A stretch of 64,000 nucleotides of DNA from Acidobacteriota bacterium. Lineage in GTDB: Bacteria; Acidobacteriota; Terriglobia; Bryobacterales; Bryobacteraceae. Numbering within the stretch: position 1 is the first letter of the stretch; each line of letters begins with the position of its first letter. The position numbers and the translations under genes were made by a program. Where the stretch lies: contig JAPKZB010000078.1 of assembly GCA_026393985.1 (NCBI GenBank), positions 1-64,000 of the forward strand, in the 5' to 3' direction. The notes under the pieces are model-generated. The model searched no databases and was not told the origin of the DNA. It saw only the letters and a program-made list of their open reading frames with translations. This document shows, piece after piece, positions 1-64,000 of this stretch.

Positions 1-2
1 CT

Positions 3-191
3 GGCGGCTGCAGCAACACGTCCGCCCCGGGCCACAATAACCCCATAGGCCAATCGTTCGACGTCACCTTTGATCTCCTATTCCGCCACTCCTGCGGCGT
101 CCTCTCCAAACTCCTCTTCGGCGACGTCGTCGATTGGCCCAACGTCGAACTCTCCGAAGCGAGTCCGTTGTGCGCGGTTCCTCAGAAGTAA
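3..191 (+). CDS. 3' fragment of an unidentified gene, partial at the window edge
   Basis: One frame is open from base 3 to the TAA at 189-191 and would encode about 62 residues. The gene would start outside the window. I do not recognise the protein. Its last ~14 codons (ending in a SEASPLCAV-type sequence) are made of the same DNA that is repeated at 911-1189, so a dispersed repeat seems to form its 3' end. The frame could be chance. It is listed because the other two frames of this strand close early. Confidence 0.25.
   Translation, partial: GGCSNTSAPGHNNPIGQSFDVTFDLLFRHSCGVLSKLLFGDVVDWPNVELSEASPLCAVPQK
154..180 (+). repeat. single dispersed copy of part of the 93-bp repeat unit
   Basis: The block CCGAAGCGAGTCCGTTGTGC followed by GCGGTT is identical to the second half of each unit in the tandem array at 911-1189, about 750 bp away. 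It stands alone here, which shows that the sequence is dispersed and not only tandem. Confidence 0.8.
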
Positions 192-343
192 AATACCAGC
201 CCCAATCCGTTCAACAGGTCGACCAGCCTCGCCACCTCCTTTTAGCGGCGACGGCTCCTTTCTGGTGAATGCCGCAAACATCGGGGCCCAAGTCGCCACC
301 CCGCAATCACACTGGTCTACGGTCCGGACGCTAGACGGAACCG

Positions 344-574
344 CTACTTCAGCGCCTCGTTGATCTCGATGTCCCGCTTCAGAACGTCACTGAGAAGCTC
401 CGCAAGGCCAACGCCCTTGCGTTCGGCCTTCTCTGAAAAATACTCCCAAACACTCTTTTCAATCGAGGCAGGCAGAAACACGGTTGCTTCAGCGGCAATA
501 TGATGGCGGCCGCGCGTGGCCTTGCCGAAGTCGATCTCCACCGGCATTTCCTCGTCCTTAGGTTGGTTAGTCAT
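344..574 (-). CDS. brnA: BrnA-like antitoxin
   Basis: A 76-residue protein and the likely antitoxin partner of the BrnT-like toxin just upstream. BrnA antitoxins neutralise the BrnT ribonuclease and repress their own operon through a ribbon-helix-helix or helix-turn-helix fold. The C-terminal half (VFLPASIEKSVWEYFSEKAE, then an acidic and basic helix) fits the BrnA/CopG type. The ATG at 574 overlaps the toxin stop by four bases (ATGA), giving the usual toxin-first order with translational coupling. A longer in-frame start at 667 is rejected because it would lie inside brnT. Assignment rests mainly on the neighbour, size and C-terminal motif. Confidence 0.7.
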   Translation of the reverse strand: MTNQPKDEEMPVEIDFGKATRGRHHIAAEATVFLPASIEKSVWEYFSEKAERKGVGLAELLSDVLKRDIEINEALK

Positions 575-876
575 TGGTTTTCTCTGTAGTAACCAGTCTC
601 CGTGGCCGTCGACCGGCGGGCGCTGATGAGCCGAATCTTGACCAGGCAGCTTTCCGTCTCCGTCCACAGATAGGCTACCGACATAGGTATCCCATTCCGC
701 GCCAGCCCGATCGAGAACCAGCGTTCCTCAGACTCGCTGTGATCTGTATCGGCGACGGTGAGAATGCGGGGATCGCTAAAAATGGAAGACGCCAACTCAA
801 AGGACACGCCGTGCTTGCGAAGATTAGCCGCTGCCTTCGCCTCATCCCATTCAAACTGGAACTGTTGTCCATCCAA
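571..876 (-). CDS. brnT: BrnT-like ribonuclease toxin
   Basis: About 101 residues with the full BrnT pattern. There is an N-terminal FEWDEAKAAANLRKHGVSF segment, then a DPR strand, an EERW segment, an IGLARNG turn and the C-terminal IRLISARRSTATETGYY helix. BrnT folds like RelE and cleaves RNA. No ATG precedes the domain closely. I chose TTG at 876 because GGAG lies seven bases ahead and it gives the family's usual length. The open frame runs on upstream through the 93-bp repeats, but that extension is repeat-encoded and probably not translated. The gene forms an operon with brnA. Confidence 0.82.
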   Translation of the reverse strand: MDGQQFQFEWDEAKAAANLRKHGVSFELASSIFSDPRILTVADTDHSESEERWFSIGLARNGIPMSVAYLWTETESCLVKIRLISARRSTATETGYYRENQ

Positions 877-910
877 GCCGATGCTCCAGTACCATGCTAT
901 ACCCGTTCCA

Positions 911-1189
911 AGCGCACAGGCCGGGCAGGCACGGCACCAAAGGGCGAGGAACTCGCCCCTCCCGCCGGGCCGAAGCGAGTCCGTTGTGCGCGGTTTCAAA
1001 AAAAGCGCACAGGCCGCGCAGGCACGGCACCAAAGGGCGAGGAACTCGCCCCTCCTGCCGGGCCGAAGCGAGTCCGTTGTGCGCGGTTTCAAAAAAAGCG
1101 CACGGGCCGCGCAGGCCCGGCACCAACGGGCGAGGAACTCGCCCCTCCCGCCGGGCTGAAGCGAGTCCGTTGTGCGCGGTTTCAAAAAG
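911..1189. repeat. three tandem copies of a 93-bp unit with an internal palindrome
   Basis: Units begin at 911, 1004 and 1097 and differ at only a few positions. Each unit contains the perfect inverted repeat GGGCGAG-GAA-CTCGCCC and the block GAAGCGAGTCCGTTGTGCGC. A run of A residues (5-7) marks each junction. The 93-bp period is a multiple of three, so several frames stay open across the array and give repetitive ORFs on both strands. I regard these ORFs as non-coding. Part of the unit recurs alone at 154-180. The array lies directly upstream of brnT, in the position of its promoter or leader. Confidence 0.92.
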
Positions 1190-1524
1190 AGCCGGCTTGA
1201 CGCCGCCCCCAACGGAGGCGTCCAGCCCTGAGGAACCATCGAACCAGCCTTCCCGAGTTCCATCCCAACCACCGGAATCACCCGCCACCCCACCAAACCC
1301 GCCGCGGCGTCCCGGGGCCTCGAGCCCCGGGCCACCGCCCGCCAAAACCACCGTTTCCCTCCCCCCGCCAACTAGCCGTTCACAACCAATTACGAAAAAT
1401 CTTCATTCCCCCCTATCCCACTCATTCCAAACCACCTAACCCCAATTCCCCACCTCCCCGAACCCCCGCCCTAAACCGGGTTACCCCTCACCCATCCCTC
1501 ACAATCTCCCATGAGAGTCGTCTC
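1190..1524. other. gene-free C-rich stretch
   Basis: Between the tandem repeat and the next start codon the plus strand is strongly C-rich and low in G. No frame shows protein-like composition, and I see no RNA gene. The only ORFs crossing it are extensions of repeat-encoded frames. It probably holds the promoter of the downstream terminase-like module, but no convincing -35/-10 pair was found. Confidence 0.5.
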
Positions 1525-2106
1525 ATGGAAAACCACGAACCAAACACTCAAAAAAAATCACGCGCGGAACAGGCCCGTCTCAACGGCGCCAAGTCCAAAG
1601 GCCCCGTCACCGAGGCCGGTCGCCAACGCTCCCAGCAAGGTCCCCGCAAGCACGGCCGCTATGCCCGCTCGGAAGCCAAAGGCGTTTCGTTCCTCCTCCG
1701 CAACGAAGATCCCGAACAGTTCGCACTCTTCCGCCAGGGCTGGCTCGCCCTGTTCGATCCCCAGTGCGACGCCGAACAGGAGTTCCTCGACGGCTTCATC
1801 TCGAACGAATGGCGGCTCATCCGCTCCCAGGCCGCGGAAACCGCCCTGCTCAACGAAGAAATGCGCCAGCGCAAAGCCGCCGTCGATCCCGGCATCCAGC
1901 ACCTGTCGGCCGGCGTACGGGAACAAACCCGTCTCGGCTTGGCCGTCGCCGGGGCCTATACCAACTCGCGAGCCGCCGAAGCCCTCGATCGCAAAATCAA
2001 CCACCTGCAAAACGCTCGGCTCTCCACCTTGCAGGCGTGGGCGCTCGTGCGCGCGCACGTCACGCGCGCGCAAGGAAGAACCCAGGAAACTGTTGATCCC
2101 AAATAA
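1525..2106 (+). CDS. protein with basic N-terminus, first gene of a terminase-like module
   Basis: 193 residues, function unknown. Residues ~10-45 are very basic and rich in Gly, Arg, Lys and Gln (SRAEQARLNGAKSKGPVTEA, then GRQRSQQGPRKHG), as in a nucleic-acid-binding arm. The rest is predicted mostly helical, with charged stretches around NEWRLIRSQAAETALLNEE. From memory, proteins with a similar SRANGAKSKGPVT-type N-terminus are common in Solibacter-like genomes without a known role. Its place immediately before TerL-like ATPase and nuclease genes makes a small-terminase-like DNA-recognition role possible, but that is inference from position only. The start gives a clean frame; a 14-bp earlier ATG belongs to another frame. 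Confidence 0.7.
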   Translation: MENHEPNTQKKSRAEQARLNGAKSKGPVTEAGRQRSQQGPRKHGRYARSEAKGVSFLLRNEDPEQFALFRQGWLALFDPQCDAEQEFLDGFISNEWRLIRSQAAETALLNEEMRQRKAAVDPGIQHLSAGVREQTRLGLAVAGAYTNSRAAEALDRKINHLQNARLSTLQAWALVRAHVTRAQGRTQETVDPK

Positions 2107-2142
2107 CTTATCGGTTCGGTTCTCTCTCTTACCGATCCCGCT

Positions 2143-2197
2143 AGAACCCAAATAGAACCCAACTGGAACCCAAACAGAACCCAACCGGAACCAAAAC
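2143..2197. repeat. five direct 11-bp repeats before the terminase-like ATPase
   Basis: Units (A/G)GAACCCAA(N)(N) start at 2143, 2154, 2165, 2176 and 2187. The fifth is degenerate and ends one base before the ATG at 2199. The 11-bp period is close to one helical turn, so each unit presents the same DNA face. The array is intergenic and contains no better ribosome-binding site than its last GGAA. Confidence 0.9.
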
Positions 2198-2198
2198 C

Positions 2199-3011
2199 AT
2201 GTCTCTCTGGAGCTTCTTCGAACCCGCGGACGACCCGGCCGATGCCGTCTTCGGCTCGCTCATCCGGGCGCCGGATCCCGAGCCTGCCATCTCGGCCGAT
2301 CCGGCGGACCTGGCCCGCCAACTCCTCAGCTTTCCGCTCGATTCCGTGCAACTGGAAATCCTGCGGTCCCCGGCGCAATACATCGCCCTGTGCTGCCACC
2401 GTCAGTGGGGTAAAACGCAATGCGCCGCGCTCAAAGCGGTCCATCTGGCGCTCCGGCAGCCCGGCGCGGAAATCATCCTGGTCGCCCCGTCGCTGCGCCA
2501 GTCCGGGGCCCTGTTGCGCGCCATGTTCGGCTTCCTGAACACGCTCAAAATCAACGTCAAGTCCGACGGGCTCAACCGGCTCTCCATGCTGCTGCCCAAC
2601 GGCTCCCGCATCGTGGCCATTCCCAATGCAAGCGATACCGTCCGCGGCTTCTCGAACGTCAGCCTCGTCATCATCGACGAAGCCGCTTACGTCCGCGACG
2701 AAACCTATCGTGCCGTCTTCCCGTTTCTGGCCGCGTCCCGGGGCAAACTGCTCCTGCTCAGCACCCCGCATGGCCAGCACGGCTTCTTCTATCGCGCCGT
2801 GCACGAGCCGGAAAACAACTTCGTCCGCTACCTCGTCCGGGCCTCGGAATCCGGCCGGTTAACCCCCAAATTTCTCGCCATGGCCCGGCTCGAACTCGGC
2901 GACTCCTACGCCCAGGAGTTCGAATGCAGCTTCACCATGGGCGAAGAGCAAATCTTCGATCGCAGCCTCATCGACCAGGCGCTCGATCCCATCATCCAGG
3001 CTTTTCGCTAA
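2199..3011 (+). CDS. TerL-type terminase ATPase domain protein
   Basis: 270 residues resembling the N-terminal ATPase half of phage large terminases, which power DNA translocation into capsids. The Walker A is HRQWGKT (Lys ~72), very like the RQLGKT loop of T4 gp17. Walker B is LVIIDEAA and the coupling motif is LLLLSTPHG. An arginine-rich SDTVRGFS segment precedes Walker B. The reading frame ends at TAA 3009-3011. The same frame reopens 12 bases later as the nuclease half, so a normal two-domain TerL is split by one stop codon. No portal, capsid, integrase or lysis gene is near. It may be a domesticated or decayed prophage remnant, or a dedicated two-subunit enzyme. Confidence 0.82.
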   Translation: MSLWSFFEPADDPADAVFGSLIRAPDPEPAISADPADLARQLLSFPLDSVQLEILRSPAQYIALCCHRQWGKTQCAALKAVHLALRQPGAEIILVAPSLRQSGALLRAMFGFLNTLKINVKSDGLNRLSMLLPNGSRIVAIPNASDTVRGFSNVSLVIIDEAAYVRDETYRAVFPFLAASRGKLLLLSTPHGQHGFFYRAVHEPENNFVRYLVRASESGRLTPKFLAMARLELGDSYAQEFECSFTMGEEQIFDRSLIDQALDPIIQAFR

Positions 3012-3023
3012 CCCCCAAATCTC

Positions 3024-3725
3024 ATGCTGCGACCACAGATTCCCGATTGCACCCAGCACTACTTCCTCGGGCTCGACCTCGGCAAGCGCGTCGATCGCTC
3101 CGCGCTCGCCGTTCTCGAGCTCCAATGGGAGAACCACGGCTTCGATTACGCCTGGCACGTACCCATTCGCCGGCCCGTCGTCCGGCTCATTCGCGCCGAA
3201 CGCTTTCCGCTCGGCATGCCCTATCTCGACCTGCCGCCCATTCTCGCGGATGTGCTCCGCCGGCTCGCGCGTCTGCCGCTGCTGCCGGGTAACGCGCCCC
3301 AAGCCTACCGGCAGGACCTCGTCGTCGATGCGGCCAACGCCGGCGCCTTCCTGCTCGAAATCCTGCAAAAGCAGCGGCTGCCGGCCACGCTGGTGCCCGT
3401 CTCCATCACGGGCGGCGAGCAGGAAAATCGGCTCGCCGGCGGCATCTGGTCCGTCCCGCGGCCCATCCTGTTTTCCAATCTCCGCATGCTTTTCGAAGCC
3501 GGCACCCTGCGCATCGCCCAGGACCTACCGGGCTATCGCACCCTCGTCGAAGAACTGCTGTCGGCCAAGGCGTCCGGCCCGCAGCGCGCTCACGACGACG
3601 TAGCCATCGCCGTAGCTCTCGGCGCTTGGCGCGCTGCGCGCGAAATCCCGCAGTTGCGCCAGCCGCATCCCCAACGGGTTACGGCCACTAAGTTTCTGGT
3701 CAATCCAGGTCAACAAGTCATCTAA
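3024..3725 (+). CDS. TerL-type terminase nuclease domain protein
   Basis: 233 residues matching the C-terminal RNase-H-fold nuclease half of large terminases. Acidic catalytic positions appear in the expected order: GLDLGKRVDRSALAVLE near residue 18, LVVDAANAG near 102 and AHDDVAIAVALG near 191. All three metal-binding motifs are therefore kept. The gene is in the same frame as the ATPase gene, with four codons between the upstream TAA and this ATG, and no other stop. Conserved catalytic residues argue against simple decay. Whether the two halves act as separate subunits or are joined by stop-codon readthrough cannot be seen. Confidence 0.75.
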   Translation: MLRPQIPDCTQHYFLGLDLGKRVDRSALAVLELQWENHGFDYAWHVPIRRPVVRLIRAERFPLGMPYLDLPPILADVLRRLARLPLLPGNAPQAYRQDLVVDAANAGAFLLEILQKQRLPATLVPVSITGGEQENRLAGGIWSVPRPILFSNLRMLFEAGTLRIAQDLPGYRTLVEELLSAKASGPQRAHDDVAIAVALGAWRAAREIPQLRQPHPQRVTATKFLVNPGQQVI

Positions 3726-3734
3726 GTTGGAAAT

Positions 3735-6700
3735 ATGCGTTTGACTCTTCTGGTCATCACCGCCATCACGTTACTCTCGGCGCAGTCCACCGATGGACTT
3801 ATCTCCGGCGCCGTCCGGGATCCCAGCGGCGCCATCATCTCCGGCGCCCGGCTCGAAATCCGCAACGCCAACACCGGCGTCACCACCCGCGCGGAAAGCA
3901 ACGCCCAGGGCATCTACTCCTTCCCTGCCCTCGCGGTCGGCCAGTATCGCATCACGGCCACCCATCCGGGCTTTCAAACCAGCGTCCTTGAAAACATCCG
4001 CCTCGACGTCGGCGCGCGCCTCGCACTCGACTTCACGCTCCCTGTCGCCGCCGCCGGCCAAAGCGTCGAAGTCGTCGCCGAAGCCAAACTCGATCTCGCC
4101 TACGCCACCTCCTCGGTCGGCGGCGTCCTCACCGAAAAGAAAATCCTCGACCTGCCGCTCACCAGCCGCAACGCGATTCTCTTCGCCACCACCCAAGCCG
4201 GCACCTTCGGCGACTACTTCAGCGGCGCCCGCATCGGCACCCTCAATATCCAGGTCGACGGCGTCAACATCCAGGACGCCCGCATCAACCAGGGCCGTTC
4301 CACCCCGTTCTTTCTCTCCACCGACCGCGTCGCCGAGTTCCGCGTCGTCACCTCGCCCGCCGACGCTGAATACGGCCGCGGCAGCGGACAAATCCAGATG
4401 ATCACCCGCTCCGGCACCAACGATCTCCACGGCAGCCTCTTCGAGTTCCATCGCAATACCGTCCTCAACGCCAACACCTGGTTCAATAACTTCCAGGGCA
4501 GCAACGCTAACAGCCAGCCCATCGCGCCCCGCAACTTCCTCATCCGCAACCAGTACGGCGCCCGCGCCGGCGGACCCGTCGTCCTCCCCAAACTCTACAA
4601 AGGCAAAAACCGGACCTTCTTCCACCTCCTCTGGGAAGCCGAACGCATCGCCCAGCGCAATCGCGTCACCCGCACCGTCTATACCGAATCCGCCCGCCGC
4701 GGCCTCTACCGCTTCTTCCCGGGCGCGCAAAACGCCAACGCCACCGCCAATATCCCCGTCGTCGACTTCCAGGGCAACCCGGTCGCCCCGCGTACCGCCA
4801 CCGGCCCCTTAAGCAGCGTCAACGTCTACTCGGTAGATCCCCTGCGCAGCCGCCCCGACCCGAGCGGCGCCGTCCAGCAGATGCTCGGCCTCATGCCCCT
4901 GCCCAACGTCTTCAACGTGGGCGACGGCCTCAACACCGCCGGCTACGCCTGGATCCAGCCCGCCAGTTCCCGCCGCGATCAGTACAACCTCAAACTCGAT
5001 CACAACTTCAACGACCGCCATCGCCTCAGCTTCAGTTGGAACCGCGAAGACAGCCTCAGCCTCAACGGCTTCCAAAGCCAGCGCTTCCCCAACGCGCCCG
5101 GCGGCAACGTCGACTCCCCCGATAGCGTCTACAGCCTCAAACTCTTCTCCATCCTGCGCCCGAACCTCCTCAACGAGTTCACAGTCGGCGCCCTGCGCAG
5201 CCGCTCCCGCAGCCTCGCGCCCTGGGAGGTGCCCGGCGGTCTCGCCGCCCTGCCCAAAATCAACGGCCAGCCGTACCTGATCGACCTGCTCACGGTCACC
5301 GACCCCATCCTCGTCGATAACGACCCCCAGGGCCGCATCTCGCCCAACTATCAGTGGAGCGACACCATCTCCTGGCTCAAAGGCAAACACAACATCCGCG
5401 CCGGCGGCGGCGTCTGGTTCGTCTCCTCGAACGGTTTCAACTCCTTCGATGTCATGCCCCGCGTCGTCCTCGGCAACGGCATCCAGCCCGTCCAGAACAT
5501 GGGCACCGTCGCCGGCCTCGGCGTCAATCGCGGCGGCGCCGAAAACCTGCTCAATAACCTGGCCGGCTCTATCAGCACCGTCTCCCAGGCCGTGAACGCG
5601 CCCGGCGGGTCCAACCCGCAGTTCCTGCCCGGCGAATATAAACAGCGCACCTGGAAAAACCAGGAGTACTTCCTCTTCTTCAAAGACGACTACCGCCTGT
5701 CGAAAAACACGACCCTCAACCTTGGCCTCCGCTACGAGTACTTCAGTGTTCCCTACGACCCCAACGGCAAAACCGCCGGACTCGCCGGCGGCGGCGGCTC
5801 CCTCTTCGGCATCTCCGGCCGCGACTACTCCGCCATGTTCCGCCCCGGCGCCGCCGGCGGCGCCCTCACGCAGGTCGAACTCATCGGACCCGGCTCGGCC
5901 AATCCCTCGCGCCAGCTCTTCCGCCCGGACCGCAACAACCTCTCCCCGCACGTCGGCCTCAGTTGGGCCCCCTCCTGGCTCGGCGCCAATAAGACCATCC
6001 TGCGCCTCGGCTACAGCATGGGCTATGAACGCACGGCCCTCCGCCTCATCGACGTCGTCAGCGGCGACCAGCCCGGCCTGCGCGAACTCGTCGTCCAGCG
6101 CCCCGGCGCCTATACGCCCCTCGGCGCGCTATCGCTCCCGCTCCGGCCCAACGGCCGCCCCCTCGATACCGTCCCCTTCACCGACCGCGCCCAAACCGTC
6201 CGCGGCTTTGAAGACAACCTCCGCACGCCCTACGTGCAGAACTTCAACGTGAGCCTCCAGCGCTCGCTACCCGCCAGCCTCCTGCTCGACGTCCGCTACG
6301 TCGGTAACAAAGGCACGCGCCTCATGCGCACTACCAACCTGAACGAAGTGAACGTCTTTGAAAACGGCCTGCTCGACGCCTTCCTCAGCGCCCAGCGCGG
6401 CGGCGAATCCCCGCTGCTCGACCGCATCTTCCAGCCCCTGCGCGGCACCGCCTCCGGCGCCACCTTCGCCCGCACCAACGCCACGCTCCAATCTCATCTC
6501 GCCAATAACAACGTCGGCTCCTTCGCCAACTTCATCAACACGCAAAACGTCGGCGGCCGCAACGGCGGGCTGCTCCCGCTCGCCGGCCTGCCCGAAAACT
6601 TCTTCGTCGTCAATCCCCAGTTCTCCGGCGCCCAACTGGTCGGCAACTACGCCAACTCTAGCTACCACTCCTTCCAGGTCGATCTGTCGAAGCGCTTTTC

Positions 6701-7484
6701 AAACGGCGTCTCGATGCAGATGAACTACACCTGGGCCAAAGCCCTCGGCGAAGAGGAAGGCGCCGGCGAGAGCCTCCTCGACAGCTACCGCACCAACCGC
6801 AACCGCCGCCTCGACAAGCGCCAGCTCTCCTTCGGCGCGCCCCATGTCTTCCGCTCCAACTGGATCTGGAATCTCCCCATTGGGCCCAAGCGCCGCCTGC
6901 TCGGCAACACCCGCGGCTGGGCCGGCCGCCTGCTCGAAAACTGGCAGGTCGGAGCACTCTATAACGTCTTCTCAGGCACCCCCATGAGTTGGGAGAGCGA
7001 GATCGCCTCCTTCAGCCAGGTGTCCGACGATACGAGCGTCGATACCATCGCCGGCGTCGCGCGGCAGGGCCAGGTCACCAAACGCGGCAACGGCGTCTTC
7101 TTCTACCCCGGCTACACCGTCGGGCCGGACCCGCAGGTCCGCCGGCTCACCACCGCCGGGGGCGTCCAACAGCGCAGCACCCTGCTGGCCGTCTTCGATG
7201 CGAGCGGCCGCCCCATCGCCACCAATCCCGCGCCGGGCACGCTCGGCGCCCTGCAGCCGCGCTTCTTCTACGGACCCGGCTACTTCGCCTTCGATCTCAA
7301 CCTGCTGAAGACCTTCACCATCCGCGAAGGCATCCAGTTCCAGCTCGGCGTCACCGCCGATAACATCACGAATACCCCCGCCTTCGACGATCCCGATATC
7401 GTCATCAACTCGCCCACCTTCGGCCAGATCAGCGGCGCCGACGGCAACCGCATCGTCATTCTCAGCGGCCGCCTGACGTTCTAG
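3735..7484 (+). CDS. Oar-like TonB-dependent outer-membrane receptor with carboxypeptidase-regulatory-like domain
   Basis: 1249 residues. A signal peptide (MRLTLLVITAITLLSAQ) is followed at ~20-100 by a carboxypeptidase-regulatory-like beta-sandwich (SGAVRDPSGAIISGARLEI, then YRITATHPGF). Next comes a plug-like region (~110-240) and a long beta-barrel region ending in aromatic RLTF, typical of outer-membrane barrels. Such proteins are abundant in acidobacteria and probably take up polymers or act in surface functions; the ligand is unknown. The gene ends convergently with the esterase, the two stop codons sharing the palindrome CTAG. Confidence 0.9.
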   Translation: MRLTLLVITAITLLSAQSTDGLISGAVRDPSGAIISGARLEIRNANTGVTTRAESNAQGIYSFPALAVGQYRITATHPGFQTSVLENIRLDVGARLALDFTLPVAAAGQSVEVVAEAKLDLAYATSSVGGVLTEKKILDLPLTSRNAILFATTQAGTFGDYFSGARIGTLNIQVDGVNIQDARINQGRSTPFFLSTDRVAEFRVVTSPADAEYGRGSGQIQMITRSGTNDLHGSLFEFHRNTVLNANTWFNNFQGSNANSQPIAPRNFLIRNQYGARAGGPVVLPKLYKGKNRTFFHLLWEAERIAQRNRVTRTVYTESARRGLYRFFPGAQNANATANIPVVDFQGNPVAPRTATGPLSSVNVYSVDPLRSRPDPSGAVQQMLGLMPLPNVFNVGDGLNTAGYAWIQPASSRRDQYNLKLDHNFNDRHRLSFSWNREDSLSLNGFQSQRFPNAPGGNVDSPDSVYSLKLFSILRPNLLNEFTVGALRSRSRSLAPWEVPGGLAALPKINGQPYLIDLLTVTDPILVDNDPQGRISPNYQWSDTISWLKGKHNIRAGGGVWFVSSNGFNSFDVMPRVVLGNGIQPVQNMGTVAGLGVNRGGAENLLNNLAGSISTVSQAVNAPGGSNPQFLPGEYKQRTWKNQEYFLFFKDDYRLSKNTTLNLGLRYEYFSVPYDPNGKTAGLAGGGGSLFGISGRDYSAMFRPGAAGGALTQVELIGPGSANPSRQLFRPDRNNLSPHVGLSWAPSWLGANKTILRLGYSMGYERTALRLIDVVSGDQPGLRELVVQRPGAYTPLGALSLPLRPNGRPLDTVPFTDRAQTVRGFEDNLRTPYVQNFNVSLQRSLPASLLLDVRYVGNKGTRLMRTTNLNEVNVFENGLLDAFLSAQRGGESPLLDRIFQPLRGTASGATFARTNATLQSHLANNNVGSFANFINTQNVGGRNGGLLPLAGLPENFFVVNPQFSGAQLVGNYANSSYHSFQVDLSKRFSNGVSMQMNYTWAKALGEEEGAGESLLDSYRTNRNRRLDKRQLSFGAPHVFRSNWIWNLPIGPKRRLLGNTRGWAGRLLENWQVGALYNVFSGTPMSWESEIASFSQVSDDTSVDTIAGVARQGQVTKRGNGVFFYPGYTVGPDPQVRRLTTAGGVQQRSTLLAVFDASGRPIATNPAPGTLGALQPRFFYGPGYFAFDLNLLKTFTIREGIQFQLGVTADNITNTPAFDDPDIVINSPTFGQISGADGNRIVILSGRLTF

Positions 7485-8356
7485 AAGTGAAACCGGAAAC
7501 CGTGCGCCCCGCTCCGGGCGTAATAAGCCTTCGTGTCGTGGCTCACGCCCAGCAGAATCTCATACTCATGCGGAATCCCCCGCGCCCGCAGCCAAGGATG
7601 CAGCGCCTCGGAGTCCTCAAACGCGACATCCTTGCTACCAATCACCAGCCGGATCCGCAGCTCGCCCAACCGGGCCGAGTTGTGATGCGCCAGCTCAAAC
7701 ACATCATCATCGGCTGACCACCACTGCTGCAGCTTGGCAATCCACGCCTGCTGCTCGACCGAGATGCCGGGGAAGTAACCATCAAGCGGAAGCCGCTTAT
7801 ACGACCCCGCGTAAGCGACCACGGAGTGAAACAGCTCCGGATACTTGAAGGCCAGCTTCAGCGCCCCGTTGGCGCCCATCGACATCCCTTCCAGACTCCG
7901 GCCGGCCGGCGTCGCAATCGTGCGGAACGTCGCATCGATATGCGGAATCAGCTCCCGGATAATCATCGTCTCCGGCATCACGTTCTGCGGCTTCCAGTCG
8001 CGATACTCAGTCCGGCGGCCCCCGTTCGGAAACACGAGGATCGCCGACTCGGTCAGCCCGGCGGCGATCGCCTTCTGATACTCCTCGGCCACCCAGAGCG
8101 TCGAGGACTCGTTACCGCCCGCCCCGTGCAGCCAATAGATCACCGGATAGCGCTTCCCGGAGCTCTCATACTCCGGCGGCAGATAAACGTTATACCCCAC
8201 ATCGCGCTGCATCGACGCGCTGCGCAAAACAAGGTGCTGCACCCCCGCAGGCTTCGCCGCCGGCGGATTCACCCAGTTGATATCGAAAACCAAAGGCTGC
8301 CGCTCGGCGAGCAGCGGCAGAGCCAGAAAAGGAAGAAAAGCAAAAAGGAGCTTCAC
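7481..8356 (-). CDS. secreted esterase of the esterase D / feruloyl-esterase-like family
   Basis: 291 residues of alpha/beta-hydrolase type (PF00756-like). A signal peptide (VKLLFAFLPFLALPLLAE) precedes an N-terminal beta region (YNVYLPPEYESSGKRYPVIY). The HGAGG oxyanion loop, nucleophile elbow GMSMG, acid in VIGSKDVAFED and base in LGVSHD are all present. It should hydrolyse carboxylic esters on sugars or plant polymers in the periplasm or outside. I chose GTG at 8356 because it begins the signal peptide; the frame remains open far upstream inside the peroxidase gene and that part is an antisense shadow. It is divergent from the haem peroxidase, with 63 bp between starts. Confidence 0.87.
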   Translation of the reverse strand: MKLLFAFLPFLALPLLAERQPLVFDINWVNPPAAKPAGVQHLVLRSASMQRDVGYNVYLPPEYESSGKRYPVIYWLHGAGGNESSTLWVAEEYQKAIAAGLTESAILVFPNGGRRTEYRDWKPQNVMPETMIIRELIPHIDATFRTIATPAGRSLEGMSMGANGALKLAFKYPELFHSVVAYAGSYKRLPLDGYFPGISVEQQAWIAKLQQWWSADDDVFELAHHNSARLGELRIRLVIGSKDVAFEDSEALHPWLRARGIPHEYEILLGVSHDTKAYYARSGAHGFRFHF

Positions 8357-8419
8357 GGCCCCTGAGTATATCCCAAGCGCCAATGTCTCTTTTCCGAATC
8401 GAAACGCGCTTAACCCGAC

Positions 8420-10009
8420 ATGTCCCCTGCAACCACCAAACACACCCGCCACTCGCGCGACCAATACTACGTTGTCGGCGAAGGCACCTTCCGCATGAAC
8501 CCGGACGGCACGGCCAGCCGTACCGAATCGGTGACCGCGCCGCCGAACGAGTTTCCTTTCTCCCGCCTCGGGCCGAAAGGAACGGGCCTCGATCTCGCGC
8601 TCGCCGAGGCGGTCGCCGTCGCGATGACGGGCGTCCCCCAACAGGTGGAGGACACCTCTCTGCCCGCCGGGTACACCTACGTCGGGCAGTTCGTCGACCA
8701 CGACCTGACCCGCATGACCGGCACCAACGGCAACCCGGTATCCCAGCGTTCCCCGCTGCTGGATCTCGACGTTCTCTATGGCGATGGCCCGGGCAGCCAG
8801 GCGCACGGAAGTTTCTACGACGGCATCCGCCTGCGGCTGGGCACTACCCAGGCGTCGCCGACGAACAATGTACCGAACGCCGACAATGATCTCGAAGGCT
8901 TTGACCTGCCCCGTAACGCGGCCGGCGCCACACCGGCCGAAAAACAGTTGGCCCTGATTCCGGACCTGCGCAACGATGAGATTCTCATCGTTGCGCAGAC
9001 CCACCTGGCGTTCATGCGTTTCCACAACCGGGTAGCGGACACGTTCGGCCCGCGCGCGACCTTCAAAAAAGTTCGGACTAAGGTGGTGAAGCACTATCAG
9101 TGGATGCTGCGGACGGACTTTCTGCCGCGGCTCGTCGAAGGCTCGATCGTCGAAGACGTGTTCCAGCATGGCCGTCGGTTCTTCGAGCCCCAAGCGAGCC
9201 GGACGCAAACGCCGACGATGCCGCTTGAGTTCTCCGTGGCGGCCTTCCGGCTGGGTCACAGCATGATCCGCGACAACTATCAGTGGAACCGGGTGTTCAA
9301 GAGTCCGGGGCCGGATGTATTGGCTCCGGGGTCGCTGGCATTGCTATTCCGCTTCTCAGGCACGAGCGGAACCCTGCCGCCGCCGCATCACCGGCTGCCC
9401 TCCAACTGGGTGGCGGACTTCCGCCGGCTGTTCCGCTTCAGCGCCGCCGGACGGCCCGACCTGGCCGTGGCCGACAGCGAATTCAACCCCGCGATGCGGA
9501 TCGATGCGAGCATGGTAGACCCGCTGAGGAACCTGCCGGCCGGCTCTTTCGGACCGCCCGACGCCCCGGCGCCGCCGGCCATTGAGCGGAACCTCGCCTT
9601 CCGCAATCTGCGGCGCGCCAACATGGTGCAGCTCGCCAGCGGGCAGCAGATGGCGACGATGATGGGAGTCCCCGCCTTGAGCGCGGAGCAGATTCTGCGC
9701 GGAGGGGGCGGGGCGACGCCCGACCTCCGCACCTTGACGCCCGCACAACAGACGGAGTTGACAACAAACACACCACTCTGGCTGTACATCCTACGGGAAG
9801 CGGAGATCAACGGCGGGAAGCTGACAGGGGTGGGCGGACGGATCGTGGCAGAGGTCTTCCACCGGGCCATCGAGGCCAGCCGCGACTCCATTTTGCGCGA
9901 CCGGCGATTTCGTCCTACGCTCGGGCCGAATCAGAGCACATTCCGGATGACCGACCTGCTGCTGTTCGCCTACGAGGGCCGGGCCGATTGGCTGAACCCG
10001 ATGGGCTGA
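8420..10009 (+). CDS. animal-type haem peroxidase
   Basis: 529 residues of the animal haem peroxidase (peroxidase-cyclooxygenase) superfamily. The distal motif YVGQFVDHDLTRM carries the distal His. A catalytic Arg is likely within the AFMRFHNR or nearby segments. The proximal His is in FRLGHSMIRDNYQWN. Bacterial members oxidise small substrates with peroxide, and some make hypohalous acids or oxylipins. I see no clear signal peptide, so location is uncertain. It stands alone, divergent from the esterase. A short secreted lectin-like gene follows 50 bp downstream. Confidence 0.9.
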   Translation: MSPATTKHTRHSRDQYYVVGEGTFRMNPDGTASRTESVTAPPNEFPFSRLGPKGTGLDLALAEAVAVAMTGVPQQVEDTSLPAGYTYVGQFVDHDLTRMTGTNGNPVSQRSPLLDLDVLYGDGPGSQAHGSFYDGIRLRLGTTQASPTNNVPNADNDLEGFDLPRNAAGATPAEKQLALIPDLRNDEILIVAQTHLAFMRFHNRVADTFGPRATFKKVRTKVVKHYQWMLRTDFLPRLVEGSIVEDVFQHGRRFFEPQASRTQTPTMPLEFSVAAFRLGHSMIRDNYQWNRVFKSPGPDVLAPGSLALLFRFSGTSGTLPPPHHRLPSNWVADFRRLFRFSAAGRPDLAVADSEFNPAMRIDASMVDPLRNLPAGSFGPPDAPAPPAIERNLAFRNLRRANMVQLASGQQMATMMGVPALSAEQILRGGGGATPDLRTLTPAQQTELTTNTPLWLYILREAEINGGKLTGVGGRIVAEVFHRAIEASRDSILRDRRFRPTLGPNQSTFRMTDLLLFAYEGRADWLNPMG

Positions 10010-10059
10010 AGCCGGGGTTCGCCCGGCGTCGCGCAACTTCGCTACGCTGGAAGACACCC

Positions 10060-10653
10060 ATGCGCAGGATCCTGTTTCCTTTACTTCTGGCCGGCTCGCT
10101 GTGGGCCGGCGATACGATCGAAGCCTTCGGCAAGACCTGGTCGGTACCGATCGCGGCCGACTGGGAGTTCGCCGATAACATCCTGAGCTTGAAGGTCGGC
10201 CGACCCCAGACGGCGCCGCGCCGGCCCAAGCAGTTCGCTCTGCTCGAAGAGGGCCCCTTCGACAAAGTCACCATCGAGGTAGAAGCCCGCCGCATCCAAG
10301 GCTCACTCATTCTCGTCTACGCCTGGCGCGACGACGCCCACTTCAATTACGCTCACCTGTCGGTGGACGCGCCGGCCAAGCAGCCGGTCCACAACGGCAT
10401 TTTTCACGTCTACGGCGGAGACCGTGTCCGCGTCAGTCCGGAGGAGGGGCCGGGCAGCCTGCCCGACACGAACTGGCACAAGGTGAAGCTGGTCTGGTCC
10501 GGGAAAAGCGGCGAGGTTAAGGTGACCGTGGACGGTCAGACGACGGGGGCGCTGCGCGGGATGGATCTCAGCATCAAGTCGGGCAAGATCGGGCTAGGAT
10601 CCTTCTTCGATACCGCCCAGTTCCGCAACCTGAAAGTGATTCACGGGTCCTGA
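10060..10653 (+). CDS. secreted LamG/DUF1080-like jelly-roll protein
   Basis: 197 residues with a signal peptide ([17 protein letters not shown]). The body is beta-rich and looks like a concanavalin-type fold: [20 protein letters not shown], then [20 protein letters not shown] and [19 protein letters not shown]. The last pattern is shared with LamG and DUF1080 domains, which bind or cut glycans. No catalytic residues can be named. I preferred ATG 10060 over the in-frame 9988, which would overlap the peroxidase and lack a signal peptide. Its last 60 bases overlap the 3' end of thiD on the other strand. Confidence 0.7.
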
Positions 10654-11379
10654 GCCGTGGCCTAAGCCCGGATTAGTCCGGATGGCGCCACTAATATATT
10701 GCTTGGCCCGACTTACTGCTTCGGGTAAACCGAGGCCATGGGCGAGGAGCGCCGTAATTGCCGCTGAGTAAGTGCAGCCGGTGCCGTGCGTGTGCGCAGT
10801 ATCATAACGCTCGCCGGGGTACCAGCGGGCTTGGCCATCGCTCCAGAGCAGGTCGGCGGCCTCGCCTGCAAGGTGACCGCCCTTGAGCAGCACCGCCCGG
10901 GCGGGGATGCGGCGGGCGGCTTCGAGCATGGCCGCGCGGTCTCCAATCGCGAGGCCGGTGAGCGCTTCGGCCTCGGGCAGGTTCGGGGTGACTAAGGCCG
11001 CCACTGGGAACAGGTCGTCGCGGAGGGCAGCGACGGCGGCGGGGGCCAGGAGGGGGGCGCCGTGTTTGGACACCATGACGGGGTCGACGACCAGAGGCCC
11101 GCGGACGGCGCGGGCGACGGCGCGGATGATTTCGGCGTTGCCGAGGGCGCCGGTCTTGGTGGCGGCGACGGGCAGATCGGAGAGGACGGCTTCGATCTGC
11201 CGGGTGACAAGCTCCGGATCGAGGCATTCCACGCGGGAAACGCCGACCGTGTTCTGCACGGTAATCAGAGTCAACACCGCCGCGCCGTAGACGCGGTGCT
11301 GGTGAAAGGTTTTCAGATCGGCCTGGATACCGGCTCCGCCGCTGGGGTCGGAGCCGGCTATGGTTAAAGCAACTCGCAT
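10594..11379 (-). CDS. thiD: hydroxymethylpyrimidine/phosphomethylpyrimidine kinase
   Basis: 261 residues, the usual length of ThiD. It phosphorylates HMP and HMP-phosphate to HMP-PP for thiamine synthesis in the cytoplasm. The ribokinase-like signature is complete: N-terminal [20 protein letters not shown], the [15 protein letters not shown] substrate loop, [12 protein letters not shown], and the anion-hole [13 protein letters not shown] with catalytic Asp/Cys region. It ends in [10 protein letters not shown], as family members do. It is last in a minus-strand run and starts 12 bp after the stop of the gene upstream. No TPP riboswitch is visible before it. Confidence 0.95.
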
Positions 11380-11391
11380 GGGGGCACAACG

Positions 11392-12660
11392 TTAGGGAAC
11401 ACTGAGTTTACCAACCTCGGTACGGCCGACAGCGTTCGCCATGGCGACCGTCACGGAACTGACGAGGCTGGCATCTCCGGCCACGGGGAAGACGGCCCTG
11501 ATGCGGAACAGGCCGCCGAGGGTGCTGGTTTGGTAGTAGTTCCGCCATTCGTTTTCGGGCGTGACGGTGAAGGCGGAGCCGAGGGGATTGCCTGCTTTGT
11601 CGGCGAACTGGAAGCTTAGCGAGGCGGCGCCGCGAGAGTTATCGAAGCCGCTGAGGGCGACGACGAGGGTGGAGCCTTCGCGGGTGGCGCGGGCTTCGTC
11701 GACCGCTACAGGTTGGAAGAGGGTGACGAACTCGCGTTGGACCTGGCGGCCCGGGGTTTTGACGAGGAGTCGGATGGTGCCGGCGAGGGTGCCGGTTTGG
11801 AGCACGATCTCGTCGCTATCGTCAAAGCGGGCGAGGCGGGCGCCGGCGGGGACGGAGAAGTTGGCGAGGCGGCCGGTGGTGAGGCGGACGGCGGGGTCGT
11901 CGCCGCTGAACTCGAGTTCGAGGGTTCCGGCGGCGGGGGAGGCGGCGGGTTCGGCGAACTCGATGCGGAGCCGGACCTGCTGGCCGCTGGTGACGGTGGC
12001 CGCGTCGGTGAGGATGCGGGCTTCGGAGAGGCGCGGGAGGGTGCCGGTGACGCGGAGTTGGAAGCTGCGGCCGGCCACGGAAAGGGTGCCGGTGCGGAGG
12101 CCGGGGGTGGAGGGGGTGGCGGTGAGGCGGAGGGCGAGTTCGGCGCCGGGGTCGAGGAGGAAGGGGAGAGGAACGGGGTTGGCGAAGGCGAAGTCGGTGG
12201 AGAGGGAGGGGATGGTGAGCGGGCGAGAGGTGCGGTTTTGGAGGAGGACGGTGGTGGCGGCCGGGGAGCCGACTTCGGCCGAGCCGAGGTCGATGATGCC
12301 GCCCTGAAACAGCGTTTGGCCCTGATGGACCACCGAGGCGGCGGCGAGGCCGGAGCCGCGAAGGATGACGCTGGAGGCGCCGGCGGAGAGGTTGGCGCTG
12401 AAGCTGCCTTCGGCTTCGGGCAGGAAGCGGACGGTGAAGTCGCCGGAGGGCTGGATATTGCGGACGGCGAAGCCGACGCCGGCCACCGCGAGGTTGGCGC
12501 CGGCGGGGGCGCGGAAGCGGACGTCGAGGGGGTCGCCGGGGTTGGTCGAGCCGAGGGAGTAACTGGCGCCGGCGGGGCGGAAGCCATCGGGGGTTTCGAC
12601 GAGAATCTGCGCGGAGGCGGCGAGGGCGGTGCAGAGGAGGAGGCTATTGATTCTGAGCAT
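11392..12660 (-). CDS. secreted beta-sandwich repeat protein of unknown function
   Basis: 422 residues. A signal peptide (MLRINSLLLCTALAASAQ) is followed by three or more Ig-like or choice-of-anchor-like stretches with many beta strands, e.g. VGSPAATTVLLQNRTSRPLT and LRTGTLSVAGRSFQLRVTGT, which resemble HYDIN/ASPM-type repeats. No catalytic motif was recognised. ATG 12660 was chosen for the signal peptide and a 17-nt overlap with the upstream gene; the longer frame upstream is antisense to nothing but overlaps that gene fully. It is probably exported and structural or adhesive. Confidence 0.72.
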   Translation of the reverse strand: MLRINSLLLCTALAASAQILVETPDGFRPAGASYSLGSTNPGDPLDVRFRAPAGANLAVAGVGFAVRNIQPSGDFTVRFLPEAEGSFSANLSAGASSVILRGSGLAAASVVHQGQTLFQGGIIDLGSAEVGSPAATTVLLQNRTSRPLTIPSLSTDFAFANPVPLPFLLDPGAELALRLTATPSTPGLRTGTLSVAGRSFQLRVTGTLPRLSEARILTDAATVTSGQQVRLRIEFAEPAASPAAGTLELEFSGDDPAVRLTTGRLANFSVPAGARLARFDDSDEIVLQTGTLAGTIRLLVKTPGRQVQREFVTLFQPVAVDEARATREGSTLVVALSGFDNSRGAASLSFQFADKAGNPLGSAFTVTPENEWRNYYQTSTLGGLFRIRAVFPVAGDASLVSSVTVAMANAVGRTEVGKLSVP

Positions 12661-13156
12661 CTTCGGCCTCCGGGATAACAAAGCGGGCCTCGCGGCCGGG
12701 GGTGGTACGAACGGCGTAGCTGCGGCCGCGGAGGCGGACGTGGTACCAGTCGGGGGCGAGGGCTTCGGCGTCGGGTTCGGGAAGGGTGAATTCGGTTTCG
12801 TCGACGGCGATGTTGCGGAGCGAGGCGCCGTCCCATCGATAGGCGACATTTTGTTCTGTCAGCCAGGCGGTGGTGGGGCTGAAGCGGGCGGGGCCGGGGG
12901 GGAGGTGGGCGACGGTGTCGCCGGCGGCGTCGAGACGTTCGATGGCGGCTTCGGTACGGAGCCAGCCGCCGTCGCCGAACCAGGCGAAGGCGAGGACGCC
13001 AGTGCGGACGGGGGCGCCGGGGACGAAACTGCCGGCGATGCCGTAGAGCGGGCGGACCCGGTTCTGCGGATCCCGCCAGAACCCGAGGCGGGGGGCGTCA
13101 ATCTGGCCGACCGCGAACGAACAGAGACAGAAGAAGAAGAGAACGAGGTTTCTCAT
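12644..13156 (-). CDS. small secreted protein of unknown function
   Basis: 170 residues beginning with a clear signal peptide (MRNLVLFFFCLCSFAVGQ). The mature part has few recognisable features: a GFWRDPQNRVRPLYGIAG segment and repeated short beta-strand-like stretches ending WYHVRLRGRSYAV. I do not recognise a family. The ATG overlaps the stop of the upstream frameshifted gene (ATGA), and its own end overlaps the next gene by 17 nt. The three therefore appear to be co-translated and probably work together at the cell surface. Confidence 0.7.
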   Translation of the reverse strand: MRNLVLFFFCLCSFAVGQIDAPRLGFWRDPQNRVRPLYGIAGSFVPGAPVRTGVLAFAWFGDGGWLRTEAAIERLDAAGDTVAHLPPGPARFSPTTAWLTEQNVAYRWDGASLRNIAVDETEFTLPEPDAEALAPDWYHVRLRGRSYAVRTTPGREARFVIPEAEDAQNQ

Positions 13157-13717
13157 GGCTTTCCGATGGCGATGCTGGGAGGTCCGATGGATACGGAGGG
13201 CAGGGTGGCCGCGGCCGGGGGCGGGGCGCCAGGGGCAGCCGGGGCGCGGGCGCCGCGGCTGGCTGCGGCGGCGACGCCTCCGGCCGCGGCGCCGCCGATC
13301 AGCGCCGCCAGGACGGCCCATTTGCGGCGGGCGGGGCCGATTTTGATCTGGGGCAGGACGCTCGATCCGGATCTGTAAGGGGCCGGCGGCTCGGTTCCAC
13401 TCGATGCCGCGGACGGCCACGCGGCCGTCGGGGCCGGAGGCGGCGAGTTCGGTGCGTAAGCCGGTGGCGAACAGGCCGCTGGGCCCCTCGTCGGGGAGGC
13501 GGAAACTGACCGAGGCGCCCGGGACGGGGCGGCCGCTTTCGTCGGTGATCCGTACCACGAGGGGCTGAGAGGCCCGGGTGCTGATGGTGTGAACTGCTCC
13601 TTCTCCTTCGATCACCCGGATCTGCAACAGAGCCGGATCCTGGCCAAACAAGGCCGTATGGGCTGCAAGGCAGGCCGTTAACACGCCTGCCACAGCGCGA
13701 CGCCGTGGATACCGCAT
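13153..13717 (-). pseudogene. secreted membrane-anchored protein, frameshifted in the middle
   Basis: The first frame (from ATG 13717) gives a signal peptide and one Ig-like domain: IRVIEGEGAVHTI, then QPLVVRITDESGRPVPGASV and a GRVAVRGIEWN segment. It then turns into an Arg/Pro-rich nonsense stretch. From about 13370 the neighbouring frame encodes SVLPQIKIGPARRKWAVLAA and an Ala/Gly-rich membrane segment, ending at TGA 13153-13155 in ATGA overlap with the next gene. This is what a carboxy-terminal anchor should look like. A frame change, probably with a short deletion, lies at ~13355-13378. It may be a real mutation or an assembly error. Confidence 0.65.
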
Positions 13718-13731
13718 TCCTGAAAAGAGTG

Positions 13732-14496
13732 TTATTCGGTAGTGTTCTGCGCCGCAGCGGCCGGAGCGAGAGGAGCTTCGCCGAGGGAGACCACCCGGAG
13801 AAGTACGGCCGTGACGTTGTCCGGCGCGCCCGCTTTTTTAGCTGCTTCGATCAGAGTCTTACCTTTGTCTTCTAGTGCAGTTTCGGTCCGGAAAACTCTC
13901 TCAATTTCTTCGTCGGAGACGACGCCATGCAAACCATCGCTGCATAGGAGGATCTGCATGGCTTCGGCGAGTTCGACGCGATAGGAGTGGACGCGGAGCT
14001 GTTCGCTGACGCCGATGGCCATGGTGAGGACATGGCGCATGGGGTGGAGTTTGAGCTGAGCCTCTTCGATGCCGAGTTTGCGGCCGACTTCCTGGACCCA
14101 GGTCTGGTCTTCGGTTAAGGGAGTTAGCGTATTGTTATGAAAGACATAGGCGCGGCTGTCGCCGACGCTGGCGATGAAGAGTTCGCTACCGGCGTCGAGG
14201 GCGGCGACGAGGGTGGTGCCCATGCCGTCGAGGGCGCTATCGCGGCTGGCTTCTTCGAGAACCCGGCGATTGGCTTCGGCAAAGGCGGTCGGGAGCAGAT
14301 TGACGTCGCATTTGCCCGTACGCCAGACGTATTCGCCGACGGTTTCGGCGGCGAGTTGGGAGGCGCATTCGCCGGCGGCGGCTCCGCCCATGCCATCGGC
14401 AACGAGGAAGAGCCCGAGGGCGGGTGCCAGGAGATAGTAATCCTCGTTGTTGCTGCGGACACAACCAGGGTCAGAGAGGCCGAAGGCTTCGAGCAT
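13732..14496 (-). CDS. PP2C-family serine/threonine protein phosphatase
   Basis: 254 residues, a complete bacterial PP2C (PrpC/Stp type) that removes phosphate from Ser/Thr on proteins, opposing Hanks-type kinases. All metal-binding motifs are visible: RSNNEDYY, LVADGMGG, DGMGTTLVA, ASVGDSRAYV, LLCSDGLHGVV and the terminal APDNVTAVLLRV. No signal peptide or membrane segment, so cytoplasmic. No kinase gene is adjacent. A perfect TATAAT on its strand lies only ten bases before the ATG, suggesting a very short leader. It stops 14 bp before the frameshifted secreted-protein gene and may lead that operon. Confidence 0.95.
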   Translation of the reverse strand: MLEAFGLSDPGCVRSNNEDYYLLAPALGLFLVADGMGGAAAGECASQLAAETVGEYVWRTGKCDVNLLPTAFAEANRRVLEEASRDSALDGMGTTLVAALDAGSELFIASVGDSRAYVFHNNTLTPLTEDQTWVQEVGRKLGIEEAQLKLHPMRHVLTMAIGVSEQLRVHSYRVELAEAMQILLCSDGLHGVVSDEEIERVFRTETALEDKGKTLIEAAKKAGAPDNVTAVLLRVVSLGEAPLAPAAAAQNTTE

Positions 14497-14506
14497 GAAC
14501 TTTTTG

Positions 14507-14512
14507 ATTATA
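14507..14512 (-). promoter_or_regulatory. possible -10 box for the PP2C gene
   Basis: TATAAT on the minus strand, with its 3' edge ten bases before the ATG at 14496. A start about six to eight bases downstream would give a leader of only a few bases. No good -35 hexamer is found 16-18 bp upstream, so the call rests on the -10 only. Confidence 0.4.
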
Positions 14513-14607
14513 TGTCAGAACGCTTACACGGTAGCCTCGGCGTACTGACACGCGACTCCTTATTGGCCAACGCGAAAACGGGGTTGGAAATCCCTCAAAG
14601 AACATTT

Positions 14608-17106
14608 TCAAAGAACAATGCGGATTCCCAGTTGCAAGACGCGGCCGTCGTTGAGGGTGTTCGTGATCTTACCAAATGCCGGGCTGGTGACGTTGCGCTG
14701 GGGTTCATCGAACTGGGGGGTGTTGGTGGCGTTGTAGGCTTCGGCGCGGAACTGGAGGGAGCCATCGCGGGGGAGCTTCCAGTTGCGTTGGAGGGCGGCG
14801 TTCCAATTGAAGATACCGCCTTTGCGGAAGGTGCCGCGGCCGAGGTTGCCGCGGTCTTCGCCGACGGGGATATAGCTAAACCGTTCGCGGCGGAGGATGA
14901 GTGGGGCGGTGTCGGGGTTGCCGATGGTGCGGCCGAGGATGGAGGGGTCAAGGATATTGGGCCGTTCGCCGCCGGAGCCGTCGACGTTGCCGATGTTGGG
15001 GGCGTCGGAGCCGATGAAGAGCGTGAGCGGGGTGCCGGTTTTGAGGGTGCCGACGCCGCTGAGTTGTAGGCCGTAGGGGAGGTCGTAGACGGTTTGGAGG
15101 GAGAGGGCGTGGGTGGAGTCGAAGTTGCTGAGGCCTTTGCGGTCGGCGAGCATGTTGAACATGGACTGGGGCCGGGCGTTGAGCATGTCTTTATTGGCGG
15201 CGGTGGCGGTGTAGTCCGAGCCGTTGTCGAGCCCTTTGCCGAAGGTGTAGACGGCGCTGACGAGGAGCCCGCGGCGGGAGGGGAGGTCGATGGCGGCCTG
15301 GGCGCCGTCATACCAGGCGGTGCCGGCGTTGACAACGCGGCGGAGTTCGTTGATGGAGGGGTCTGGACGGCGCTGGTCGATGTTGCCGGTGGTGGGGGCG
15401 ATGCCGGGGACGAAGACGGCGCGATTTTCGACGAAGGCGTAGGGCAGTTTGAAGCTGCGGCTGCCGATGTAGCCGAGGCGGAGCTGGGTGTTGTTGGTCC
15501 AGCGGCGTTCGAGGCGGAGGCTGTACTGGTGGGCGTAGGCGGAGACGAGGCCGGGGTCGAGGGTGTGGAGGGAGGGCTTGAAGTTGGTGGCGGTGGTAAG
15601 CGGGTTGAGCAGGTCGGGGTTTTGCAGGAAGATGTATTGGGCGTTGGGCGGGTTGTTGCGGACTTGGCCGTAGGCGACGGGCGGGACGGGGGAGAAGGAG
15701 ACGGCGTACATGGCGCGGACGGTCCAGGTGTTGGTGGCGCGCCAAGCGAGGGAGAAGCGGGGGGCGAGGTTGTTGCAGTCGCAGGGGTAGGGGATGGGTT
15801 CGCGGTTGTTGACTTCGTAGGGGGCGCCGTCGGGGCTGTAGCGAAGGCCGAGATAGAGTTGGAGGCGGGGGTGGAGCTGGGAGCGGAGGGCGAGATAGGC
15901 TTGGCCGGACCAGTTGCGGAAGCCGCGGGCGACGCTGCCGAGGGTGATTTCGTAGTTGGTGGGGTCGCCGTAGCGGAGGTTTTCGATGGCGGTGCGGCCG
16001 AAGTTATTGGCGAACTGGTAGTAGCCGCGGAGGTTGTTGGCTTCGATGCCGTTGAGCTGGTAGCGGGTGGCGTCGCCGCCGAAGGTGAGGGTGTGGCGGC
16101 CCATGATTTTCTGGCCGCCGAAGCCGTAGCGGAAGGAGTTCTGGGCGCGGTCGACGGGGAAGGTGCTGTCGGGTCCGAGCTCTTCGATTTGATAGCCGAA
16201 GCGGACGCGGGGGCCGACGGCGCCGGGGGGGCTGACCAGGAGGGAGACGTTGCGCTGGACGGTGATGCCGGCCTGGAGGTTGAGGGTGGAAGACGGGGCG
16301 CGGCGCCAGGTGAGGCGGGCGGTGTGGTTCGAGAGAGTGGTATCGGGGTTTTGGCCGGCGACGAGTTGGAAGGCCTTGATTTGCTGATGGCCGCGGCTGT
16401 AGAAGCCGGAGAGGTCATTTTTACCCAGGCGATTATCGAGGCGGAGGTCGAGGTCGGTGGAGTCGATGCGCTGGGGGGAGTTGGTGTTGAGGGCGCGGGG
16501 GTCGAAGTCGAGGCGGTTGGGCGGCTCGGCGGGGTAGGCGGCGAAGATGCGGTTGATCCACGCGCGTTTGGCGGGGTCGGGGGTGAGGGGGGAGCGTTCG
16601 GAGAGAAGGGGGACGAGGACGTTGCCGTTGACCATGCCGCGGACGGCGCGCTGGCCGAGGTTGACGGTAAGGTTGCCGAGGGTGCCGAGGGAGCCGGTGA
16701 GGCGGCCGCCGAAGGCGTTCTGGCGGCTGGGTTTAACGCCGCCGACCTGGAAGAAGGCGCGGGCGTTGAAGGCGCTGTTCTGGTGGCGGTGGTAGAGTTC
16801 GCCGTGCCAGTTAGCGATTTTGGCGGGCGGGGGGAGGAAGGGTTGGGCGCTATTGGGATTACCCTGTTCGCCGGCGAAGGTGCTGACTTCGACGGGCGAT
16901 TCGGTGAGGATCTGGACGCGGTTGCCGAGGCGGACGTTGGCTTCCTTGGCGGCGTTGGTATCCATGAGATAGACGGCGACGTTTTCGTTGCGCATGGCTT
17001 CGGTGCGAAGCCGGGGGGCGGGTTTGGGGGGAGCGGGGGTGGGTTGGGGCGGGTCGGCGGCCCTGAGGGTGAGGGTGAGGGTGAGGAGAAGAGAGACTGG
17101 ACGCAT
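14608..17106 (-). CDS. TonB-dependent-receptor-like outer-membrane protein without the carboxypeptidase domain
   Basis: 832 residues. A signal peptide (MRPVSLLLTLTLTLRAAD) and a Pro-rich linker (~20-32) lead into a plug-like region (VRLGNRVQILTESP...GEQG) and a long barrel with alternating strands. Features typical of the Oar-like barrels here are SLRLERRWTNNTQLRLGYIG, a YDLPYGLQLSG-type strand and a NATNTPQFDEPQRNVTSPAF-like segment near the C-terminus, ending in IVL. Unlike its two larger relatives in this window it lacks the N-terminal carboxypeptidase-regulatory-like domain. Its start overlaps the stop of the upstream TPR gene by one base (TAATG), so the two are translationally coupled. 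Confidence 0.85.
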   Translation of the reverse strand: MRPVSLLLTLTLTLRAADPPQPTPAPPKPAPRLRTEAMRNENVAVYLMDTNAAKEANVRLGNRVQILTESPVEVSTFAGEQGNPNSAQPFLPPPAKIANWHGELYHRHQNSAFNARAFFQVGGVKPSRQNAFGGRLTGSLGTLGNLTVNLGQRAVRGMVNGNVLVPLLSERSPLTPDPAKRAWINRIFAAYPAEPPNRLDFDPRALNTNSPQRIDSTDLDLRLDNRLGKNDLSGFYSRGHQQIKAFQLVAGQNPDTTLSNHTARLTWRRAPSSTLNLQAGITVQRNVSLLVSPPGAVGPRVRFGYQIEELGPDSTFPVDRAQNSFRYGFGGQKIMGRHTLTFGGDATRYQLNGIEANNLRGYYQFANNFGRTAIENLRYGDPTNYEITLGSVARGFRNWSGQAYLALRSQLHPRLQLYLGLRYSPDGAPYEVNNREPIPYPCDCNNLAPRFSLAWRATNTWTVRAMYAVSFSPVPPVAYGQVRNNPPNAQYIFLQNPDLLNPLTTATNFKPSLHTLDPGLVSAYAHQYSLRLERRWTNNTQLRLGYIGSRSFKLPYAFVENRAVFVPGIAPTTGNIDQRRPDPSINELRRVVNAGTAWYDGAQAAIDLPSRRGLLVSAVYTFGKGLDNGSDYTATAANKDMLNARPQSMFNMLADRKGLSNFDSTHALSLQTVYDLPYGLQLSGVGTLKTGTPLTLFIGSDAPNIGNVDGSGGERPNILDPSILGRTIGNPDTAPLILRRERFSYIPVGEDRGNLGRGTFRKGGIFNWNAALQRNWKLPRDGSLQFRAEAYNATNTPQFDEPQRNVTSPAFGKITNTLNDGRVLQLGIRIVL

Positions 17107-18296
17107 TATTTCTTGTCGAAGATGGACTTGAGCTGGAGGAAGGCCGCTTCCTGATACTGCTCCTTGATTCGTTCGAGGCCTTCGGTGCGGGCGTCGCCGG
17201 GGCGGGCGGGTTCCTTTTTTAGGCAGCGGCCGAGGAGGGAGATGGCCTGGGCGTCAGAGGGGACGCGGTCGAGCGCGGCGCGAAAGCGTTCGGCGGCGAC
17301 TTCGAAGTTGCCGATTTTCCAGAGGGCGTAGCCGGCGTTGAAGTGATAGTCGGGGTCGGACTGGTCGCCTTCGAGGGCTTTGAGGAAGCTATCGAGGGCG
17401 AGGGAGGGGCTGCGGCGCATTTGGGCGGCGCCGAGGTTGTTGTAGACCTCGTTAAGGGGGACGGTGGAGGCGACGAGTTGGAAGGCCTGTTCGGCGGCGG
17501 GGTAGTCGGCGAGACGGTATTTGCAGATGCCGAGGTAGAAGTTGGCTTTGCGGTAGTGAAAGTCGGTGGAACGGACGCGCTGGAACCAGAGGGCGGCTTC
17601 GCGGAAGGCGTCCTGTTCCCAATGATAGAGGCCGAGTTGGAAGCAGGGTGGGGAGAAGTTGGCATCGAGGCGGGCGGCGTGGGTGAAGAAGCGGTGTTGG
17701 GCGGCGGGGTCGGTGGCGAGGAGGCCGCGGACGTAGTTTTCAAGGGCGTCGATGCGGGTGCGGGTGCGTTTGGCGAGAAACTGCTGTTCGTCGAGGCGGG
17801 CATCGGGGAGGAGTTCGACGAGGGTGCGGTAGCAGAGGCGGTTTTGGAGGGAGGCGAGGTCTTCCAGGGGGCCGGTTTCGACGAGTTCGTCGCTTTGGCG
17901 GAGGCGGCGGAGGTCGAGCACGCGGGCGCGGATGACGATGGTGGATTTGGCCGGGGCGGTTTGGCGGGTGACTTCGAAGCTGCCGTAGACGACGTGGTGG
18001 GCGTCGAGTTCGTCGCCGATTTTGACGACGGAGGCGCGGGTGAGGAGGGCGTAGGGGCGAATGCCGAGTCGGGTGTAGGCTTCGGTGCGGTCGCTGCGAT
18101 CGAGGACGAGCAGGCCTTCGCCCGAGACCGCTTCGTGGACCATTTCGGCGATGCTTTCCCCGATCCAATCGAGGTTCTGATCACCCTGGTTTTTGTCCCG
18201 GGACAGATTAGAAAACGGGAGGACGACAGAAGAGGCGGCGAACAGAGACGAGAGGGACGCGAGCAGGAGGGCTGAAAAGATCAGACAGCGCTGCAT
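17106..18296 (-). CDS. secreted TPR protein
   Basis: 396 residues. Signal peptide (MQRCLIFSALLLASLSSLFA), then a domain at ~22-150 (VVLPFSNLSRDKNQGDQNLD, VVYGSFEVTRQT) like the FlgO/TolB-type N-terminal domains found before TPRs. About five tetratricopeptide repeats follow (~190-370; e.g. AALWFQRVRSTDFHYRKANF and YHFNAGYALWKIGNFEVAAE). TPRs form protein-binding surfaces; it probably acts in the periplasm. It is coupled to the following receptor gene (TAATG), which suggests that it assists that receptor, though the partner is unproven. Confidence 0.82.
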   Translation of the reverse strand: MQRCLIFSALLLASLSSLFAASSVVLPFSNLSRDKNQGDQNLDWIGESIAEMVHEAVSGEGLLVLDRSDRTEAYTRLGIRPYALLTRASVVKIGDELDAHHVVYGSFEVTRQTAPAKSTIVIRARVLDLRRLRQSDELVETGPLEDLASLQNRLCYRTLVELLPDARLDEQQFLAKRTRTRIDALENYVRGLLATDPAAQHRFFTHAARLDANFSPPCFQLGLYHWEQDAFREAALWFQRVRSTDFHYRKANFYLGICKYRLADYPAAEQAFQLVASTVPLNEVYNNLGAAQMRRSPSLALDSFLKALEGDQSDPDYHFNAGYALWKIGNFEVAAERFRAALDRVPSDAQAISLLGRCLKKEPARPGDARTEGLERIKEQYQEAAFLQLKSIFDKK

Positions 18297-18320
18297 CCCT
18301 CTCAGTATAGCTTTGGGGGG

Positions 18321-18632
18321 CTAGTTCAGCACTAGTTTGGTGTTGGTGCCGCCGATGCGGATTTCGTTGACGGTGAGCTGGCCGTCGCCATTGGCGTAGC
18401 GGACGGAGGTGGATTTGTACTTGGCGTCGACCTGTTCGGACTTGACGCTGGCTTCGATGGTTTTCCTGCCGTCCCGGATGATCATTTTATCGCCGTCGAC
18501 CTTGACGCGGTAGGCGCCGGGCTTGAGCTGGGCGCCGGCGATGTGGGCGGGCTCATAGAAGGTGACGGTGAAATCGGAGACGCCGGCGAAGGCGGAAGAT
18601 AACATCAATGCAAACATAGCAACTAACTTCAT
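18321..18632 (-). CDS. small secreted beta-rich protein of unknown function
   Basis: 103 residues starting with a signal peptide (MKLVAMFALMLSSAFAG). The mature part is beta-rich (DFTVTFYEPAHIAGAQLKPG, MIIRDGRKTIEASVKSEQ, NEIRIGGTNTKLVLN). AGGAG lies 12 bases before ATG 18632. Small proteins of this kind are common in acidobacteria; no function is known to me. The gene stops 24 bp before the secreted TPR gene and may share its transcript. Confidence 0.72.
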   Translation of the reverse strand: MKLVAMFALMLSSAFAGVSDFTVTFYEPAHIAGAQLKPGAYRVKVDGDKMIIRDGRKTIEASVKSEQVDAKYKSTSVRYANGDGQLTVNEIRIGGTNTKLVLN

Positions 18633-18712
18633 GGGATTACCTGGCTCCTGAATTGACTTTCGAGATAGATGGTTGGGCCTGCTTGACTCATGGCACGACC
18701 CGGTATGCCTAT

Positions 18713-19513
18713 CTATACGAAGGAGCGCAGGAAATGTTCCGTGGCGCGGAAGGATTTTTCGACAATTTCCGGCTGCGGGCCAAAGCCGGGGAGCCAGACG
18801 ACGCCGGGTTCGGCGCGGAACCAGGTGAGCTGACGTTTGGCGTACTGGCGGGTTTTGGTTTGCATTTCGGCGAGGGCGGCGGGCGCGGGGAGGCGGCCGG
18901 CGAGAACATCGACGGCCTGTTTGTAACCAAGGGCGGCGAAGGGTTTGGCGGAGGGGGGATAGAGGGTGAGTAAGTGGGCGGTTTCTTCGACGAGGCCGGC
19001 CTGCCACATGCGGAGGCAACGGGCGTCGAGATTGGCGTAGAGTAAGTGGCGGGGAGGATCGAGACCGAGTTGGAGGGTGCGGTAGCCGGTGAGGGCGTCG
19101 AGGCCCTGAGCAAAGACATCGGCCGAGGGCTGGCCGGTGAGGAGGCGGATTTCGAGGGCGCGGAGGGTTTTGTTGCGGTCGTTGGGGTGGATGCGGGCGG
19201 CGGCGGCGGGATCGAGGCGGGCGAGGAGGCGGTGGAGGCGGGGGCGTTGGGCGAGGCGGGCGCGGAGGGCGGGGGAGGCGGGGGGGCCTGGGGAGAGGCC
19301 GCGGAGGAGGGCGAGGTCAAAGAGATGGTGGGGGGGGGATTGGCGGTCGGCGGCGGGGAGTTTGGCGGTGCCGATGTCGAAGCCGCGGAAGACCTGGAGG
19401 GAGTCGGCGTTGAGGATTTCGCCGTCGAAGCGGCGGGCGAGGGCGAGGGCGAGATCGCTTTTGCCGGAGCCGGTGGGGCCGACAATTGTGAGGAGGGGGG
19501 CGAGGGCGGACAC
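18713..19513 (-). CDS. miaA: tRNA dimethylallyltransferase with an internal deletion
   Basis: MiaA transfers a dimethylallyl group to A37 of tRNAs reading codons that begin with U. The N-terminus is complete: P-loop GPTGSGKSDLAL, NADSLQVFRGFDIGTAK and PPHHLFDL. The C-terminus is also typical: DPAAAARIHPNDRNKTLRAL, FAALGYKQ and TKTRQYAKRQLTWFR. Between Leu67 and Ala68, however, the ~40 residues that normally carry the DP...YSAA helix and the conserved GGTGLY motif are missing, and the helix before DPAAAARIH is short too. Length is 266 against about 300 in relatives. The frame is kept. The enzyme may be inactive, or the assembly may have lost ~120 bp here (junction 19312/19313). Confidence 0.85.
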   Translation of the reverse strand: MSALAPLLTIVGPTGSGKSDLALALARRFDGEILNADSLQVFRGFDIGTAKLPAADRQSPPHHLFDLALLRGLSPGPPASPALRARLAQRPRLHRLLARLDPAAAARIHPNDRNKTLRALEIRLLTGQPSADVFAQGLDALTGYRTLQLGLDPPRHLLYANLDARCLRMWQAGLVEETAHLLTLYPPSAKPFAALGYKQAVDVLAGRLPAPAALAEMQTKTRQYAKRQLTWFRAEPGVVWLPGFGPQPEIVEKSFRATEHFLRSFV

Positions 19514-19597
19514 GATTCCAGTGTAGGTTCGAAACCCTTTGCTCGGCCGGGGAATCCATTCGGGCAGGTATATACTAAGAGGCAGAAAGCAGGCAGG

Positions 19598-21625
19598 ATG
19601 CGTCTTATTCAGCGTTATTTCATGACTTTGGCCGGGCTATCGGTCGCTGTGTCCGCGTATGGGCAGGGTGTGCCGGGGGCCGGACCGCGGCGGATCGAGA
19701 ACCGCGGCGGGTCCTACTACAACTACGCAATGGGGCATCTGTACGCCGATCTGGCGCAGACCTACGGCAATCGGGCCGAATACCTGAATAAGGCGATTGA
19801 ATTCTTCAAGGCCGCGATGAAGGAGGACCCTTCGGCGGCGTTTTTGGCCGAGGAGATGTCGGACCTTTATATCCAGGCCGGGCGACTGCGGGAGGCGGTG
19901 TCGGAGTCCGAGTCGGCGATCAAGGCCAACCCGAACGATCTGACGGCGCGGCGCATTCTGGGCCGGATCTTTTCGCGGCTGGTGGGCGATCCGCAGACGC
20001 GTGGCTTGAACGGGGAGATGCTGAAGCGGGCCACCGAGCAGTACGGAAAGATTACGGAGCTGGACGCCGAGGATGCCGAAAGCTGGATGATGCTGGGGCG
20101 GCTGCACAAGATTGCGCAGAATTCGGTGGACGCCAAGATTGCTTACGAAAAGGCACTGGCGCTGGACCCGGAGAACGTGGACGCGTTGAGCGGCCTGGCG
20201 CTGGTGCTGGCGGATGTGGGGGATACGGCCAAGGCGGCGGAGTTGTTAAGGAAAGTGGCGGAGAAGAGCCCGAATCTGCGGACGTTGACGGCGCTGGCGC
20301 AGGCCTACGAGCAGATGCGGGATTTCGGCATGGCGAGCGAGACGCTGCGGAAGGCGCTCGAGATGCAGCCGGAGAACCTGGACATTAAGAAAGACTTTGC
20401 GAACTCGCTGGTGATGGCGGACAAGGTGGACGAGGCGCTGCGCACCTACGAGGAGCTGGTGAAGGAAGACCCGAAGGACGGGTTGAGCTACTTGCGGCTG
20501 TCACAGATTTACCGGCAGAAGGGGCAGGTGGATAAGGCGTGGACGGCGAGCAACGCGGCCAAGCGGATTGATCCGACCAATCTGGAGATCCGCTACAACG
20601 AAGTGAACCTGTACGAGGGACAGGGCAAGTATGCCGAGGCGATTGCGGCGTTGAAGGACGTGCTGGGGCAGTCGCTGCGGGGTTCGAGCGCGGGGGAGAA
20701 GAACAACCGGGCGATGTTGCTCGAGCGGTTGGGTCTGCTGTACCGGGGTAACGATCAGCCGGCTGAGGCGGTGGAGCAGTTTACAGAGATGGCGGCGCTC
20801 GATAAAGACTTGGCGGCGCGGAGCGCGGCGCAGGTGGTGGACACGTGGCGGCAGGCGCGGCAGTATCCGAAGGCGATTGCGGCGGCCGATGAGGCGTTGC
20901 AGAAGTTTCCGGACGACCGGATGATCCGGATTGTGCGGGCGAGCGCGCTGGCCGAGTCGGGGAGGGCGGACGAGGCGGTAGCGGACTTGAAGAAGATGCT
21001 GGGCGGCAAGGCGGACCGCGAGACGCATCTGCAGCTGGCGCAGCTCTACGACAAGGCCAAGAACTACGGGGAGATGGGCAAGAGCCTCGATGCGGCCGAG
21101 GGGCTGTCGAAGACCGATGAAGAGCGGGAGGCGGTCTGGTTCAGCCGGGGCGCGATGCTTGAGAAGCAGAAGAAGTTTGAAGAGGCCGAACGGGAGTTTC
21201 GCAAGGTGCTGGCGATCAGCCCGAACAATCCCGGGGCTTTGAACTATCTGGGCTACATGCTGGCGGACCGAAACGTCCGGGTGGGCGAGGCGGAGAAGAT
21301 GATCGCCAAGGCGCTTGAACAGGAGCCGAACAACGGGGCGTACCTCGATAGCCTGGGCTGGGCGCAGTACCGGCTGGGCAAATACGAGGAGGCGCTGGCG
21401 AGCTTGCTGCGTTCGGCGTCGCTCACGCAGAGGGACTCGACGATTCATGATCATCTAGGCGATGTATATTTCAAGCTGAACAAGGTGAAGGAGGCCATCG
21501 CCGCATGGGAGAAGTCGATCAAGGAATGGGAAGCGAGCGCACCGAGCGAACGCGAGAACGTGGACATTACGAAGGTGCAGAAGAAGCTCGAAAGCGCCAA
21601 GGCCAAGGTGGCGCGCGAAAAGTAA
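19598..21625 (+). CDS. large secreted TPR protein
   Basis: 675 residues. After a short N-terminal signal-like segment (MTLAGLSVAVSAYGQG from residue 9) come at least a dozen tetratricopeptide repeats from ~40 to ~640, e.g. AIEFFKAAMKEDPSAAFLAE, AKIAYEKALALDPENVDALS and EAEREFRKVLAISPNNPGAL. The C-terminal part resembles proteins with a YLDSLGWAQYRLGKYEEAL repeat, seen in many exported bacterial TPR proteins. It probably scaffolds an envelope complex. ATG 19598 was chosen because the frame upstream is antisense to miaA; ATG 19622 is also possible. The 3' end overlaps the PQQ dehydrogenase frame by ~100 nt. Confidence 0.85.
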   Translation: MRLIQRYFMTLAGLSVAVSAYGQGVPGAGPRRIENRGGSYYNYAMGHLYADLAQTYGNRAEYLNKAIEFFKAAMKEDPSAAFLAEEMSDLYIQAGRLREAVSESESAIKANPNDLTARRILGRIFSRLVGDPQTRGLNGEMLKRATEQYGKITELDAEDAESWMMLGRLHKIAQNSVDAKIAYEKALALDPENVDALSGLALVLADVGDTAKAAELLRKVAEKSPNLRTLTALAQAYEQMRDFGMASETLRKALEMQPENLDIKKDFANSLVMADKVDEALRTYEELVKEDPKDGLSYLRLSQIYRQKGQVDKAWTASNAAKRIDPTNLEIRYNEVNLYEGQGKYAEAIAALKDVLGQSLRGSSAGEKNNRAMLLERLGLLYRGNDQPAEAVEQFTEMAALDKDLAARSAAQVVDTWRQARQYPKAIAAADEALQKFPDDRMIRIVRASALAESGRADEAVADLKKMLGGKADRETHLQLAQLYDKAKNYGEMGKSLDAAEGLSKTDEEREAVWFSRGAMLEKQKKFEEAEREFRKVLAISPNNPGALNYLGYMLADRNVRVGEAEKMIAKALEQEPNNGAYLDSLGWAQYRLGKYEEALASLLRSASLTQRDSTIHDHLGDVYFKLNKVKEAIAAWEKSIKEWEASAPSERENVDITKVQKKLESAKAKVAREK

Positions 21626-23478
21626 TTGGCCTGCTGGCGGCCGCCTTGCCTCTGCTGGCGCAGGGGCAAGGGCCGGAGTGGCGTCACTGGGGTGGGGACG
21701 CGGGCGGACAGAAGTACTCGCCGCTGCGGCAGATCCACCGGGGGAACGTGGCCAAGCTGAAGGTGTCATGGACGTACCGGACGGGGGAGATCAGCGACGG
21801 GAGCATGTCTCCGTCGCGGAGCGCGTTTGAGACGACGCCGCTGTATGTGGACGGGGTGTTGTATGTGACGACGCCCTTCAACCGGCTGGTGGCGCTGGAG
21901 GCGGAGACGGGGAAGGAGAGGTGGGCTTTTGATCCGAAACTGGACCGGACGAAGCCGCTGAACCTGTTCATCAGCCGGGGGGCTTCGTATTGGACCGACG
22001 GAAAGACGCGGCGGATTTTTTACGGGACGCAGGGGGGTAGGCTGTATTCGGTGGACGCGGCGACGGGGAAGCCGGATGCGGAGTTCGGGGAGGGGGGATC
22101 GATCGACCTGCGGATGGGGGTGGCGGAGGCGTGGCCGGACAAGGGCTACGGGATGACATCGCCTCCGGCGGTCTATCGGAACGTGGTGATTTGCGGGGCG
22201 TGGACGGCGGACGGAGAGCCGCAGGGTCCGGCGGGGGACATCCGCGGGTTCGACGCGCGGACGGGGAAGCTGCTGTGGACCTTTCACACCGTGCCGCGGG
22301 CGGGCGAGTTCGGCTATGAGACCTGGCCGGCGGGGGCGGGCAAGGACCGGGCGGCGGTGAACGCCTGGAGCGTACTGAGCGTGGATACGGAGCGGGGTAT
22401 GGTGTTTGTGCCGCTGACTTCGCCCGCCTACGACTACTACGGAGGGGACCGGAGGGGCGATGGGCTGTTCGGCGATTCGGTGGTGGCGCTCGATGCGATG
22501 ACGGGTAAGCGGGTGTGGCATTTCCAGACGATTCACCACAACATTTGGGACTATGACCTGCCGGCGCAGCCGAACCTGGTGACGGTGCGGCACGGGGGGC
22601 GGATGGTGCCGGCGGTGGCGCAGGTGACCAAGACCGGGTTCGTTTTTCTGCTGGACCGGGCAACGGGTAAGCCGCTGTTTCCGGTGGAGGAGCGGGCGGT
22701 TCCGGCGAGCGGGGTGCCGGGGGAATGGGCGTCGCCGACGCAGCCGGTGCCGGTGAAGCCGCCGCCGTTTACGCGGCAGTTGATGAAGGCGGAGGAGTTG
22801 ACGACGGTGACGCCGGAGTCGCGGAAGTTCTGCGAGGAGATCGTCAAGGGCGCGAAGTTTGGCGGGTTGTACACGCCGATTGGGCTGGAGCGGACGATTC
22901 TATTTCCGGGCACGAACGGGGGGACGAACTGGGGCGGGGCGTCGTTTGACCCGGCGACGCGGACGCTGTATGTGAACTCGATGGACGTGGGGATGACATT
23001 TCAGATGGAGAAGCGGCCGGAGGGGGCGGTGGTTCCGTACCGGGCGCGGGGGGCGCGGACGCCGAATTCGCGTTTTTGGGACAACAATCTGTACTCGTGC
23101 CAGCAGCCGCCGTGGGGGAGTTTGACGGCGATTGATCTGGACACGGGAACGTTCCGGTGGCGGGTGGTGCTGGGCGAGTACGAGGAGCTGACCAGGCGGG
23201 GGGTGGCGAAGACGGGAACGCCGAACCTGGGCGGGTCGCTCGTGACGGCGGGGGGATTGCTGTTTATTGCGGCGACCAACGATGGGCGCTTCCGGGCGTT
23301 TGATAAAGACTCGGGGCAACAGCTTTGGGAGACGCGGCTGCCGGCGAGCGGACACGCCAATCCGATGACGTTCGCCGGGCCGCAATCGAAGCGGCAGTTT
23401 GTAGTGATTGCGGCGGGCGGGGGGAACAAGTACAGCACCACTTTCGCCGATGCGCTGGTGGCGTTTGCCCTGGAGTAG
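21526..23478 (+). CDS. PQQ-dependent dehydrogenase (quinoprotein)
   Basis: About 650 residues with an eight-bladed propeller of the PQQ alcohol/glucose dehydrogenase type. Propeller motifs include WRHWGGDAGGQKYSPL, LVALEAETGKERWAFD, YSVDAATGKPD and VVALDAMTGKRVWHFQ. The HHNIWDYDLPAQPNL segment is characteristic of the sugar-dehydrogenase branch. Such enzymes oxidise sugars or alcohols in the periplasm and pass electrons to quinone or cytochromes. A hydrophobic stretch (VIGLLAAALPLLAQG) looks like a signal h-region, but the preceding ~32 residues are unusually charged. The exact start is uncertain: ATG 21526 lies inside the TPR gene and no better start is in frame. Confidence 0.87.
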   Translation: MGSERTERTRERGHYEGAEEARKRQGQGGARKVIGLLAAALPLLAQGQGPEWRHWGGDAGGQKYSPLRQIHRGNVAKLKVSWTYRTGEISDGSMSPSRSAFETTPLYVDGVLYVTTPFNRLVALEAETGKERWAFDPKLDRTKPLNLFISRGASYWTDGKTRRIFYGTQGGRLYSVDAATGKPDAEFGEGGSIDLRMGVAEAWPDKGYGMTSPPAVYRNVVICGAWTADGEPQGPAGDIRGFDARTGKLLWTFHTVPRAGEFGYETWPAGAGKDRAAVNAWSVLSVDTERGMVFVPLTSPAYDYYGGDRRGDGLFGDSVVALDAMTGKRVWHFQTIHHNIWDYDLPAQPNLVTVRHGGRMVPAVAQVTKTGFVFLLDRATGKPLFPVEERAVPASGVPGEWASPTQPVPVKPPPFTRQLMKAEELTTVTPESRKFCEEIVKGAKFGGLYTPIGLERTILFPGTNGGTNWGGASFDPATRTLYVNSMDVGMTFQMEKRPEGAVVPYRARGARTPNSRFWDNNLYSCQQPPWGSLTAIDLDTGTFRWRVVLGEYEELTRRGVAKTGTPNLGGSLVTAGGLLFIAATNDGRFRAFDKDSGQQLWETRLPASGHANPMTFAGPQSKRQFVVIAAGGGNKYSTTFADALVAFALE

Positions 23479-23494
23479 GGAGATACTGAACACT

Positions 23495-23950
23495 ATGCGG
23501 AAACAATGGATGACGTGGGCAATGGTCCTGGCCGGTGCGGGCGACGCGACCGCGGCGGAGCGGTATGGCAAGGGCTTGACGTTGAGCCAGCCGACGCCGG
23601 TGGCGACGATTCTGGCCAGCCCCGAGCAGTATGTGGGCAAGACGGTGCAGGTACGCGGGAAGGTGACCGAGGTTTGCACCATGATGGGCTGCTGGATGCA
23701 GGTGGTGGACCAGAAGAACGGCATGCGGATCAAGGTGAATGACGGGGAGATGGTGTTTCCGCGGACGGCGGTGGGCAAGACGGCGACGGCCGAAGGGGTG
23801 CTGAAGAAGCTGGTGCTGAGCAAAGAGCAGGCGGTGGCGCGGGCGCGGCACGAGGCCGAGGAGCAGGGGCGGAAGTTCGACCCGGCGTCGGTGAAGAGTG
23901 GGTTGGTGATCTACCAGGTTCAGGGAACCGGAGCGTTGGTGGGCGAATAA
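23495..23950 (+). CDS. DUF4920-like secreted protein
   Basis: 151 residues with an N-terminal signal-like segment (MRKQWMTWAMVLAGAGDATA). The central part GKTVQVRGKVTEVCTMMGCW followed by MQV is the DUF4920 signature with its two Cys, in an OB-fold-like domain. A charged helix (SKEQAVARARHEAEEQGRKF) follows. The function of DUF4920 is unknown; the Cys pair suggests metal binding or redox. It starts 16 bp after the PQQ dehydrogenase and its TAA shares a base with the next ATG (TAATG), so it is in an operon with both. Confidence 0.8.
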   Translation: MRKQWMTWAMVLAGAGDATAAERYGKGLTLSQPTPVATILASPEQYVGKTVQVRGKVTEVCTMMGCWMQVVDQKNGMRIKVNDGEMVFPRTAVGKTATAEGVLKKLVLSKEQAVARARHEAEEQGRKFDPASVKSGLVIYQVQGTGALVGE

Positions 23951-25512
23951 TGCAGCGCAGAAGACTGTTGTGGATGGCGGGAGCGGCCGCCGGGAGCGTG
24001 TTTGGCCAGGCGGCGGCGCCGGTGGGGCGGCCCCGGTGCAAGCTGGTGCTGGCGATTACGGTGGACCAGTTCCGGTATGACTATCTGACGCGGTTCCGGA
24101 GCGAGTACACGGGCGGGATTGCGCGGTTGCTGACGCAGGGGGCGGTGTTTACCAATGCGTTTTATGAGCATACGCCGACCGTAACGGCGGTGGGCCACGC
24201 GACGATTCTGAGCGGGGCGAGTCCGGCGCTGTCCGGAATTGTGGGTAACGACTGGTGGGACCGGGAGTTGAACCGGGAGGTAACGAGCGTCTTTGACCCG
24301 AAGGCCAAGACGCTGGGGGCGCCCGAGCGGGCGGCGGCTTCGCCGCACCGGCTGCTGGTTTCAAGCATTGGCGATGAGATCAAGATGTCGGGCAAGGGGG
24401 AGAGCCGGACGATCGGGATATCGGTGAAGGACCGGGGGGCGATTCTGCCAGCCGGGCGGATGGGGGACGCGGCGTACTGGTTCGATAACGAATCGGGCAA
24501 GTTCGTTTCGAGCACCTGGTATCAGAAGGCGCTGCCGGAATGGGTGGAGTCGTTCAACGGCCGGAAGCCGGGGGAGAAGTTTTTGGGCGCCGAATGGAAG
24601 GCCGGCGCCGTGCTGCTCAAGAAGATGCCGGCCAAGGCCGACACGATGTTCTACTCGAACATGGAGGCAAGCCCGTTTGGTAACGACCTGCTTGAGGAGT
24701 TCACCGAGGCGGCGATTGAGAACGAGAAGTTAGGCCAGCATGCGGGCGTGGACGTGCTGGCGGTGAGTTTTTCGTGCAACGACTATGTCGGCCACGCTGA
24801 GGGGCCGGATTCTCCGCATGCGCACGATATGTGTGTGCGGACCGATGCGATGCTGGCGAAGCTGTTTGCGTTTCTCGACAGAAAGATCGGGATGCGGAAC
24901 GTGCTGGTGACGTTCACGGCCGACCACGGCGTGGCGCCGGTGCCGGAGGTGAATACGGCGCGTAAGATGCCGGGGGCGCGGCTGAAGGACCGGGAGATCG
25001 GGGCGGCGATCGAAGAGGCGTTGAGCGCGCGGTACGGGGCCGGGAAATGGCTCGTGCAGGCCAAGTCGCCGTATGTTCCGTATTTGAACTATGAGTTGTT
25101 GTCGGCGCGGCGGATTCCGGCGGGGGAGGCGCGGCAGGTGGCGGCGGAGGCGGTGCGGAACCTGGCGGGGATTGCCCGCGTCTACACAAAAGACCAAATG
25201 ATAGCCGGCATTGCGATCACCGATTTTGTGGCCCGCCGGGTGCATAACGGGTACTACGCGGGGCGGGGTCCGGACCTGGTGGTGGTGACCGAACCGTATG
25301 CGATGTATGCGGCGCGCGGAACCACGCACGGGGCGCCGTACCACTATGATGCGCAGGTGCCGGTGATTCTGATGGGGCCCGGGGTGAAGGCGGGCCGCTA
25401 CCACCGGGCGGCGGCGGTGAACGACATTGCACCGACCCTGGCGACACTGCTCGATGTGGCGATGCCGAGCGGTAACATGGGCCGGACGTTGGACGAGTGT
25501 TTGGCGTATTGA
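23950..25512 (+). CDS. PafA-like alkaline phosphatase family protein
   Basis: 520 residues of the alkaline phosphatase superfamily, closest to the PafA-type enzymes that hydrolyse phosphate monoesters in the periplasm. The metal ligands and nucleophile are visible: LAITVDQFRYDYL (first Asp), TPTVTAVGHATILSG (nucleophilic Thr), SCNDYVGHAEGPDS, TFTADHGVAPVPE and the C-terminal THGAPYHYDAQVPVILMGPG. The N-terminus (RRRLLWMAGAAAGSVFGQ) is a likely signal, with an Arg-rich start that could suit Tat. Translation is coupled to the DUF4920 gene by TAATG. Confidence 0.9.
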   Translation: MQRRRLLWMAGAAAGSVFGQAAAPVGRPRCKLVLAITVDQFRYDYLTRFRSEYTGGIARLLTQGAVFTNAFYEHTPTVTAVGHATILSGASPALSGIVGNDWWDRELNREVTSVFDPKAKTLGAPERAAASPHRLLVSSIGDEIKMSGKGESRTIGISVKDRGAILPAGRMGDAAYWFDNESGKFVSSTWYQKALPEWVESFNGRKPGEKFLGAEWKAGAVLLKKMPAKADTMFYSNMEASPFGNDLLEEFTEAAIENEKLGQHAGVDVLAVSFSCNDYVGHAEGPDSPHAHDMCVRTDAMLAKLFAFLDRKIGMRNVLVTFTADHGVAPVPEVNTARKMPGARLKDREIGAAIEEALSARYGAGKWLVQAKSPYVPYLNYELLSARRIPAGEARQVAAEAVRNLAGIARVYTKDQMIAGIAITDFVARRVHNGYYAGRGPDLVVVTEPYAMYAARGTTHGAPYHYDAQVPVILMGPGVKAGRYHRAAAVNDIAPTLATLLDVAMPSGNMGRTLDECLAY

Positions 25513-25569
25513 AACGGCTGGCTGTGGTAGGCTAGCAGATAGCTTAAAAAGGGAGTTCGATCAAGATTT

Positions 25570-26082
25570 ATGTTTATCCGTTCGCTGCTTTTGCCGGCCC
25601 TACTGCTTGCCGGCGCCACGGTTGCTTCGGCGCAGATGAAAGTTGCGATTATCAACCTGCAGAAGGCTGTTCTCGACACGGCGGAGTTGACCAAGGCGCA
25701 AAAGGATCTGGAAGCGAAGTTTAAGCCGCGCCAGGATCAGATGGAGGCGATTCAGAAGGAGCTGCAGCAGATTCAGACGCAACTGCAAACGATGCAGGGC
25801 AAGCTGACACCGGCGGCTGAGCAGGAGTTGACCGTGCGCGGTCAGCGACGGCAGCGCGAATTGCAGCGGATGACGGAAGATCTGCAGGGTGATGTGGACC
25901 GGGAGCGGCAGGATGTGTTGGGCCGGAGCGCCAAGCGGATGGAAGATGTGGTGAAGAAGGTTTCCGAAGCGGGCGGCTACGATGTGGTAATCGACGTCAC
26001 GAACGCGGTTTTCTTCAAGCCGGCGTTGGAGATTACCAAGCTGGCGACCGAGGAATATAACAAAGCTTATCCGGTGCAGTAG
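25570..26082 (+). CDS. OmpH/Skp-like periplasmic chaperone
   Basis: 170 residues. A signal peptide (MFIRSLLLPALLLAGATVASA) is followed by QMKVAIINLQKAVLDTAE, the beta strand that starts OmpH/Skp proteins. A long coiled coil (~45-125; AIQKELQQIQTQLQTMQGK and RELQRMTEDLQ) and a final strand YDVVIDVTNAVFFKPALEIT follow. Skp trimers hold unfolded outer-membrane barrels during transit. This fits an organism with several giant barrels. Whether this is the housekeeping skp cannot be told, as bamA and lpxD are not adjacent. Confidence 0.87.
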   Translation: MFIRSLLLPALLLAGATVASAQMKVAIINLQKAVLDTAELTKAQKDLEAKFKPRQDQMEAIQKELQQIQTQLQTMQGKLTPAAEQELTVRGQRRQRELQRMTEDLQGDVDRERQDVLGRSAKRMEDVVKKVSEAGGYDVVIDVTNAVFFKPALEITKLATEEYNKAYPVQ

Positions 26083-26118
26083 GTCTTTGGTTTCAGAGGG
26101 GGTTCGGAGGGGATTCCG

Positions 26119-26550
26119 ATGGGCAGCTATCTCGAGAATTTTGGCGTTCAAGACGCAAAGCGGGAAGGGCTGATCAAGTGGGTGGCCGCGGGCTTGCTTG
26201 CGGTGGCGGTCACCTCCGGGCTGTTGTGGTTCCTGTTCCGGAACTACAAAGAAGAGTCGCGGGTCAGAGAGTTTGTGACCGCGCTCGAACGCAAGGAATA
26301 TAAGGCGGCGCACGCGTTGTGGGGATGCACGGACGCCACGCCTTGCCGGGATTACGGCATGCCGCGGTTTCTTGAGGACTGGGGCGAGCAGGCGGGCGCG
26401 GTGGCGCGGGGGAGCGTCAAGAGCTGCGAAGGCGGCATCATCCAGACGGTGACGGTGAAGGGCAAAGAGACGCTGCTTTACGTGGACCGGGAGACGCTGT
26501 TGATTGGTTTTTCGCCGTGGCCGGTTTGTACGCCGCGCGTTAAGATGTAG
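26119..26550 (+). CDS. small membrane-anchored protein of unknown function
   Basis: 143 residues. One transmembrane helix at ~20-42 (WVAAGLLAVAVTSGLLWFLF) follows a short charged N-terminus, so the rest is probably periplasmic. The soluble part contains FVTALERKEYKAAHALWGC and ends with a beta-rich stretch (ETLLYVDRETLLIGFSPW). Four Cys are present (ALWGCTD, TPCRD, KSCEGG, PVCTP) and could form two disulfides. GGAGGGG stands before the ATG. The last 11 bases overlap the 3' end of the opposite YfiT-like gene. Confidence 0.72.
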   Translation: MGSYLENFGVQDAKREGLIKWVAAGLLAVAVTSGLLWFLFRNYKEESRVREFVTALERKEYKAAHALWGCTDATPCRDYGMPRFLEDWGEQAGAVARGSVKSCEGGIIQTVTVKGKETLLYVDRETLLIGFSPWPVCTPRVKM

Positions 26551-27061
26551 CGTTGGTGATGTGGGCGAGGTGATGGGCGCCGTGCCAGGCGTAGAGGGCG
26601 AGGGTCTCTTCGAGTCGGCGGGGGCCGAGTTCGGGGTGGACGAAGGTGCGCTGCCACTGTTCCCTTGAGAGCGACTCGAGCAGGATTACCCAGCGCACGT
26701 GCAGGGCGGAGAGCAGGACGAGAGAGAGATCGACTTCGGCGTGGGCGGCGTCGGCGAGTTCGGCCCAGCGGGCTTCGTCGTAGGGTTTGATGATGGGGGC
26801 GTCTTCGGTGAGCGCCAGACGGAAGCGGATATAGCTGTTCATGTGGCTATCGGCCACGTGATGGATGGTCTGCCGGAGGGTCCAGCCGCCGGGGCGGTAC
26901 GGGGTGGCGAGTTGGGTATCGGTCAGCGGGGCGACGGCAGCGCGGAGCTGGCCCGGGAAGTCGGCGAGGGAGTTGATCCACTGGCGGCGATCTTCGGGGG
27001 TGATGTGGGTGGGCCACTCGAAGCGGCCGAGGGGGTATTGGAGATTGGGATTGGGGGTCAA
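26540..27061 (-). CDS. YfiT/DinB-superfamily putative metal-dependent hydrolase or transferase
   Basis: 173 residues of the DinB-like four-helix fold, nearest the Bacillus YfiT/BstA group. The His ligands are seen in WTLRQTIHHVADSHMNSYIR and AWHGAHHLAHI, which together bind one metal. The LQYPLGRFEWP N-terminus is also typical. Relatives transfer low-molecular-weight thiols; substrate here is unknown. Its ATG overlaps the stop of the truncated haemoglobin gene (ATGA), placing it third in a tight operon with the haemoglobin and another DinB gene. Confidence 0.87.
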   Translation of the reverse strand: MTPNPNLQYPLGRFEWPTHITPEDRRQWINSLADFPGQLRAAVAPLTDTQLATPYRPGGWTLRQTIHHVADSHMNSYIRFRLALTEDAPIIKPYDEARWAELADAAHAEVDLSLVLLSALHVRWVILLESLSREQWQRTFVHPELGPRRLEETLALYAWHGAHHLAHITNATS

Positions 27062-27441
27062 GTGGGTTGGTTGATCATGAAGTTTGCAACTTGCAGAAAG
27101 AAGGGACGAAGGATGGCTTCGGCCTCCGGAGGGAGGGCAGCGGCGGCGAAGGCGTTGTGTATAAGGGTGAGCCAGCGGTCGCGGGCGGCGGCATCGATGC
27201 GATAGGGGGCGTGGCGCATGCGGAGGCGGGGGTGGCCGCGTTGTTCGATGTAGCGCGGGGGACCGCCGAAGCGGCCGATGAGGAAGTCGCGGAGACGTTG
27301 TTCAGCGCCGGGGAGATCGTCGGCGGGATACATGGGGCCGAGGAGATCGTCGGTGGGAATCTGAGCGTAGAAGGCAGCGACGAGGCGGGCGAAGCCATCT
27401 TCGCCGATCGCGTCGTAGAGCTGCATTTCGTTGAGATTCAT
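27058..27441 (-). CDS. group II truncated haemoglobin
   Basis: 127 residues of the 2-on-2 truncated globin family, group II (TrHbO-like). The start TLYDAIG-type segment (QLYDAIGEDGFARLVAAFY), DDLLGPMYP, the FLIGRFGGPPRYIEQRGHPR turn and the proximal-His stretch LRMRHAPYRID are all present. Such proteins bind O2, NO or peroxide. Stop and start codons overlap the neighbours on both sides by four bases (ATGA), so the three-gene set is strictly coupled. That suggests a shared role, possibly oxidative or nitrosative stress. Confidence 0.93.
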   Translation of the reverse strand: MNLNEMQLYDAIGEDGFARLVAAFYAQIPTDDLLGPMYPADDLPGAEQRLRDFLIGRFGGPPRYIEQRGHPRLRMRHAPYRIDAAARDRWLTLIHNAFAAAALPPEAEAILRPFFLQVANFMINQPT

Positions 27442-27929
27442 ACGGTTTGCTGGAGGTAGAAGTAGAACAGGTCGGTGGCGGGCGGGACGTGGCCGAGTTG
27501 GCGGAGCATGGCCATGACCTGGCCCCGGTGGAGGGTGGCGTGGTTGACGACGTGGAGGAGGATCTTCCACCGGGCGATGGTGAAGGTGTCGCCGTTGAGG
27601 CGGCGGGAGGTGAGTTGGCGGTCGAGGTCGGCTTCGGCCTCAACGTAGGCTTTAAGGCCGGCGAGCACGGGCGGCCAATGCTCTTTGAGCTGTTCGAGAG
27701 TGGGGCCGGGGGCGGGGTCGGCGAAATCGATCTGGCGGCCTTCGAGCCGGGCGAGCCAAGTTCTATCGGCGTAGTAGATATGCTGGAGGGTGATGAGGAC
27801 GGAGGAGTGGGAGACCTGCAGGTCGCGGGTGAGTTCGGCGGAAGAGAGGCGGGAGGCGGCGTCTAGCAGCTTGGAGGTTGCCCAGAGGCTGTAGTCGAGA
27901 TGAATGAGAAGGGTGGCTTTCGATTCCAT
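27438..27929 (-). CDS. DinB-family protein
   Basis: 163 residues with the DinB four-helix bundle. Metal-binding His occur in LITLQHIYYADRTWLARL and the C-terminal LLHVVNHATLHRGQVMAMLR, the strongest DinB motif. Members are often thiol-dependent transferases or stress proteins. It is the first gene of the three-gene operon. Just before its ATG lies the T-tract of the rpoD terminator and no ribosome-binding site, so it may be translated from a very short leader. Confidence 0.87.
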   Translation of the reverse strand: MESKATLLIHLDYSLWATSKLLDAASRLSSAELTRDLQVSHSSVLITLQHIYYADRTWLARLEGRQIDFADPAPGPTLEQLKEHWPPVLAGLKAYVEAEADLDRQLTSRRLNGDTFTIARWKILLHVVNHATLHRGQVMAMLRQLGHVPPATDLFYFYLQQTV

Positions 27930-27930
27930 A

Positions 27931-27968
27931 AAAGAGAAGCCGGGGTTGAAAGGAGATCAGCCCCGGCG
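27931..27968 (-). terminator. rho-independent terminator of rpoD
   Basis: On the minus strand a stem GCCGGGG/CCCCGGC (7 bp; outer arms 27962-27968 and 27940-27946) is followed by a U-rich tract (27939-27931). It lies directly after the rpoD stop and before the dinB start. Confidence 0.7.
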
Positions 27969-27991
27969 GATTTTCGGTTGCAGCGAAGAAG

Positions 27992-29551
27992 CTAGCGGGC
28001 GGCGAGCAGCGCGCGGAGATGGCGGGCGCGTTCCGGAGAGCGAAGTTGCCGCAGGGCCTTGGCTTCAATCTGGCGGATGCGTTCGCGGGTGACGTCGAAC
28101 TCCTGGCCGATCTCTTCGAGGGTATGCTCCCGTTCGCAGCCGATGCCAAAGCGGAGGCGGATTACCTTCTCCTCTTTCGGGGAGAGAGTTTTGAGGATAT
28201 TGGCGGTCTCGTCGCGAACGTTCGCCTCGATGACGGAGTCGACCGGAGAGCCGACCCAGCGGTCCTCGATCAGATCGCCGAGAGCGGATTCGCCATCGCG
28301 GCCGACCGGAGTTTCGAGAGAAACGGGGTCGCGGGAGATGGTTTTCAGCTTTTGGACTTTTTCAACCGGAATATCCATGCGGCGGCTGATTTCGTCATTT
28401 GTAGGAGCCCGGCCAAGCTCTTTTTCCAGTTCGCGGGTGGCGCGTAGGAACTTGTTCATCGACTCGTTCATGTGCACCGGGATGCGGATGGTGCGGGACT
28501 GATCGGCGATGGCGCGGGTGATGGCTTGGCGGATCCACCAGGTGGCGTAGGTGGAGAACTTGTAGCCGCGGCGGTATTCGAACTTGTCGGCGGCGCGCAT
28601 GAGGCCGATGTTGCCCTCCTGAATGAGATCCAGGAGATGGAGGCCTCGGTTGACGTATTTCTTGGCAACGGAGACGACGAGACGGAGGTTCGCTTCGACG
28701 AGGTCCTTTTTCGCTCGTTCGGCTTCGATTTCGCCATGACGAATGATGGCCGTCGTGTGGCGCAGGTCAGAGAGCGAGGCACCGGCCACTGTTTCGCGGC
28801 GTTTCACCTCCTTCTTCAGTTCCCGGATGCGATTGGCGTATTCTGGCTTCTTGCGTTCTTCGAGGCGGTGGAGTTCGGCTTCGAGATGGATGATCTCGTC
28901 TACGGTTTTGTCGATCTCCTGGGCGAACTGTCGCCAGCGGGAGGGATAGAAAGGAATGGCACGGATGGCGAGACTGGTTTCAACTCTGGAGCGAGCCCAC
29001 CGCATGACCATTTTCCGGCGGGCCTTGCGAACCGCGGGATCTTTCAGTTCGGCAGCCTTGAGCGGCGACAGACCTTCGACCTTCTCAGCGTTTTGCTGCT
29101 GCTTTTTGTAGAGGGTAGCGAAGTTGACAAAACGATCGAGGGCTTCCTTGCGCATTTTGGCATCGGCTGGGGTGCCCTCTTCGGTTTCGCCGAGGTCGAC
29201 GAAATTGTCGACTTCCTGCTCTTCTTTGCGCAGCGCTTCGGCAAACTCGATAACGCGGTGTTGGACGACGGCCGACCGGCTGATGGCGCGCAACATACGA
29301 AGCTTGCCCCGTTCCATGCGACGGGCAAGCTCTACTTCGCCCTCGCGGGTTAACAGAGGGACGGCACCCATTTCCCGAAGATAGACGCGAACAGGGTCAT
29401 CGGTATAAATTGATTCTTCGGGCGCTACCTGGCCCGGGAATTCATCGCCATCGTGTACTTCCTCCGGGTGGAAGAAGTTTGCTTCTTCGTCAAAAGGAAG
29501 CCCGAGGGGCTCGGCTGTGTCAGCAGAATACTGGTCTTCGAAGTGATCCAT
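27992..29551 (-). CDS. rpoD: primary RNA polymerase sigma factor
   Basis: 519 residues of the sigma-70 group 1. Region 1.2 starts at [21 protein letters not shown] non-conserved insert (~115-250) with the charged [14 protein letters not shown] helix follows. Region 2 contains [40 protein letters not shown] and [20 protein letters not shown]. Region 3 ([13 protein letters not shown]) and region 4 ([34 protein letters not shown]) complete it. Region 1.1 is short and acidic. It directs RNA polymerase to housekeeping promoters. The gene is monocistronic with its own promoter and terminator; dnaG is not adjacent. Confidence 0.97.
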
Positions 29552-29646
29552 CTAGAGTCACTCTCCTGTGGAGGGCATTGCCACGAACTTTCGGTGGTAA
29601 AAAACGGTCAGAAACGCAAACGAACCCGTCAGGAGTGCCAGTTGGC

Positions 29647-29675
29647 ATTGTATCACTGCCTTTAACCCGTTTGAA
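29647..29675 (-). promoter_or_regulatory. probable rpoD promoter
   Basis: On the minus strand TTCAAA (29675-29670) and TACAAT (29652-29647) are separated by 17 bp, about 95 bp before the rpoD start. Both differ from consensus, but the spacing is ideal, and this is the best pair in the 231-bp gap. Confidence 0.5.
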
Positions 29676-29782
29676 AGACCAAAATTGCGGCCTCTTCGAC
29701 CCGGCCCTACACATTGATAGAGATGCGCGCCAGGGTGGAGGGTTTCAGTTCAATTTCTGGGGCGGATTCTCAGGCGGATCCC

Positions 29783-30250
29783 TTACTGATGAGAGCGGCG
29801 GTTACGGAGCAGGTTTTGGAGCTCGCTGAGGAAGGCCTGTTCGTCCTGAAAGTCGCGATAGACGGAGGCGAAGCGGACGTAGGCGATCTTGTCGAGCTGG
29901 CGGAGTTCGTCCATGAGAACTTCTCCTACTGTTGTAGTCGACAGTTCTCGTTCCGGGCTATCGGCGATCCGGCTTTCGATGTGGTCGACGATGGCGGCCA
30001 GTTTAGAGATGGGGATGGGCCTCTTTTCGCAGGCCTTGATGAGGCCATTCAGAACCTTCTGGCGTTCGAATTTCTCGCGACGGCCGTCTTTTTTCACCAC
30101 CATATAGGGGATTTCGTCGATTTTCTCGTAGGTCGTGAAGCGGCGTTCACAAGCCAGGCACTGGCGGCGGCGACGGATGGCATCGCCTTCTTTACTTTCG
30201 CGGGAGTCGATGACCTTATCTTCGGAGTGGGAACAAAAAGGACACTTCAT
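29783..30250 (-). CDS. nrdR: transcriptional repressor NrdR
   Basis: 155 residues. The N-terminal zinc ribbon (MKCPFCSHSEDKVIDSRES and RRRRQCLACERRFTTYE) carries its four Cys, followed by an ATP-cone domain (~45-145; MVVKKDGRREKFERQKVLNG and DKIAYVRFASVYRDFQD). NrdR senses nucleotides and represses ribonucleotide reductase genes. The ATG overlaps the stop of the flippase-like gene (ATGA), so the true start is at 30250 and the longer frame is an artefact. Confidence 0.97.
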   Translation of the reverse strand: MKCPFCSHSEDKVIDSRESKEGDAIRRRRQCLACERRFTTYEKIDEIPYMVVKKDGRREKFERQKVLNGLIKACEKRPIPISKLAAIVDHIESRIADSPERELSTTTVGEVLMDELRQLDKIAYVRFASVYRDFQDEQAFLSELQNLLRNRRSHQ

Positions 30251-31302
30251 GGGGCGATCTCGGAGTCGATTTTCTTGAGGGCCCCCCAGGAGAGGCCTTG
30301 GCGGGCGGCGAGGAGCAGACCGAACGGGACAACTACTACCCATGTAGCAACCCAGCAGGCCATGGCGATTCCCATCGCGGCGGCGGCGCTGACCGCAAAC
30401 AGTTGGGAGAACACGAGGAAGCCGACAATTTGCGTGCCGCCTCCGATTCCCGGAATTTGGACGATTCCACCGAAGGAGACGAAGCCCAGGTAGACGATGA
30501 CATCGATTCCGGAGAGGGATTCGGTTTGCGGAAAGGCCCAGAGGATGCAGATGCAGGCGCCGAGAATGGTGGCCCATTCGAGGATGGTGTAAACGACGAT
30601 GAGCGCGATGTCGGCGGGGCGGCCGCAGGAGGCCAGTCCGGTGGCGAAGTTGGTGAGGGCGCCGCCGATTTTGGCCTGGACCGAGGGCGGGAGGAAGGCG
30701 AGGGAGTCGCGGAGGCGGTTGGCGAGGATGTCGCCGCCGAGGGCGGCGGTGGCGAGAATGATCAGGCAAGCTGTGCCGAGGAGCGTGATGAGGAAGCCAC
30801 CGGTTTGCAGGACCCATTGGAGAGCGGGGCCGACGGGGCGGCCCGCGGGATTGAAGGCGGCCAGACCGATGCCAAACAGGATGAGGACGGCGAGCAGGTC
30901 GTAGACGCGTTCGAGGAACCAGGCGGCCATTTGGGACGGGAGCGGGACGTTTTCCGAACGGGCGATGAGGTAGGGCCGGACGAGTTCGCCGGGGCGACCG
31001 AACAGGACGATGGCGGTGAAGCCGATGAAGGTATTGCTGAGAATGCGCCGGAGCGAGGAGTTTGCCGTCACGGGCCGAAGCATGACCTGCCAGCGGAGGG
31101 CGCGGATGAGATAACTGGCCACGACGATGGCGGCGCCGGGCGTCATCCACCGCCAGTCGATTTGGCTATAGACTTGAGCGAGGGCCACCCAATCGAAGGC
31201 AGCCAGGCGCTGCCAGGAAAACCAGAGGAGGATGGGTAGGAGCAGGACGGCCCCGCCGAGGATCCAGCGGCGGTATTTAGGCAAGGAGAGGGACTCCAGC
31301 AA
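30247..31302 (-). CDS. UPF0104 / flippase-like integral membrane protein
   Basis: 351 residues with about eight hydrophobic helices, e.g. ILGGAVLLLPILLWFSW, FGIGLAAFNPAG and GIAMACWVATWVVVVPFGLL. The segment RALRWQVMLRPV followed by ELVRPYLIARSENVPL matches the lysylphosphatidylglycerol synthase TM / AglD-like family. Such proteins flip or modify lipids; substrate is unknown. It overlaps nrdR by four bases, an odd pairing that probably reflects operon packing more than function. Its start faces the ECF sigma gene across 117 bp. Confidence 0.85.
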   Translation of the reverse strand: MLESLSLPKYRRWILGGAVLLLPILLWFSWQRLAAFDWVALAQVYSQIDWRWMTPGAAIVVASYLIRALRWQVMLRPVTANSSLRRILSNTFIGFTAIVLFGRPGELVRPYLIARSENVPLPSQMAAWFLERVYDLLAVLILFGIGLAAFNPAGRPVGPALQWVLQTGGFLITLLGTACLIILATAALGGDILANRLRDSLAFLPPSVQAKIGGALTNFATGLASCGRPADIALIVVYTILEWATILGACICILWAFPQTESLSGIDVIVYLGFVSFGGIVQIPGIGGGTQIVGFLVFSQLFAVSAAAAMGIAMACWVATWVVVVPFGLLLAARQGLSWGALKKIDSEIAP

Positions 31303-31419
31303 AACGGTGGCTACAATTCTTGAGCTTTCGCACTTCGGCCGAACTTATTATGCCAGATCTGCGTACTTGTTTCCGACGACCCGGCAACGGGCAGACGATA
31401 GGAGACAGGGCAAGGCGAA

Positions 31420-32085
31420 ATGGCACCGGCTGCTACAGTTGAGTACAGGATTTGGGCGGCCGCTCAAGGCTTGACGCCCCCACTCGGCGGGAATCATCGC
31501 TTGGACCAAAGTTTCGACCTCGATTTACGGCTGGTGGAGCGCTGTCTGGCAGGAGATGAGGCAGCCTGGGAGGACCTTGTCAAAGTGCACTCGCGCCGGG
31601 TGTACGCGATCTGCTACCGTTTTACCGGTACCGATAGTGAAGCACAAGATTTGACGCAGGAGGTTTTTCTGCGGCTCTTCAAAACGCTCCGGATGTTTCG
31701 CGCCGGGGAGGGTTCACTTACGGTTTGGCTGACGCGAATGACGCGAAATCTGTTGATTGACAACTATCGGCGGACGAAATTGAACCGGGTGACGGATTCG
31801 ATTGAGGACCGGCTGCCGATGCTCGAGGCGAGCGCGGCGGGTCAGGGCGCACGGGCCGATGGGTTGCTGGCCGGCCGGGAGGCGAGTGAACTACTGCAGG
31901 GAGCATTGCAGAAGCTGTCGCCCGAGTTGCGCGAGACGGTGATTTTGCGGGATCTCGAGGAGTTGGACTATAAAGAGATTGCGGCGGTTTTGAACGTTCC
32001 GGAGGGCACGGTGAAATCGCGGTTGAACCGGGGGCGGGCCGAACTGGCCCGGCTGCTGAAGAGGCATCAGGTGGCACTGGTATGA
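31420..32085 (+). CDS. ECF-type RNA polymerase sigma factor
   Basis: 221 residues. Region 2 spans ~35-105 (LVERCLAGDEAAWEDLVKVH, FTGTDSEAQDLTQEVFLRLF, LTRMTRNLLIDNYRR). Region 4 spans ~160-215 (LQKLSPELRETVILRDLEEL, YKEIAAVLNVPEGTVKSRLN, RGRAELARLL). It should direct RNA polymerase to a small stress regulon, under the anti-sigma encoded next. The first ~30 residues are atypical; TTG at 31501 would give a more usual start (LDQSFDLDLRL). Its stop overlaps the anti-sigma ATG (ATGA). Confidence 0.93.
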   Translation: MAPAATVEYRIWAAAQGLTPPLGGNHRLDQSFDLDLRLVERCLAGDEAAWEDLVKVHSRRVYAICYRFTGTDSEAQDLTQEVFLRLFKTLRMFRAGEGSLTVWLTRMTRNLLIDNYRRTKLNRVTDSIEDRLPMLEASAAGQGARADGLLAGREASELLQGALQKLSPELRETVILRDLEELDYKEIAAVLNVPEGTVKSRLNRGRAELARLLKRHQVALV

Positions 32086-32702
32086 AACTGAACTGCGCCG
32101 AATTCGAAATCCTGCTCTGTGACGCGGTGGACGGCCAGTTGCGCGGCGAGGCGCAGGCGGCGTTTGCGGCCCACCGGGACAGTTGTGCGGCCTGCCGGGA
32201 GTACGCGGCGGAGGTGTTGGGCGCGGCGGCGTTTCTGGAGCGGGTGGCCACGGTGGAACCGCCCAAAGAGCTGATTACCAAAATCTTGTACGATCTTCCC
32301 GGGGGTGCCGCGCCACGGGCGGGCGGGGCTGGTGGGCTGCGCGGGTTTTTCAACCGCTGGCTCGGGCCGGTGCTGGCGCCGAAACTGGCGATGGGAATGG
32401 CGATGACGGTGCTGTCGCTCTCGATGTTGGCGAGCGTGTTTAAAGTTCCGCTGCGGCCGCTGAGCGCGGCGGACCTGGACCCGGTGAAGATTGTAGCGAG
32501 CGTGGAAGATCAGGCGCACCGCTCCTGGAACCGGGCGGTGAAGTACTACGAAAACCTGCGGCTGGTTTTTGAGATTCAGAGCCGGCTGCAGGAGTGGACC
32601 GAGCAGGAAGAGATGGAACGGCAGAACGAGTTGCGGAGGCAGACCGAGCGGCTTTCCGTGCCCTCCCCGACGCCCGCCCAGGGCCCGCAGCCCAAGCAGT
32701 AG
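32082..32702 (+). CDS. anti-sigma factor with zinc-finger ASD domain
   Basis: 206 residues. The N-terminus has the ZAS-type zinc finger (CAEFEILLCDAVDGQLRGEA, then AHRDSCAACREYA; H-x3-C-x2-C). One membrane segment lies at ~100-125 (LAMGMAMTVLSLSMLASVF) and the C-terminal ~70 residues form a charged, periplasmic coiled-coil-like tail. It probably holds the preceding ECF sigma inactive until a cue acts on its outer part. Overlapping start codon supports co-translation with the sigma factor. Confidence 0.9.
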   Translation: MKLNCAEFEILLCDAVDGQLRGEAQAAFAAHRDSCAACREYAAEVLGAAAFLERVATVEPPKELITKILYDLPGGAAPRAGGAGGLRGFFNRWLGPVLAPKLAMGMAMTVLSLSMLASVFKVPLRPLSAADLDPVKIVASVEDQAHRSWNRAVKYYENLRLVFEIQSRLQEWTEQEEMERQNELRRQTERLSVPSPTPAQGPQPKQ

Positions 32703-32719
32703 CAGGAGTATTGAGAACC

Positions 32720-33403
32720 ATGACGACCGAACAGAACGTACCACCACCCCCAGTGCCCGCCGGCTATTGCAGGATTTGCGGGACTCCGCTCTCCGCCGAA
32801 GCGCAGAAAGTCGCCTTCGGTACGGTGTACTGTGCCGAGCATCTGCCGGCCGCGGAAACGACCGGGTCGCCCTGGACGGCGCCGCCGACGGTGCCGCCCC
32901 CGGTTCCGGCCGCGGGGAACCAGAGCGGATCGCCGGGGTTGGCTTTCCTGGTGGGTCTGTTGCCGGGGGTGGGCGCGATTTACAATGCGCAGTACGCCAA
33001 AGGGCTGGTGCACGTGTTGATTTTCGGCATGCTGATCAGCTTGTTGAACTCGCGCAGCGTGGGCGATTTCGAGCCGCTGTTTGTGATGTTGCTTACGGCG
33101 TGGGTGTTCTACCAGGCGTTTGAGGCCTATCACACGGCGCGGCGGCGACAGACGGGCGAGGCGGTGGACGAGTTCTCCGGACTGGTGACAGTGCAGGCGG
33201 GGCAGGGCGGGTTTCCGGTCGGTCCGGTGGTATTGATCGGCCTGGGGGTGATCTTTCTGCTCCACAACTTTGAGCTGCTGCGGTTGGCCGACCTCTTCAA
33301 ATTCTGGCCGCTTGGCTTGATCGGGGCTGGGGTATTGATGCTCTATCGCAGGCTGCGGCCGGAGCCCGGCCCGCAGAGTGAGGAGGCCCGCCGTGAACAG
33401 TAA
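32720..33403 (+). CDS. membrane protein with zinc ribbon and LiaI/LiaF-like TM region
   Basis: 227 residues. The N-terminus has a CRICGTPL...FGTVYCAEHL zinc-ribbon-like pair of Cys motifs, followed by a Pro-rich linker (~45-70). Several hydrophobic helices come next (~75-150, including LAFLVGLLPGVGAIYNAQYA as in TM2-like proteins). A final LiaI/DUF5668-like segment follows (VVLIGLGVIFLLHNFELL, then FWPLGLIGAGVLML). Role unknown; the operon points to envelope stress sensing. The next gene starts within its last codons behind a strong AGGAGG. Confidence 0.75.
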   Translation: MTTEQNVPPPPVPAGYCRICGTPLSAEAQKVAFGTVYCAEHLPAAETTGSPWTAPPTVPPPVPAAGNQSGSPGLAFLVGLLPGVGAIYNAQYAKGLVHVLIFGMLISLLNSRSVGDFEPLFVMLLTAWVFYQAFEAYHTARRRQTGEAVDEFSGLVTVQAGQGGFPVGPVVLIGLGVIFLLHNFELLRLADLFKFWPLGLIGAGVLMLYRRLRPEPGPQSEEARREQ

Positions 33404-33581
33404 TCTCTTTCGGGCGGTTCGGGGGCCGCTTCTGTTGATCGCCGTGGGGGTTCTGTTTGCCATGGATCAGGCAGGAACCGTACGGATTGGACAGTCGTGG
33501 CCGGCACTGCTGGTGGTGGTGGGGCTGTTGAAATTGATGGAGCAGTTGACGGCGGCACCGCCGGCGGCGGGGGGGAACTGA
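33393..33581 (+). CDS. small LiaI/DUF5668-like membrane protein
   Basis: 62 residues. Two hydrophobic helices (LLLIAVGVLFAMDQAG, then WPALLVVVGLLKLMEQL) form the LiaI/LiaF-like TM hairpin that also ends the preceding protein and begins the following one. GTG 33393 was chosen because AGGAGG precedes it by six bases, and the start overlaps the previous stop by 11 nt. A second in-frame GTG at 33378 is less likely. Confidence 0.8.
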   Translation: MNSNLFRAVRGPLLLIAVGVLFAMDQAGTVRIGQSWPALLVVVGLLKLMEQLTAAPPAAGGN

Positions 33582-33584
33582 ACC

Positions 33585-35027
33585 ATGCGCCGTCCCTCTC
33601 TGGTTGGCCCGATCATATTGATCGCCATTGGGTTGCTGTTCCTACTGCGGAACTTCCTGCCCGGACTCCAGTTGCTCGAACTGTTGAGCCGCTACTGGCC
33701 CTACGCGCTGATTGTCTGGGGCGTGGTACACCTGATCGAGGTGCTATTCGACCACCGGTCGGGGCCAGGGGCAGGACGCAAGGGTGTGTCGGGCGGCGAA
33801 TGGGTGCTGGTGGCGCTGGTTTGCGTGGCGGGTTCGGGGCTGTTTTGGGGCCGGCAGCAGGCCAGCGTGTGGAGCAACCGAATTTCGGTGGGCGCCTGGG
33901 AGCTGTTCGGGGAATCCTATGAATATCCGGTAGACGGAGCGATAGCGGCGGGCAGGACGCCGCGGGTGCTGATTGAGAATGCGCGGGGAGACACGCGCAT
34001 AACCGGGAGCGACACCGAGCAGGTGCGGGTGACCGGGACCAAGAGCATCCGAGCGATGAGCCGGGAGGCGGCCGACCGGGATGACCGGGCTTCGACGGTG
34101 CAGATTACTCGGGAGGGGGAGACGATTGTGATCCGCTCGACTCTCGACCGGAGCGGCAGCGGGCCGCAGGGGCGCACCAACCTCGAAATTCAGATTCCGC
34201 GGGGCGCGCGTGTCGAGACGAGGGGCCGCTACGGGGATTTTGACGTCGACAACGTGGACGGTGACGTGGAGGTCAGCAGCGAGAACGCGGGGGTCCGGCT
34301 GGCGAACGTAGGGGGGAATGTCCGCATTGACCTCCGCCGGAGCGATATTGTTCGGGCGGTCGGGGTGAAGGGCAATGTGGAAGTGAAGGGCCGGGGCGAT
34401 GATGTGGAGTTGGACAACATCGGAGGGATAGTCCTGGTGAGCGGCAGCTACTCGGGCGATGTCGAGTTCCGGAGGATTGCTCGGCAGTTGCGGTTTGTAA
34501 GTCAGACGACCAACCTGCAGGTGGAGAAGGTGGCGGGCACGCTGCGGCTGGTCGGCGGCGAAATGACCGGCAGCGATGTGACTGGTCCGCTGACGCTGCG
34601 GGCGAAGTCGAAAGACGTGGAGTTGAACGGGTTTTCGGACGGGGTCGAGTTGAATGTGGACCGGGGCGACATTACGCTGCAGCCCGGCACCGGCGTCGTC
34701 GGGAAGGTGTCGGCCGTGACGCGAGCGGGGGACGTCGAGCTGATTCTGCCGGCGGCGGCGAAGTTCACGTTGGAGGCCAGGACGCGGCGAGGTGATCTGA
34801 CCAATGACTACGGCACGCCGCTACGGGAGACGAGCGAGGGGCGGGGCGGGAGTTTGGAGGGGAGCGTCGGGGCCGGCCCACGGCTGGTGCTGGAGACGGA
34901 CCGCGGCGACATCCGCGTGCGGAAGGGCGAGGGACGGCCGGCTCCGGTTGAGGTGGAGAAGCCGCTCGAGCCGGCGCCGCCGACGCCCCCGCGCACCCCG
35001 CTTCCTTTGGAGCGGAGTGTGCAGTAG
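33585..35027 (+). CDS. LiaF/DUF5668-like membrane protein with DUF4097 beta-repeat domain
   Basis: 480 residues. Two or three membrane helices at the N-terminus (IILIAIGLLFLLRNFLPG, LVALVCVAGSGLFWG) lead to a large beta-helical domain of the DUF4097 type (~120-450). There short strands repeat with G-D turns, e.g. RGDTRITGSDTEQVRVTG, GDVEVSSENAGVRLANVGGN and RGDITLQPGTGVVGK. Such domains sit outside the membrane and are found in LiaFSR-like systems and adhesins. It ends with a Pro-rich tail. It starts three bases after the small membrane gene, fifth in the ECF sigma operon. Confidence 0.85.
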   Translation: MRRPSLVGPIILIAIGLLFLLRNFLPGLQLLELLSRYWPYALIVWGVVHLIEVLFDHRSGPGAGRKGVSGGEWVLVALVCVAGSGLFWGRQQASVWSNRISVGAWELFGESYEYPVDGAIAAGRTPRVLIENARGDTRITGSDTEQVRVTGTKSIRAMSREAADRDDRASTVQITREGETIVIRSTLDRSGSGPQGRTNLEIQIPRGARVETRGRYGDFDVDNVDGDVEVSSENAGVRLANVGGNVRIDLRRSDIVRAVGVKGNVEVKGRGDDVELDNIGGIVLVSGSYSGDVEFRRIARQLRFVSQTTNLQVEKVAGTLRLVGGEMTGSDVTGPLTLRAKSKDVELNGFSDGVELNVDRGDITLQPGTGVVGKVSAVTRAGDVELILPAAAKFTLEARTRRGDLTNDYGTPLRETSEGRGGSLEGSVGAGPRLVLETDRGDIRVRKGEGRPAPVEVEKPLEPAPPTPPRTPLPLERSVQ

Positions 35028-35038
35028 ACTGGCGGGCG

Positions 35039-35500
35039 ATGCTGCGACGCAATTTGTTGTTTTTGAGCGGAGCCGGACTGCTGGCTCAGGATAAGGTGGA
35101 CCTGGCCATTGGCAAATGGCGTTATCTGCGGGAAATCTCGAGTTACGAGTCCGGGCCCGGGCCGAAGGAGTCCCAGCGGCAGTGGGTGCGGGACGGGGAC
35201 GGGGTGCGGTTCCTGCACGATGGCACCAACATGGACGGCACGCCGTTCCATACCGAGTTCCGCGCCAAGTACGATGGCAAGCAGTATCCGTTCACAGGCG
35301 GCACCTTATACAACTCCGTGGCGCTGACCTGGCGGAGCCCGAAACGGGTGGATCAGGTATTCGAACTCGACGGGAAGGTGACGGTGCGGACGACGCGGAC
35401 GATTTCGCCGGACGGGAAGCGGATGTCGATCATCGCGCGGGGAACGCTGCCGACGGGCAAGTCGTTTGTCAACCGGATGGTGTACGAGCGGGTGAAGTAG
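35039..35500 (+). CDS. secreted protein of unknown function
   Basis: 153 residues with a signal-like N-terminus (MLRRNLLFLSGAGLLAQD). The mature part is beta-rich (GKWRYLREISSYES, SVALTWRSPKRVDQVFELDG, RMSIIARGTLPTGKSFVNRM) and reminds me of lipocalin-like or DUF1579-type small-molecule or lipid binders, but no motif fixes the family. It starts 11 bp after the DUF4097 gene, so may be part of that operon. Its stop abuts the stop of the opposite gene. Confidence 0.68.
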   Translation: MLRRNLLFLSGAGLLAQDKVDLAIGKWRYLREISSYESGPGPKESQRQWVRDGDGVRFLHDGTNMDGTPFHTEFRAKYDGKQYPFTGGTLYNSVALTWRSPKRVDQVFELDGKVTVRTTRTISPDGKRMSIIARGTLPTGKSFVNRMVYERVK

Positions 35501-36506
35501 TCAGGGTTTCGCCGGATCCGGCTTTATGGGATCGGGTTTGGCGGGATCTGGCTTGGCCGCGTCGACTACCGGCGGCCGGCGCCGGCGCGGCGCGCGGGGC
35601 ACGGGCTTGGCGCTCGCCAGAGTCGTCATGGTTTCAAGCAGGGCGGTCTTCTGCGCGGGGTCGATCTGCAGCAGGTGGTGCTGCCCAGCACCAGCCTTCC
35701 AGACGAGGGTGTGGCGGGGTGAGAGCGTGGCCAAGCCGGGAGCGGAGAGCGTGAAATACGGCTCCTGCTTGACGGCGGCGAGGACGGCGGCGACGGCGGC
35801 GGTGGGGGCGTCGTAGGGCATCGGCCGCGCGGCGCGGTAGGCGTCGGCGATGGGATGGGTCTCCGACCAGGCGAAGTTGGTTTCTAGCGCGGCGGCGGGG
35901 AATGACGATGTAAAGGGGAGCGGGCCATTCGGCGAGCAACTTTTGCGCCGCGGCGGGGTCGGTGCCCAGCCGGTCCGGGGCCCAGACGAGGGCGCGGGTT
36001 TTCTGTTTGATCAGCTCTTTGGCGCCGGGCAGGCTGAGGACGCCGGCAAGGTTGTTGGCGGGGCCGGCGAGGACGGTAACGCAGTTCTGATCATACTGCG
36101 ACGTGTAGGCGTTGCGGAGGACGGCGTGGACATCGGCCGTGTCGTTCAACTGCAGGATGCCGTGGTTGTACACGGGCTTGCCTTCGGGGTTTTTGCGGCC
36201 GAGGACGGCGTCGAGCAGCGGAGTGGATTCGGGGGATTTGCCGGCGATGGACATGCCGACGGGTAAGCCGCGGCCGACGGCGCCGAAGTCGGCGCTGACG
36301 GTGCCGGCATAGAAGCGGGCGATGACCTCGGCCATGGCGGCCGAGGTGAGGCAGTGTTTCGAGACCGTAGTAGCGACGACGCGGCACTCGTTCTTGCCAT
36401 CCATTCCGTAGAGGACGGCCAAGGCGAGTACGGCGTCGACGGTGTTACCGAGGTCGGCGTCGAAGATGACGCCCAGGGGAGGCTTGGCCGCGCCGATGGC
36501 TTGCAT
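35501..36506 (-). pseudogene. nucleoside-hydrolase-like gene broken by a frame change
   Basis: The first frame from ATG 36506 starts with the IUNH-type metal motif (VIFDADLGNTVDAVLALAVL). It continues to LYIVIP with GPANNLAG and ALVWAPDRLG stretches, then becomes Arg-rich nonsense. A second frame that ends at TGA 35501-35503 resumes family-like sequence directly after the break (FPAAALETNFAWSETHPIAD, PYDAPTAAVAAVLAAV, YFTLSAPG). The break is near 35898-35908 and a short piece, perhaps GAEVG-type residues, seems lost. A PDPAKP-repeat tail closes it. It is the last gene of the DUF1592/DUF1552 operon. Mutation or assembly error are both possible. Confidence 0.75.
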
Positions 36507-36512
36507 GGAGGA

Positions 36513-37856
36513 TTAGCTCAGGTTCAGTCCGTCGAGACGGCCGGTAGACTCGCCGAAGTGTTCGACGTTGACGCCCATGCGGTCCATCATGGTGAGGTAC
36601 ATGTTCGAGATGGGGGTCTCTTTGCGGTAGACGATCCGGCGGCCGGTTTTGAACGCGCCGCCCGCTTTACCGAACATGAGGGTGGGCAGGTCTTCGTGGT
36701 TGTGCCGGTTACCGTCGGAGAGGCCGGCGCCGTAGACGATCATCGAGTTATCGAGCACGTTCGAATCGCCTTCTTTGGCGGCCTTCAGCTTCTCGAGCCA
36801 GCCGGCGAACTGCTTGACGTGATAGGTGTTGATCTGGGCGACCTTCTCGATCGAGGCCGGGTTGAACAGATGGTGGGTGAGCGGGTGATGGCCGTCGGAG
36901 ATACCGATTTCGCGGTAGGAGCGCGAGGTACCTTCGCGGGTGACGAGAAAGGTGACAACACGGGTCATGTCGGCCTGGAAGGCGACGGTGATCATATCCG
37001 TCATGAGCTTGAAGTGCTCGGCGAAGTCGGCCGGGATGCCGTAGGGCCTTTCGATGCCGGGGTCGATTTGCGCAGTATCGTTTTCAGCCTTTTCGAGCTG
37101 CTTTTCGATGGCGCGGATGGAGGAGAGATATTCGTCGAGCTTGCGGCGGTCGGTGGGGCCGAGGTTGGACTGGAGCTTACGGGTATCGTCGGTGACGAAG
37201 TCGATAATGCTGCGGCGGAACTTGCCCTGGCGGGCGCGGGCTTCGGGGCTGAGGATCTGGCCGGTGCCGAAGAGGCGTTCAAAGAGCGCGCGCGGGTTGA
37301 GGATGGGCGGCATGGGCTGCGTTTCGCTGCGCCAAGCGAGGTTGTTGGTGTAGGCGCAGGAGTAGCCCGAGTCGCAGTCGCCGGCCTGGCGGCCGTCTTC
37401 GAGGCCGACTTCAAGCGAGGCGAAGCGGGTCTGGCTGCCGACTTTGTTGGCGACGATCTGGTCGCAGGTGATGCCGGCTTTGATGTCGACGGCCGTTTTG
37501 CGGGGCTGAATGCCGCTGAGGTAGCCGCCGCAGCAGCGGCCGTGGTCGCCGGCGCCGTCGAGCAGGGCGCGGCCGCCGTTGTGGGTCAAGTTGCCGAGGT
37601 GGAGCATGTCGCCCTGGAAGCCGTCGAGCGGCTTGAGGAGGCGGGGCAGTTCGCCGAGCTGGCCTTCGGCCACGTTCCAGAGCTTATGGTCAACGATGCC
37701 GTTGGGCACGTAGACAAAGGCCATGCGCACGGGCTTTTTGCCGGGCAGCTGGCTCGAGGCGAGGGCGGGGGCCATGGCGTCCATGGCCGGGAGGGCGATG
37801 GCGGCGCCGAGGCCGCGGAGGAGAGTGCGACGGGGAAGGGCTTTGCGGGTGATCAT
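36513..37856 (-). CDS. DUF1552 protein, Tat-exported
   Basis: 447 residues of the DUF1552 family, found mostly in planctomycetes, verrucomicrobia and acidobacteria next to DUF1592 proteins. The N-terminus has a twin-arginine signal (RRTLLRGLGAAIALPAMDA). The middle has GDHGRCCGGYLSG and CDSGYSCAYTNNLAWRSET with Cys residues. The C-terminus has YGAGLSDGNRHNHEDLPTLM, typical of the DUF1501/DUF1552 sulfatase-like fold. Reaction unknown. Stop overlaps the upstream DUF1592 gene by four bases and the following nucleoside hydrolase begins six bp later. Confidence 0.92.
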   Translation of the reverse strand: MITRKALPRRTLLRGLGAAIALPAMDAMAPALASSQLPGKKPVRMAFVYVPNGIVDHKLWNVAEGQLGELPRLLKPLDGFQGDMLHLGNLTHNGGRALLDGAGDHGRCCGGYLSGIQPRKTAVDIKAGITCDQIVANKVGSQTRFASLEVGLEDGRQAGDCDSGYSCAYTNNLAWRSETQPMPPILNPRALFERLFGTGQILSPEARARQGKFRRSIIDFVTDDTRKLQSNLGPTDRRKLDEYLSSIRAIEKQLEKAENDTAQIDPGIERPYGIPADFAEHFKLMTDMITVAFQADMTRVVTFLVTREGTSRSYREIGISDGHHPLTHHLFNPASIEKVAQINTYHVKQFAGWLEKLKAAKEGDSNVLDNSMIVYGAGLSDGNRHNHEDLPTLMFGKAGGAFKTGRRIVYRKETPISNMYLTMMDRMGVNVEHFGESTGRLDGLNLS

Positions 37857-40135
37857 CGGGTGGCTACCTGGGAGCTGGATTTTTCGCGGGGTGTTTCGCC
37901 GCGGCGCATCTGGAATGGCAGACTGTGAACAATCTCTTTGACGAGCGCCTGGAAGGGGTAGTTGGCGGGCTCGATCGCTTTCGTGATCGTCTCGACAGTC
38001 CTTCGATCATATCGCTCAAGACCGCGGCCGAGGGCGTAGGTCAACATCTTTTCGGTGACGCAGCGGGCGAAGTCGGGGAGTTCGGCCTGCAGGACGGTGC
38101 GCATTTGCGCGGGGTCCTGGAACGATTTGCCATTGGGCATGGTGCCGGAGGTGTCGAGGTCGAACTTGCCGTCTCTGGTGCGCCAGGTGCCGATGCCGTC
38201 GTAGTTTTCGAGGCCAAAGCCGAGGACGTCCATGCGGTTGTGGCAGGAGGCGCAGGTGGGGTTGGTGCGATGCTTCTCCATCTGCTGGCGGAGCGAGCCG
38301 GCGGTGGCCATCTTCTCTTCGTCGAGGGCGGGGACATCGGGCGGCGGGGCCGGGGGCGGGGCGCCGAGAATGTTCTGCAGGATGTACTTACCGCGGATGA
38401 CGGGCGAGGTGCGGGTGGGGTAGCTCGAGACGGTGAGGACGCTGGCGTGGGAGAGGATGCCGCCCCGCTGCGGGGTGGCCAACTCCACGCGGCGGAAGGC
38501 GGGGCCGGTGACCCCGTCGATGCCGTAGTGCTTGGCGAGAGTTTCGTTCAGGAACGTGAAGCGGGCGTCGAGGAACTCGGCCATCGGCCGGTTTTCAGTG
38601 AGCATGGCTTCAAAGAAGAGCCGGGTTTCGGCCTTCATGGCGTCGCGCAGTTCGGGGTTCCAGGCGGGGAACTTGCCGGGGTCCGGCTTGACGCTATCGA
38701 GATTACGAATTTCAAGCCACTGGCCGGCGAAGTTTTCGGCCAGCGCCGAGGCCTTGGGGTCGGCGAGCATCCGCTGAATCTGCGCGTTGAGCGCGGGGCG
38801 GAGTTTGTTGGTTTCGGCCAGGCGGAGCAGCTCTTCGTCGGGCATGGAGCTCCAGAGGAAGTAGCTGAGGCGGGAGGCGAGTTCGAGTTCGGTAACCGGG
38901 CGGGGGGTGACGGGGTCGGAGTCGCGCTCGACGCGGAACAGGAAGTGGGGCGAGACGAGGGCGGCCTGGATGGCGAGTTGGAGGCCCTGTTCGGTGGAAA
39001 GTCCTTCCTGGCGGGCGAGGCCGACAAAGCGGGTGAGCTTGGCCACTTCGTCCTTGGCGACGGGACGGCGGTAGGCGCGGCGGGCGAGATTAGCCAGGAT
39101 ACTTTCGAGGCAGGCGTCGCCAGAGTTGGGATCGCAGGTAAGGAGCTTTTTCCGGCTCGGGCGTTCGGTTTTCGCTGGGAAGGGGCCAATGAAGAGGATG
39201 GAATCGAGCCATTTGTTCTTCTTGTTGTTGTAGGCGTCCTTATCGGAGAGATCCTTGACGAAAGGGTCGTCGATAAAGCCGGCGCGGAAGACGTGGTCGC
39301 CTTCGGGCAGCAGGAGCCGCATCTCCTCCTCTGAGTAGGGGTTGAAGTAGACGAGCTTCGATGGCTTCGTTTCGGCGGTGATGGTGTGGAGGAGTTTGCC
39401 GTCCATCCAGAGGCCGAGCTTGACGGGCGGGGCGTCGGCCGAGCGTTCGCCGGGCAGGCCAAAGCGGATGGTGTACTCGCCTTCGAAATCGACGCGGTGG
39501 CTGGCTTCGATGGTGCTGCGGTCGATGCGGCGAATGGCCTTATCGCGATTGTGATACAGCTTTTCGACGGGCTTGGGCAGGGGGTCGGCGCCGATGGCGC
39601 GGGCGGCGATGCGTTCGGCGGCGTTGAGGTACTTCTCCATCAGGATGGGCGAGATGGTGAGGACGTCGCCGATGTTATCGAAGCCGTGGCCGGAATCGTC
39701 GGTGGGAAAGTCGCGGTCGGCGCGGAAGTCAACGCCGAGCAGGTCGCGGATGGTGTTGGTGTACTCGTTGCGGTTGAGGCGGCGGGCGGTGACGCGGCCG
39801 GGGTCGGGCTTGACGAGTTTGTCGGCGCGGGCGAATTCGGCCGTGACGAAGGCCATCAGCTCTTCGGCCTGGATCGGCGTTGGCCGGGGCATGCCTTTGG
39901 GCGGCATTTCGCCGGTGCGGATTTTCTGAATAATCCGCTCCCAATCGTCGCGATTGGAGGCGAGGCTGGCCGGATTTTGAAACGGCACGATGTTCAAGCC
40001 GCCGGCGGCGGACCGATCGTTGTGGCAGCCGACACAGGATTGGTTGATGACGGGCTGCACGGAGCGCTCAAAGCTGGGGGTTTGGCCCAGGGCGGCGGCG
40101 GCGAACAGGCTCAACGGGAGGGCGGAAAGACGCAT
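37853..40135 (-). CDS. DUF1592/DUF1588-type haem-binding secreted protein
   Basis: 760 residues with the planctomycete-type order DUF1587, DUF1595, DUF1592, DUF1588, DUF1585. A signal peptide (MRLSALPLSLFAAAALG) leads to a cytochrome-like CVGCHND motif. DUF1587 then begins at RVTARRLNRNEYTNTIRDLL and a carbohydrate-binding-like beta domain follows (~190-290). DUF1595 starts near RRAYRRPVAKDEVAKL and DUF1592 contains ASRLSYFLWSSMPDEELLRL. DUF1588 has SSYPTRTSPVIRGKYILQNI and a second CASCH motif. Such proteins probably act in polymer degradation or electron transfer; the reaction is unknown. First gene of the operon. Confidence 0.93.
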   Translation of the reverse strand: MRLSALPLSLFAAAALGQTPSFERSVQPVINQSCVGCHNDRSAAGGLNIVPFQNPASLASNRDDWERIIQKIRTGEMPPKGMPRPTPIQAEELMAFVTAEFARADKLVKPDPGRVTARRLNRNEYTNTIRDLLGVDFRADRDFPTDDSGHGFDNIGDVLTISPILMEKYLNAAERIAARAIGADPLPKPVEKLYHNRDKAIRRIDRSTIEASHRVDFEGEYTIRFGLPGERSADAPPVKLGLWMDGKLLHTITAETKPSKLVYFNPYSEEEMRLLLPEGDHVFRAGFIDDPFVKDLSDKDAYNNKKNKWLDSILFIGPFPAKTERPSRKKLLTCDPNSGDACLESILANLARRAYRRPVAKDEVAKLTRFVGLARQEGLSTEQGLQLAIQAALVSPHFLFRVERDSDPVTPRPVTELELASRLSYFLWSSMPDEELLRLAETNKLRPALNAQIQRMLADPKASALAENFAGQWLEIRNLDSVKPDPGKFPAWNPELRDAMKAETRLFFEAMLTENRPMAEFLDARFTFLNETLAKHYGIDGVTGPAFRRVELATPQRGGILSHASVLTVSSYPTRTSPVIRGKYILQNILGAPPPAPPPDVPALDEEKMATAGSLRQQMEKHRTNPTCASCHNRMDVLGFGLENYDGIGTWRTRDGKFDLDTSGTMPNGKSFQDPAQMRTVLQAELPDFARCVTEKMLTYALGRGLERYDRRTVETITKAIEPANYPFQALVKEIVHSLPFQMRRGETPREKSSSQVATR

Positions 40136-40205
40136 CGTTACCCTCAGGATAACGTTTTTAAACCGCCCGGCGTTACCGCGCGAGCGGAAACGAGAAAGGA
40201 AAGAG

Positions 40206-40279
40206 TGGCTGGGAGACAGGGATTCGAACCCCGATAGGCAGAGTCAGAGTCTGCAGTCCTACCATTAGACGATCTCCCA
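40206..40279 (-). tRNA. tRNA-Gln (anticodon CUG)
   Basis: Minus strand, 74 nt including an encoded CCA. The acceptor stem TGGGAGA/TCTCCCA is perfect (7 bp), the D-arm has TCTAATGGTAGGAC and the T-arm has GGGGTTCGAATCCC. The anticodon stem GCAGA/TCTGC encloses loop CTCTGAC, which gives anticodon CUG for CAG codons. Discriminator base G. It stands between ppx and the DUF1592 gene, possibly transcribed with the ppx gene upstream. Confidence 0.97.
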
Positions 40280-40302
40280 GTAGCAGGCGTCTCTTCAGTT
40301 TA

Positions 40303-41832
40303 CTACGAAGCCAGCTCCAGCACCAAGTCGCGACCGTAGATTTGCAGGAAGATATCGGCGACGCGCTCTCCGGCCCAGAGTTCGAGGTTGATGTTGCCCT
40401 CTTCTTCCAGCAGGATGGTGACGGTTTTCGGGGTAATCTGGACGCGGGCGGATTCGGCGTGATGGTCTGGGCTGCCGGCGAGACTGTCGGCGAGGCGGAC
40501 GATGGGGACGAGGCAGAGGACCGTTTTTTTGACGGCGGCGGTGAGGTCCTGGAAGAAGCCGTGGCGGGCGCTGGGCATGGACTTGCGGTGGAATCGGCAC
40601 AGGAGGGCGATGGTGAGGCGCTCTTCGTTGGTGAAGGCGGGCAGATCGCCGTTGGCCACCAGGTAGTAGCTGTGTTTGTGGTGCGCCATATCACTGACGT
40701 AGTGGCCGGAGTCGAGGAGGTAGGCGGCAGCTTCGAGGAGCCGACCGGCGGCGGCGGGCAGTTGGTGGAGCGGTTGGAGGCCGACAAAGAGCGAGTTGGC
40801 GAGGCGGGCCGTTTGGCGGGCGTGCTTCATGTCGACGGCGTAGCGGCGGGCCATGGCTTCGATCACCTGGCGCTGCTCCTTGCTCATCCGCGTGAGGTCA
40901 CTGCCGCTGCGGCGTTCAGCGAGGTCGGCGATGATGCCATCGCGAACGCCGGCGGCGGAGTAGAAGACCTCGCCTTGCCCGTAGGCCTTCAGGATCCGGT
41001 GGAGGACGCTGATGCCGGCGATGATGATTTCGGCGCGGCGGGGCCCAATGCCGGGGACTTTGCGCCGCGCGGCCAGAGGGGAGTTGGCGAGGAAGTTTTC
41101 GAGTTCGCCAATATCGGCGGTGCGGGCAGAAAGGCGGTCGGCTTGGTCGCGCTCCTTGCGGGCTATTTTGTTCAGGGCGCTAACGACGGCGGCGGCGGTT
41201 GAGGAGGTGGCGATGGCGCGGTCGAAGGGTCCGGGACCGGTGCGTTTCAAGGCGGGGGCGAGTTTTTCGTCGATGTAGGCAGAGAGGCGTTCGCGCTGTT
41301 CGCGGGCCGGGGGGTCGGCATCGAGGAACATTTCGGTGAGGCGGACGGCGCCGAGGGGGCGAGAGATGGCGCTTTCGAGCTTTCCTCCGTCGGAGACGAT
41401 CACTTCGGCGCTGCCGCCGCCGATATCGATGAGCAGAACGCGTTGGTCCGGGTGGGGCCAGACGGCATGGACGCCGGCGTGGATGAGGCGCGACTCTTCG
41501 AGGCCGGAGATGATTTCGACCGGGGCGCCGAGGGCCTGACTGGCGCGGTAGAGAAACTCTTCCTGGTTACGGGCATCGCGGACGGCGCTGGTGGCGACGG
41601 CGCGCACGCCGGTGGCGCCGAGGCGATGATAGGTATCGGCAAAGCGGGCGAGCGTGCGGACGAGCAGTTCCATGGCCTCTTTGGAGATGGCGCCTTCGGT
41701 GAAGACGCTGGTGCCGAGGCGGGTGACCTCGCGTTCGGCGGCGAGCATTTTCACGGGTTCGCCCGGGTTGACCTCGGCTACGGCGAGGCGGGTGGAGTTG
41801 CTTCCAATATCAATGGCGGCGTAGCGGGGCAT
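40303..41832 (-). CDS. Ppx/GppA-family phosphatase with HD domain
   Basis: 509 residues. The N-terminal actin-like fold is complete: AAIDIGSNSTRLAVAEV, VATSAVRDARNQEEFL, GLEESRLIHAGV, VLLIDIGGGSAEVIV and AGISVLHRILKAYG. Next is an HD-type helical domain (~320-500; LDSGHYVSDMAHHKHSYYLV), as in E. coli Ppx/GppA. The family removes phosphates from polyphosphate or pppGpp, controlling phosphate storage and the stringent response. Which substrate applies cannot be told. No ppk gene is near. The gene is divergent from the thymidylate-kinase-like pair, 60 bp away. Confidence 0.94.
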   Translation of the reverse strand: MPRYAAIDIGSNSTRLAVAEVNPGEPVKMLAAEREVTRLGTSVFTEGAISKEAMELLVRTLARFADTYHRLGATGVRAVATSAVRDARNQEEFLYRASQALGAPVEIISGLEESRLIHAGVHAVWPHPDQRVLLIDIGGGSAEVIVSDGGKLESAISRPLGAVRLTEMFLDADPPAREQRERLSAYIDEKLAPALKRTGPGPFDRAIATSSTAAAVVSALNKIARKERDQADRLSARTADIGELENFLANSPLAARRKVPGIGPRRAEIIIAGISVLHRILKAYGQGEVFYSAAGVRDGIIADLAERRSGSDLTRMSKEQRQVIEAMARRYAVDMKHARQTARLANSLFVGLQPLHQLPAAAGRLLEAAAYLLDSGHYVSDMAHHKHSYYLVANGDLPAFTNEERLTIALLCRFHRKSMPSARHGFFQDLTAAVKKTVLCLVPIVRLADSLAGSPDHHAESARVQITPKTVTILLEEEGNINLELWAGERVADIFLQIYGRDLVLELAS

Positions 41833-41869
41833 GGCTCCCCTTCATGATAAGGGGGGGATGGCGTACGGA

Positions 41870-41875
41870 TATAAT
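41870..41875 (+). promoter_or_regulatory. -10 box for the thymidylate-kinase-like operon
   Basis: A perfect TATAAT 17 bases before ATG 41893, in the 60-bp divergent gap. No consensus -35 is visible at the right distance, so an activator or weak -35 may be needed. Transcription would start near 41882, giving a leader of about ten bases. Confidence 0.5.
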
Positions 41876-41892
41876 TGTGCGAGCTGATTTGC

Positions 41893-42624
41893 ATGCAATT
41901 ACTGACGCCGAATCGATTCAAGGGCAAGCTGATTATCGTCGAAGGGATTGATGGCTCCGGGAAGTCCACGCAATTGGCGTTGCTCAGTCAGTGGCTGCGG
42001 GCGCAGGGCCTGGCGGTGGCTTTTAGCGAATGGAACTCTTCGCCCCTGGTGCGGGATACAACGCGACGGGGCAAGAAGAAGATGATGTTTACCCCGACGA
42101 CCTTCAGCCTGATCCACGCCACGGACTTTGCCGACCGGCAGGAGCGCTACATCATTCCTCTCTTGAAGGCCGGGGCGGTGGTCTGCGCCGACCGGTTTGC
42201 CTATACCGCCTTTGCCCGGGACGTGGTACGCGGGGTGTCGCCGCGCTGGGTGCGGAATCTCTACCGTTTCGCCATTCAGCCCAATCTGGCATTCTATTTC
42301 CGGGTGCCGCTTGAAGTGGCGCTCGGCCGCATTCTGGGCGGGCGGGATTCGATCAAGTACTACGAAGCGGGAATGGACTTGAATCTCTCGAAGCGAGTGG
42401 AGGAGTCCTTTCGCATCTTTCAGGGCCGGATTCTCGAGCAGTATGAGGCAATGATCGAGGAGATGGGGTTTCATGTCATCGACGCCTCGCGGTCGATTGA
42501 GGAGCAGCAGTTTCAGATGCGCCGGATTGTGATGGAGCATTTGGGCGACGCCGTCGCCAGCGGACAGATTTTGAATCAGGAGGGCACGGCCCATGTTTTC
42601 GAAGCAGCCACTCCAGTTCTATAG
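41893..42624 (+). CDS. thymidylate kinase-like protein, intact P-loop
   Basis: 243 residues of the TMK family, which turns dTMP into dTDP with ATP. The P-loop is EGIDGSGKSTQL, the DR motif is VVCADRFAYTAFARDV, and the lid-like segment contains GGRDSIKYYEAGMDLNLSKR. It is longer than typical bacterial TMK (about 210 residues). ATG 41893 was preferred over TTG 41875, which overlaps the -10 box. The gene is followed, with a 32-nt overlap, by a paralogue. It could be the housekeeping dTMP kinase or a kinase for another nucleotide. Confidence 0.85.
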   Translation: MQLLTPNRFKGKLIIVEGIDGSGKSTQLALLSQWLRAQGLAVAFSEWNSSPLVRDTTRRGKKKMMFTPTTFSLIHATDFADRQERYIIPLLKAGAVVCADRFAYTAFARDVVRGVSPRWVRNLYRFAIQPNLAFYFRVPLEVALGRILGGRDSIKYYEAGMDLNLSKRVEESFRIFQGRILEQYEAMIEEMGFHVIDASRSIEEQQFQMRRIVMEHLGDAVASGQILNQEGTAHVFEAATPVL

Positions 42625-43318
42625 CGAGCCACTTCCGGGGGTGGACACCTCCGAGTTGCAGGGCAAGTTGATCGTCGTCGAAGGTCCGGATGCGGTGGGC
42701 CGCAGCACGCAGGTGGCCCGTTTGAAGGCCTGGCTTGAGCAGCAGGGCCACGCGGTGCTCGATACGGGCATGGCGCGGAGCGCGCTGGCGGGTAAGGGGA
42801 TCGCGCAGGCCAAAGAGGGGCACACGCTGGGTTCGGTGACGATGACGCTGTTCTACGCCACTGACTTTGCGGATCGCCTGGAAAACGAGATTATTCCGGC
42901 TTTGCGGGCCGGATTTGTCGTGTTGACCGACCGGTACATTTTTTCGCTGATGGCGCGCGGCATTGCGCGGGGCGAGGACAGTTCGTGGATGGAAAAGGTA
43001 GCCGGCTTCGCCCTCGTGCCCCATGCGGTTTACTACCTGCGGGCGGAGGTGCCGACGCTGATTACCCGGACCGTGATGGGCCGCGGGCAGTTCGACTTCT
43101 GGGAAAGCGGCATGGACATGCGCTTTGGCCCGGACATGTACGACAGCTTCGTGCGCTACCAGGCGCGGGTGATCCGGGCGCTCGACCGGATGTCGATGCG
43201 ATACGGATTCGTCACGGTGGACGCGGCCAAGCCGGCCGACACGATTTTTCGAGAGTTGCAGCGGCATATCGCCGGGCACTTTGCCCCGAAAAAACGGCCC
43301 TCACGGAAGGCGACTTAA
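42593..43318 (+). CDS. second thymidylate kinase-like protein, P-loop Lys replaced by Arg
   Basis: 241 residues, clearly paralogous to the preceding gene (same FYATDFADRLENEIIPAL, VVLTDRYIFSLMARGIAR and GMDMRFGPDMYDSF stretches). The P-loop reads EGPDAVGRSTQVA: the usual GK(S/T) Lys is Arg. In most P-loop kinases this strongly lowers activity, so the protein may be regulatory, part of a heterodimer, or an unusual kinase. AGGAGG precedes ATG 42593 by nine bases, although the gene starts 32 nt inside its neighbour. Its TAA shares a base with the next ATG (TAATG). Confidence 0.85.
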   Translation: MFSKQPLQFYSEPLPGVDTSELQGKLIVVEGPDAVGRSTQVARLKAWLEQQGHAVLDTGMARSALAGKGIAQAKEGHTLGSVTMTLFYATDFADRLENEIIPALRAGFVVLTDRYIFSLMARGIARGEDSSWMEKVAGFALVPHAVYYLRAEVPTLITRTVMGRGQFDFWESGMDMRFGPDMYDSFVRYQARVIRALDRMSMRYGFVTVDAAKPADTIFRELQRHIAGHFAPKKRPSRKAT

Positions 43319-44016
43319 TGCTGGCGGGGATTTTTCTGTCGATTCCGTGCCCGGACGTGGTGGAGATGGCGAGCCTGGCCGGCTGGGACTTTGTAGTGAT
43401 CGACACCGAACACGGGGCGATGGGGACCCCGCAGTTGCCGAACATGCTGCGGGCGGCGCGGGTGCCGGCGATTGTGCGGGTGGCAGGGCGAGCGGATGTG
43501 CTGCAGGGGGCGCTCGACGCGGGGGCCGATGGGGTGCTGGTGCCGCAGATCCATACGGCGGAGGAGGCGGCGGCGGTGGTGTCGGCGAGCCGGTTTCATC
43601 CGCGGGGCAAGCGCGGGTTGAACGGATTCGTGCGGGCGGCGGGCTACTCGCTGGTGCCGCTCGAGGAGTATATCGAACGGCCGGTGCGGGTGGTGATTCA
43701 GATTGAAACCATCGGGGCGCTGGCGGCGGTGGAGACGATTGCGGGGCTGCCGGGCGTGGATGAGCTGTTCATCGGGCCGTATGATCTTTCGCAGGCGCTG
43801 GGCCGGCCGGGCGATGTGATGCACGCCGAGGTACTGGGCGCGGGGCAGCGGGTGGTCAACGCCGCCCATGCCGCGGGCATCGCCGTGAGCGCGTTCGCCA
43901 ATAGCCGCGAGGCCGCCGACCGCTGGCGGGAGATGGGGGTGGACCGGCTGATGTACTCGGCCGACGCCAACATTCTGGCGCAGGCGCTGCGGCGGGTACG
44001 CGACGAGTTGCGCTAA
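43318..44016 (+). CDS. HpcH/HpaI-family aldolase
   Basis: 232 residues, class II aldolase of the HpaI/rhamnonate-aldolase family. Key segments: FVVIDTEHGAMG (base), ARVPAIVRVAGRADVLQGAL, GADGVLVPQIHTAEEA, VVIQIETIGALAA (metal Glu) and ELFIGPYDLSQALG (metal Asp). It reversibly splits 2-keto-3-deoxy sugar acids into pyruvate and an aldehyde. Start at ATG 43318 in TAATG overlap with the kinase paralogue. A longer in-frame start at 42985 lies inside that gene. Its tail overlaps the opposite unknown gene by four bases. Confidence 0.92.
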   Translation: MLAGIFLSIPCPDVVEMASLAGWDFVVIDTEHGAMGTPQLPNMLRAARVPAIVRVAGRADVLQGALDAGADGVLVPQIHTAEEAAAVVSASRFHPRGKRGLNGFVRAAGYSLVPLEEYIERPVRVVIQIETIGALAAVETIAGLPGVDELFIGPYDLSQALGRPGDVMHAEVLGAGQRVVNAAHAAGIAVSAFANSREAADRWREMGVDRLMYSADANILAQALRRVRDELR

Positions 44017-44471
44017 GCGGCCGGGAAGTACCGGCCCTTGGGAAAAAGGGAAACGATGGCGACCACGGTGGCGTCGATCTTCGTGGTCAGCTTCCACTGG
44101 GGGCAGCCGGCGCCGGGGGGATACTGGTGATCGTTGTCGAGAGAGGCATTGTGGCCGATAGCCGGGAAGACTTTAACCAGGCGGTCGCCGCCGGTGGCGG
44201 CAAAAGAAGCCGCGGCCATTTGCGTTACCTTGTTGACATCGATGCCCGTGGGAGGCGTGGCCCGATGGTCGGCGACCTGGGAGTAGCCGGCGAGGCTGAA
44301 CTCGCCGGGCTGGGGCACACGATCCAGCTTCAGAAAGGTCGCCCCGTTGGCGAGACGACCGGGATGATAACCGAGGATTTTTTCAATCTCCTCGAGAGTG
44401 CGCCCTTTGAGGAATTTTTCTTTGGTGACGTAGCCGGAGACTTGGGTCTTTGCGCCGAGAGAGAGTGTCAT
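44013..44471 (-). CDS. protein of unknown function
   Basis: 152 residues. No signal peptide or membrane segment. The sequence has KTQVSGYVTKEKFLKGRTLE with an EIEKILGYHPGRLANGATF helix, then YSQVADHRATPPTGIDVN and a C-terminal LTTKIDATVVAIVSLFPKGR strand. I cannot assign a family. The gene sits between the HpaI aldolase (convergent, 4-nt overlap) and the hydroxyacid dehydrogenase, 19 bp from the latter's stop, so may be transcribed with it. Confidence 0.6.
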   Translation of the reverse strand: MTLSLGAKTQVSGYVTKEKFLKGRTLEEIEKILGYHPGRLANGATFLKLDRVPQPGEFSLAGYSQVADHRATPPTGIDVNKVTQMAAASFAATGGDRLVKVFPAIGHNASLDNDHQYPPGAGCPQWKLTTKIDATVVAIVSLFPKGRYFPAA

Positions 44472-44490
44472 ACCCTAACTAACGCGGAAG

Positions 44491-45531
44491 TCAGTAGCCT
44501 TTCCCCTTATCGACAACGTTCATTAACTCCATGCCGAGCGAGTAGCGGCGAAGGTTTTCGCTGAACAGGTCGACGAGGCGGCGCTGGCGGTCGGGGCCCC
44601 AGCCGGAGGTGTGGGCGGTCATGACGACGTTGGGGGCATCGAAGATGGGATGGTCGGCCGGGGGAGGCTCCTGCGGGAAAACGTCGAGACCGGCGCCGCC
44701 GATCCAGCCTTCCTTGAGCGCTTTGACGAGCGCCATATCGTCAAACAGTTCGCCGCGGCTCATGCCGAGGAAGATGGCGTGTTTCTGCATTTTGCGGAAG
44801 ACGCCTTCGTTGAACATGCGGCGGGTCTTCGGGGTAGAGGGCGCGGCGCTGACGAGGACGTCGACGCGCGGGACCATCTCCATGAACCACGACGGGTCGT
44901 GCAGCTCTTCGACCCATTCGGGCTTGTGCATGGGCTTGGCGTCGGTGGCGAGCACTTTCATGTCGAAGCCGAAGTGGGCGCGGCGGCCGATCTCATAGCC
45001 GATGCCGCCGAAGCCGACCAGGCCGATGGTGCGGCCGCCGAGCTCCCAATGGTCGGGGCTCTTGACGGTGCCGACGGGCTTCATCTGCCGCTTGGCGAAC
45101 TGAGGCATGTAGTACTTGGTGATGCCGCGCGTGAGGCAGAGCAGCAGGCCCATGGCGGTTTCGGCGATGCCGGGGGCGAAGATGCGGGCCATGTTGGTGA
45201 ACAGGATGGGGCTGGCCATGAACTTCGGGTCGGCGCTTTCCACTCCGGCGCCCGGGGACTGGACCCACTTCACTTTCGGGGCGAAATCGAGGTCGGCGCC
45301 GGAGAGGCCGCCGTAGACGATGTCGGCGTCGCGGAGCTCTTTGCGAAAGGCTTCGCGGTCTTTGGCGACGACGATGCGGATGGGTACGGCCTTGCCCTGG
45401 GTGAGCTTGGCGAGTTCGGCGGGTTCGAACTCCACGGTGCTGAGAACTTTCAACGGGCCGGTCTGCGCCGCCGCGATCTGGGGAGCGGCCGCGAGGCCGG
45501 AGGCTTGGAGCACTGTACGCCGGGTAATCAT
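44491..45531 (-). CDS. D-isomer-specific 2-hydroxyacid dehydrogenase with Tat-like signal
   Basis: 346 residues. The NAD-binding motif GLVGFGGIGYEIGRRAHFGF, the catalytic Arg in FLGMSRGELFDD, Glu in DVFPQEPPPADHP and His in VVMTAHTSGWGPDR mark the D-2-hydroxyacid dehydrogenase family. Oddly it begins MITRRTVLQASGLAAAPQIA, a typical twin-arginine signal, so the enzyme may be folded in the cytoplasm with NAD(H) and exported. A similar exported Gfo/Idh group exists in planctomycetes. Starts only 18 bp from the divergent M20 amidohydrolase ATG. Confidence 0.88.
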   Translation of the reverse strand: MITRRTVLQASGLAAAPQIAAAQTGPLKVLSTVEFEPAELAKLTQGKAVPIRIVVAKDREAFRKELRDADIVYGGLSGADLDFAPKVKWVQSPGAGVESADPKFMASPILFTNMARIFAPGIAETAMGLLLCLTRGITKYYMPQFAKRQMKPVGTVKSPDHWELGGRTIGLVGFGGIGYEIGRRAHFGFDMKVLATDAKPMHKPEWVEELHDPSWFMEMVPRVDVLVSAAPSTPKTRRMFNEGVFRKMQKHAIFLGMSRGELFDDMALVKALKEGWIGGAGLDVFPQEPPPADHPIFDAPNVVMTAHTSGWGPDRQRRLVDLFSENLRRYSLGMELMNVVDKGKGY

Positions 45532-45549
45532 GTGTGTTGTTCTATCACA

Positions 45550-46980
45550 ATGAGTCTTCCTATTTGGAGCAGGGGCGCGCAGGCGATGGGGGCGCTGCTC
45601 ATTAGCCTGGCGGGAGGGTTGCTCCCCGCCCAGGTGACCACAAAGGTCGATTTGCACGCCGAGCGCCTCGGGGCCGTTTCGCGGCAGATCTGGGAGTTGG
45701 CCGAGGTCGGCTATAAGGAGCAGAAAAGCTCGGCCCTGCTGCAGGAGGAGCTCCGGCGGGCCGGGTTCTCCGTCGAGTCCGGCACCGGCGGCATCCCCAC
45801 CGCCTTCGTCGCCACCTATGGCACGGGCAAACCGGTGATCGGTCTGATGGCCGAATACGACGCGCTGCCCGGCCTGTCGCAGGAGGACACGCCGCAACGC
45901 GCCCCGCGCCAAGCCAACGCCCCCGGCCACGGCTGCGGTCATAACCTGCTCGGCGCCGGCGCCGTGCTCGCCGCCATCGCCCTCAAAGAGCAGGGCTTCC
46001 GCGGCACCTTGAAGGTATTCGGCACCCCGGCCGAAGAGGGCGGCGGCGGCAAGGTCTACATGATCCGCGCCGGTGCCTTCGCCGGCGTCGACGCCGTACT
46101 CGCCTGGCACCCCGGCGACGCCAACCAGGCCAGCCTGCGCACCACGCTCGCCAACATCACCGCCAAGTTCCGCTTCCGCGGCGTGGCCGCCCACGCGGCC
46201 GTGAACCCGGAGCAGGGCCGCTCCGCGCTCGACGCCGTCATGCTCTTCAATCACGCCATCGACCTGCTGCGCGAACACGTGCCGCAGGAGACCCGCCTGC
46301 ACTACATCATCACGCAGGGCGGCGTGGCGCCTAACGTTGTGCCCGACTTCGCGGAAGTCTATGTCTACGCCCGCCACCCTTCGATGAAGGTGCTCGACAA
46401 CGTCTGGTCCCGCATCGAAAAGGCCGCCGCCGGCGCCGCGCTCGCCACCGAGACCCGCCAGGAGATGGCAATCCAGTCCGCCGTCTACAACATGCTCCCC
46501 AACGATACCCTCGCCGCGCTCTACGACCGGCACCTGCGGGTGCTCGGCGGTATCCAATACGGCGCCGGAGAAAAGGAGTTCGCCGCGAAGCTGCGCACCA
46601 CGCTGTTCGCCGAACCGGAGCTGGCGCTGGGCAGCGAGGCGCGGATTCAACCCATCGCGCAAGGGGCCGGCGCCGGGTCCACCGACGCCGCGGACGTCTC
46701 CTGGGTGGTGCCCACCTCCGAACTCAGCGTCGCCACTTTCGCCCCGGGCATCCCCTTTCACTCCTGGCAATCGACCGCCTGCGCCGGCATGAGCATCGGC
46801 CGCAAAGGCATGGTGCTCGCCGCCAAGGTGCTGGCCCTGACGGCGATGGACCTCTTTACCGAACCCGCGCAGTTGGCGGCGGCCCGCCAGGCCTTCGACC
46901 AGCGCCGCGCCGGCTTTGCCTACCAGTCGCGCCTGCCGCAGGACGCCAAGCCGCCGCTGAACTACCGCGACAGCAAGTGA
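45550..46980 (+). CDS. M20D amidohydrolase, AbgB-like
   Basis: 476 residues. Metal-binding and catalytic motifs of M20 peptidases: GLMAEYDALPGLSQ, NAPGHGCGHNLLGAG, FGTPAEEGGGGKVYMI, AWHPGDANQASLRT and GVAAHAAVNPEQGRSALDAV. The closest described group is p-aminobenzoyl-glutamate hydrolase subunit B and related amide hydrolases. The N-terminus (GALLISLAGGLLPAQV) looks like a signal peptide, so it may act in the periplasm. ATG 45550 was chosen because upstream frame is antisense to the dehydrogenase. Codon use changes from mixed to C-ending after ~45.65 kb. Confidence 0.9.
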   Translation: MSLPIWSRGAQAMGALLISLAGGLLPAQVTTKVDLHAERLGAVSRQIWELAEVGYKEQKSSALLQEELRRAGFSVESGTGGIPTAFVATYGTGKPVIGLMAEYDALPGLSQEDTPQRAPRQANAPGHGCGHNLLGAGAVLAAIALKEQGFRGTLKVFGTPAEEGGGGKVYMIRAGAFAGVDAVLAWHPGDANQASLRTTLANITAKFRFRGVAAHAAVNPEQGRSALDAVMLFNHAIDLLREHVPQETRLHYIITQGGVAPNVVPDFAEVYVYARHPSMKVLDNVWSRIEKAAAGAALATETRQEMAIQSAVYNMLPNDTLAALYDRHLRVLGGIQYGAGEKEFAAKLRTTLFAEPELALGSEARIQPIAQGAGAGSTDAADVSWVVPTSELSVATFAPGIPFHSWQSTACAGMSIGRKGMVLAAKVLALTAMDLFTEPAQLAAARQAFDQRRAGFAYQSRLPQDAKPPLNYRDSK

Positions 46981-47873
46981 TCGGCCCGCGCGGCAAAGGC
47001 GCGCAGCCCGCGAACGGTCGACGCATCGTCAAACTGCGCACCGAGCCGCGTGGCCGCGCCTTCAAAATTCGCGAGGCGTTCGCGCACCGCCGGCAGATGG
47101 TCGGCGTAGAACTCCATCAAGGTCGCATAGCGCGAAACCAACTGCGCCGGATGGATATCCCAGCTCTGGTAGAACCCCTCGCTCAACGAACGCAGGATGT
47201 CCTCGCGATGACGCGTCCACCCGGCTTGCGGATCCGCGCCCACGGGCAGCAGCTTGGTGGGGCCGTCAACGACGGGCTTACCCGTCAGCAGCATCTGCAG
47301 GCGGACGCTGGTGCAGGCCGGATGATGCAGGTGCTGAAAGGCGGCCGGGATGCCGAGCGAAGCCAGCAGGTCGTAGGGGCCCAGATGGAGACTATCGGCC
47401 AGAATCTCAGGCAGATGGCGCAGCACGGGCGCGGTTTCAATCAGCGCTTCCACATGCGCGCCGGGGCAGGCGGCGGCCACTTGCGCGACCTCATCCGGAT
47501 GCTCCACCTTCGGCACCGTGACCCGAAAGCCGGGCGGCACGGCGCCCGCGCTATCGAGGAAGATCTCAAGCGTCCGCAGCCCGTGCCGCTTGATGCGGAT
47601 GCCGACGGCGGGCAGCCCCGTGCCGGCGGCGACGATCCGGCCGCAGCGGCGGGCATCGGCGTCCTCTTCGGCCGGCGGGCGGTCGCCGTAGCCGTCTTCA
47701 AAGTCGATGCGGTAGTCTTCGACTGGCTCGGCCTTCAGCTTCGCTGCAATCTGATCGCGGAACGGCGAGGAGAAACCGGCAAGCGCGCGCAGGGCCACGC
47801 CGCCGATTTTCTCCGCGATATCGGGCCGGAACAGATGAGCCCCGCCGTAGAAGACATGCACCGGCTGGGTCAT
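46962..47873 (-). CDS. aldolase-like protein (DUF6986-like), coupled to the DHS-like gene
   Basis: 303 residues with a PEP/pyruvate TIM-barrel look: YRIDFEDGYGDRPPAEED, GLPAVGIRIKRHGLRT, FRVTVPKVEHPDEVAQVAAA, HVEALIETAPVLRHL and SLHLGPYDLLASLG. These match the HpcH/HpaI-citrate-lyase-beta fold and, from memory, the DUF6986 group. Substrate unknown. The ATG at 47873 overlaps the upstream stop (ATGA) and gives a proper start; the longer frame is rejected. Its end overlaps the M20 gene by 19 nt. Confidence 0.75.
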   Translation of the reverse strand: MTQPVHVFYGGAHLFRPDIAEKIGGVALRALAGFSSPFRDQIAAKLKAEPVEDYRIDFEDGYGDRPPAEEDADARRCGRIVAAGTGLPAVGIRIKRHGLRTLEIFLDSAGAVPPGFRVTVPKVEHPDEVAQVAAACPGAHVEALIETAPVLRHLPEILADSLHLGPYDLLASLGIPAAFQHLHHPACTSVRLQMLLTGKPVVDGPTKLLPVGADPQAGWTRHREDILRSLSEGFYQSWDIHPAQLVSRYATLMEFYADHLPAVRERLANFEGAATRLGAQFDDASTVRGLRAFAARADHLLSR

Positions 47874-49117
47874 TTGGTGGGGTTCGCCAGCGGATAGGTC
47901 AACGTTTCCCGTAGCCAATCGGCATTCTCGCGCACGGCCTCGCGCAGCTTGCCGACCAGGGCTTCGCGCTGGTCGAACAGCCGGTAGCCTTCGCGCGAAC
48001 GCAGGTAGCCGCGGGCCTCCGGGTGCCGCTCAAACAGGGTCGCTTCGCCGAGTTCGTCCCGCAGGCGCTCGAACTTCGCGCGGCGGTCGAGCAGAGCCTT
48101 GATGAGAAACGGGACGACCATCGAATAGTCGCCCTGCATGCTTTCGGTCGACTGCTGATAGGTTTCGCGATCGACCTTACCCCAGGTGACGGCTTCGGCC
48201 GGCGGGCAGCTCGACAGGCTGCCGTCGGTGACCGGCGCCGAGGTGATCTGCACGTCGAACTCGTAGCCGCGGACATCGGGCAGGCCAAGAATCTGGCCGA
48301 GCGCCGGCTCCGGCTGCAGGTTGTAGTTCTTGGGCACGCCGCCGCCAAGCATGAACGTGGCGAGCGACTTGGCTTCGGTATCAAAGAGGCCCCAGCGATG
48401 GTAGGCGCAGGCTTCAAAGACTTCGGCGTGGAGGTCGAGGTCGAAGCCGTAGGAGGGGATCAGCCCGGCCTCGCGCATGGCCCACAGCTTCATCGAATTG
48501 AGAAACACGCTGCCGTCGCCGGGCGCGCCAACAAAGACCGGAATCGCCATCTCGTGGCACTTGGCGAGCAGCCCCGGCTCGACGCCGTTGCGCTCTTCAA
48601 TCGCCTGGTACCAGCGGCCGAGCTTGTTGCGCATCTCGGTGCCGGTCATCTTCTTCTGGAAGTCGGGATGGTTGAGCAGCGCGGTCAGAAAGCGGTCCTG
48701 GTCGAGCAGCACGTCCTCTTCGAAGGCCATGTCGGTAACGCGGATGGTCTTGTCATCGCGCAACGCGCCATCGTCGCCGAAGATAGGCACTTCAAAGACC
48801 GGATCCTTGCGGCCGTCGAGCGAGCGGTGGCCGTCGTGATAGCAGACGGCGTCGGTGGTGGACAGGTAGGCGACCCAGCCGGTTTCGAGCAGCGGAATCA
48901 GCCACGCCTGGTGCTGGCCGGAGACGGTGACCGGTCCGGCGATGGCGAGCGTGAGCGGGCAGCCCTGGCCGATGGCGCGGTCGAGGATTTCGTAGATGCG
49001 GCGCAGGTAGGCGCCGCCAAAGGCCGGCAGACAGTGCCGGAACAGTTCATCGAGAGAGTTGACTTCGTCGACGCGCCGGACGCGGACAGTGCGGCGTTGG
49101 GAATCGTGATGGTTCAT
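47870..49117 (-). CDS. deoxyhypusine synthase-like protein
   Basis: 415 residues of the bacterial deoxyhypusine-synthase-like family. Typical stretches are CPLTLAIAGPVTVSGQHQAW (NAD-binding start), AVCYHDGHRSLDG, IPVFVGAPGDGSVFLNS, MLGGGVPKNYNLQPEPALGQ (with the Lys expected to carry the aminobutyl intermediate), ITSAPVTDGSLSSCPPAEAV and STESMQGDYSMVVPFLIKAL. Bacteria have no eIF5A, so the reaction is probably polyamine synthesis (e.g. homospermidine from spermidine or agmatine-based chemistry), but this is inference. Translationally coupled to the aldolase-like gene. Confidence 0.88.
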   Translation of the reverse strand: MNHHDSQRRTVRVRRVDEVNSLDELFRHCLPAFGGAYLRRIYEILDRAIGQGCPLTLAIAGPVTVSGQHQAWLIPLLETGWVAYLSTTDAVCYHDGHRSLDGRKDPVFEVPIFGDDGALRDDKTIRVTDMAFEEDVLLDQDRFLTALLNHPDFQKKMTGTEMRNKLGRWYQAIEERNGVEPGLLAKCHEMAIPVFVGAPGDGSVFLNSMKLWAMREAGLIPSYGFDLDLHAEVFEACAYHRWGLFDTEAKSLATFMLGGGVPKNYNLQPEPALGQILGLPDVRGYEFDVQITSAPVTDGSLSSCPPAEAVTWGKVDRETYQQSTESMQGDYSMVVPFLIKALLDRRAKFERLRDELGEATLFERHPEARGYLRSREGYRLFDQREALVGKLREAVRENADWLRETLTYPLANPTK

Positions 49118-49139
49118 GCCAGCTTCTATTGTCCCCTCT

Positions 49140-51818
49140 TTATTGAGCGGAGGTGGCCTGATGCTCCGGCCGGTCGCGTTCGATGTAGGGGATGCCCTGC
49201 TGCATCCATTTCGGCTTGGGTTCGTTTCGCAAAAAGTGGTTGAAGAACTGAAAAAGGCGCAGGGCGTAGTCCATCTGGTTGGCGCGTTTGCGGATGCCGT
49301 GGGGTTCGCCGTTGTAGTTGAAGAAGTAGGCTTCCTTGTTCAGGCGGCGAAGGGCGAGGAAGAACTCGATGCCCTGGGTCCAGGGGACGGCGTCGTCGGC
49401 GTCGTTGTGCAGCATGAGCAGGGGCGTTTCGACGCGGTCGGCGGAGAAAACCGGCGAGTTTTCGAGGAAGCGGAGCGGATACTGCCACGGGGAGCCGCCA
49501 ATGCGGCTCTGCGCGCGTTCGTACTGAAACTGGCGCGGGATACCGGTGCCGTAGCGGATGCCGGAGTAGGCGGCGAACATGTTGCCGACGAGCGCGCCGG
49601 GGGCGGCAGCGCGGAAGCGGTTGGTTTTCGTGACGATGTAGGCGATCTGGTAGCCGCCCCAGGAGTGGCCCTGGATGCCGATGCGGGCCTCGTCGATGTA
49701 GCCCGAGTCGACCACCTTCTGCACGGCGGGCAGCACGGCGTTCATGGCGCTCTGGCCGGGGTAGCCGATGGTGTAAGCGATATCGGGCAGCAGGACGACG
49801 TAGCCGTTCGAGGCATAGACGGCGGGGTTAACGCGGTGGCTGGGGGCGGGGTCGTAAAAGGTGTGGAGGGTTTGGGAGAGGCGCTCGTAGAGGTAGACGA
49901 GCAGGGGGTATTTTTTGGCGGGATCGAAGCCGGGCGGCTTGATGAGGACGCTGTGGAGCGGCACGCCGTTCAGGTTGGTGAAGGGCATCAGTTCGGCCGA
50001 GCCCCAGGCGAGTTGGGATTGCTGCGGGTTGGCGCGGGTGACCTTGTCGAGTTTCGTGAAGGTGGAGTTGGTAATGAGCAGGTCGGGGTACTCGGTGAAG
50101 GTGCTGGCCGAGAGCAGGAGGACGTCGGCGTCCTTGGCCTGCACGGGGGCGCGGAAGTTTTTGGCGGCCAGGAGGATTTTGCGCGGCGGGGCATCGCCGG
50201 CGAAGGAGTCGCGATAGAAGCCGGTCTGGCGGGTGCGTTCGCTTTCGGCGCGGAGGAGGAGGGGTTCGGCGGGGTCGAGGTGGCGACGGCGCGGGTCCGT
50301 GCGGAGACGGACGAGGCGAAACTGGAACTGCTGTTTGCGGCCTTCGCCCTCGGTCAGGTTGCGGGCGGGGGCGCCGGGCGAGAGCGCCCAGAGGTCGTAG
50401 CGGTCGTAGACGAGGAAGTGGCGGCTGTCGGCGGTCCAGCCGGCTTGGCCGTAGCTGGTGGGGCTGCCGGGGGTGTCGTGAAGTTCGTTGTGGAAGGCGA
50501 CGGGCAGACTGCCGGTGAGGTTGGTGACCGTTTTCGTGGCCGTGCTGAGGACCCACCAATGGCCGCCGGCATAGTAGGCGGCGTGCTTGCCGTCGGGCGA
50601 GAGCGTCGGGGTGCCGGCGGCGCGCTGGACCATGCGGGTGCGTTCGCCGGTGGTGGTGTTGAGCAGCCAGAAATCGCTGCGCCGGTCGCTATAGTCGTTC
50701 TCGCGGCGGTAGGGCTGGTCGTCGACGCCGATGGCGACAAGGCCATCTTCGCTGGGGGTGACGTCGAGCAGGTCGGGGGTGGCGAGTTGGACGAACTGTT
50801 TGGCGGCAATGTGGAAGACAGCGCGGTAGCTGCGGTTGCGCTCCTGCTCGGCGCGGGCTTTTTGGATGGTGGGAACGCGGTCGTCCTGATAGTGCCAGAG
50901 GTCGAAGACGGCTTTGTCTTCAGCCGAGTCTGCGGCGGGGCGTTTGGGGCGCGCGGGGGTGGTGTTGAAGAAGACGCGGGCGCCATCGCGGGAGAACTGC
51001 AGGTTGGCGCGGTCGCTGATACTGGCGCGGTGCCATTCGGCGGCCGTCGCCTCGCCGCGCTTCCAGCCGAAGAGGGCTTGTTTGGTGACGAAGGCGAGTT
51101 GGGTTTGGGCTTCGTCCCAGGTGAGTTTGGCGTAGGCACCGGGGGCGGCGGTGAGGGTCTGGAGCTCGGGGGTGAGGAGTTGGACGGCGTCCTTGGTGAT
51201 GAAGGCGAGGAGTTGGCCGTCGCGCGTGAAGGAGTATTCGGTGACGCCGGCGAACTTGCGTTCGGTGTGGGCGGGCAGGGCGCGGACGACGAGTTCGGTG
51301 GCACCTTTGCCGGAGCGGCGGTAGGCGATGGCGTTGGTAACGTCTTCGGGGAAGGCGAAGCTTTGCACGTCGTCGATGCGGGTGACTTGGCCAGAGGGGA
51401 CTTCGACAAGGACGAGGCCGTTCGGCGGCGCCGGCTTCTTGTCCCGTTTGGCCTGCTGCGTGGCGGCCTTCGGCGGATAGCTCGTCAGGAAGAGGTAGCG
51501 GCCATCGGCGCTGAAGTCGATGCGCGGGCCGGCGGTGGCTGTGGGTGCGTCCTCACCTTCGCCATCAGTGGCGGGAGGGGGCATGGCGCCGATGGGGATG
51601 CGGGTCTCGCGGCCGGAGGCGAGTTCGCGGAGAACGGCTGCGCCGTCGCCGGACTGCGGCAGGAGGGCGTAGGCGAGATAGCGGCCATCGCGGGAGAGCG
51701 TTTGGCTTTGAATTGACCGCCAGGAGTCGAAATCGGAAAAAGCAATGGGGCGGGGGGCTTGCGCGGCAACGGGAACGAAGCCACACAAAACGGCGCAGAC
51801 GGCTCGGAGAAGACCCAT
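49140..51818 (-). CDS. S9 prolyl-oligopeptidase-family serine peptidase
   Basis: 892 residues. A signal peptide (MGLLRAVCAVLCGFVPVAAQ) and a large beta-propeller-like part (~30-560) precede the alpha/beta-hydrolase domain. The catalytic triad is visible: Ser in GIQGHSWGGYQIAYI, Asp in LMLHNDADDAVPW and His in NGEPHGIRKR. It cleaves oligopeptides in the periplasm or outside. The propeller motif SRDGRYLAYALLPQSGDG is typical of the family. It is divergent from the third Oar-like receptor, with only 70 bp between starts. Confidence 0.93.
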   Translation of the reverse strand: MGLLRAVCAVLCGFVPVAAQAPRPIAFSDFDSWRSIQSQTLSRDGRYLAYALLPQSGDGAAVLRELASGRETRIPIGAMPPPATDGEGEDAPTATAGPRIDFSADGRYLFLTSYPPKAATQQAKRDKKPAPPNGLVLVEVPSGQVTRIDDVQSFAFPEDVTNAIAYRRSGKGATELVVRALPAHTERKFAGVTEYSFTRDGQLLAFITKDAVQLLTPELQTLTAAPGAYAKLTWDEAQTQLAFVTKQALFGWKRGEATAAEWHRASISDRANLQFSRDGARVFFNTTPARPKRPAADSAEDKAVFDLWHYQDDRVPTIQKARAEQERNRSYRAVFHIAAKQFVQLATPDLLDVTPSEDGLVAIGVDDQPYRRENDYSDRRSDFWLLNTTTGERTRMVQRAAGTPTLSPDGKHAAYYAGGHWWVLSTATKTVTNLTGSLPVAFHNELHDTPGSPTSYGQAGWTADSRHFLVYDRYDLWALSPGAPARNLTEGEGRKQQFQFRLVRLRTDPRRRHLDPAEPLLLRAESERTRQTGFYRDSFAGDAPPRKILLAAKNFRAPVQAKDADVLLLSASTFTEYPDLLITNSTFTKLDKVTRANPQQSQLAWGSAELMPFTNLNGVPLHSVLIKPPGFDPAKKYPLLVYLYERLSQTLHTFYDPAPSHRVNPAVYASNGYVVLLPDIAYTIGYPGQSAMNAVLPAVQKVVDSGYIDEARIGIQGHSWGGYQIAYIVTKTNRFRAAAPGALVGNMFAAYSGIRYGTGIPRQFQYERAQSRIGGSPWQYPLRFLENSPVFSADRVETPLLMLHNDADDAVPWTQGIEFFLALRRLNKEAYFFNYNGEPHGIRKRANQMDYALRLFQFFNHFLRNEPKPKWMQQGIPYIERDRPEHQATSAQ

Positions 51819-51888
51819 TCAGGTACGATACACCGGCTCAAGGAGGGAGTTCTTCATGATATGCTCAGGTCAATTCCAGGAGGTCGTA

Positions 51889-54800
51889 ATGATATCCCGT
51901 ATCTTGCTCTCGGCTCTGTTAGCCGCCGTGGCTTGCTTTGGCCAAGCCGAAAGAGGAACTTTTAATGGTTCCGTGATTGACTCTTCCGGCGCGGCCGTGG
52001 CCGGCGCCAACGTGAAGATTTTCAACATGGCGACCGGCGTTGAGTTGAACGCCGCTTCGACGGAAGCCGGCGTCTTCCGCGCCCCTTCGCTGTCTCCGGG
52101 CACCTACCGCATCACCGTCTCGGCGCCCGGCTTCAAGACGGCCGTCCGCCAGAACATCGTTCTGGCCGTGGCGCAGACCCTCACCGTCGACTTCACGCTC
52201 GAGGTCGGCAACCTGAGCGAATCGGTCACCATTACCGCCGAAACGCCGCTGCTTGAAACCGGCACGGCCGAGATCGGCTCCTACGTCACCAAGAAAGAGT
52301 TCGACGATTGGCCCATCGCCGTGGGCGGCGGCCGTCGGCAGATTCAGCAGTTCATCTTTACGTCGCTGCCCGGCACGACCGGCGGCACCTGGCAGGGGTC
52401 GATCAACGGCGGCCAGAACTACTCCCACGAGATTCTGATCGACGGCATCTCCGTCGGTCGCATGGACCTCGCCGGCGGCGCCAACAGCGAGTTCAGCCCG
52501 TCGTCGGAGTCTATTTCCGAGTTCAAGCTGCAGACCGGCACCGTGTCGGCGCAGTACTCGGGTGGCCAGACGTCTGTTGCCAACTTCGCCACCAAGTCCG
52601 GCACGAACGAGTTGCACGGGTCGGCCTACTACTATGGCCAGAACGACGCCCTGCGCGCTAATTCGTTCAACTCGAACGCCTCGAACGTTCGCCGGCAGCC
52701 CTTCAAGCAGCACAACTACGGCTACTCGATCGGCGGCCCGGTGATCATTCCCAAGCTCTACAACGGCAAGAACCGCACGTTCTTTTTCCACAACTTTGAG
52801 CGGACGACGACGAAGGACTACAACCAGTCCGGCTTTTCGACGCTGCCGATGCCCGAGTTCCAGCAGGGCGACTTCAGCCGGATCCTGAACGCCGGTTTCA
52901 CGGGCAATCCCATCTCGGGAACCAACGTCGGCACCGACGCCCTCGGCCGGCCCGTGATCGGCGGCGCGATTTATGACCCGCGCTCGGCCCGTCAGGTCGG
53001 CAACACCTGGGTGCGCGACATCTTCCCCGGCAACATCATCCCGCGCACGCGGTTTAGCCCCGTCTCGCAGAAGATCATCGACGTGGCCACCATCGACAAG
53101 CCGCAGTTCGACACGATGCTCAACAACATCCCCGCCCTCGGCGCCTGCTGCCCCGAGTTCCGCGAGCGCATGCTGACCTTCAAGGGCGACCATAACCTGA
53201 ACGAGCGCCACCGCATCAGCGGCATGGTGAACCGCAACTTCCGCGTCCGCAACAACTCCATTGCCGGCCGGTGGGGCGGGCCTCCCGGATCGCCCACCAA
53301 CGTCTACCAGAACCAGGACACCCCGGGCACCATGGTCCGCGGCGCCTATGACTTCACGCTGCGGCCCACGCTGCTTGGCCGCCTGAACCTCGGCTACAAC
53401 CGCTTCGGCAACATCAACGAAAGCGTCTTCGTCGACCAGGACTGGCCCGCCAAGATCGGCTTGCAGAACGTGCCGGGCGTCCACTTCCCCGCCCTGAACT
53501 TCGCCGGCCTGCCCTTCCAGGGCGGCGGCATCGGTGCCGGCGGCCGCCTCGGCTCCAACAGCCGCGGCGCCAGCTTCAACGGCTCTACCATCATCCAGAC
53601 CGACTTCACCAAAGTCAGCGGCAAGCACAATTACAAATTCGGCTTTGAAAACCGCCGCTACTACTACAACACCCGCAGCAAGTCCGGCTCCGGCGACTTC
53701 AACTTCTCGCCCAACCAGACCGCCCTGCCCGGCTTCATCAATCAGACCGGCCATAGCTTCGCCAGCTTCCTGCTTGGCGACTACGCCTCCACCAGCCGCG
53801 GCATTGTAGCCATGAACCCCGGTCACCGCTGGCGCACCGCCGGCTTCTACTTCCAGGACGACTGGAAGGTGTCCCGCAAGCTGACCCTCAACGTCGGTCT
53901 CCGCTGGGAGATGATCGGCGGCCTGATCGAAGTGGCCGGCCGGATGTCCGCCATCGACTTTGCCACGCCGAACCCCGGCGCCGGCAATCGCCCGGGCGCG
54001 CTTGTCTTCGCCGAAGACCGCAACCGCAAAGGCTTCCAGGACAACTACTACAAGCAGATCTCGCCCAAGTTCGGTTTCGCCTACGCCATGACCGACAGGC
54101 TCGTCTTCCGCGGCGGCTACGGGATCAACAACACCCCGGCCATCTCGAACGGCTTCGGCTTCGGCGGCACGCTCGGCTACAACGGCAGCATTGTCGTCAA
54201 CAACGGCAACACCTCCGTTCCCTTTGCCGAGGCTCCCATCGGCAACCTGTCGACCCCCTACCCGAACTTCACCGGAACCTTACCAAACAAACTCGCCACC
54301 CTCGCCAACGGCCAGGGCATCGACTACTACAGCACGCAAGGCAACCGCCTGCCCTACGTCCAGAACTGGAACTTCGGCTTCCAGTACCAGCTCCCGGCCA
54401 GCACGGTGCTCGAACTCAACTACGTCGGCAACAAGGGCACCCGTCTGATTGCCAAGGGCTTCGAACAGCCCAACAACCTGCCCTTCTCGGTCACCCAGCA
54501 ATTTGGCGACATCCTGCCCCGGCCGTGGAGCTCCTCGAGCCCCATTCCGCAGCCGTTCCCCGGCTTCGCGGGCACCAACCTCCAAGCGCTGCGCCCGTAT
54601 CCGCAGTTCACGGGCATCAACAGCATCTTCCCGAATATGGGCTCATCGTCGTACCATTCCATGCAGCTCCAGGTTACCCGGCACTTTAAGAAAGGCTTGG
54701 CCATCCTGGGCGCCTATACCTGGTCGAAGGCGATCGGCCTCGCCGACAACGCTATCGACGCCGAAGGTGTGGCCGACGTGTTCAACCGCAACCTCGACCG

Positions 54801-55410
54801 GTCCATCACCAACTACCACTACCCGCATGTGGCCAAGTTGAGCTGGATCTACGAACTCCCGGTCGGCAAAGGCCGCGCCCTGAATACGAACGGGGTGCTC
54901 GACGCCCTGGTCGGCGGCTGGCAGTTGAGCGGCATCCAGAACTGGCGCAGCGGCAACCCGGTTTCGATCAGCACCGGCGGCATCAATCTGCCTACTGGCA
55001 ACTCGGTCCGTCCGGACCTGGTAACCGGGGTGCCGATCGTCCTCAACGCCGATGCCCCCATCAACTTCCGCGGCATCAACGGCGGTACGGCCTACCTCAA
55101 CCGCGCGGCGTTCGCCAATCCTCCGGTCTTCACCGGCGGCCAGAACGTCGTGCAGCGGCTCGGCACCGTGGGCCCGTTCCTGCCCAACATCCGCGACCGT
55201 CACCTCGTCAGCTTCGACGCCAGCATCCAGAAGTTCTTCAAGTTCGATGAGGTGCGGAACATCCAGCTCCGCGGCACGTTCCTGAACGCCTTCAACTGGG
55301 CCGGCATCGGCGGCTTGAACACCAACATCACCAGCCCCTTCTTCGGCCAGTACACCGGCCAGCAGTTGGGTCCGCGGAACATCGAACTCGCCCTGCGCTT
55401 TACTTTCTAA
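51889..55410 (+). CDS. Oar-like TonB-dependent receptor with carboxypeptidase-regulatory-like domain
   Basis: 1173 residues. Signal peptide (MISRILLSALLAAVACFGQ), carboxypeptidase-regulatory-like domain at ~22-105 (FNGSVIDSSGAAVAGANVKI, TYRITVSAPGFKTAVRQNI), plug domain to ~240 and a long barrel. The end is aromatic (RFTF), as in beta-barrel proteins. AGGAGG lies five bases before ATG 51889, an unusually strong ribosome-binding site for the window, suggesting high expression. The seven-haem gene begins on the next base after its stop. Confidence 0.92.
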   Translation: MISRILLSALLAAVACFGQAERGTFNGSVIDSSGAAVAGANVKIFNMATGVELNAASTEAGVFRAPSLSPGTYRITVSAPGFKTAVRQNIVLAVAQTLTVDFTLEVGNLSESVTITAETPLLETGTAEIGSYVTKKEFDDWPIAVGGGRRQIQQFIFTSLPGTTGGTWQGSINGGQNYSHEILIDGISVGRMDLAGGANSEFSPSSESISEFKLQTGTVSAQYSGGQTSVANFATKSGTNELHGSAYYYGQNDALRANSFNSNASNVRRQPFKQHNYGYSIGGPVIIPKLYNGKNRTFFFHNFERTTTKDYNQSGFSTLPMPEFQQGDFSRILNAGFTGNPISGTNVGTDALGRPVIGGAIYDPRSARQVGNTWVRDIFPGNIIPRTRFSPVSQKIIDVATIDKPQFDTMLNNIPALGACCPEFRERMLTFKGDHNLNERHRISGMVNRNFRVRNNSIAGRWGGPPGSPTNVYQNQDTPGTMVRGAYDFTLRPTLLGRLNLGYNRFGNINESVFVDQDWPAKIGLQNVPGVHFPALNFAGLPFQGGGIGAGGRLGSNSRGASFNGSTIIQTDFTKVSGKHNYKFGFENRRYYYNTRSKSGSGDFNFSPNQTALPGFINQTGHSFASFLLGDYASTSRGIVAMNPGHRWRTAGFYFQDDWKVSRKLTLNVGLRWEMIGGLIEVAGRMSAIDFATPNPGAGNRPGALVFAEDRNRKGFQDNYYKQISPKFGFAYAMTDRLVFRGGYGINNTPAISNGFGFGGTLGYNGSIVVNNGNTSVPFAEAPIGNLSTPYPNFTGTLPNKLATLANGQGIDYYSTQGNRLPYVQNWNFGFQYQLPASTVLELNYVGNKGTRLIAKGFEQPNNLPFSVTQQFGDILPRPWSSSSPIPQPFPGFAGTNLQALRPYPQFTGINSIFPNMGSSSYHSMQLQVTRHFKKGLAILGAYTWSKAIGLADNAIDAEGVADVFNRNLDRSITNYHYPHVAKLSWIYELPVGKGRALNTNGVLDALVGGWQLSGIQNWRSGNPVSISTGGINLPTGNSVRPDLVTGVPIVLNADAPINFRGINGGTAYLNRAAFANPPVFTGGQNVVQRLGTVGPFLPNIRDRHLVSFDASIQKFFKFDEVRNIQLRGTFLNAFNWAGIGGLNTNITSPFFGQYTGQQLGPRNIELALRFTF

Positions 55411-56700
55411 GTGCGCCGGCTGTTCCTCCTGTCCGTCTTCACTGCCCGGGTCTTCGCGGACCCGGGCAGTGCTGTTTGCAGCCCCTGCCACGCCGAGATC
55501 GTCGAACGCTTCTCCCGCTCCCGCATGGCCCGCACCGCGGCGGCGGAATCGCCCGGAAACTGGTCGCTCGGCTCCGGCGCCATCGGCAAGAGCTATATAA
55601 CATTTCTCGACAACTTCCTCGTCCAGTCGCCCCGCTCCTACTTCACCGCCACGCGCTCCTACGGCCTCTCCCCCGGCTTCCCCAACGCCCAAACCTTCCG
55701 CCCCGTCGAAGAGCCCTGCCTGCAGTGCCACGCCTCCGGCGTCCAACTCGTCAAAGGCACCCAGAACCAATACCCCAACCCGCCCTTCACCCAACCCGGC
55801 GTCACCTGCCAGCGCTGCCACGGCCCCGCCGCCCACCACTCCGTCAACCCCGCCAAACTCCCGCCCGAACGCCGCGACAACGTCTGCGAACAGTGCCACC
55901 TCACCGGCGCCGCCAAGGTCACCCGGGCCGGCCGCAATCCCTACGACTACCAGCCCGGCGACCGCCTCGGCGACTTCGTCTCCATCTTCGTCAGCGGCGC
56001 CCAAACCAACGCCACCGGCCACGCCGAACAGCTCGCCGAAAGCGCCTGCAAGCAAGGGGCCGGCGACAGGCTCTGGTGCGTCACCTGCCACGATCCCCAC
56101 GGCGGCCGCAAGACCAACACCTGCCAGGGCTGTCACACCCCGGACCGCTGCCATCGCGGCCCCCAGTGCGAAAGCTGCCACATGCCCAAGGCCGCCAGCA
56201 AAGACGCCCATGTCGCCTTCACCAACCACCGCATCGGCCGCCCCGCCCCGCCGCCGCGCCCGCTCCGCCTGTTCTGGAACGCGCCCATCCCGCCCCGCGA
56301 CCTCGCCCTCGCCCAACCCTCCATCCCCCGCCTCGAACGCGTCGAACCGAAAGACGCTGCCGTGCTCACCCAACTCGGCCAGCTCTACGACCAGGCCGGC
56401 CGCGGCGCCGACGCCGTCCGCGTCTACCGCGAAGCGCTCCGGCTGAACCCGGCCGAACCCACCGCCGCCGCCAACCTCGCCATCTACGAGGCCCAACGCG
56501 GCGAAACGGCCGCCGCCGAAGCCAGCTGGCAGGACGTCTTCGCCCGCTACCCCGGCCTGCCCGGCCCGGGGCTCAATCTCGCCGCCTCCCAACTCCGGCG
56601 CGGCGACCGCCCGGCGGCCATCGCCACCCTCCGCCGCCTGCTCCGCTTCCACCCCGGCCACGCCCAGGCCCGGGAGATTCTCAACCGGCTCACCCGCTAA
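55411..56700 (+). CDS. exported heptahaem cytochrome c with TPR domain
   Basis: 429 residues. Seven CXXCH haem-attachment sites can be counted (CSPCH, CLQCH, CQRCH, CEQCH, CVTCH, CQGCH and CESCH) within ~20-260. Three or so TPRs follow (~300-425; AVLTQLGQLYDQAGRGADAV, AANLAIYEAQRGETAAAEAS). The N-terminus (MRRLFLLSVFTARVFA) is a short signal. It should carry electrons in the periplasm; TPRs may bind a partner. GTG at 55411 immediately follows the receptor stop without a separate ribosome-binding site, so translation is probably coupled. A long perfect hairpin lies in its first codons. Confidence 0.9.
   Translation: MRRLFLLSVFTARVFADPGSAVCSPCHAEIVERFSRSRMARTAAAESPGNWSLGSGAIGKSYITFLDNFLVQSPRSYFTATRSYGLSPGFPNAQTFRPVEEPCLQCHASGVQLVKGTQNQYPNPPFTQPGVTCQRCHGPAAHHSVNPAKLPPERRDNVCEQCHLTGAAKVTRAGRNPYDYQPGDRLGDFVSIFVSGAQTNATGHAEQLAESACKQGAGDRLWCVTCHDPHGGRKTNTCQGCHTPDRCHRGPQCESCHMPKAASKDAHVAFTNHRIGRPAPPPRPLRLFWNAPIPPRDLALAQPSIPRLERVEPKDAAVLTQLGQLYDQAGRGADAVRVYREALRLNPAEPTAAANLAIYEAQRGETAAAEASWQDVFARYPGLPGPGLNLAASQLRRGDRPAAIATLRRLLRFHPGHAQAREILNRLTR
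55440..55471. repeat. perfect 13-bp inverted repeat in the start of the heptahaem gene
   Basis: Arms 55440-55452 and 55459-55471 (CACTGCCCGGGTC / GACCCGGGCAGTG) are fully complementary around the 6-nt loop TTCGCG. It would form a very stable RNA hairpin just after the start codon and about 30 bases after the stop of the preceding receptor gene. No T-tract follows, so this is not a standard terminator. Confidence 0.92.
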
Positions 56701-56722
56701 GCCTGCTACCTTGGAAGTTCGG

Positions 56723-58360
<1,638 letters not shown>

Positions 58361-58864
58361 TTAGTTCGTCCGCACCGCGACGAGGGTGGACGCGTCAAAG
58401 GGGCCCGCATCGAGGCCCACGTCCACCTTCACGTCAATGTTCTTGCAGATGGACGGCGTGCACGCCTGCCCCTTCACGCCCACCTTGCCCACGGCGCCTT
58501 CGCGCTTCACCGGCGCGGCAAACAGCGCTTCGCCCTCGAACCCCCAGGTGAAGATGCGCAGTTCGGGCTTCGAGAAATCCTGGGGCGCGGTCTGCTTCCA
58601 GGGCCCGGTCACCGTCAGCCCTTCGCCCACGGTCACCTTCGTCGGCAGGTCCGCGCTCAGCGCCTTTTTGCCTTTCAACGCCTCCACGGCCCGCACGGCG
58701 TTGTCCATCGCGAACGTGTGCCAGCCCTTACCCAGCTTTACGCGCACCACAAGTTGGTCGCCCGCCAGGCGCGCGTCGTAGGTCGCGCACACCTCGTCAT
58801 CCACCATCACCTGCACGGGCGCACCCCAACCCGTCGCCAACAGAACCAAGCTCAGTAGTTTCAT
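58361..58864 (-). CDS. secreted protein with DsbD-alpha-like domain
   Basis: 167 residues with a signal peptide (MKLLSLVLLATGWGAPV). The rest resembles the N-terminal domain of thiol:disulfide interchange protein DsbD (PF11412-like). It has a GKGWHTFAMDN stretch, a beta-rich middle (GPWKQTAPQDFSKPELRIFT) and a C-terminal KGQACTPSICKNIDVKV with the two redox Cys. It could pass electrons between thiol proteins. Its ATG overlaps the stop of the thioredoxin/PDZ selenoprotein candidate by four bases, so the two should be made together. Confidence 0.82.
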   Translation of the reverse strand: MKLLSLVLLATGWGAPVQVMVDDEVCATYDARLAGDQLVVRVKLGKGWHTFAMDNAVRAVEALKGKKALSADLPTKVTVGEGLTVTGPWKQTAPQDFSKPELRIFTWGFEGEALFAAPVKREGAVGKVGVKGQACTPSICKNIDVKVDVGLDAGPFDASTLVAVRTN

Positions 58865-60075
58865 TTTCGAAAGCTCATCTGCATCGTCTTCAGCGGCATC
58901 TCAATCCGCTTGCCGCCCCGCAGCACTTCGAGCGTGGCCGCATCGCCGGGCGTCTTGCGCAGGATCAAATACAACGAAGCCGTATGCGCATCCGGATCCA
59001 CCCGCTTGCCGTCGATGCCGGCAATCACATCGTCCTCCTGCAGGCCGTGCAGCTCCATGGTCCGCGCCGTGCTCGATACGTATTTGACGCGGCTGGCAAA
59101 GCCCTCCGCCGGCAACCCCAGCTCCTGCTTTTCGGCCGCGCTCAGCGGCCGGTCGTCGAAGTAGAAGCGCGGCTCCACGCTCGACTGGCGGAACTTGGTC
59201 TCCGACCACCACCACTGCGGCGGCAACGCGATCGTCACATCCACCATCTTCCCGCCCCGGTCGACGGTCAGGTGCGCTTCCCGCGCCTTCCGCGGCGTCT
59301 CATTGAAACGGTGCTGCACGTCAGCGAAGGTCCACACCACTTTGCCTTCCCACTGCGCGATGCGGTCGCCCGGCTGCACGCCGGCGGCCGCGGCAGCGCC
59401 GGTTGACTCTTTGATCACCAGCCCCTGCGGCACATCGAGAAAGAGGCCCACGCGCTTCAGATCCGGCGACCGGTACAGGTGCGTGATCTTATCGAGCGTC
59501 CCGTCCTGCTGGCGGTGCAGGTTCTGGTAGTCGCCAATCAGATGGCACTCGACGCACTGGTTCCGCGCGAAGGTCCGCTCGACGAGCAGCGAATAGTTCT
59601 TCGGGAAATCGGGCTTCGGCCGCGGCGGCGCCGGCGGGCGGTGGGCGTGCAGTTCCAGCCCCTTGGCCGCGGCCAGCGTCAGGCTTTCCAGGTTCAGATA
59701 GGTGTCCGGCGAAGCGTTGTCCCGCCCGCCGTAGCGCAGGTAGATCTGTTCGTCAGCGTTGAGCAGATAGAAGTAGATCGTGTTGTTCCGGTCGTGTTCA
59801 AAAAGACCAATATCGATCGTATCCATGCGGATAATGCGCACGGTAACGAACTGCCGAAGCAGTTTGCCGAGGGGCGAATCTTTCGGTGACAGCACAACCT
59901 GTGCGTCAAATGTTCGGCCGTTCGTTCAAGGTTCGCAGCGAAACTCGAGGAAAATCGGTTTGCCGGTCGCCTTCGCCATTTTCAAGGCTTCCCCATAGTT
60001 GTCGAGCCAGACGATATCATCGTCTTGGGCCGCGGCCAGCGCGGCCAAACCGATAAGAAGCAGCAAAACCCGCAT
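58861..60075 (-). CDS. probable selenoprotein: thioredoxin-like, CXXCH and two PDZ domains
   Basis: 404 residues if TGA 59926-59928 is read as selenocysteine. From ATG 60075: signal peptide (MRVLLLLIGLAALAAAQ), then thioredoxin-like VWLDNYGEALKMAKATGKPI, FLEFRCEP and residue 50 = TGA, giving a C-x-x-U redox motif. The frame continues without break (FDAQVVLSPKDSPLGKLL, LNADEQIYLRYGGRD), exactly where a thioredoxin fold should. A CVECH haem-type motif is near 174-178 and PDZ-like repeats occupy ~205-290 and ~320-400. A SECIS-like hairpin follows the TGA. Without recoding the gene would be a pseudogene with a 49-residue stub. Coupled (ATGA) to the DsbD-like gene. Confidence 0.85.
59888..59907 (-). 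promoter_or_regulatory. bacterial SECIS-like hairpin
   Basis: On the minus strand, downstream of TGA 59926-59928, GAC-GCACA-GGU-UGUGC-(U)-GUC folds into an 8-bp stem with one bulged U and a GGU apical loop. Twenty-six bases separate the TGA from the loop, within the known range for SelB-bound bacterial SECIS elements, and the loop carries the conserved G at its start. One more U-A pair extends the base. Confidence 0.82.
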
Positions 60076-60095
60076 AATCCCCACATTGTAGCAAC

Positions 60096-61004
60096 ATGCC
60101 TATTCGCCTCTCCGCCTTTCCCAAGTGCTATCTGGACGCCATCGCCGGCGAAAAGCCCACGATGACCGTCTTTGACTGGATCGCCATGGCGCGCGACCTC
60201 GACGCCGACGGCCTTGAAATGTACGACGGCTTCTTCACCTCGCTCGAACCGGTCTACCTCGATTCGATCGGCGAGGCCATCTCCACCGCCGGCTTCGACA
60301 TGCCGATGCTGTGCTGCTCGCCGGACTTCACCAACCCCGACGCCGATGCCCGCCAGCGCGCCGTCGACCGCGAAGCCGCCATGATCGCCGTCACGCGCCG
60401 CCTCGGCGGCCCAGGCGCCGTCTGCCGCGTCCTCAGCGGCCAGCGCTACCCCGGCCTCGCCCGCGAACAGGGCCTGCATTGGGTGGTCGAATGCATCGAG
60501 TCGCTGCTGCCGGTCGCCCGCGAGCACGGCATCATCCTCGGCCTGGAAAACCACTACAAAGACGGCTTCTGGCGCTACCCCGAGTTCGCCCAGAAAAAGG
60601 ACGTCTTCCTCGAACTCCTCGCCCTCATCAACGACACAGAGAACTTCGGCGTCCAGTACGATCCCTCGAACGCCCTTGTCGCCGGCGACGATCCCATCGA
60701 GTTGCTTGAACTCGTCGCCCCGCGCGTCGTCTCCATGCACGCCAGCGACCGCTACCTCGTCCCTGGCGCTTCGCTCGAAGACCTGCGCCAATCCGACGGC
60801 ACGCTCGGCTACTCGCCCAACCTCCGCCACGGCGTCACCGGCCAGGGTCTCAACGACTATCACGAGATTTTCCGCATCCTCGCCGCCCACAACTACAACG
60901 GCTGGATCAGCCTTGAAGACGGCATGAACGGCATGGACGAAATGGTGGCCTCGCTCGCCTTCCTGCGCCGCATGAGCGCGCAGTACTTCCCGGAGGCGAA
61001 CTAA
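60096..61004 (+). CDS. sugar phosphate isomerase/epimerase-like protein
   Basis: 302 residues, TIM-barrel of the AP-endonuclease-2 / xylose-isomerase-like superfamily. Metal-binding segments include ADGLEMYDGFF, LGLENHYKDGFWRYPEFA, NFGVQYDPSNALVAGDDPIE, VVSMHASDRYLVPG and YNGWISLEDGMNGMDEM. It probably converts a sugar or sugar acid; substrate unknown. Cytoplasmic. One base separates it from the Gfo/Idh gene, and the pair is a common catabolic combination. Its start is 20 bp from the divergent selenoprotein candidate. Confidence 0.9.
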   Translation: MPIRLSAFPKCYLDAIAGEKPTMTVFDWIAMARDLDADGLEMYDGFFTSLEPVYLDSIGEAISTAGFDMPMLCCSPDFTNPDADARQRAVDREAAMIAVTRRLGGPGAVCRVLSGQRYPGLAREQGLHWVVECIESLLPVAREHGIILGLENHYKDGFWRYPEFAQKKDVFLELLALINDTENFGVQYDPSNALVAGDDPIELLELVAPRVVSMHASDRYLVPGASLEDLRQSDGTLGYSPNLRHGVTGQGLNDYHEIFRILAAHNYNGWISLEDGMNGMDEMVASLAFLRRMSAQYFPEAN

Positions 61005-61005
61005 G

Positions 61006-62046
61006 ATGCACACCGGCATGCGCACCGGCCTCGTCGGCTGCGGCAAGGTGGGCCACCTGCACGCCGCCGCGCTCTCGGAACTCAGCACCTTCACCGGCGT
61101 CTGCGACCACGACCCCGCACGCGCCGCCGCCTTCGCCGCGCAGTACGGCGCCACGCCCTACGCCGATCTCGAAACGATGCTTGGCGCCGTCGACGCCATC
61201 GTCATCTGCACGCCGCATCCGCTCCACGCCGCCCCCGCGCTGCCGGCGCTCGAACGCGGCATCCACGTGCTCGTCGAAAAGCCGCTCGCCGCCACCGTCG
61301 ACGATTGCGACCGCATGCTCGAAGCCGCCGTGCGCGGCCGCGCCCGCCTCGGCGTCGTCAGCCAGCGCCGCTTCTTTGAGCCTGTCCTGGCGATGAAGGC
61401 CGCCATCGCCGCCGGCAAGATCGGCCAGCCTATCCTCGGCACCGTCGCCATGTTCAGCTGGCGCGACGAGGCCTACTACCGCTCCGACCCGTGGCGCGGC
61501 AAATGGTCCACCGAAGGCGGCGGCGTGCTGATCAATCAAGCCCCCCACCACCTCGACATCCTGCAGTGGATGATGGGCCCCATGCGCGAGGTCTCCGGCG
61601 AATGGAGCAACCTGAACCATCCCTACGTCGAGGTTGAAGACACGGCCCTTGCCAATGTCCGCTTCGCGAACGGTGGCCTCGGCAACATCGTCTGCAGCCT
61701 CTCGCAGAATCCGGGCATTCATACGAAAATCCACATTCACGGCAAGAACGGCTACTCGGTCGGCACCCAGACCGACGGCGGCGCCACCTTCATCGCCGGC
61801 ATGTCCGGCTCCGCGCTCGAACCGGCCTTCAACGACCTGTGGACCATCCCCGGCGAGACCGCGCCCACCTACAACGCCCCGGCCGATCCCATCCCGCACT
61901 ACCACCGGCTCCAGGTGAAAGACTTCCTCGAGGCCATCGACGAGAACCGCCCCTTCGTCTCCCCGGCCGAAGACGGCCGCGCCGTGGTCGCCCTCATCCA
62001 GGGCATCTACCGTTCGAGCCGCGAACGCCGTCCCGTCGCGTTATGA
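61006..62046 (+). CDS. Gfo/Idh/MocA-family oxidoreductase
   Basis: 346 residues. N-terminal Rossmann fold (GLVGCGKVGHLHAAAL, then the CDHDPARAAAFAA strand and VICTPHPLH) with the EKPLA motif for NAD(P) and substrate binding. The C-terminal alpha/beta domain carries GGGVLINQAPHHLDILQWM. It oxidises or reduces a sugar or inositol derivative. No signal peptide. Coupled to the isomerase gene before it and overlaps the SGNH-DUF1080 gene after it by four bases (ATGA). Confidence 0.93.
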   Translation: MHTGMRTGLVGCGKVGHLHAAALSELSTFTGVCDHDPARAAAFAAQYGATPYADLETMLGAVDAIVICTPHPLHAAPALPALERGIHVLVEKPLAATVDDCDRMLEAAVRGRARLGVVSQRRFFEPVLAMKAAIAAGKIGQPILGTVAMFSWRDEAYYRSDPWRGKWSTEGGGVLINQAPHHLDILQWMMGPMREVSGEWSNLNHPYVEVEDTALANVRFANGGLGNIVCSLSQNPGIHTKIHIHGKNGYSVGTQTDGGATFIAGMSGSALEPAFNDLWTIPGETAPTYNAPADPIPHYHRLQVKDFLEAIDENRPFVSPAEDGRAVVALIQGIYRSSRERRPVAL

Positions 62047-63878
62047 GACTTGTTATGAGATACGATACCGCCGTGCGCCCTACCCTTCTCGCCCTCCTCG
62101 CCACCGCCGCTCTCGCGCAGGAGTTCCACCTCAAAGACGGCGACCGTGTCGTCTTCTTCGGGGACTCCATCACCGACCAGCGGCTCTACACGACCTTCAC
62201 GGAGACCTTCACCGTCACCCGCTTCCCCGGCCGCAAGATCACCTTCACCCACTCCGGCTGGGGCGGCGACCGCGTCACCGGCGGCGCCGGCGGCGGCATT
62301 GCTGAACGCCTCTCCCGCGACGTATTCGCCTACCAGCCCACCGTTGTCTCCATCATGCTCGGCATGAACGACGGCCGCGTCCGCCCCTACGAACAGCAGA
62401 TCTTCGACACGTATGCCAACGGCTACGGGAACATCATTAAAGAGTTGAAAGCCAAGGCCCCCGGCGTCCGCATCACGGCCATCCAGCCTTCGCCCTACGA
62501 CGACGTTACCTACGAGCCCCGCTTCCCCGGCGGCTACAACGCCGTCCTGCTGCGCTTTGCTGACTTCCTCGGCCAACTGGCCAAAGACCAGCAGCTCACC
62601 GTCGCCGATCTCAACCGCCCCGTCACCGCCATGCTCGCCAAGGCCAAGGCCACCGACCCCAAGCTCTCCCAGCGGATCATCCCGGACCGCGTCCACCCCG
62701 GCCCCGCCGGACACCTCATCATGGCCGGCGGTCTGCTCGCCGGCTGGAGCGCGCCCAGCCTCGTTTCAGCCGTCACCATCGACGCCAAATCCCAAACCGT
62801 CACCGCCGCGGCCAACGCCAAAGTCACCAATCTCGCCAGGCTCTCCTGGACCCAACTCGATAGCGCCCTTCCCTTCCCCGTCGAGATGGCCGACCCCACC
62901 ATGGCCCTGGCCGTCAACTCCGCGGACTTCGTCGAACGCTTCAACCAGCAGACGCTCAAGATCACCGGCCTCCCCGCCGGCCCGCACACTCTCCGCATCG
63001 ATGGCAGCGAAGTCGCCACCCGTACCGCTGCCGAATGGGCCGCCGGCGTCAACCTCGCCTCGCTCCGCACCCCCATGTGGGCGCAGGCCGCCGAGGTGCA
63101 CGCCCTCACGCTCCGCCGCGCAAACGTCCACAACACGCGCTGGCGCAACCTGCAGGTGCCGCTCAGCCAGGACGGCCTCGCCGGCCTCGCCAAGGCTAAC
63201 GAAGCCATCGACGCGCTCACCGCCGAGCTCACCGCCAAGCAGCGCGCCGCCGCCCAACCCGTTCCGCATCAGTTCGAACTCGTCGCCGGCCCTTCGGCCT
63301 TCCGGCCGCTGTGGAACGGCCGTGACCTCACCGGCTGGCACATCAGCCAGGTCAACCACCACGGCAACACGCAGGGCTGGAAGGTGGAAGACGGCGCCCT
63401 GACCGGCACGCAGGACCGGCCCGGCCACGGCGGTATTCTCCTCACCGACCGCCCCTACAAAAACTTCGAAATCAGCCTTGAAGTCAACCCCACTTACGGC
63501 TGCGACGGCGGCCTGTTTCTCCGCGCCAACGAGAAAGGGCAGGCCTATCAGGTGCTGCTCGACTACCTCGACGGCGGCGCCATCGGCGGCATCTACGGCG
63601 AACGTCTGCAGGGCGTCACCACCTTCGTGCCCCGCTGGCAGCTCTGGTATCGCAACGCCGATTGGAACCATCTGCGCGCCCGGATTGAAGGCGACACGCC
63701 GCGCATCCGCGTCTGGCTGAACGGCATTCTGATCACCGACTTCACCGACACGGCCAACCATCTCGCCGACGGCGCCACCAGCGGCATGGTCGCCGTGCAG
63801 GTGCACGCCGGCAATCGCTGGGTGCCCGGCGGCAAGCAGCGCTTCCGCAACCTCATGATCCGCGAGTTACCGAACTAA
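62043..63878 (+). CDS. secreted SGNH/GDSL hydrolase fused to a DUF1080 domain
   Basis: 611 residues. Signal peptide at ~10-30 (RPTLLALLATAALAQE). SGNH domain: block I VVFFGDSITDQ, Gly in SGWGGDRVTGG, Asn in IMLGMNDGRV and His in DRVHPGPAGH. At ~430-611 there is a DUF1080/LamG-like jelly roll (FRPLWNGRDLTGWHISQVNH, FEISLEVNPTYGCDGGLFLR, NHLRARIEGDTPRIRVWLNG) of the family now named 3-keto-disaccharide hydrolases. It probably removes acetyl or other esters and acts on glycosides, feeding the two enzymes upstream. ATG 62043 overlaps the previous stop; ATG 62055 also fits. Confidence 0.9.
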   Translation: MRLVMRYDTAVRPTLLALLATAALAQEFHLKDGDRVVFFGDSITDQRLYTTFTETFTVTRFPGRKITFTHSGWGGDRVTGGAGGGIAERLSRDVFAYQPTVVSIMLGMNDGRVRPYEQQIFDTYANGYGNIIKELKAKAPGVRITAIQPSPYDDVTYEPRFPGGYNAVLLRFADFLGQLAKDQQLTVADLNRPVTAMLAKAKATDPKLSQRIIPDRVHPGPAGHLIMAGGLLAGWSAPSLVSAVTIDAKSQTVTAAANAKVTNLARLSWTQLDSALPFPVEMADPTMALAVNSADFVERFNQQTLKITGLPAGPHTLRIDGSEVATRTAAEWAAGVNLASLRTPMWAQAAEVHALTLRRANVHNTRWRNLQVPLSQDGLAGLAKANEAIDALTAELTAKQRAAAQPVPHQFELVAGPSAFRPLWNGRDLTGWHISQVNHHGNTQGWKVEDGALTGTQDRPGHGGILLTDRPYKNFEISLEVNPTYGCDGGLFLRANEKGQAYQVLLDYLDGGAIGGIYGERLQGVTTFVPRWQLWYRNADWNHLRARIEGDTPRIRVWLNGILITDFTDTANHLADGATSGMVAVQVHAGNRWVPGGKQRFRNLMIRELPN

Positions 63879-64000
63879 GCGGACTCCGCCACTGGACGCA
63901 GGTGACGCCGCGTCACCTCGTCCAATTCCTGCAAGCGGCGCCAGAATCCGGCCAGTTGATCGAGCGGCAGCGCATTTGCCCCATCCGACAGCGCCCGTTC
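63875..64000 (-). CDS. kdsA: 3-deoxy-8-phosphooctulonate synthase, C-terminal part
   Basis: The minus-strand frame from the right edge encodes 41 residues ending at TAG 63875-63877. It starts ERALSDGANALPLDQLAGFW, closely matching the DRALSDGPN(S/A)LPL ending of KdsA, which condenses PEP and arabinose-5-phosphate for lipopolysaccharide Kdo. The remainder lies outside the window. The stop overlaps the SGNH-DUF1080 stop on the other strand. Confidence 0.8.
   Translation of the reverse strand, partial: ERALSDGANALPLDQLAGFWRRLQELDEVTRRHLRPVAESA

Follow-up and report, generated by a model that had tools for sequence, protein, structure and literature searches.

A tandem of thymidylate-kinase-like genes in an acidobacterium of the class Terriglobia as a probable heteromeric polyphosphate kinase of the family-3 type

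The locus

The window analyzed here is the whole 64,000-nucleotide stretch of contig JAPKZB010000078.1 (assembly GCA_026393985.1, positions 1 to 64,000 of the forward strand), from an acidobacterium of the class Terriglobia. It contains two overlapping genes, A and B, for proteins of the thymidylate kinase (TMK) family, the second of which carries Arg in place of the Walker A Lys. This raises the question of what reaction is catalyzed by such a pair, and what part in it is played by the member with the altered P-loop. The features of the locus are:

40303..41832, minus strand: Ppx/GppA exopolyphosphatase family protein, divergent, 60 bp upstream of A
41893..42624, plus strand: gene A, TMK-fold P-loop kinase of 243 aa, proposed catalytic subunit (cPPK3-like) (ORF, Pfam, model)
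41941..41973, plus strand: P-loop of A, EGIDGSGKSTQ, with Lys24 encoded by AAG at 41962-41964
42593..42624, plus strand: 32 bp overlap of A and B, with AGGAGG inside A, ahead of B
42593..43318, plus strand: gene B, Arg-P-loop paralogue of A, 241 aa, proposed regulatory (pseudokinase-like) subunit (ORF, Pfam, BLASTP, model)
42680..42712, plus strand: P-loop of B, EGPDAVGRSTQ, with Arg37 encoded by CGC at 42701-42703

An earlier note on this DNA, made from the sequence alone, had described two overlapping TMK-like genes, one with a Lys and the other with an Arg P-loop and with the DRY and ATDFADR regions conserved, and this description holds throughout. The two products are 34% identical over 211 aligned residues (BLASTP, E 3e-43), and both match the Pfam family Thymidylate_kin (A 75.6 bits, B about 63.4-63.6 bits; cut-off 27), with the motifs HATDFADR and DRF in A and YATDFADR and DRY in B. 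The NCBIfam dTMP kinase model is narrowly passed by A (83.8 bits, cut-off 83.25) and failed by B (64.5 bits), so that automatic annotation would label A a dTMP kinase. Translational coupling of A and B is likely. The divergent neighbor matches two Pfam exopolyphosphatase-protein models (PF02541, 197.7 bits; PF21447, 88.8 bits) and the exopolyphosphatase model TIGR03706 at 260.4 bits, under its cut-off of 307. Between it and a DUF1592-type cytochrome protein gene lies a tRNA-Gln (CTG) on the minus strand (40206-40279). On the other side, an HpcH/HpaI aldolase gene (43318-44016) begins at the B stop codon. The aldolase was considered as a partner and rejected: among the loci compared by BLAST it follows B only in the window's own genus, which places it outside the general system.

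Relatives of A and B

Full-length B is present in 41 of 61 genomes (the window's own genome and 60 relatives), in the same genus as well as in other families, orders and classes. A scan with the B alignment, taking one genome per species, returned 348 relatives; the loci used here are the best 80 of these, and the P-loops of the other 268 lie outside the counts given below. Record labels among these best 80 include Acidobacteria/Terriglobia/Blastocatellia, Deltaproteobacteria/Proteobacteria, Chloroflexi (including Ktedonobacteria), Planctomycetota, Armatimonadetes and Candidatus Melainabacteria.

Separation from canonical thymidylate kinase

The pair is not the only candidate for a thymidylate kinase in its genome: a canonical tmk lies elsewhere (G000:C65:58409-58996, 166.7 bits). 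A maximum-likelihood tree (105 rows) places 18 canonical Tmk on one side of a branch with 100/100 support and 87 rows of A, B and related sequences on the other; simple redundancy of A and B with tmk was rejected on account of this separate clade. A and B each correspond to one change on the tree, with support of 87/88 for A and of 51/94 for B, the latter value supporting the single-group status of B only weakly. The EPGG and the A.QG after DR, which we take to be motifs of canonical Tmk, occupy positions conserved in 17 canonical Tmk; EWNSS and ARD stand there in A, and the motifs are replaced in B as well. Thus A and B share their fold and Pfam family with canonical Tmk, but differ from it in base-site motifs, clade and gene.

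The predicted structures lead to an archaeal protein. The nearest fold to the A model (pLDDT 88.8) is Sulfolobus tokodaii st1543 (Z 28.8, rmsd 1.4 over 206 residues), as it is for the B model (pLDDT 89.7; Z 25.9, rmsd 1.9 over 205 residues); the next Tmk structure follows at Z about 24 for both, so that st1543 leads by a clear margin with A but by a small one with B. This protein (2PLR, 4NZY, 4RZX, 5H70) is about 48% identical to A and shares with it the motifs EWNSS, HATDF.DR, ARD and EAG.D. It was deposited as a dTMP kinase, yet falls on the A/B side of the tree, apart from canonical Tmk, and its motifs and position suggest a possible role as a subunit of a polyphosphate kinase.

The polyphosphate kinase family PPK2 has a P-loop kinase fold related to that of TMK and a link to polyphosphate in common with A and B, but belongs to a separate Pfam family. 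Neither A nor B matched PF03976 (PPK2) in a Pfam scan with E up to 0.1, and A gave a very weak match (E 0.092) to the NCBIfam polyphosphate:AMP phosphotransferase model. PPK2 structures were absent among the 50 matches listed by Foldseek or VIA for the A and B models, an absence that excludes nothing. From the other direction, the nearest structures to Francisella tularensis PPK2 found by DALI, after other PPK2s, include 4NZY and 2PLR, that is, st1543 (PMC4748334). A plasmid search with A returned seven records, all of less than 33% identity, of which four are annotated as tmk and three are without annotation there.

Association with Ppx and CHAD genes

Genes for Ppx or for proteins with the CHAD domain, which binds polyphosphate (PMC6537752), recur around the pair. 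CHAD and/or Ppx are found near it in 53 of the best 80 of the 348 relatives (flanks of about 8 kb per side at most), and in 21 of the 35 pair loci that have 5 kb or more of flank to either side. Thirteen of these 35 fully flanked loci are without CHAD, Ppx or PPK1 nearby, and one more has only a 59-bit match to a PPK1 fragment; the pairs of the six Ktedonobacteria picked for the comparison with PPK1 have no Ppx or CHAD in the flanks examined. Among the relatives' own loci, CHAD and/or Ppx accompany 10 of 16 pairs and none of 20 canonical tmk genes, these control loci (9 to 17 kb, mostly at least 15 kb, one 8.4 kb) being matched to the 16 pair loci and not to the 80. CHAD was identified by Pfam in 8 of the 10 neighbor proteins scanned, the other two being a metallophosphatase and a Ppx; the remaining CHAD and Ppx proteins were scored by profiles built from such loci, so that very divergent members could be missed.

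In some loci (e.g. L101, L109, L124) the genes are arranged on one strand in the order A-B-Ppx-CHAD, a layout similar to that of the E. coli ppk-ppx operon, with ppk where A and B sit. The only CHAD match in the window's genome lies on another contig (C52:98239-98883); a PPK2 match (C52:89968-90645) lies about 8 kb from it. Near the PPK1 loci of 16 relatives, CHAD and Ppx were found only once (L179), so that a swap of PPK1 and the pair at one and the same locus was not seen. One of four further PPK1 loci (L180-L183) has Ppx, and in L180 (G311) an A/B pair lies about 7 kb away.

Distribution relative to PPK1 and PPK2

No match to PPK1 (PF02503) was found in the whole genome to which the window belongs. 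Across the 61 genomes, PPK1 occurs in 1 of the 41 with full-length B (G057) and in 16 of the 20 without it (Fisher 4e-10), and the contrast is maintained when only genomes with completeness of 90% or more and contamination of 5% or less are counted (1/30 vs 14/16; Fisher 7e-9) and at genus level (1/11 vs 16/20; p 4e-4). A sample of 297 genomes from the phylum gave PPK1 in 5 of 37 with B (G075, G080, G251, G311, G313) and in 166 of 260 without (p 5e-9), the presence of B being taken from listed matches by score and the 37 including one genome without A (G289); at genus level the figures are 7/28 and 85/140 (p 7e-4). The genomes behind these statistics are not independent. Two genera each contain both genomes with the pair and without PPK1 and genomes with PPK1 and without the pair (g32, G341/G239; g73, G232/G248, G302, G310).

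Across phyla the relation is looser. Of 40 pair genomes drawn from the 80 loci, 18 have PPK1, among them all six Ktedonobacteria picked, and replacement is thus a tendency in Acidobacteriota and not a rule. Within these 40, PPK1 is absent from 15 of the 23 with Ppx- or CHAD-linked pairs and from 7 of the 17 with unlinked pairs. The missing PPK1 is not a plain annotation miss, as the same model matches in 7 of 14 control genomes. PPK2 occurs in 53 of the 61 genomes irrespective of the pair, with two matches in the window's genome; its presence was therefore rejected as a cause of the PPK1/pair pattern, and it could be an alternative polyphosphate maker in these genomes. Gene context and distribution together point to polyphosphate.

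These results bear on the function implied by the earlier note's label. With a separate canonical tmk in the genome, A and B outside the canonical group, and context and distribution leading to polyphosphate, thymidylate kinase function is not supported. A broader version, in which A and B form a second nucleoside monophosphate kinase (for dTMP or a wider range of substrates) and are connected with polyphosphate genes only through shared phosphate or stress regulation, is unlikely: the canonical tmk is separate, the canonical TMK base-site motifs are replaced, and the Ppx/CHAD link and the complementarity with PPK1 speak against it, even though Pfam and NCBIfam rate both proteins as TMK-like, with A narrowly over the dTMP kinase cut-off, and the closest structure bears the name dTMP kinase in its deposition, ADP being bound in one of its entries.

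Fixed P-loop asymmetry and co-retention

The difference between the two P-loops is invariant. Lys is present in all 162 A copies counted and Arg in all 167 B copies, 165 of them directly and two (L102 and L118) once the reading frame is extended upstream past the first usual start codon. Loci overlap between the searches, and 131 A and 137 B sequences remain after removal of duplicates. The Arg of the 137 distinct B sequences is encoded by all six codons (CGC 83, CGG 26, CGT 17, CGA 8, AGG 2, AGA 1), so that it looks like a residue kept by selection and not a product of decay. Chance and a sequencing error or frameshift behind the Arg are excluded by the same counts, and a decaying duplicate by conservation across phyla. 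At five B loci (L060, L076, L120, L023, L126) A is missing from the count owing to the score threshold; in the first three it is split between frames with Lys still present, and in L023 (genome G033, 62% complete) it is without its first approximately 100 residues.

A and B are also retained together. Among the best 80 of the 348 relatives, 79 loci have the two genes as neighbors on one strand, and in most pair loci the two overlap if ORFs are taken from the first start codon; in the exception, L126 (a Melainabacteria record), the genome carries A and B on different contigs. No A-B fusion genes were noticed in the ORF tables of the loci inspected. One genome carries two A/B pairs, with GRSVQ in B (G147; L218, L219). 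The one B met without A is in G289 (96% complete; L234, G289:C59) and has the P-loop EGTDGVGRSTQ; a search of this whole genome with the A alignment found no A-type gene, only B and one canonical-type match, and the contig stops about 1 kb upstream of B. The earlier note had proposed a functional pair, perhaps a heterodimer with one regulatory subunit. Its maintenance as a pair is seen in the 79 loci and in the fixed asymmetry, with no Lys in any of the B copies read and the two genes widely, not rarely, conserved in relatives. Since normal ATP turnover is improbable for one member, these sequences would best be read as those of a heteromer in which one subunit is regulatory.

A related arrangement, here termed type II, is found in 13 acidobacterial loci (L034-L037, L205-L213), in which a Lys-type gene A' with the P-loop EG[PAL]DG[SA]GK[TS]TQ is followed in 12 by a partner gene, whose product of about 200 aa resembles B as a relative. 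In L211, where the contig ends early, no partner was found. The partner has no recognizable Walker A Lys motif, and contains a conserved YAADL.FRLRWEI-like motif. PPK1 is present in 11 of the 13 type II genomes, and no CHAD or Ppx was found in the stretches read. One genome (G170; L213, L214) has both an A/B pair and a type II pair. The type II partners fit a branch in which catalysis by the second subunit may have become dispensable.

Alternatively, A could act as a homodimeric polyphosphate-linked kinase, with B a separate Arg-P-loop enzyme working on another substrate; many positions of B are conserved, including DRY and EG.D..G.[ST], in excess of what a relaxed pseudoenzyme needs, and G289 has B with no A found. 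This division into two enzymes is nevertheless improbable, as B and A co-occur even when unlinked, P-loop kinases with Arg for the P-loop Lys are usually crippled in phosphate transfer, and the P-loop has been lost in the related type II partner. Least probable is a polyphosphate or nucleotide sensor controlling Ppx or CHAD in place of a metabolic enzyme, for which the altered P-loop in one subunit and the divergent or operonic placement with Ppx might speak, since the P-loop of A is complete and invariant, the active-site motifs are conserved, and PPK2 would be the sole polyphosphate kinase remaining to genomes that lack PPK1.

Likeness to the crenarchaeal enzyme and proposed mechanism

The combination of fixed asymmetry, co-retention and polyphosphate-related context resembles a kinase of Sulfolobus. 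As reported by Hofmann et al. 2026, saci_2019 and saci_2020 of S. acidocaldarius, annotated as thymidylate kinases and situated beside ppx, are said to form the kinase; Saci_2020 is reportedly inactive alone and regulatory or activating, Saci_0893 is reportedly the true Tmk, and polyP-to-ATP is said to be the favored direction. The likeness to this family-3 PPK lies in the tandem TMK-family genes, the nearby ppx and the separate Tmk, and the Lys/Arg asymmetry would agree with a division into a catalytic and an inactive regulatory subunit. A and B differ in being bacterial and in the divergent ppx of the window's genome, and may differ in the fixed Arg P-loop of B. On the archaeal side, the sequence comparison covered st1543.

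The polyphosphate kinase of Crenarchaeota was long missing (PMC7831078). A crenarchaeal PPK was characterized in Sulfolobus acidocaldarius by Hofmann et al. (J Biol Chem 2026, 302:111283; bioRxiv 2024.08.28.610084; cited in PMC11677633), and the crenarchaeal enzyme is described as a distinct PPK-type enzyme (PMC13318637). Biomining archaea have CHAD, PPX, SixA and a ‘dTMP kinase’ in one cluster (PMC10892726). The name ppk3 has also been applied to a Ruegeria enzyme listed under PPK2. A literature search found no paper on the bacterial A/B pair, which Hofmann et al. 2026 may cover.

In this acidobacterium of the class Terriglobia, A and B thus probably form a polyphosphate kinase made of two different subunits, a bacterial counterpart of the family-3 enzyme (PPK3) of Sulfolobus. 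For the activity, its substrate and direction, the heteromer and the regulation by B, we infer the following scheme. A, with its normal Walker A Lys, would pass phosphate in either direction between polyphosphate and a nucleotide, most likely ATP/ADP. B, in which the fold, DRY motif and P-loop shape are kept and Arg replaces the catalytic Lys, would most likely bind nucleotide or polyphosphate without efficient turnover, and would activate or regulate A within a TMK-like heterodimer, its role being non-catalytic and consisting in giving the dimer its shape or in sensing a ligand. The neighboring Ppx would remove polyphosphate and CHAD would bind it, and in lineages without PPK1 the pair may be the source of polyphosphate kinase activity. 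The pair tends to replace PPK1 in Acidobacteriota, and does so more loosely outside the phylum.

Implications

More tentatively, a Lys/Arg heteromer of the PPK3 kind could serve as the main polyphosphate kinase in much of Acidobacteriota and in members of several further bacterial phyla, with repeated exchanges between it and PPK1; on this extension, which we put forward as a possibility somewhat less likely to hold than to fail, the Arg P-loop of B would be a conserved non-catalytic sensor of polyphosphate or nucleotide, and st1543 a member of the family and not a Tmk. If A and B are a polyphosphate kinase, genes that would receive the label dTMP kinase in many bacteria would in fact encode polyphosphate kinases, and the handling of polyphosphate in lineages lacking PPK1 would be explained. 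The fixed Lys/Arg pair would provide a sequence test for distinguishing catalytic from regulatory subunits, and A and B would offer a ready system for the study of pseudokinase control of a P-loop kinase.
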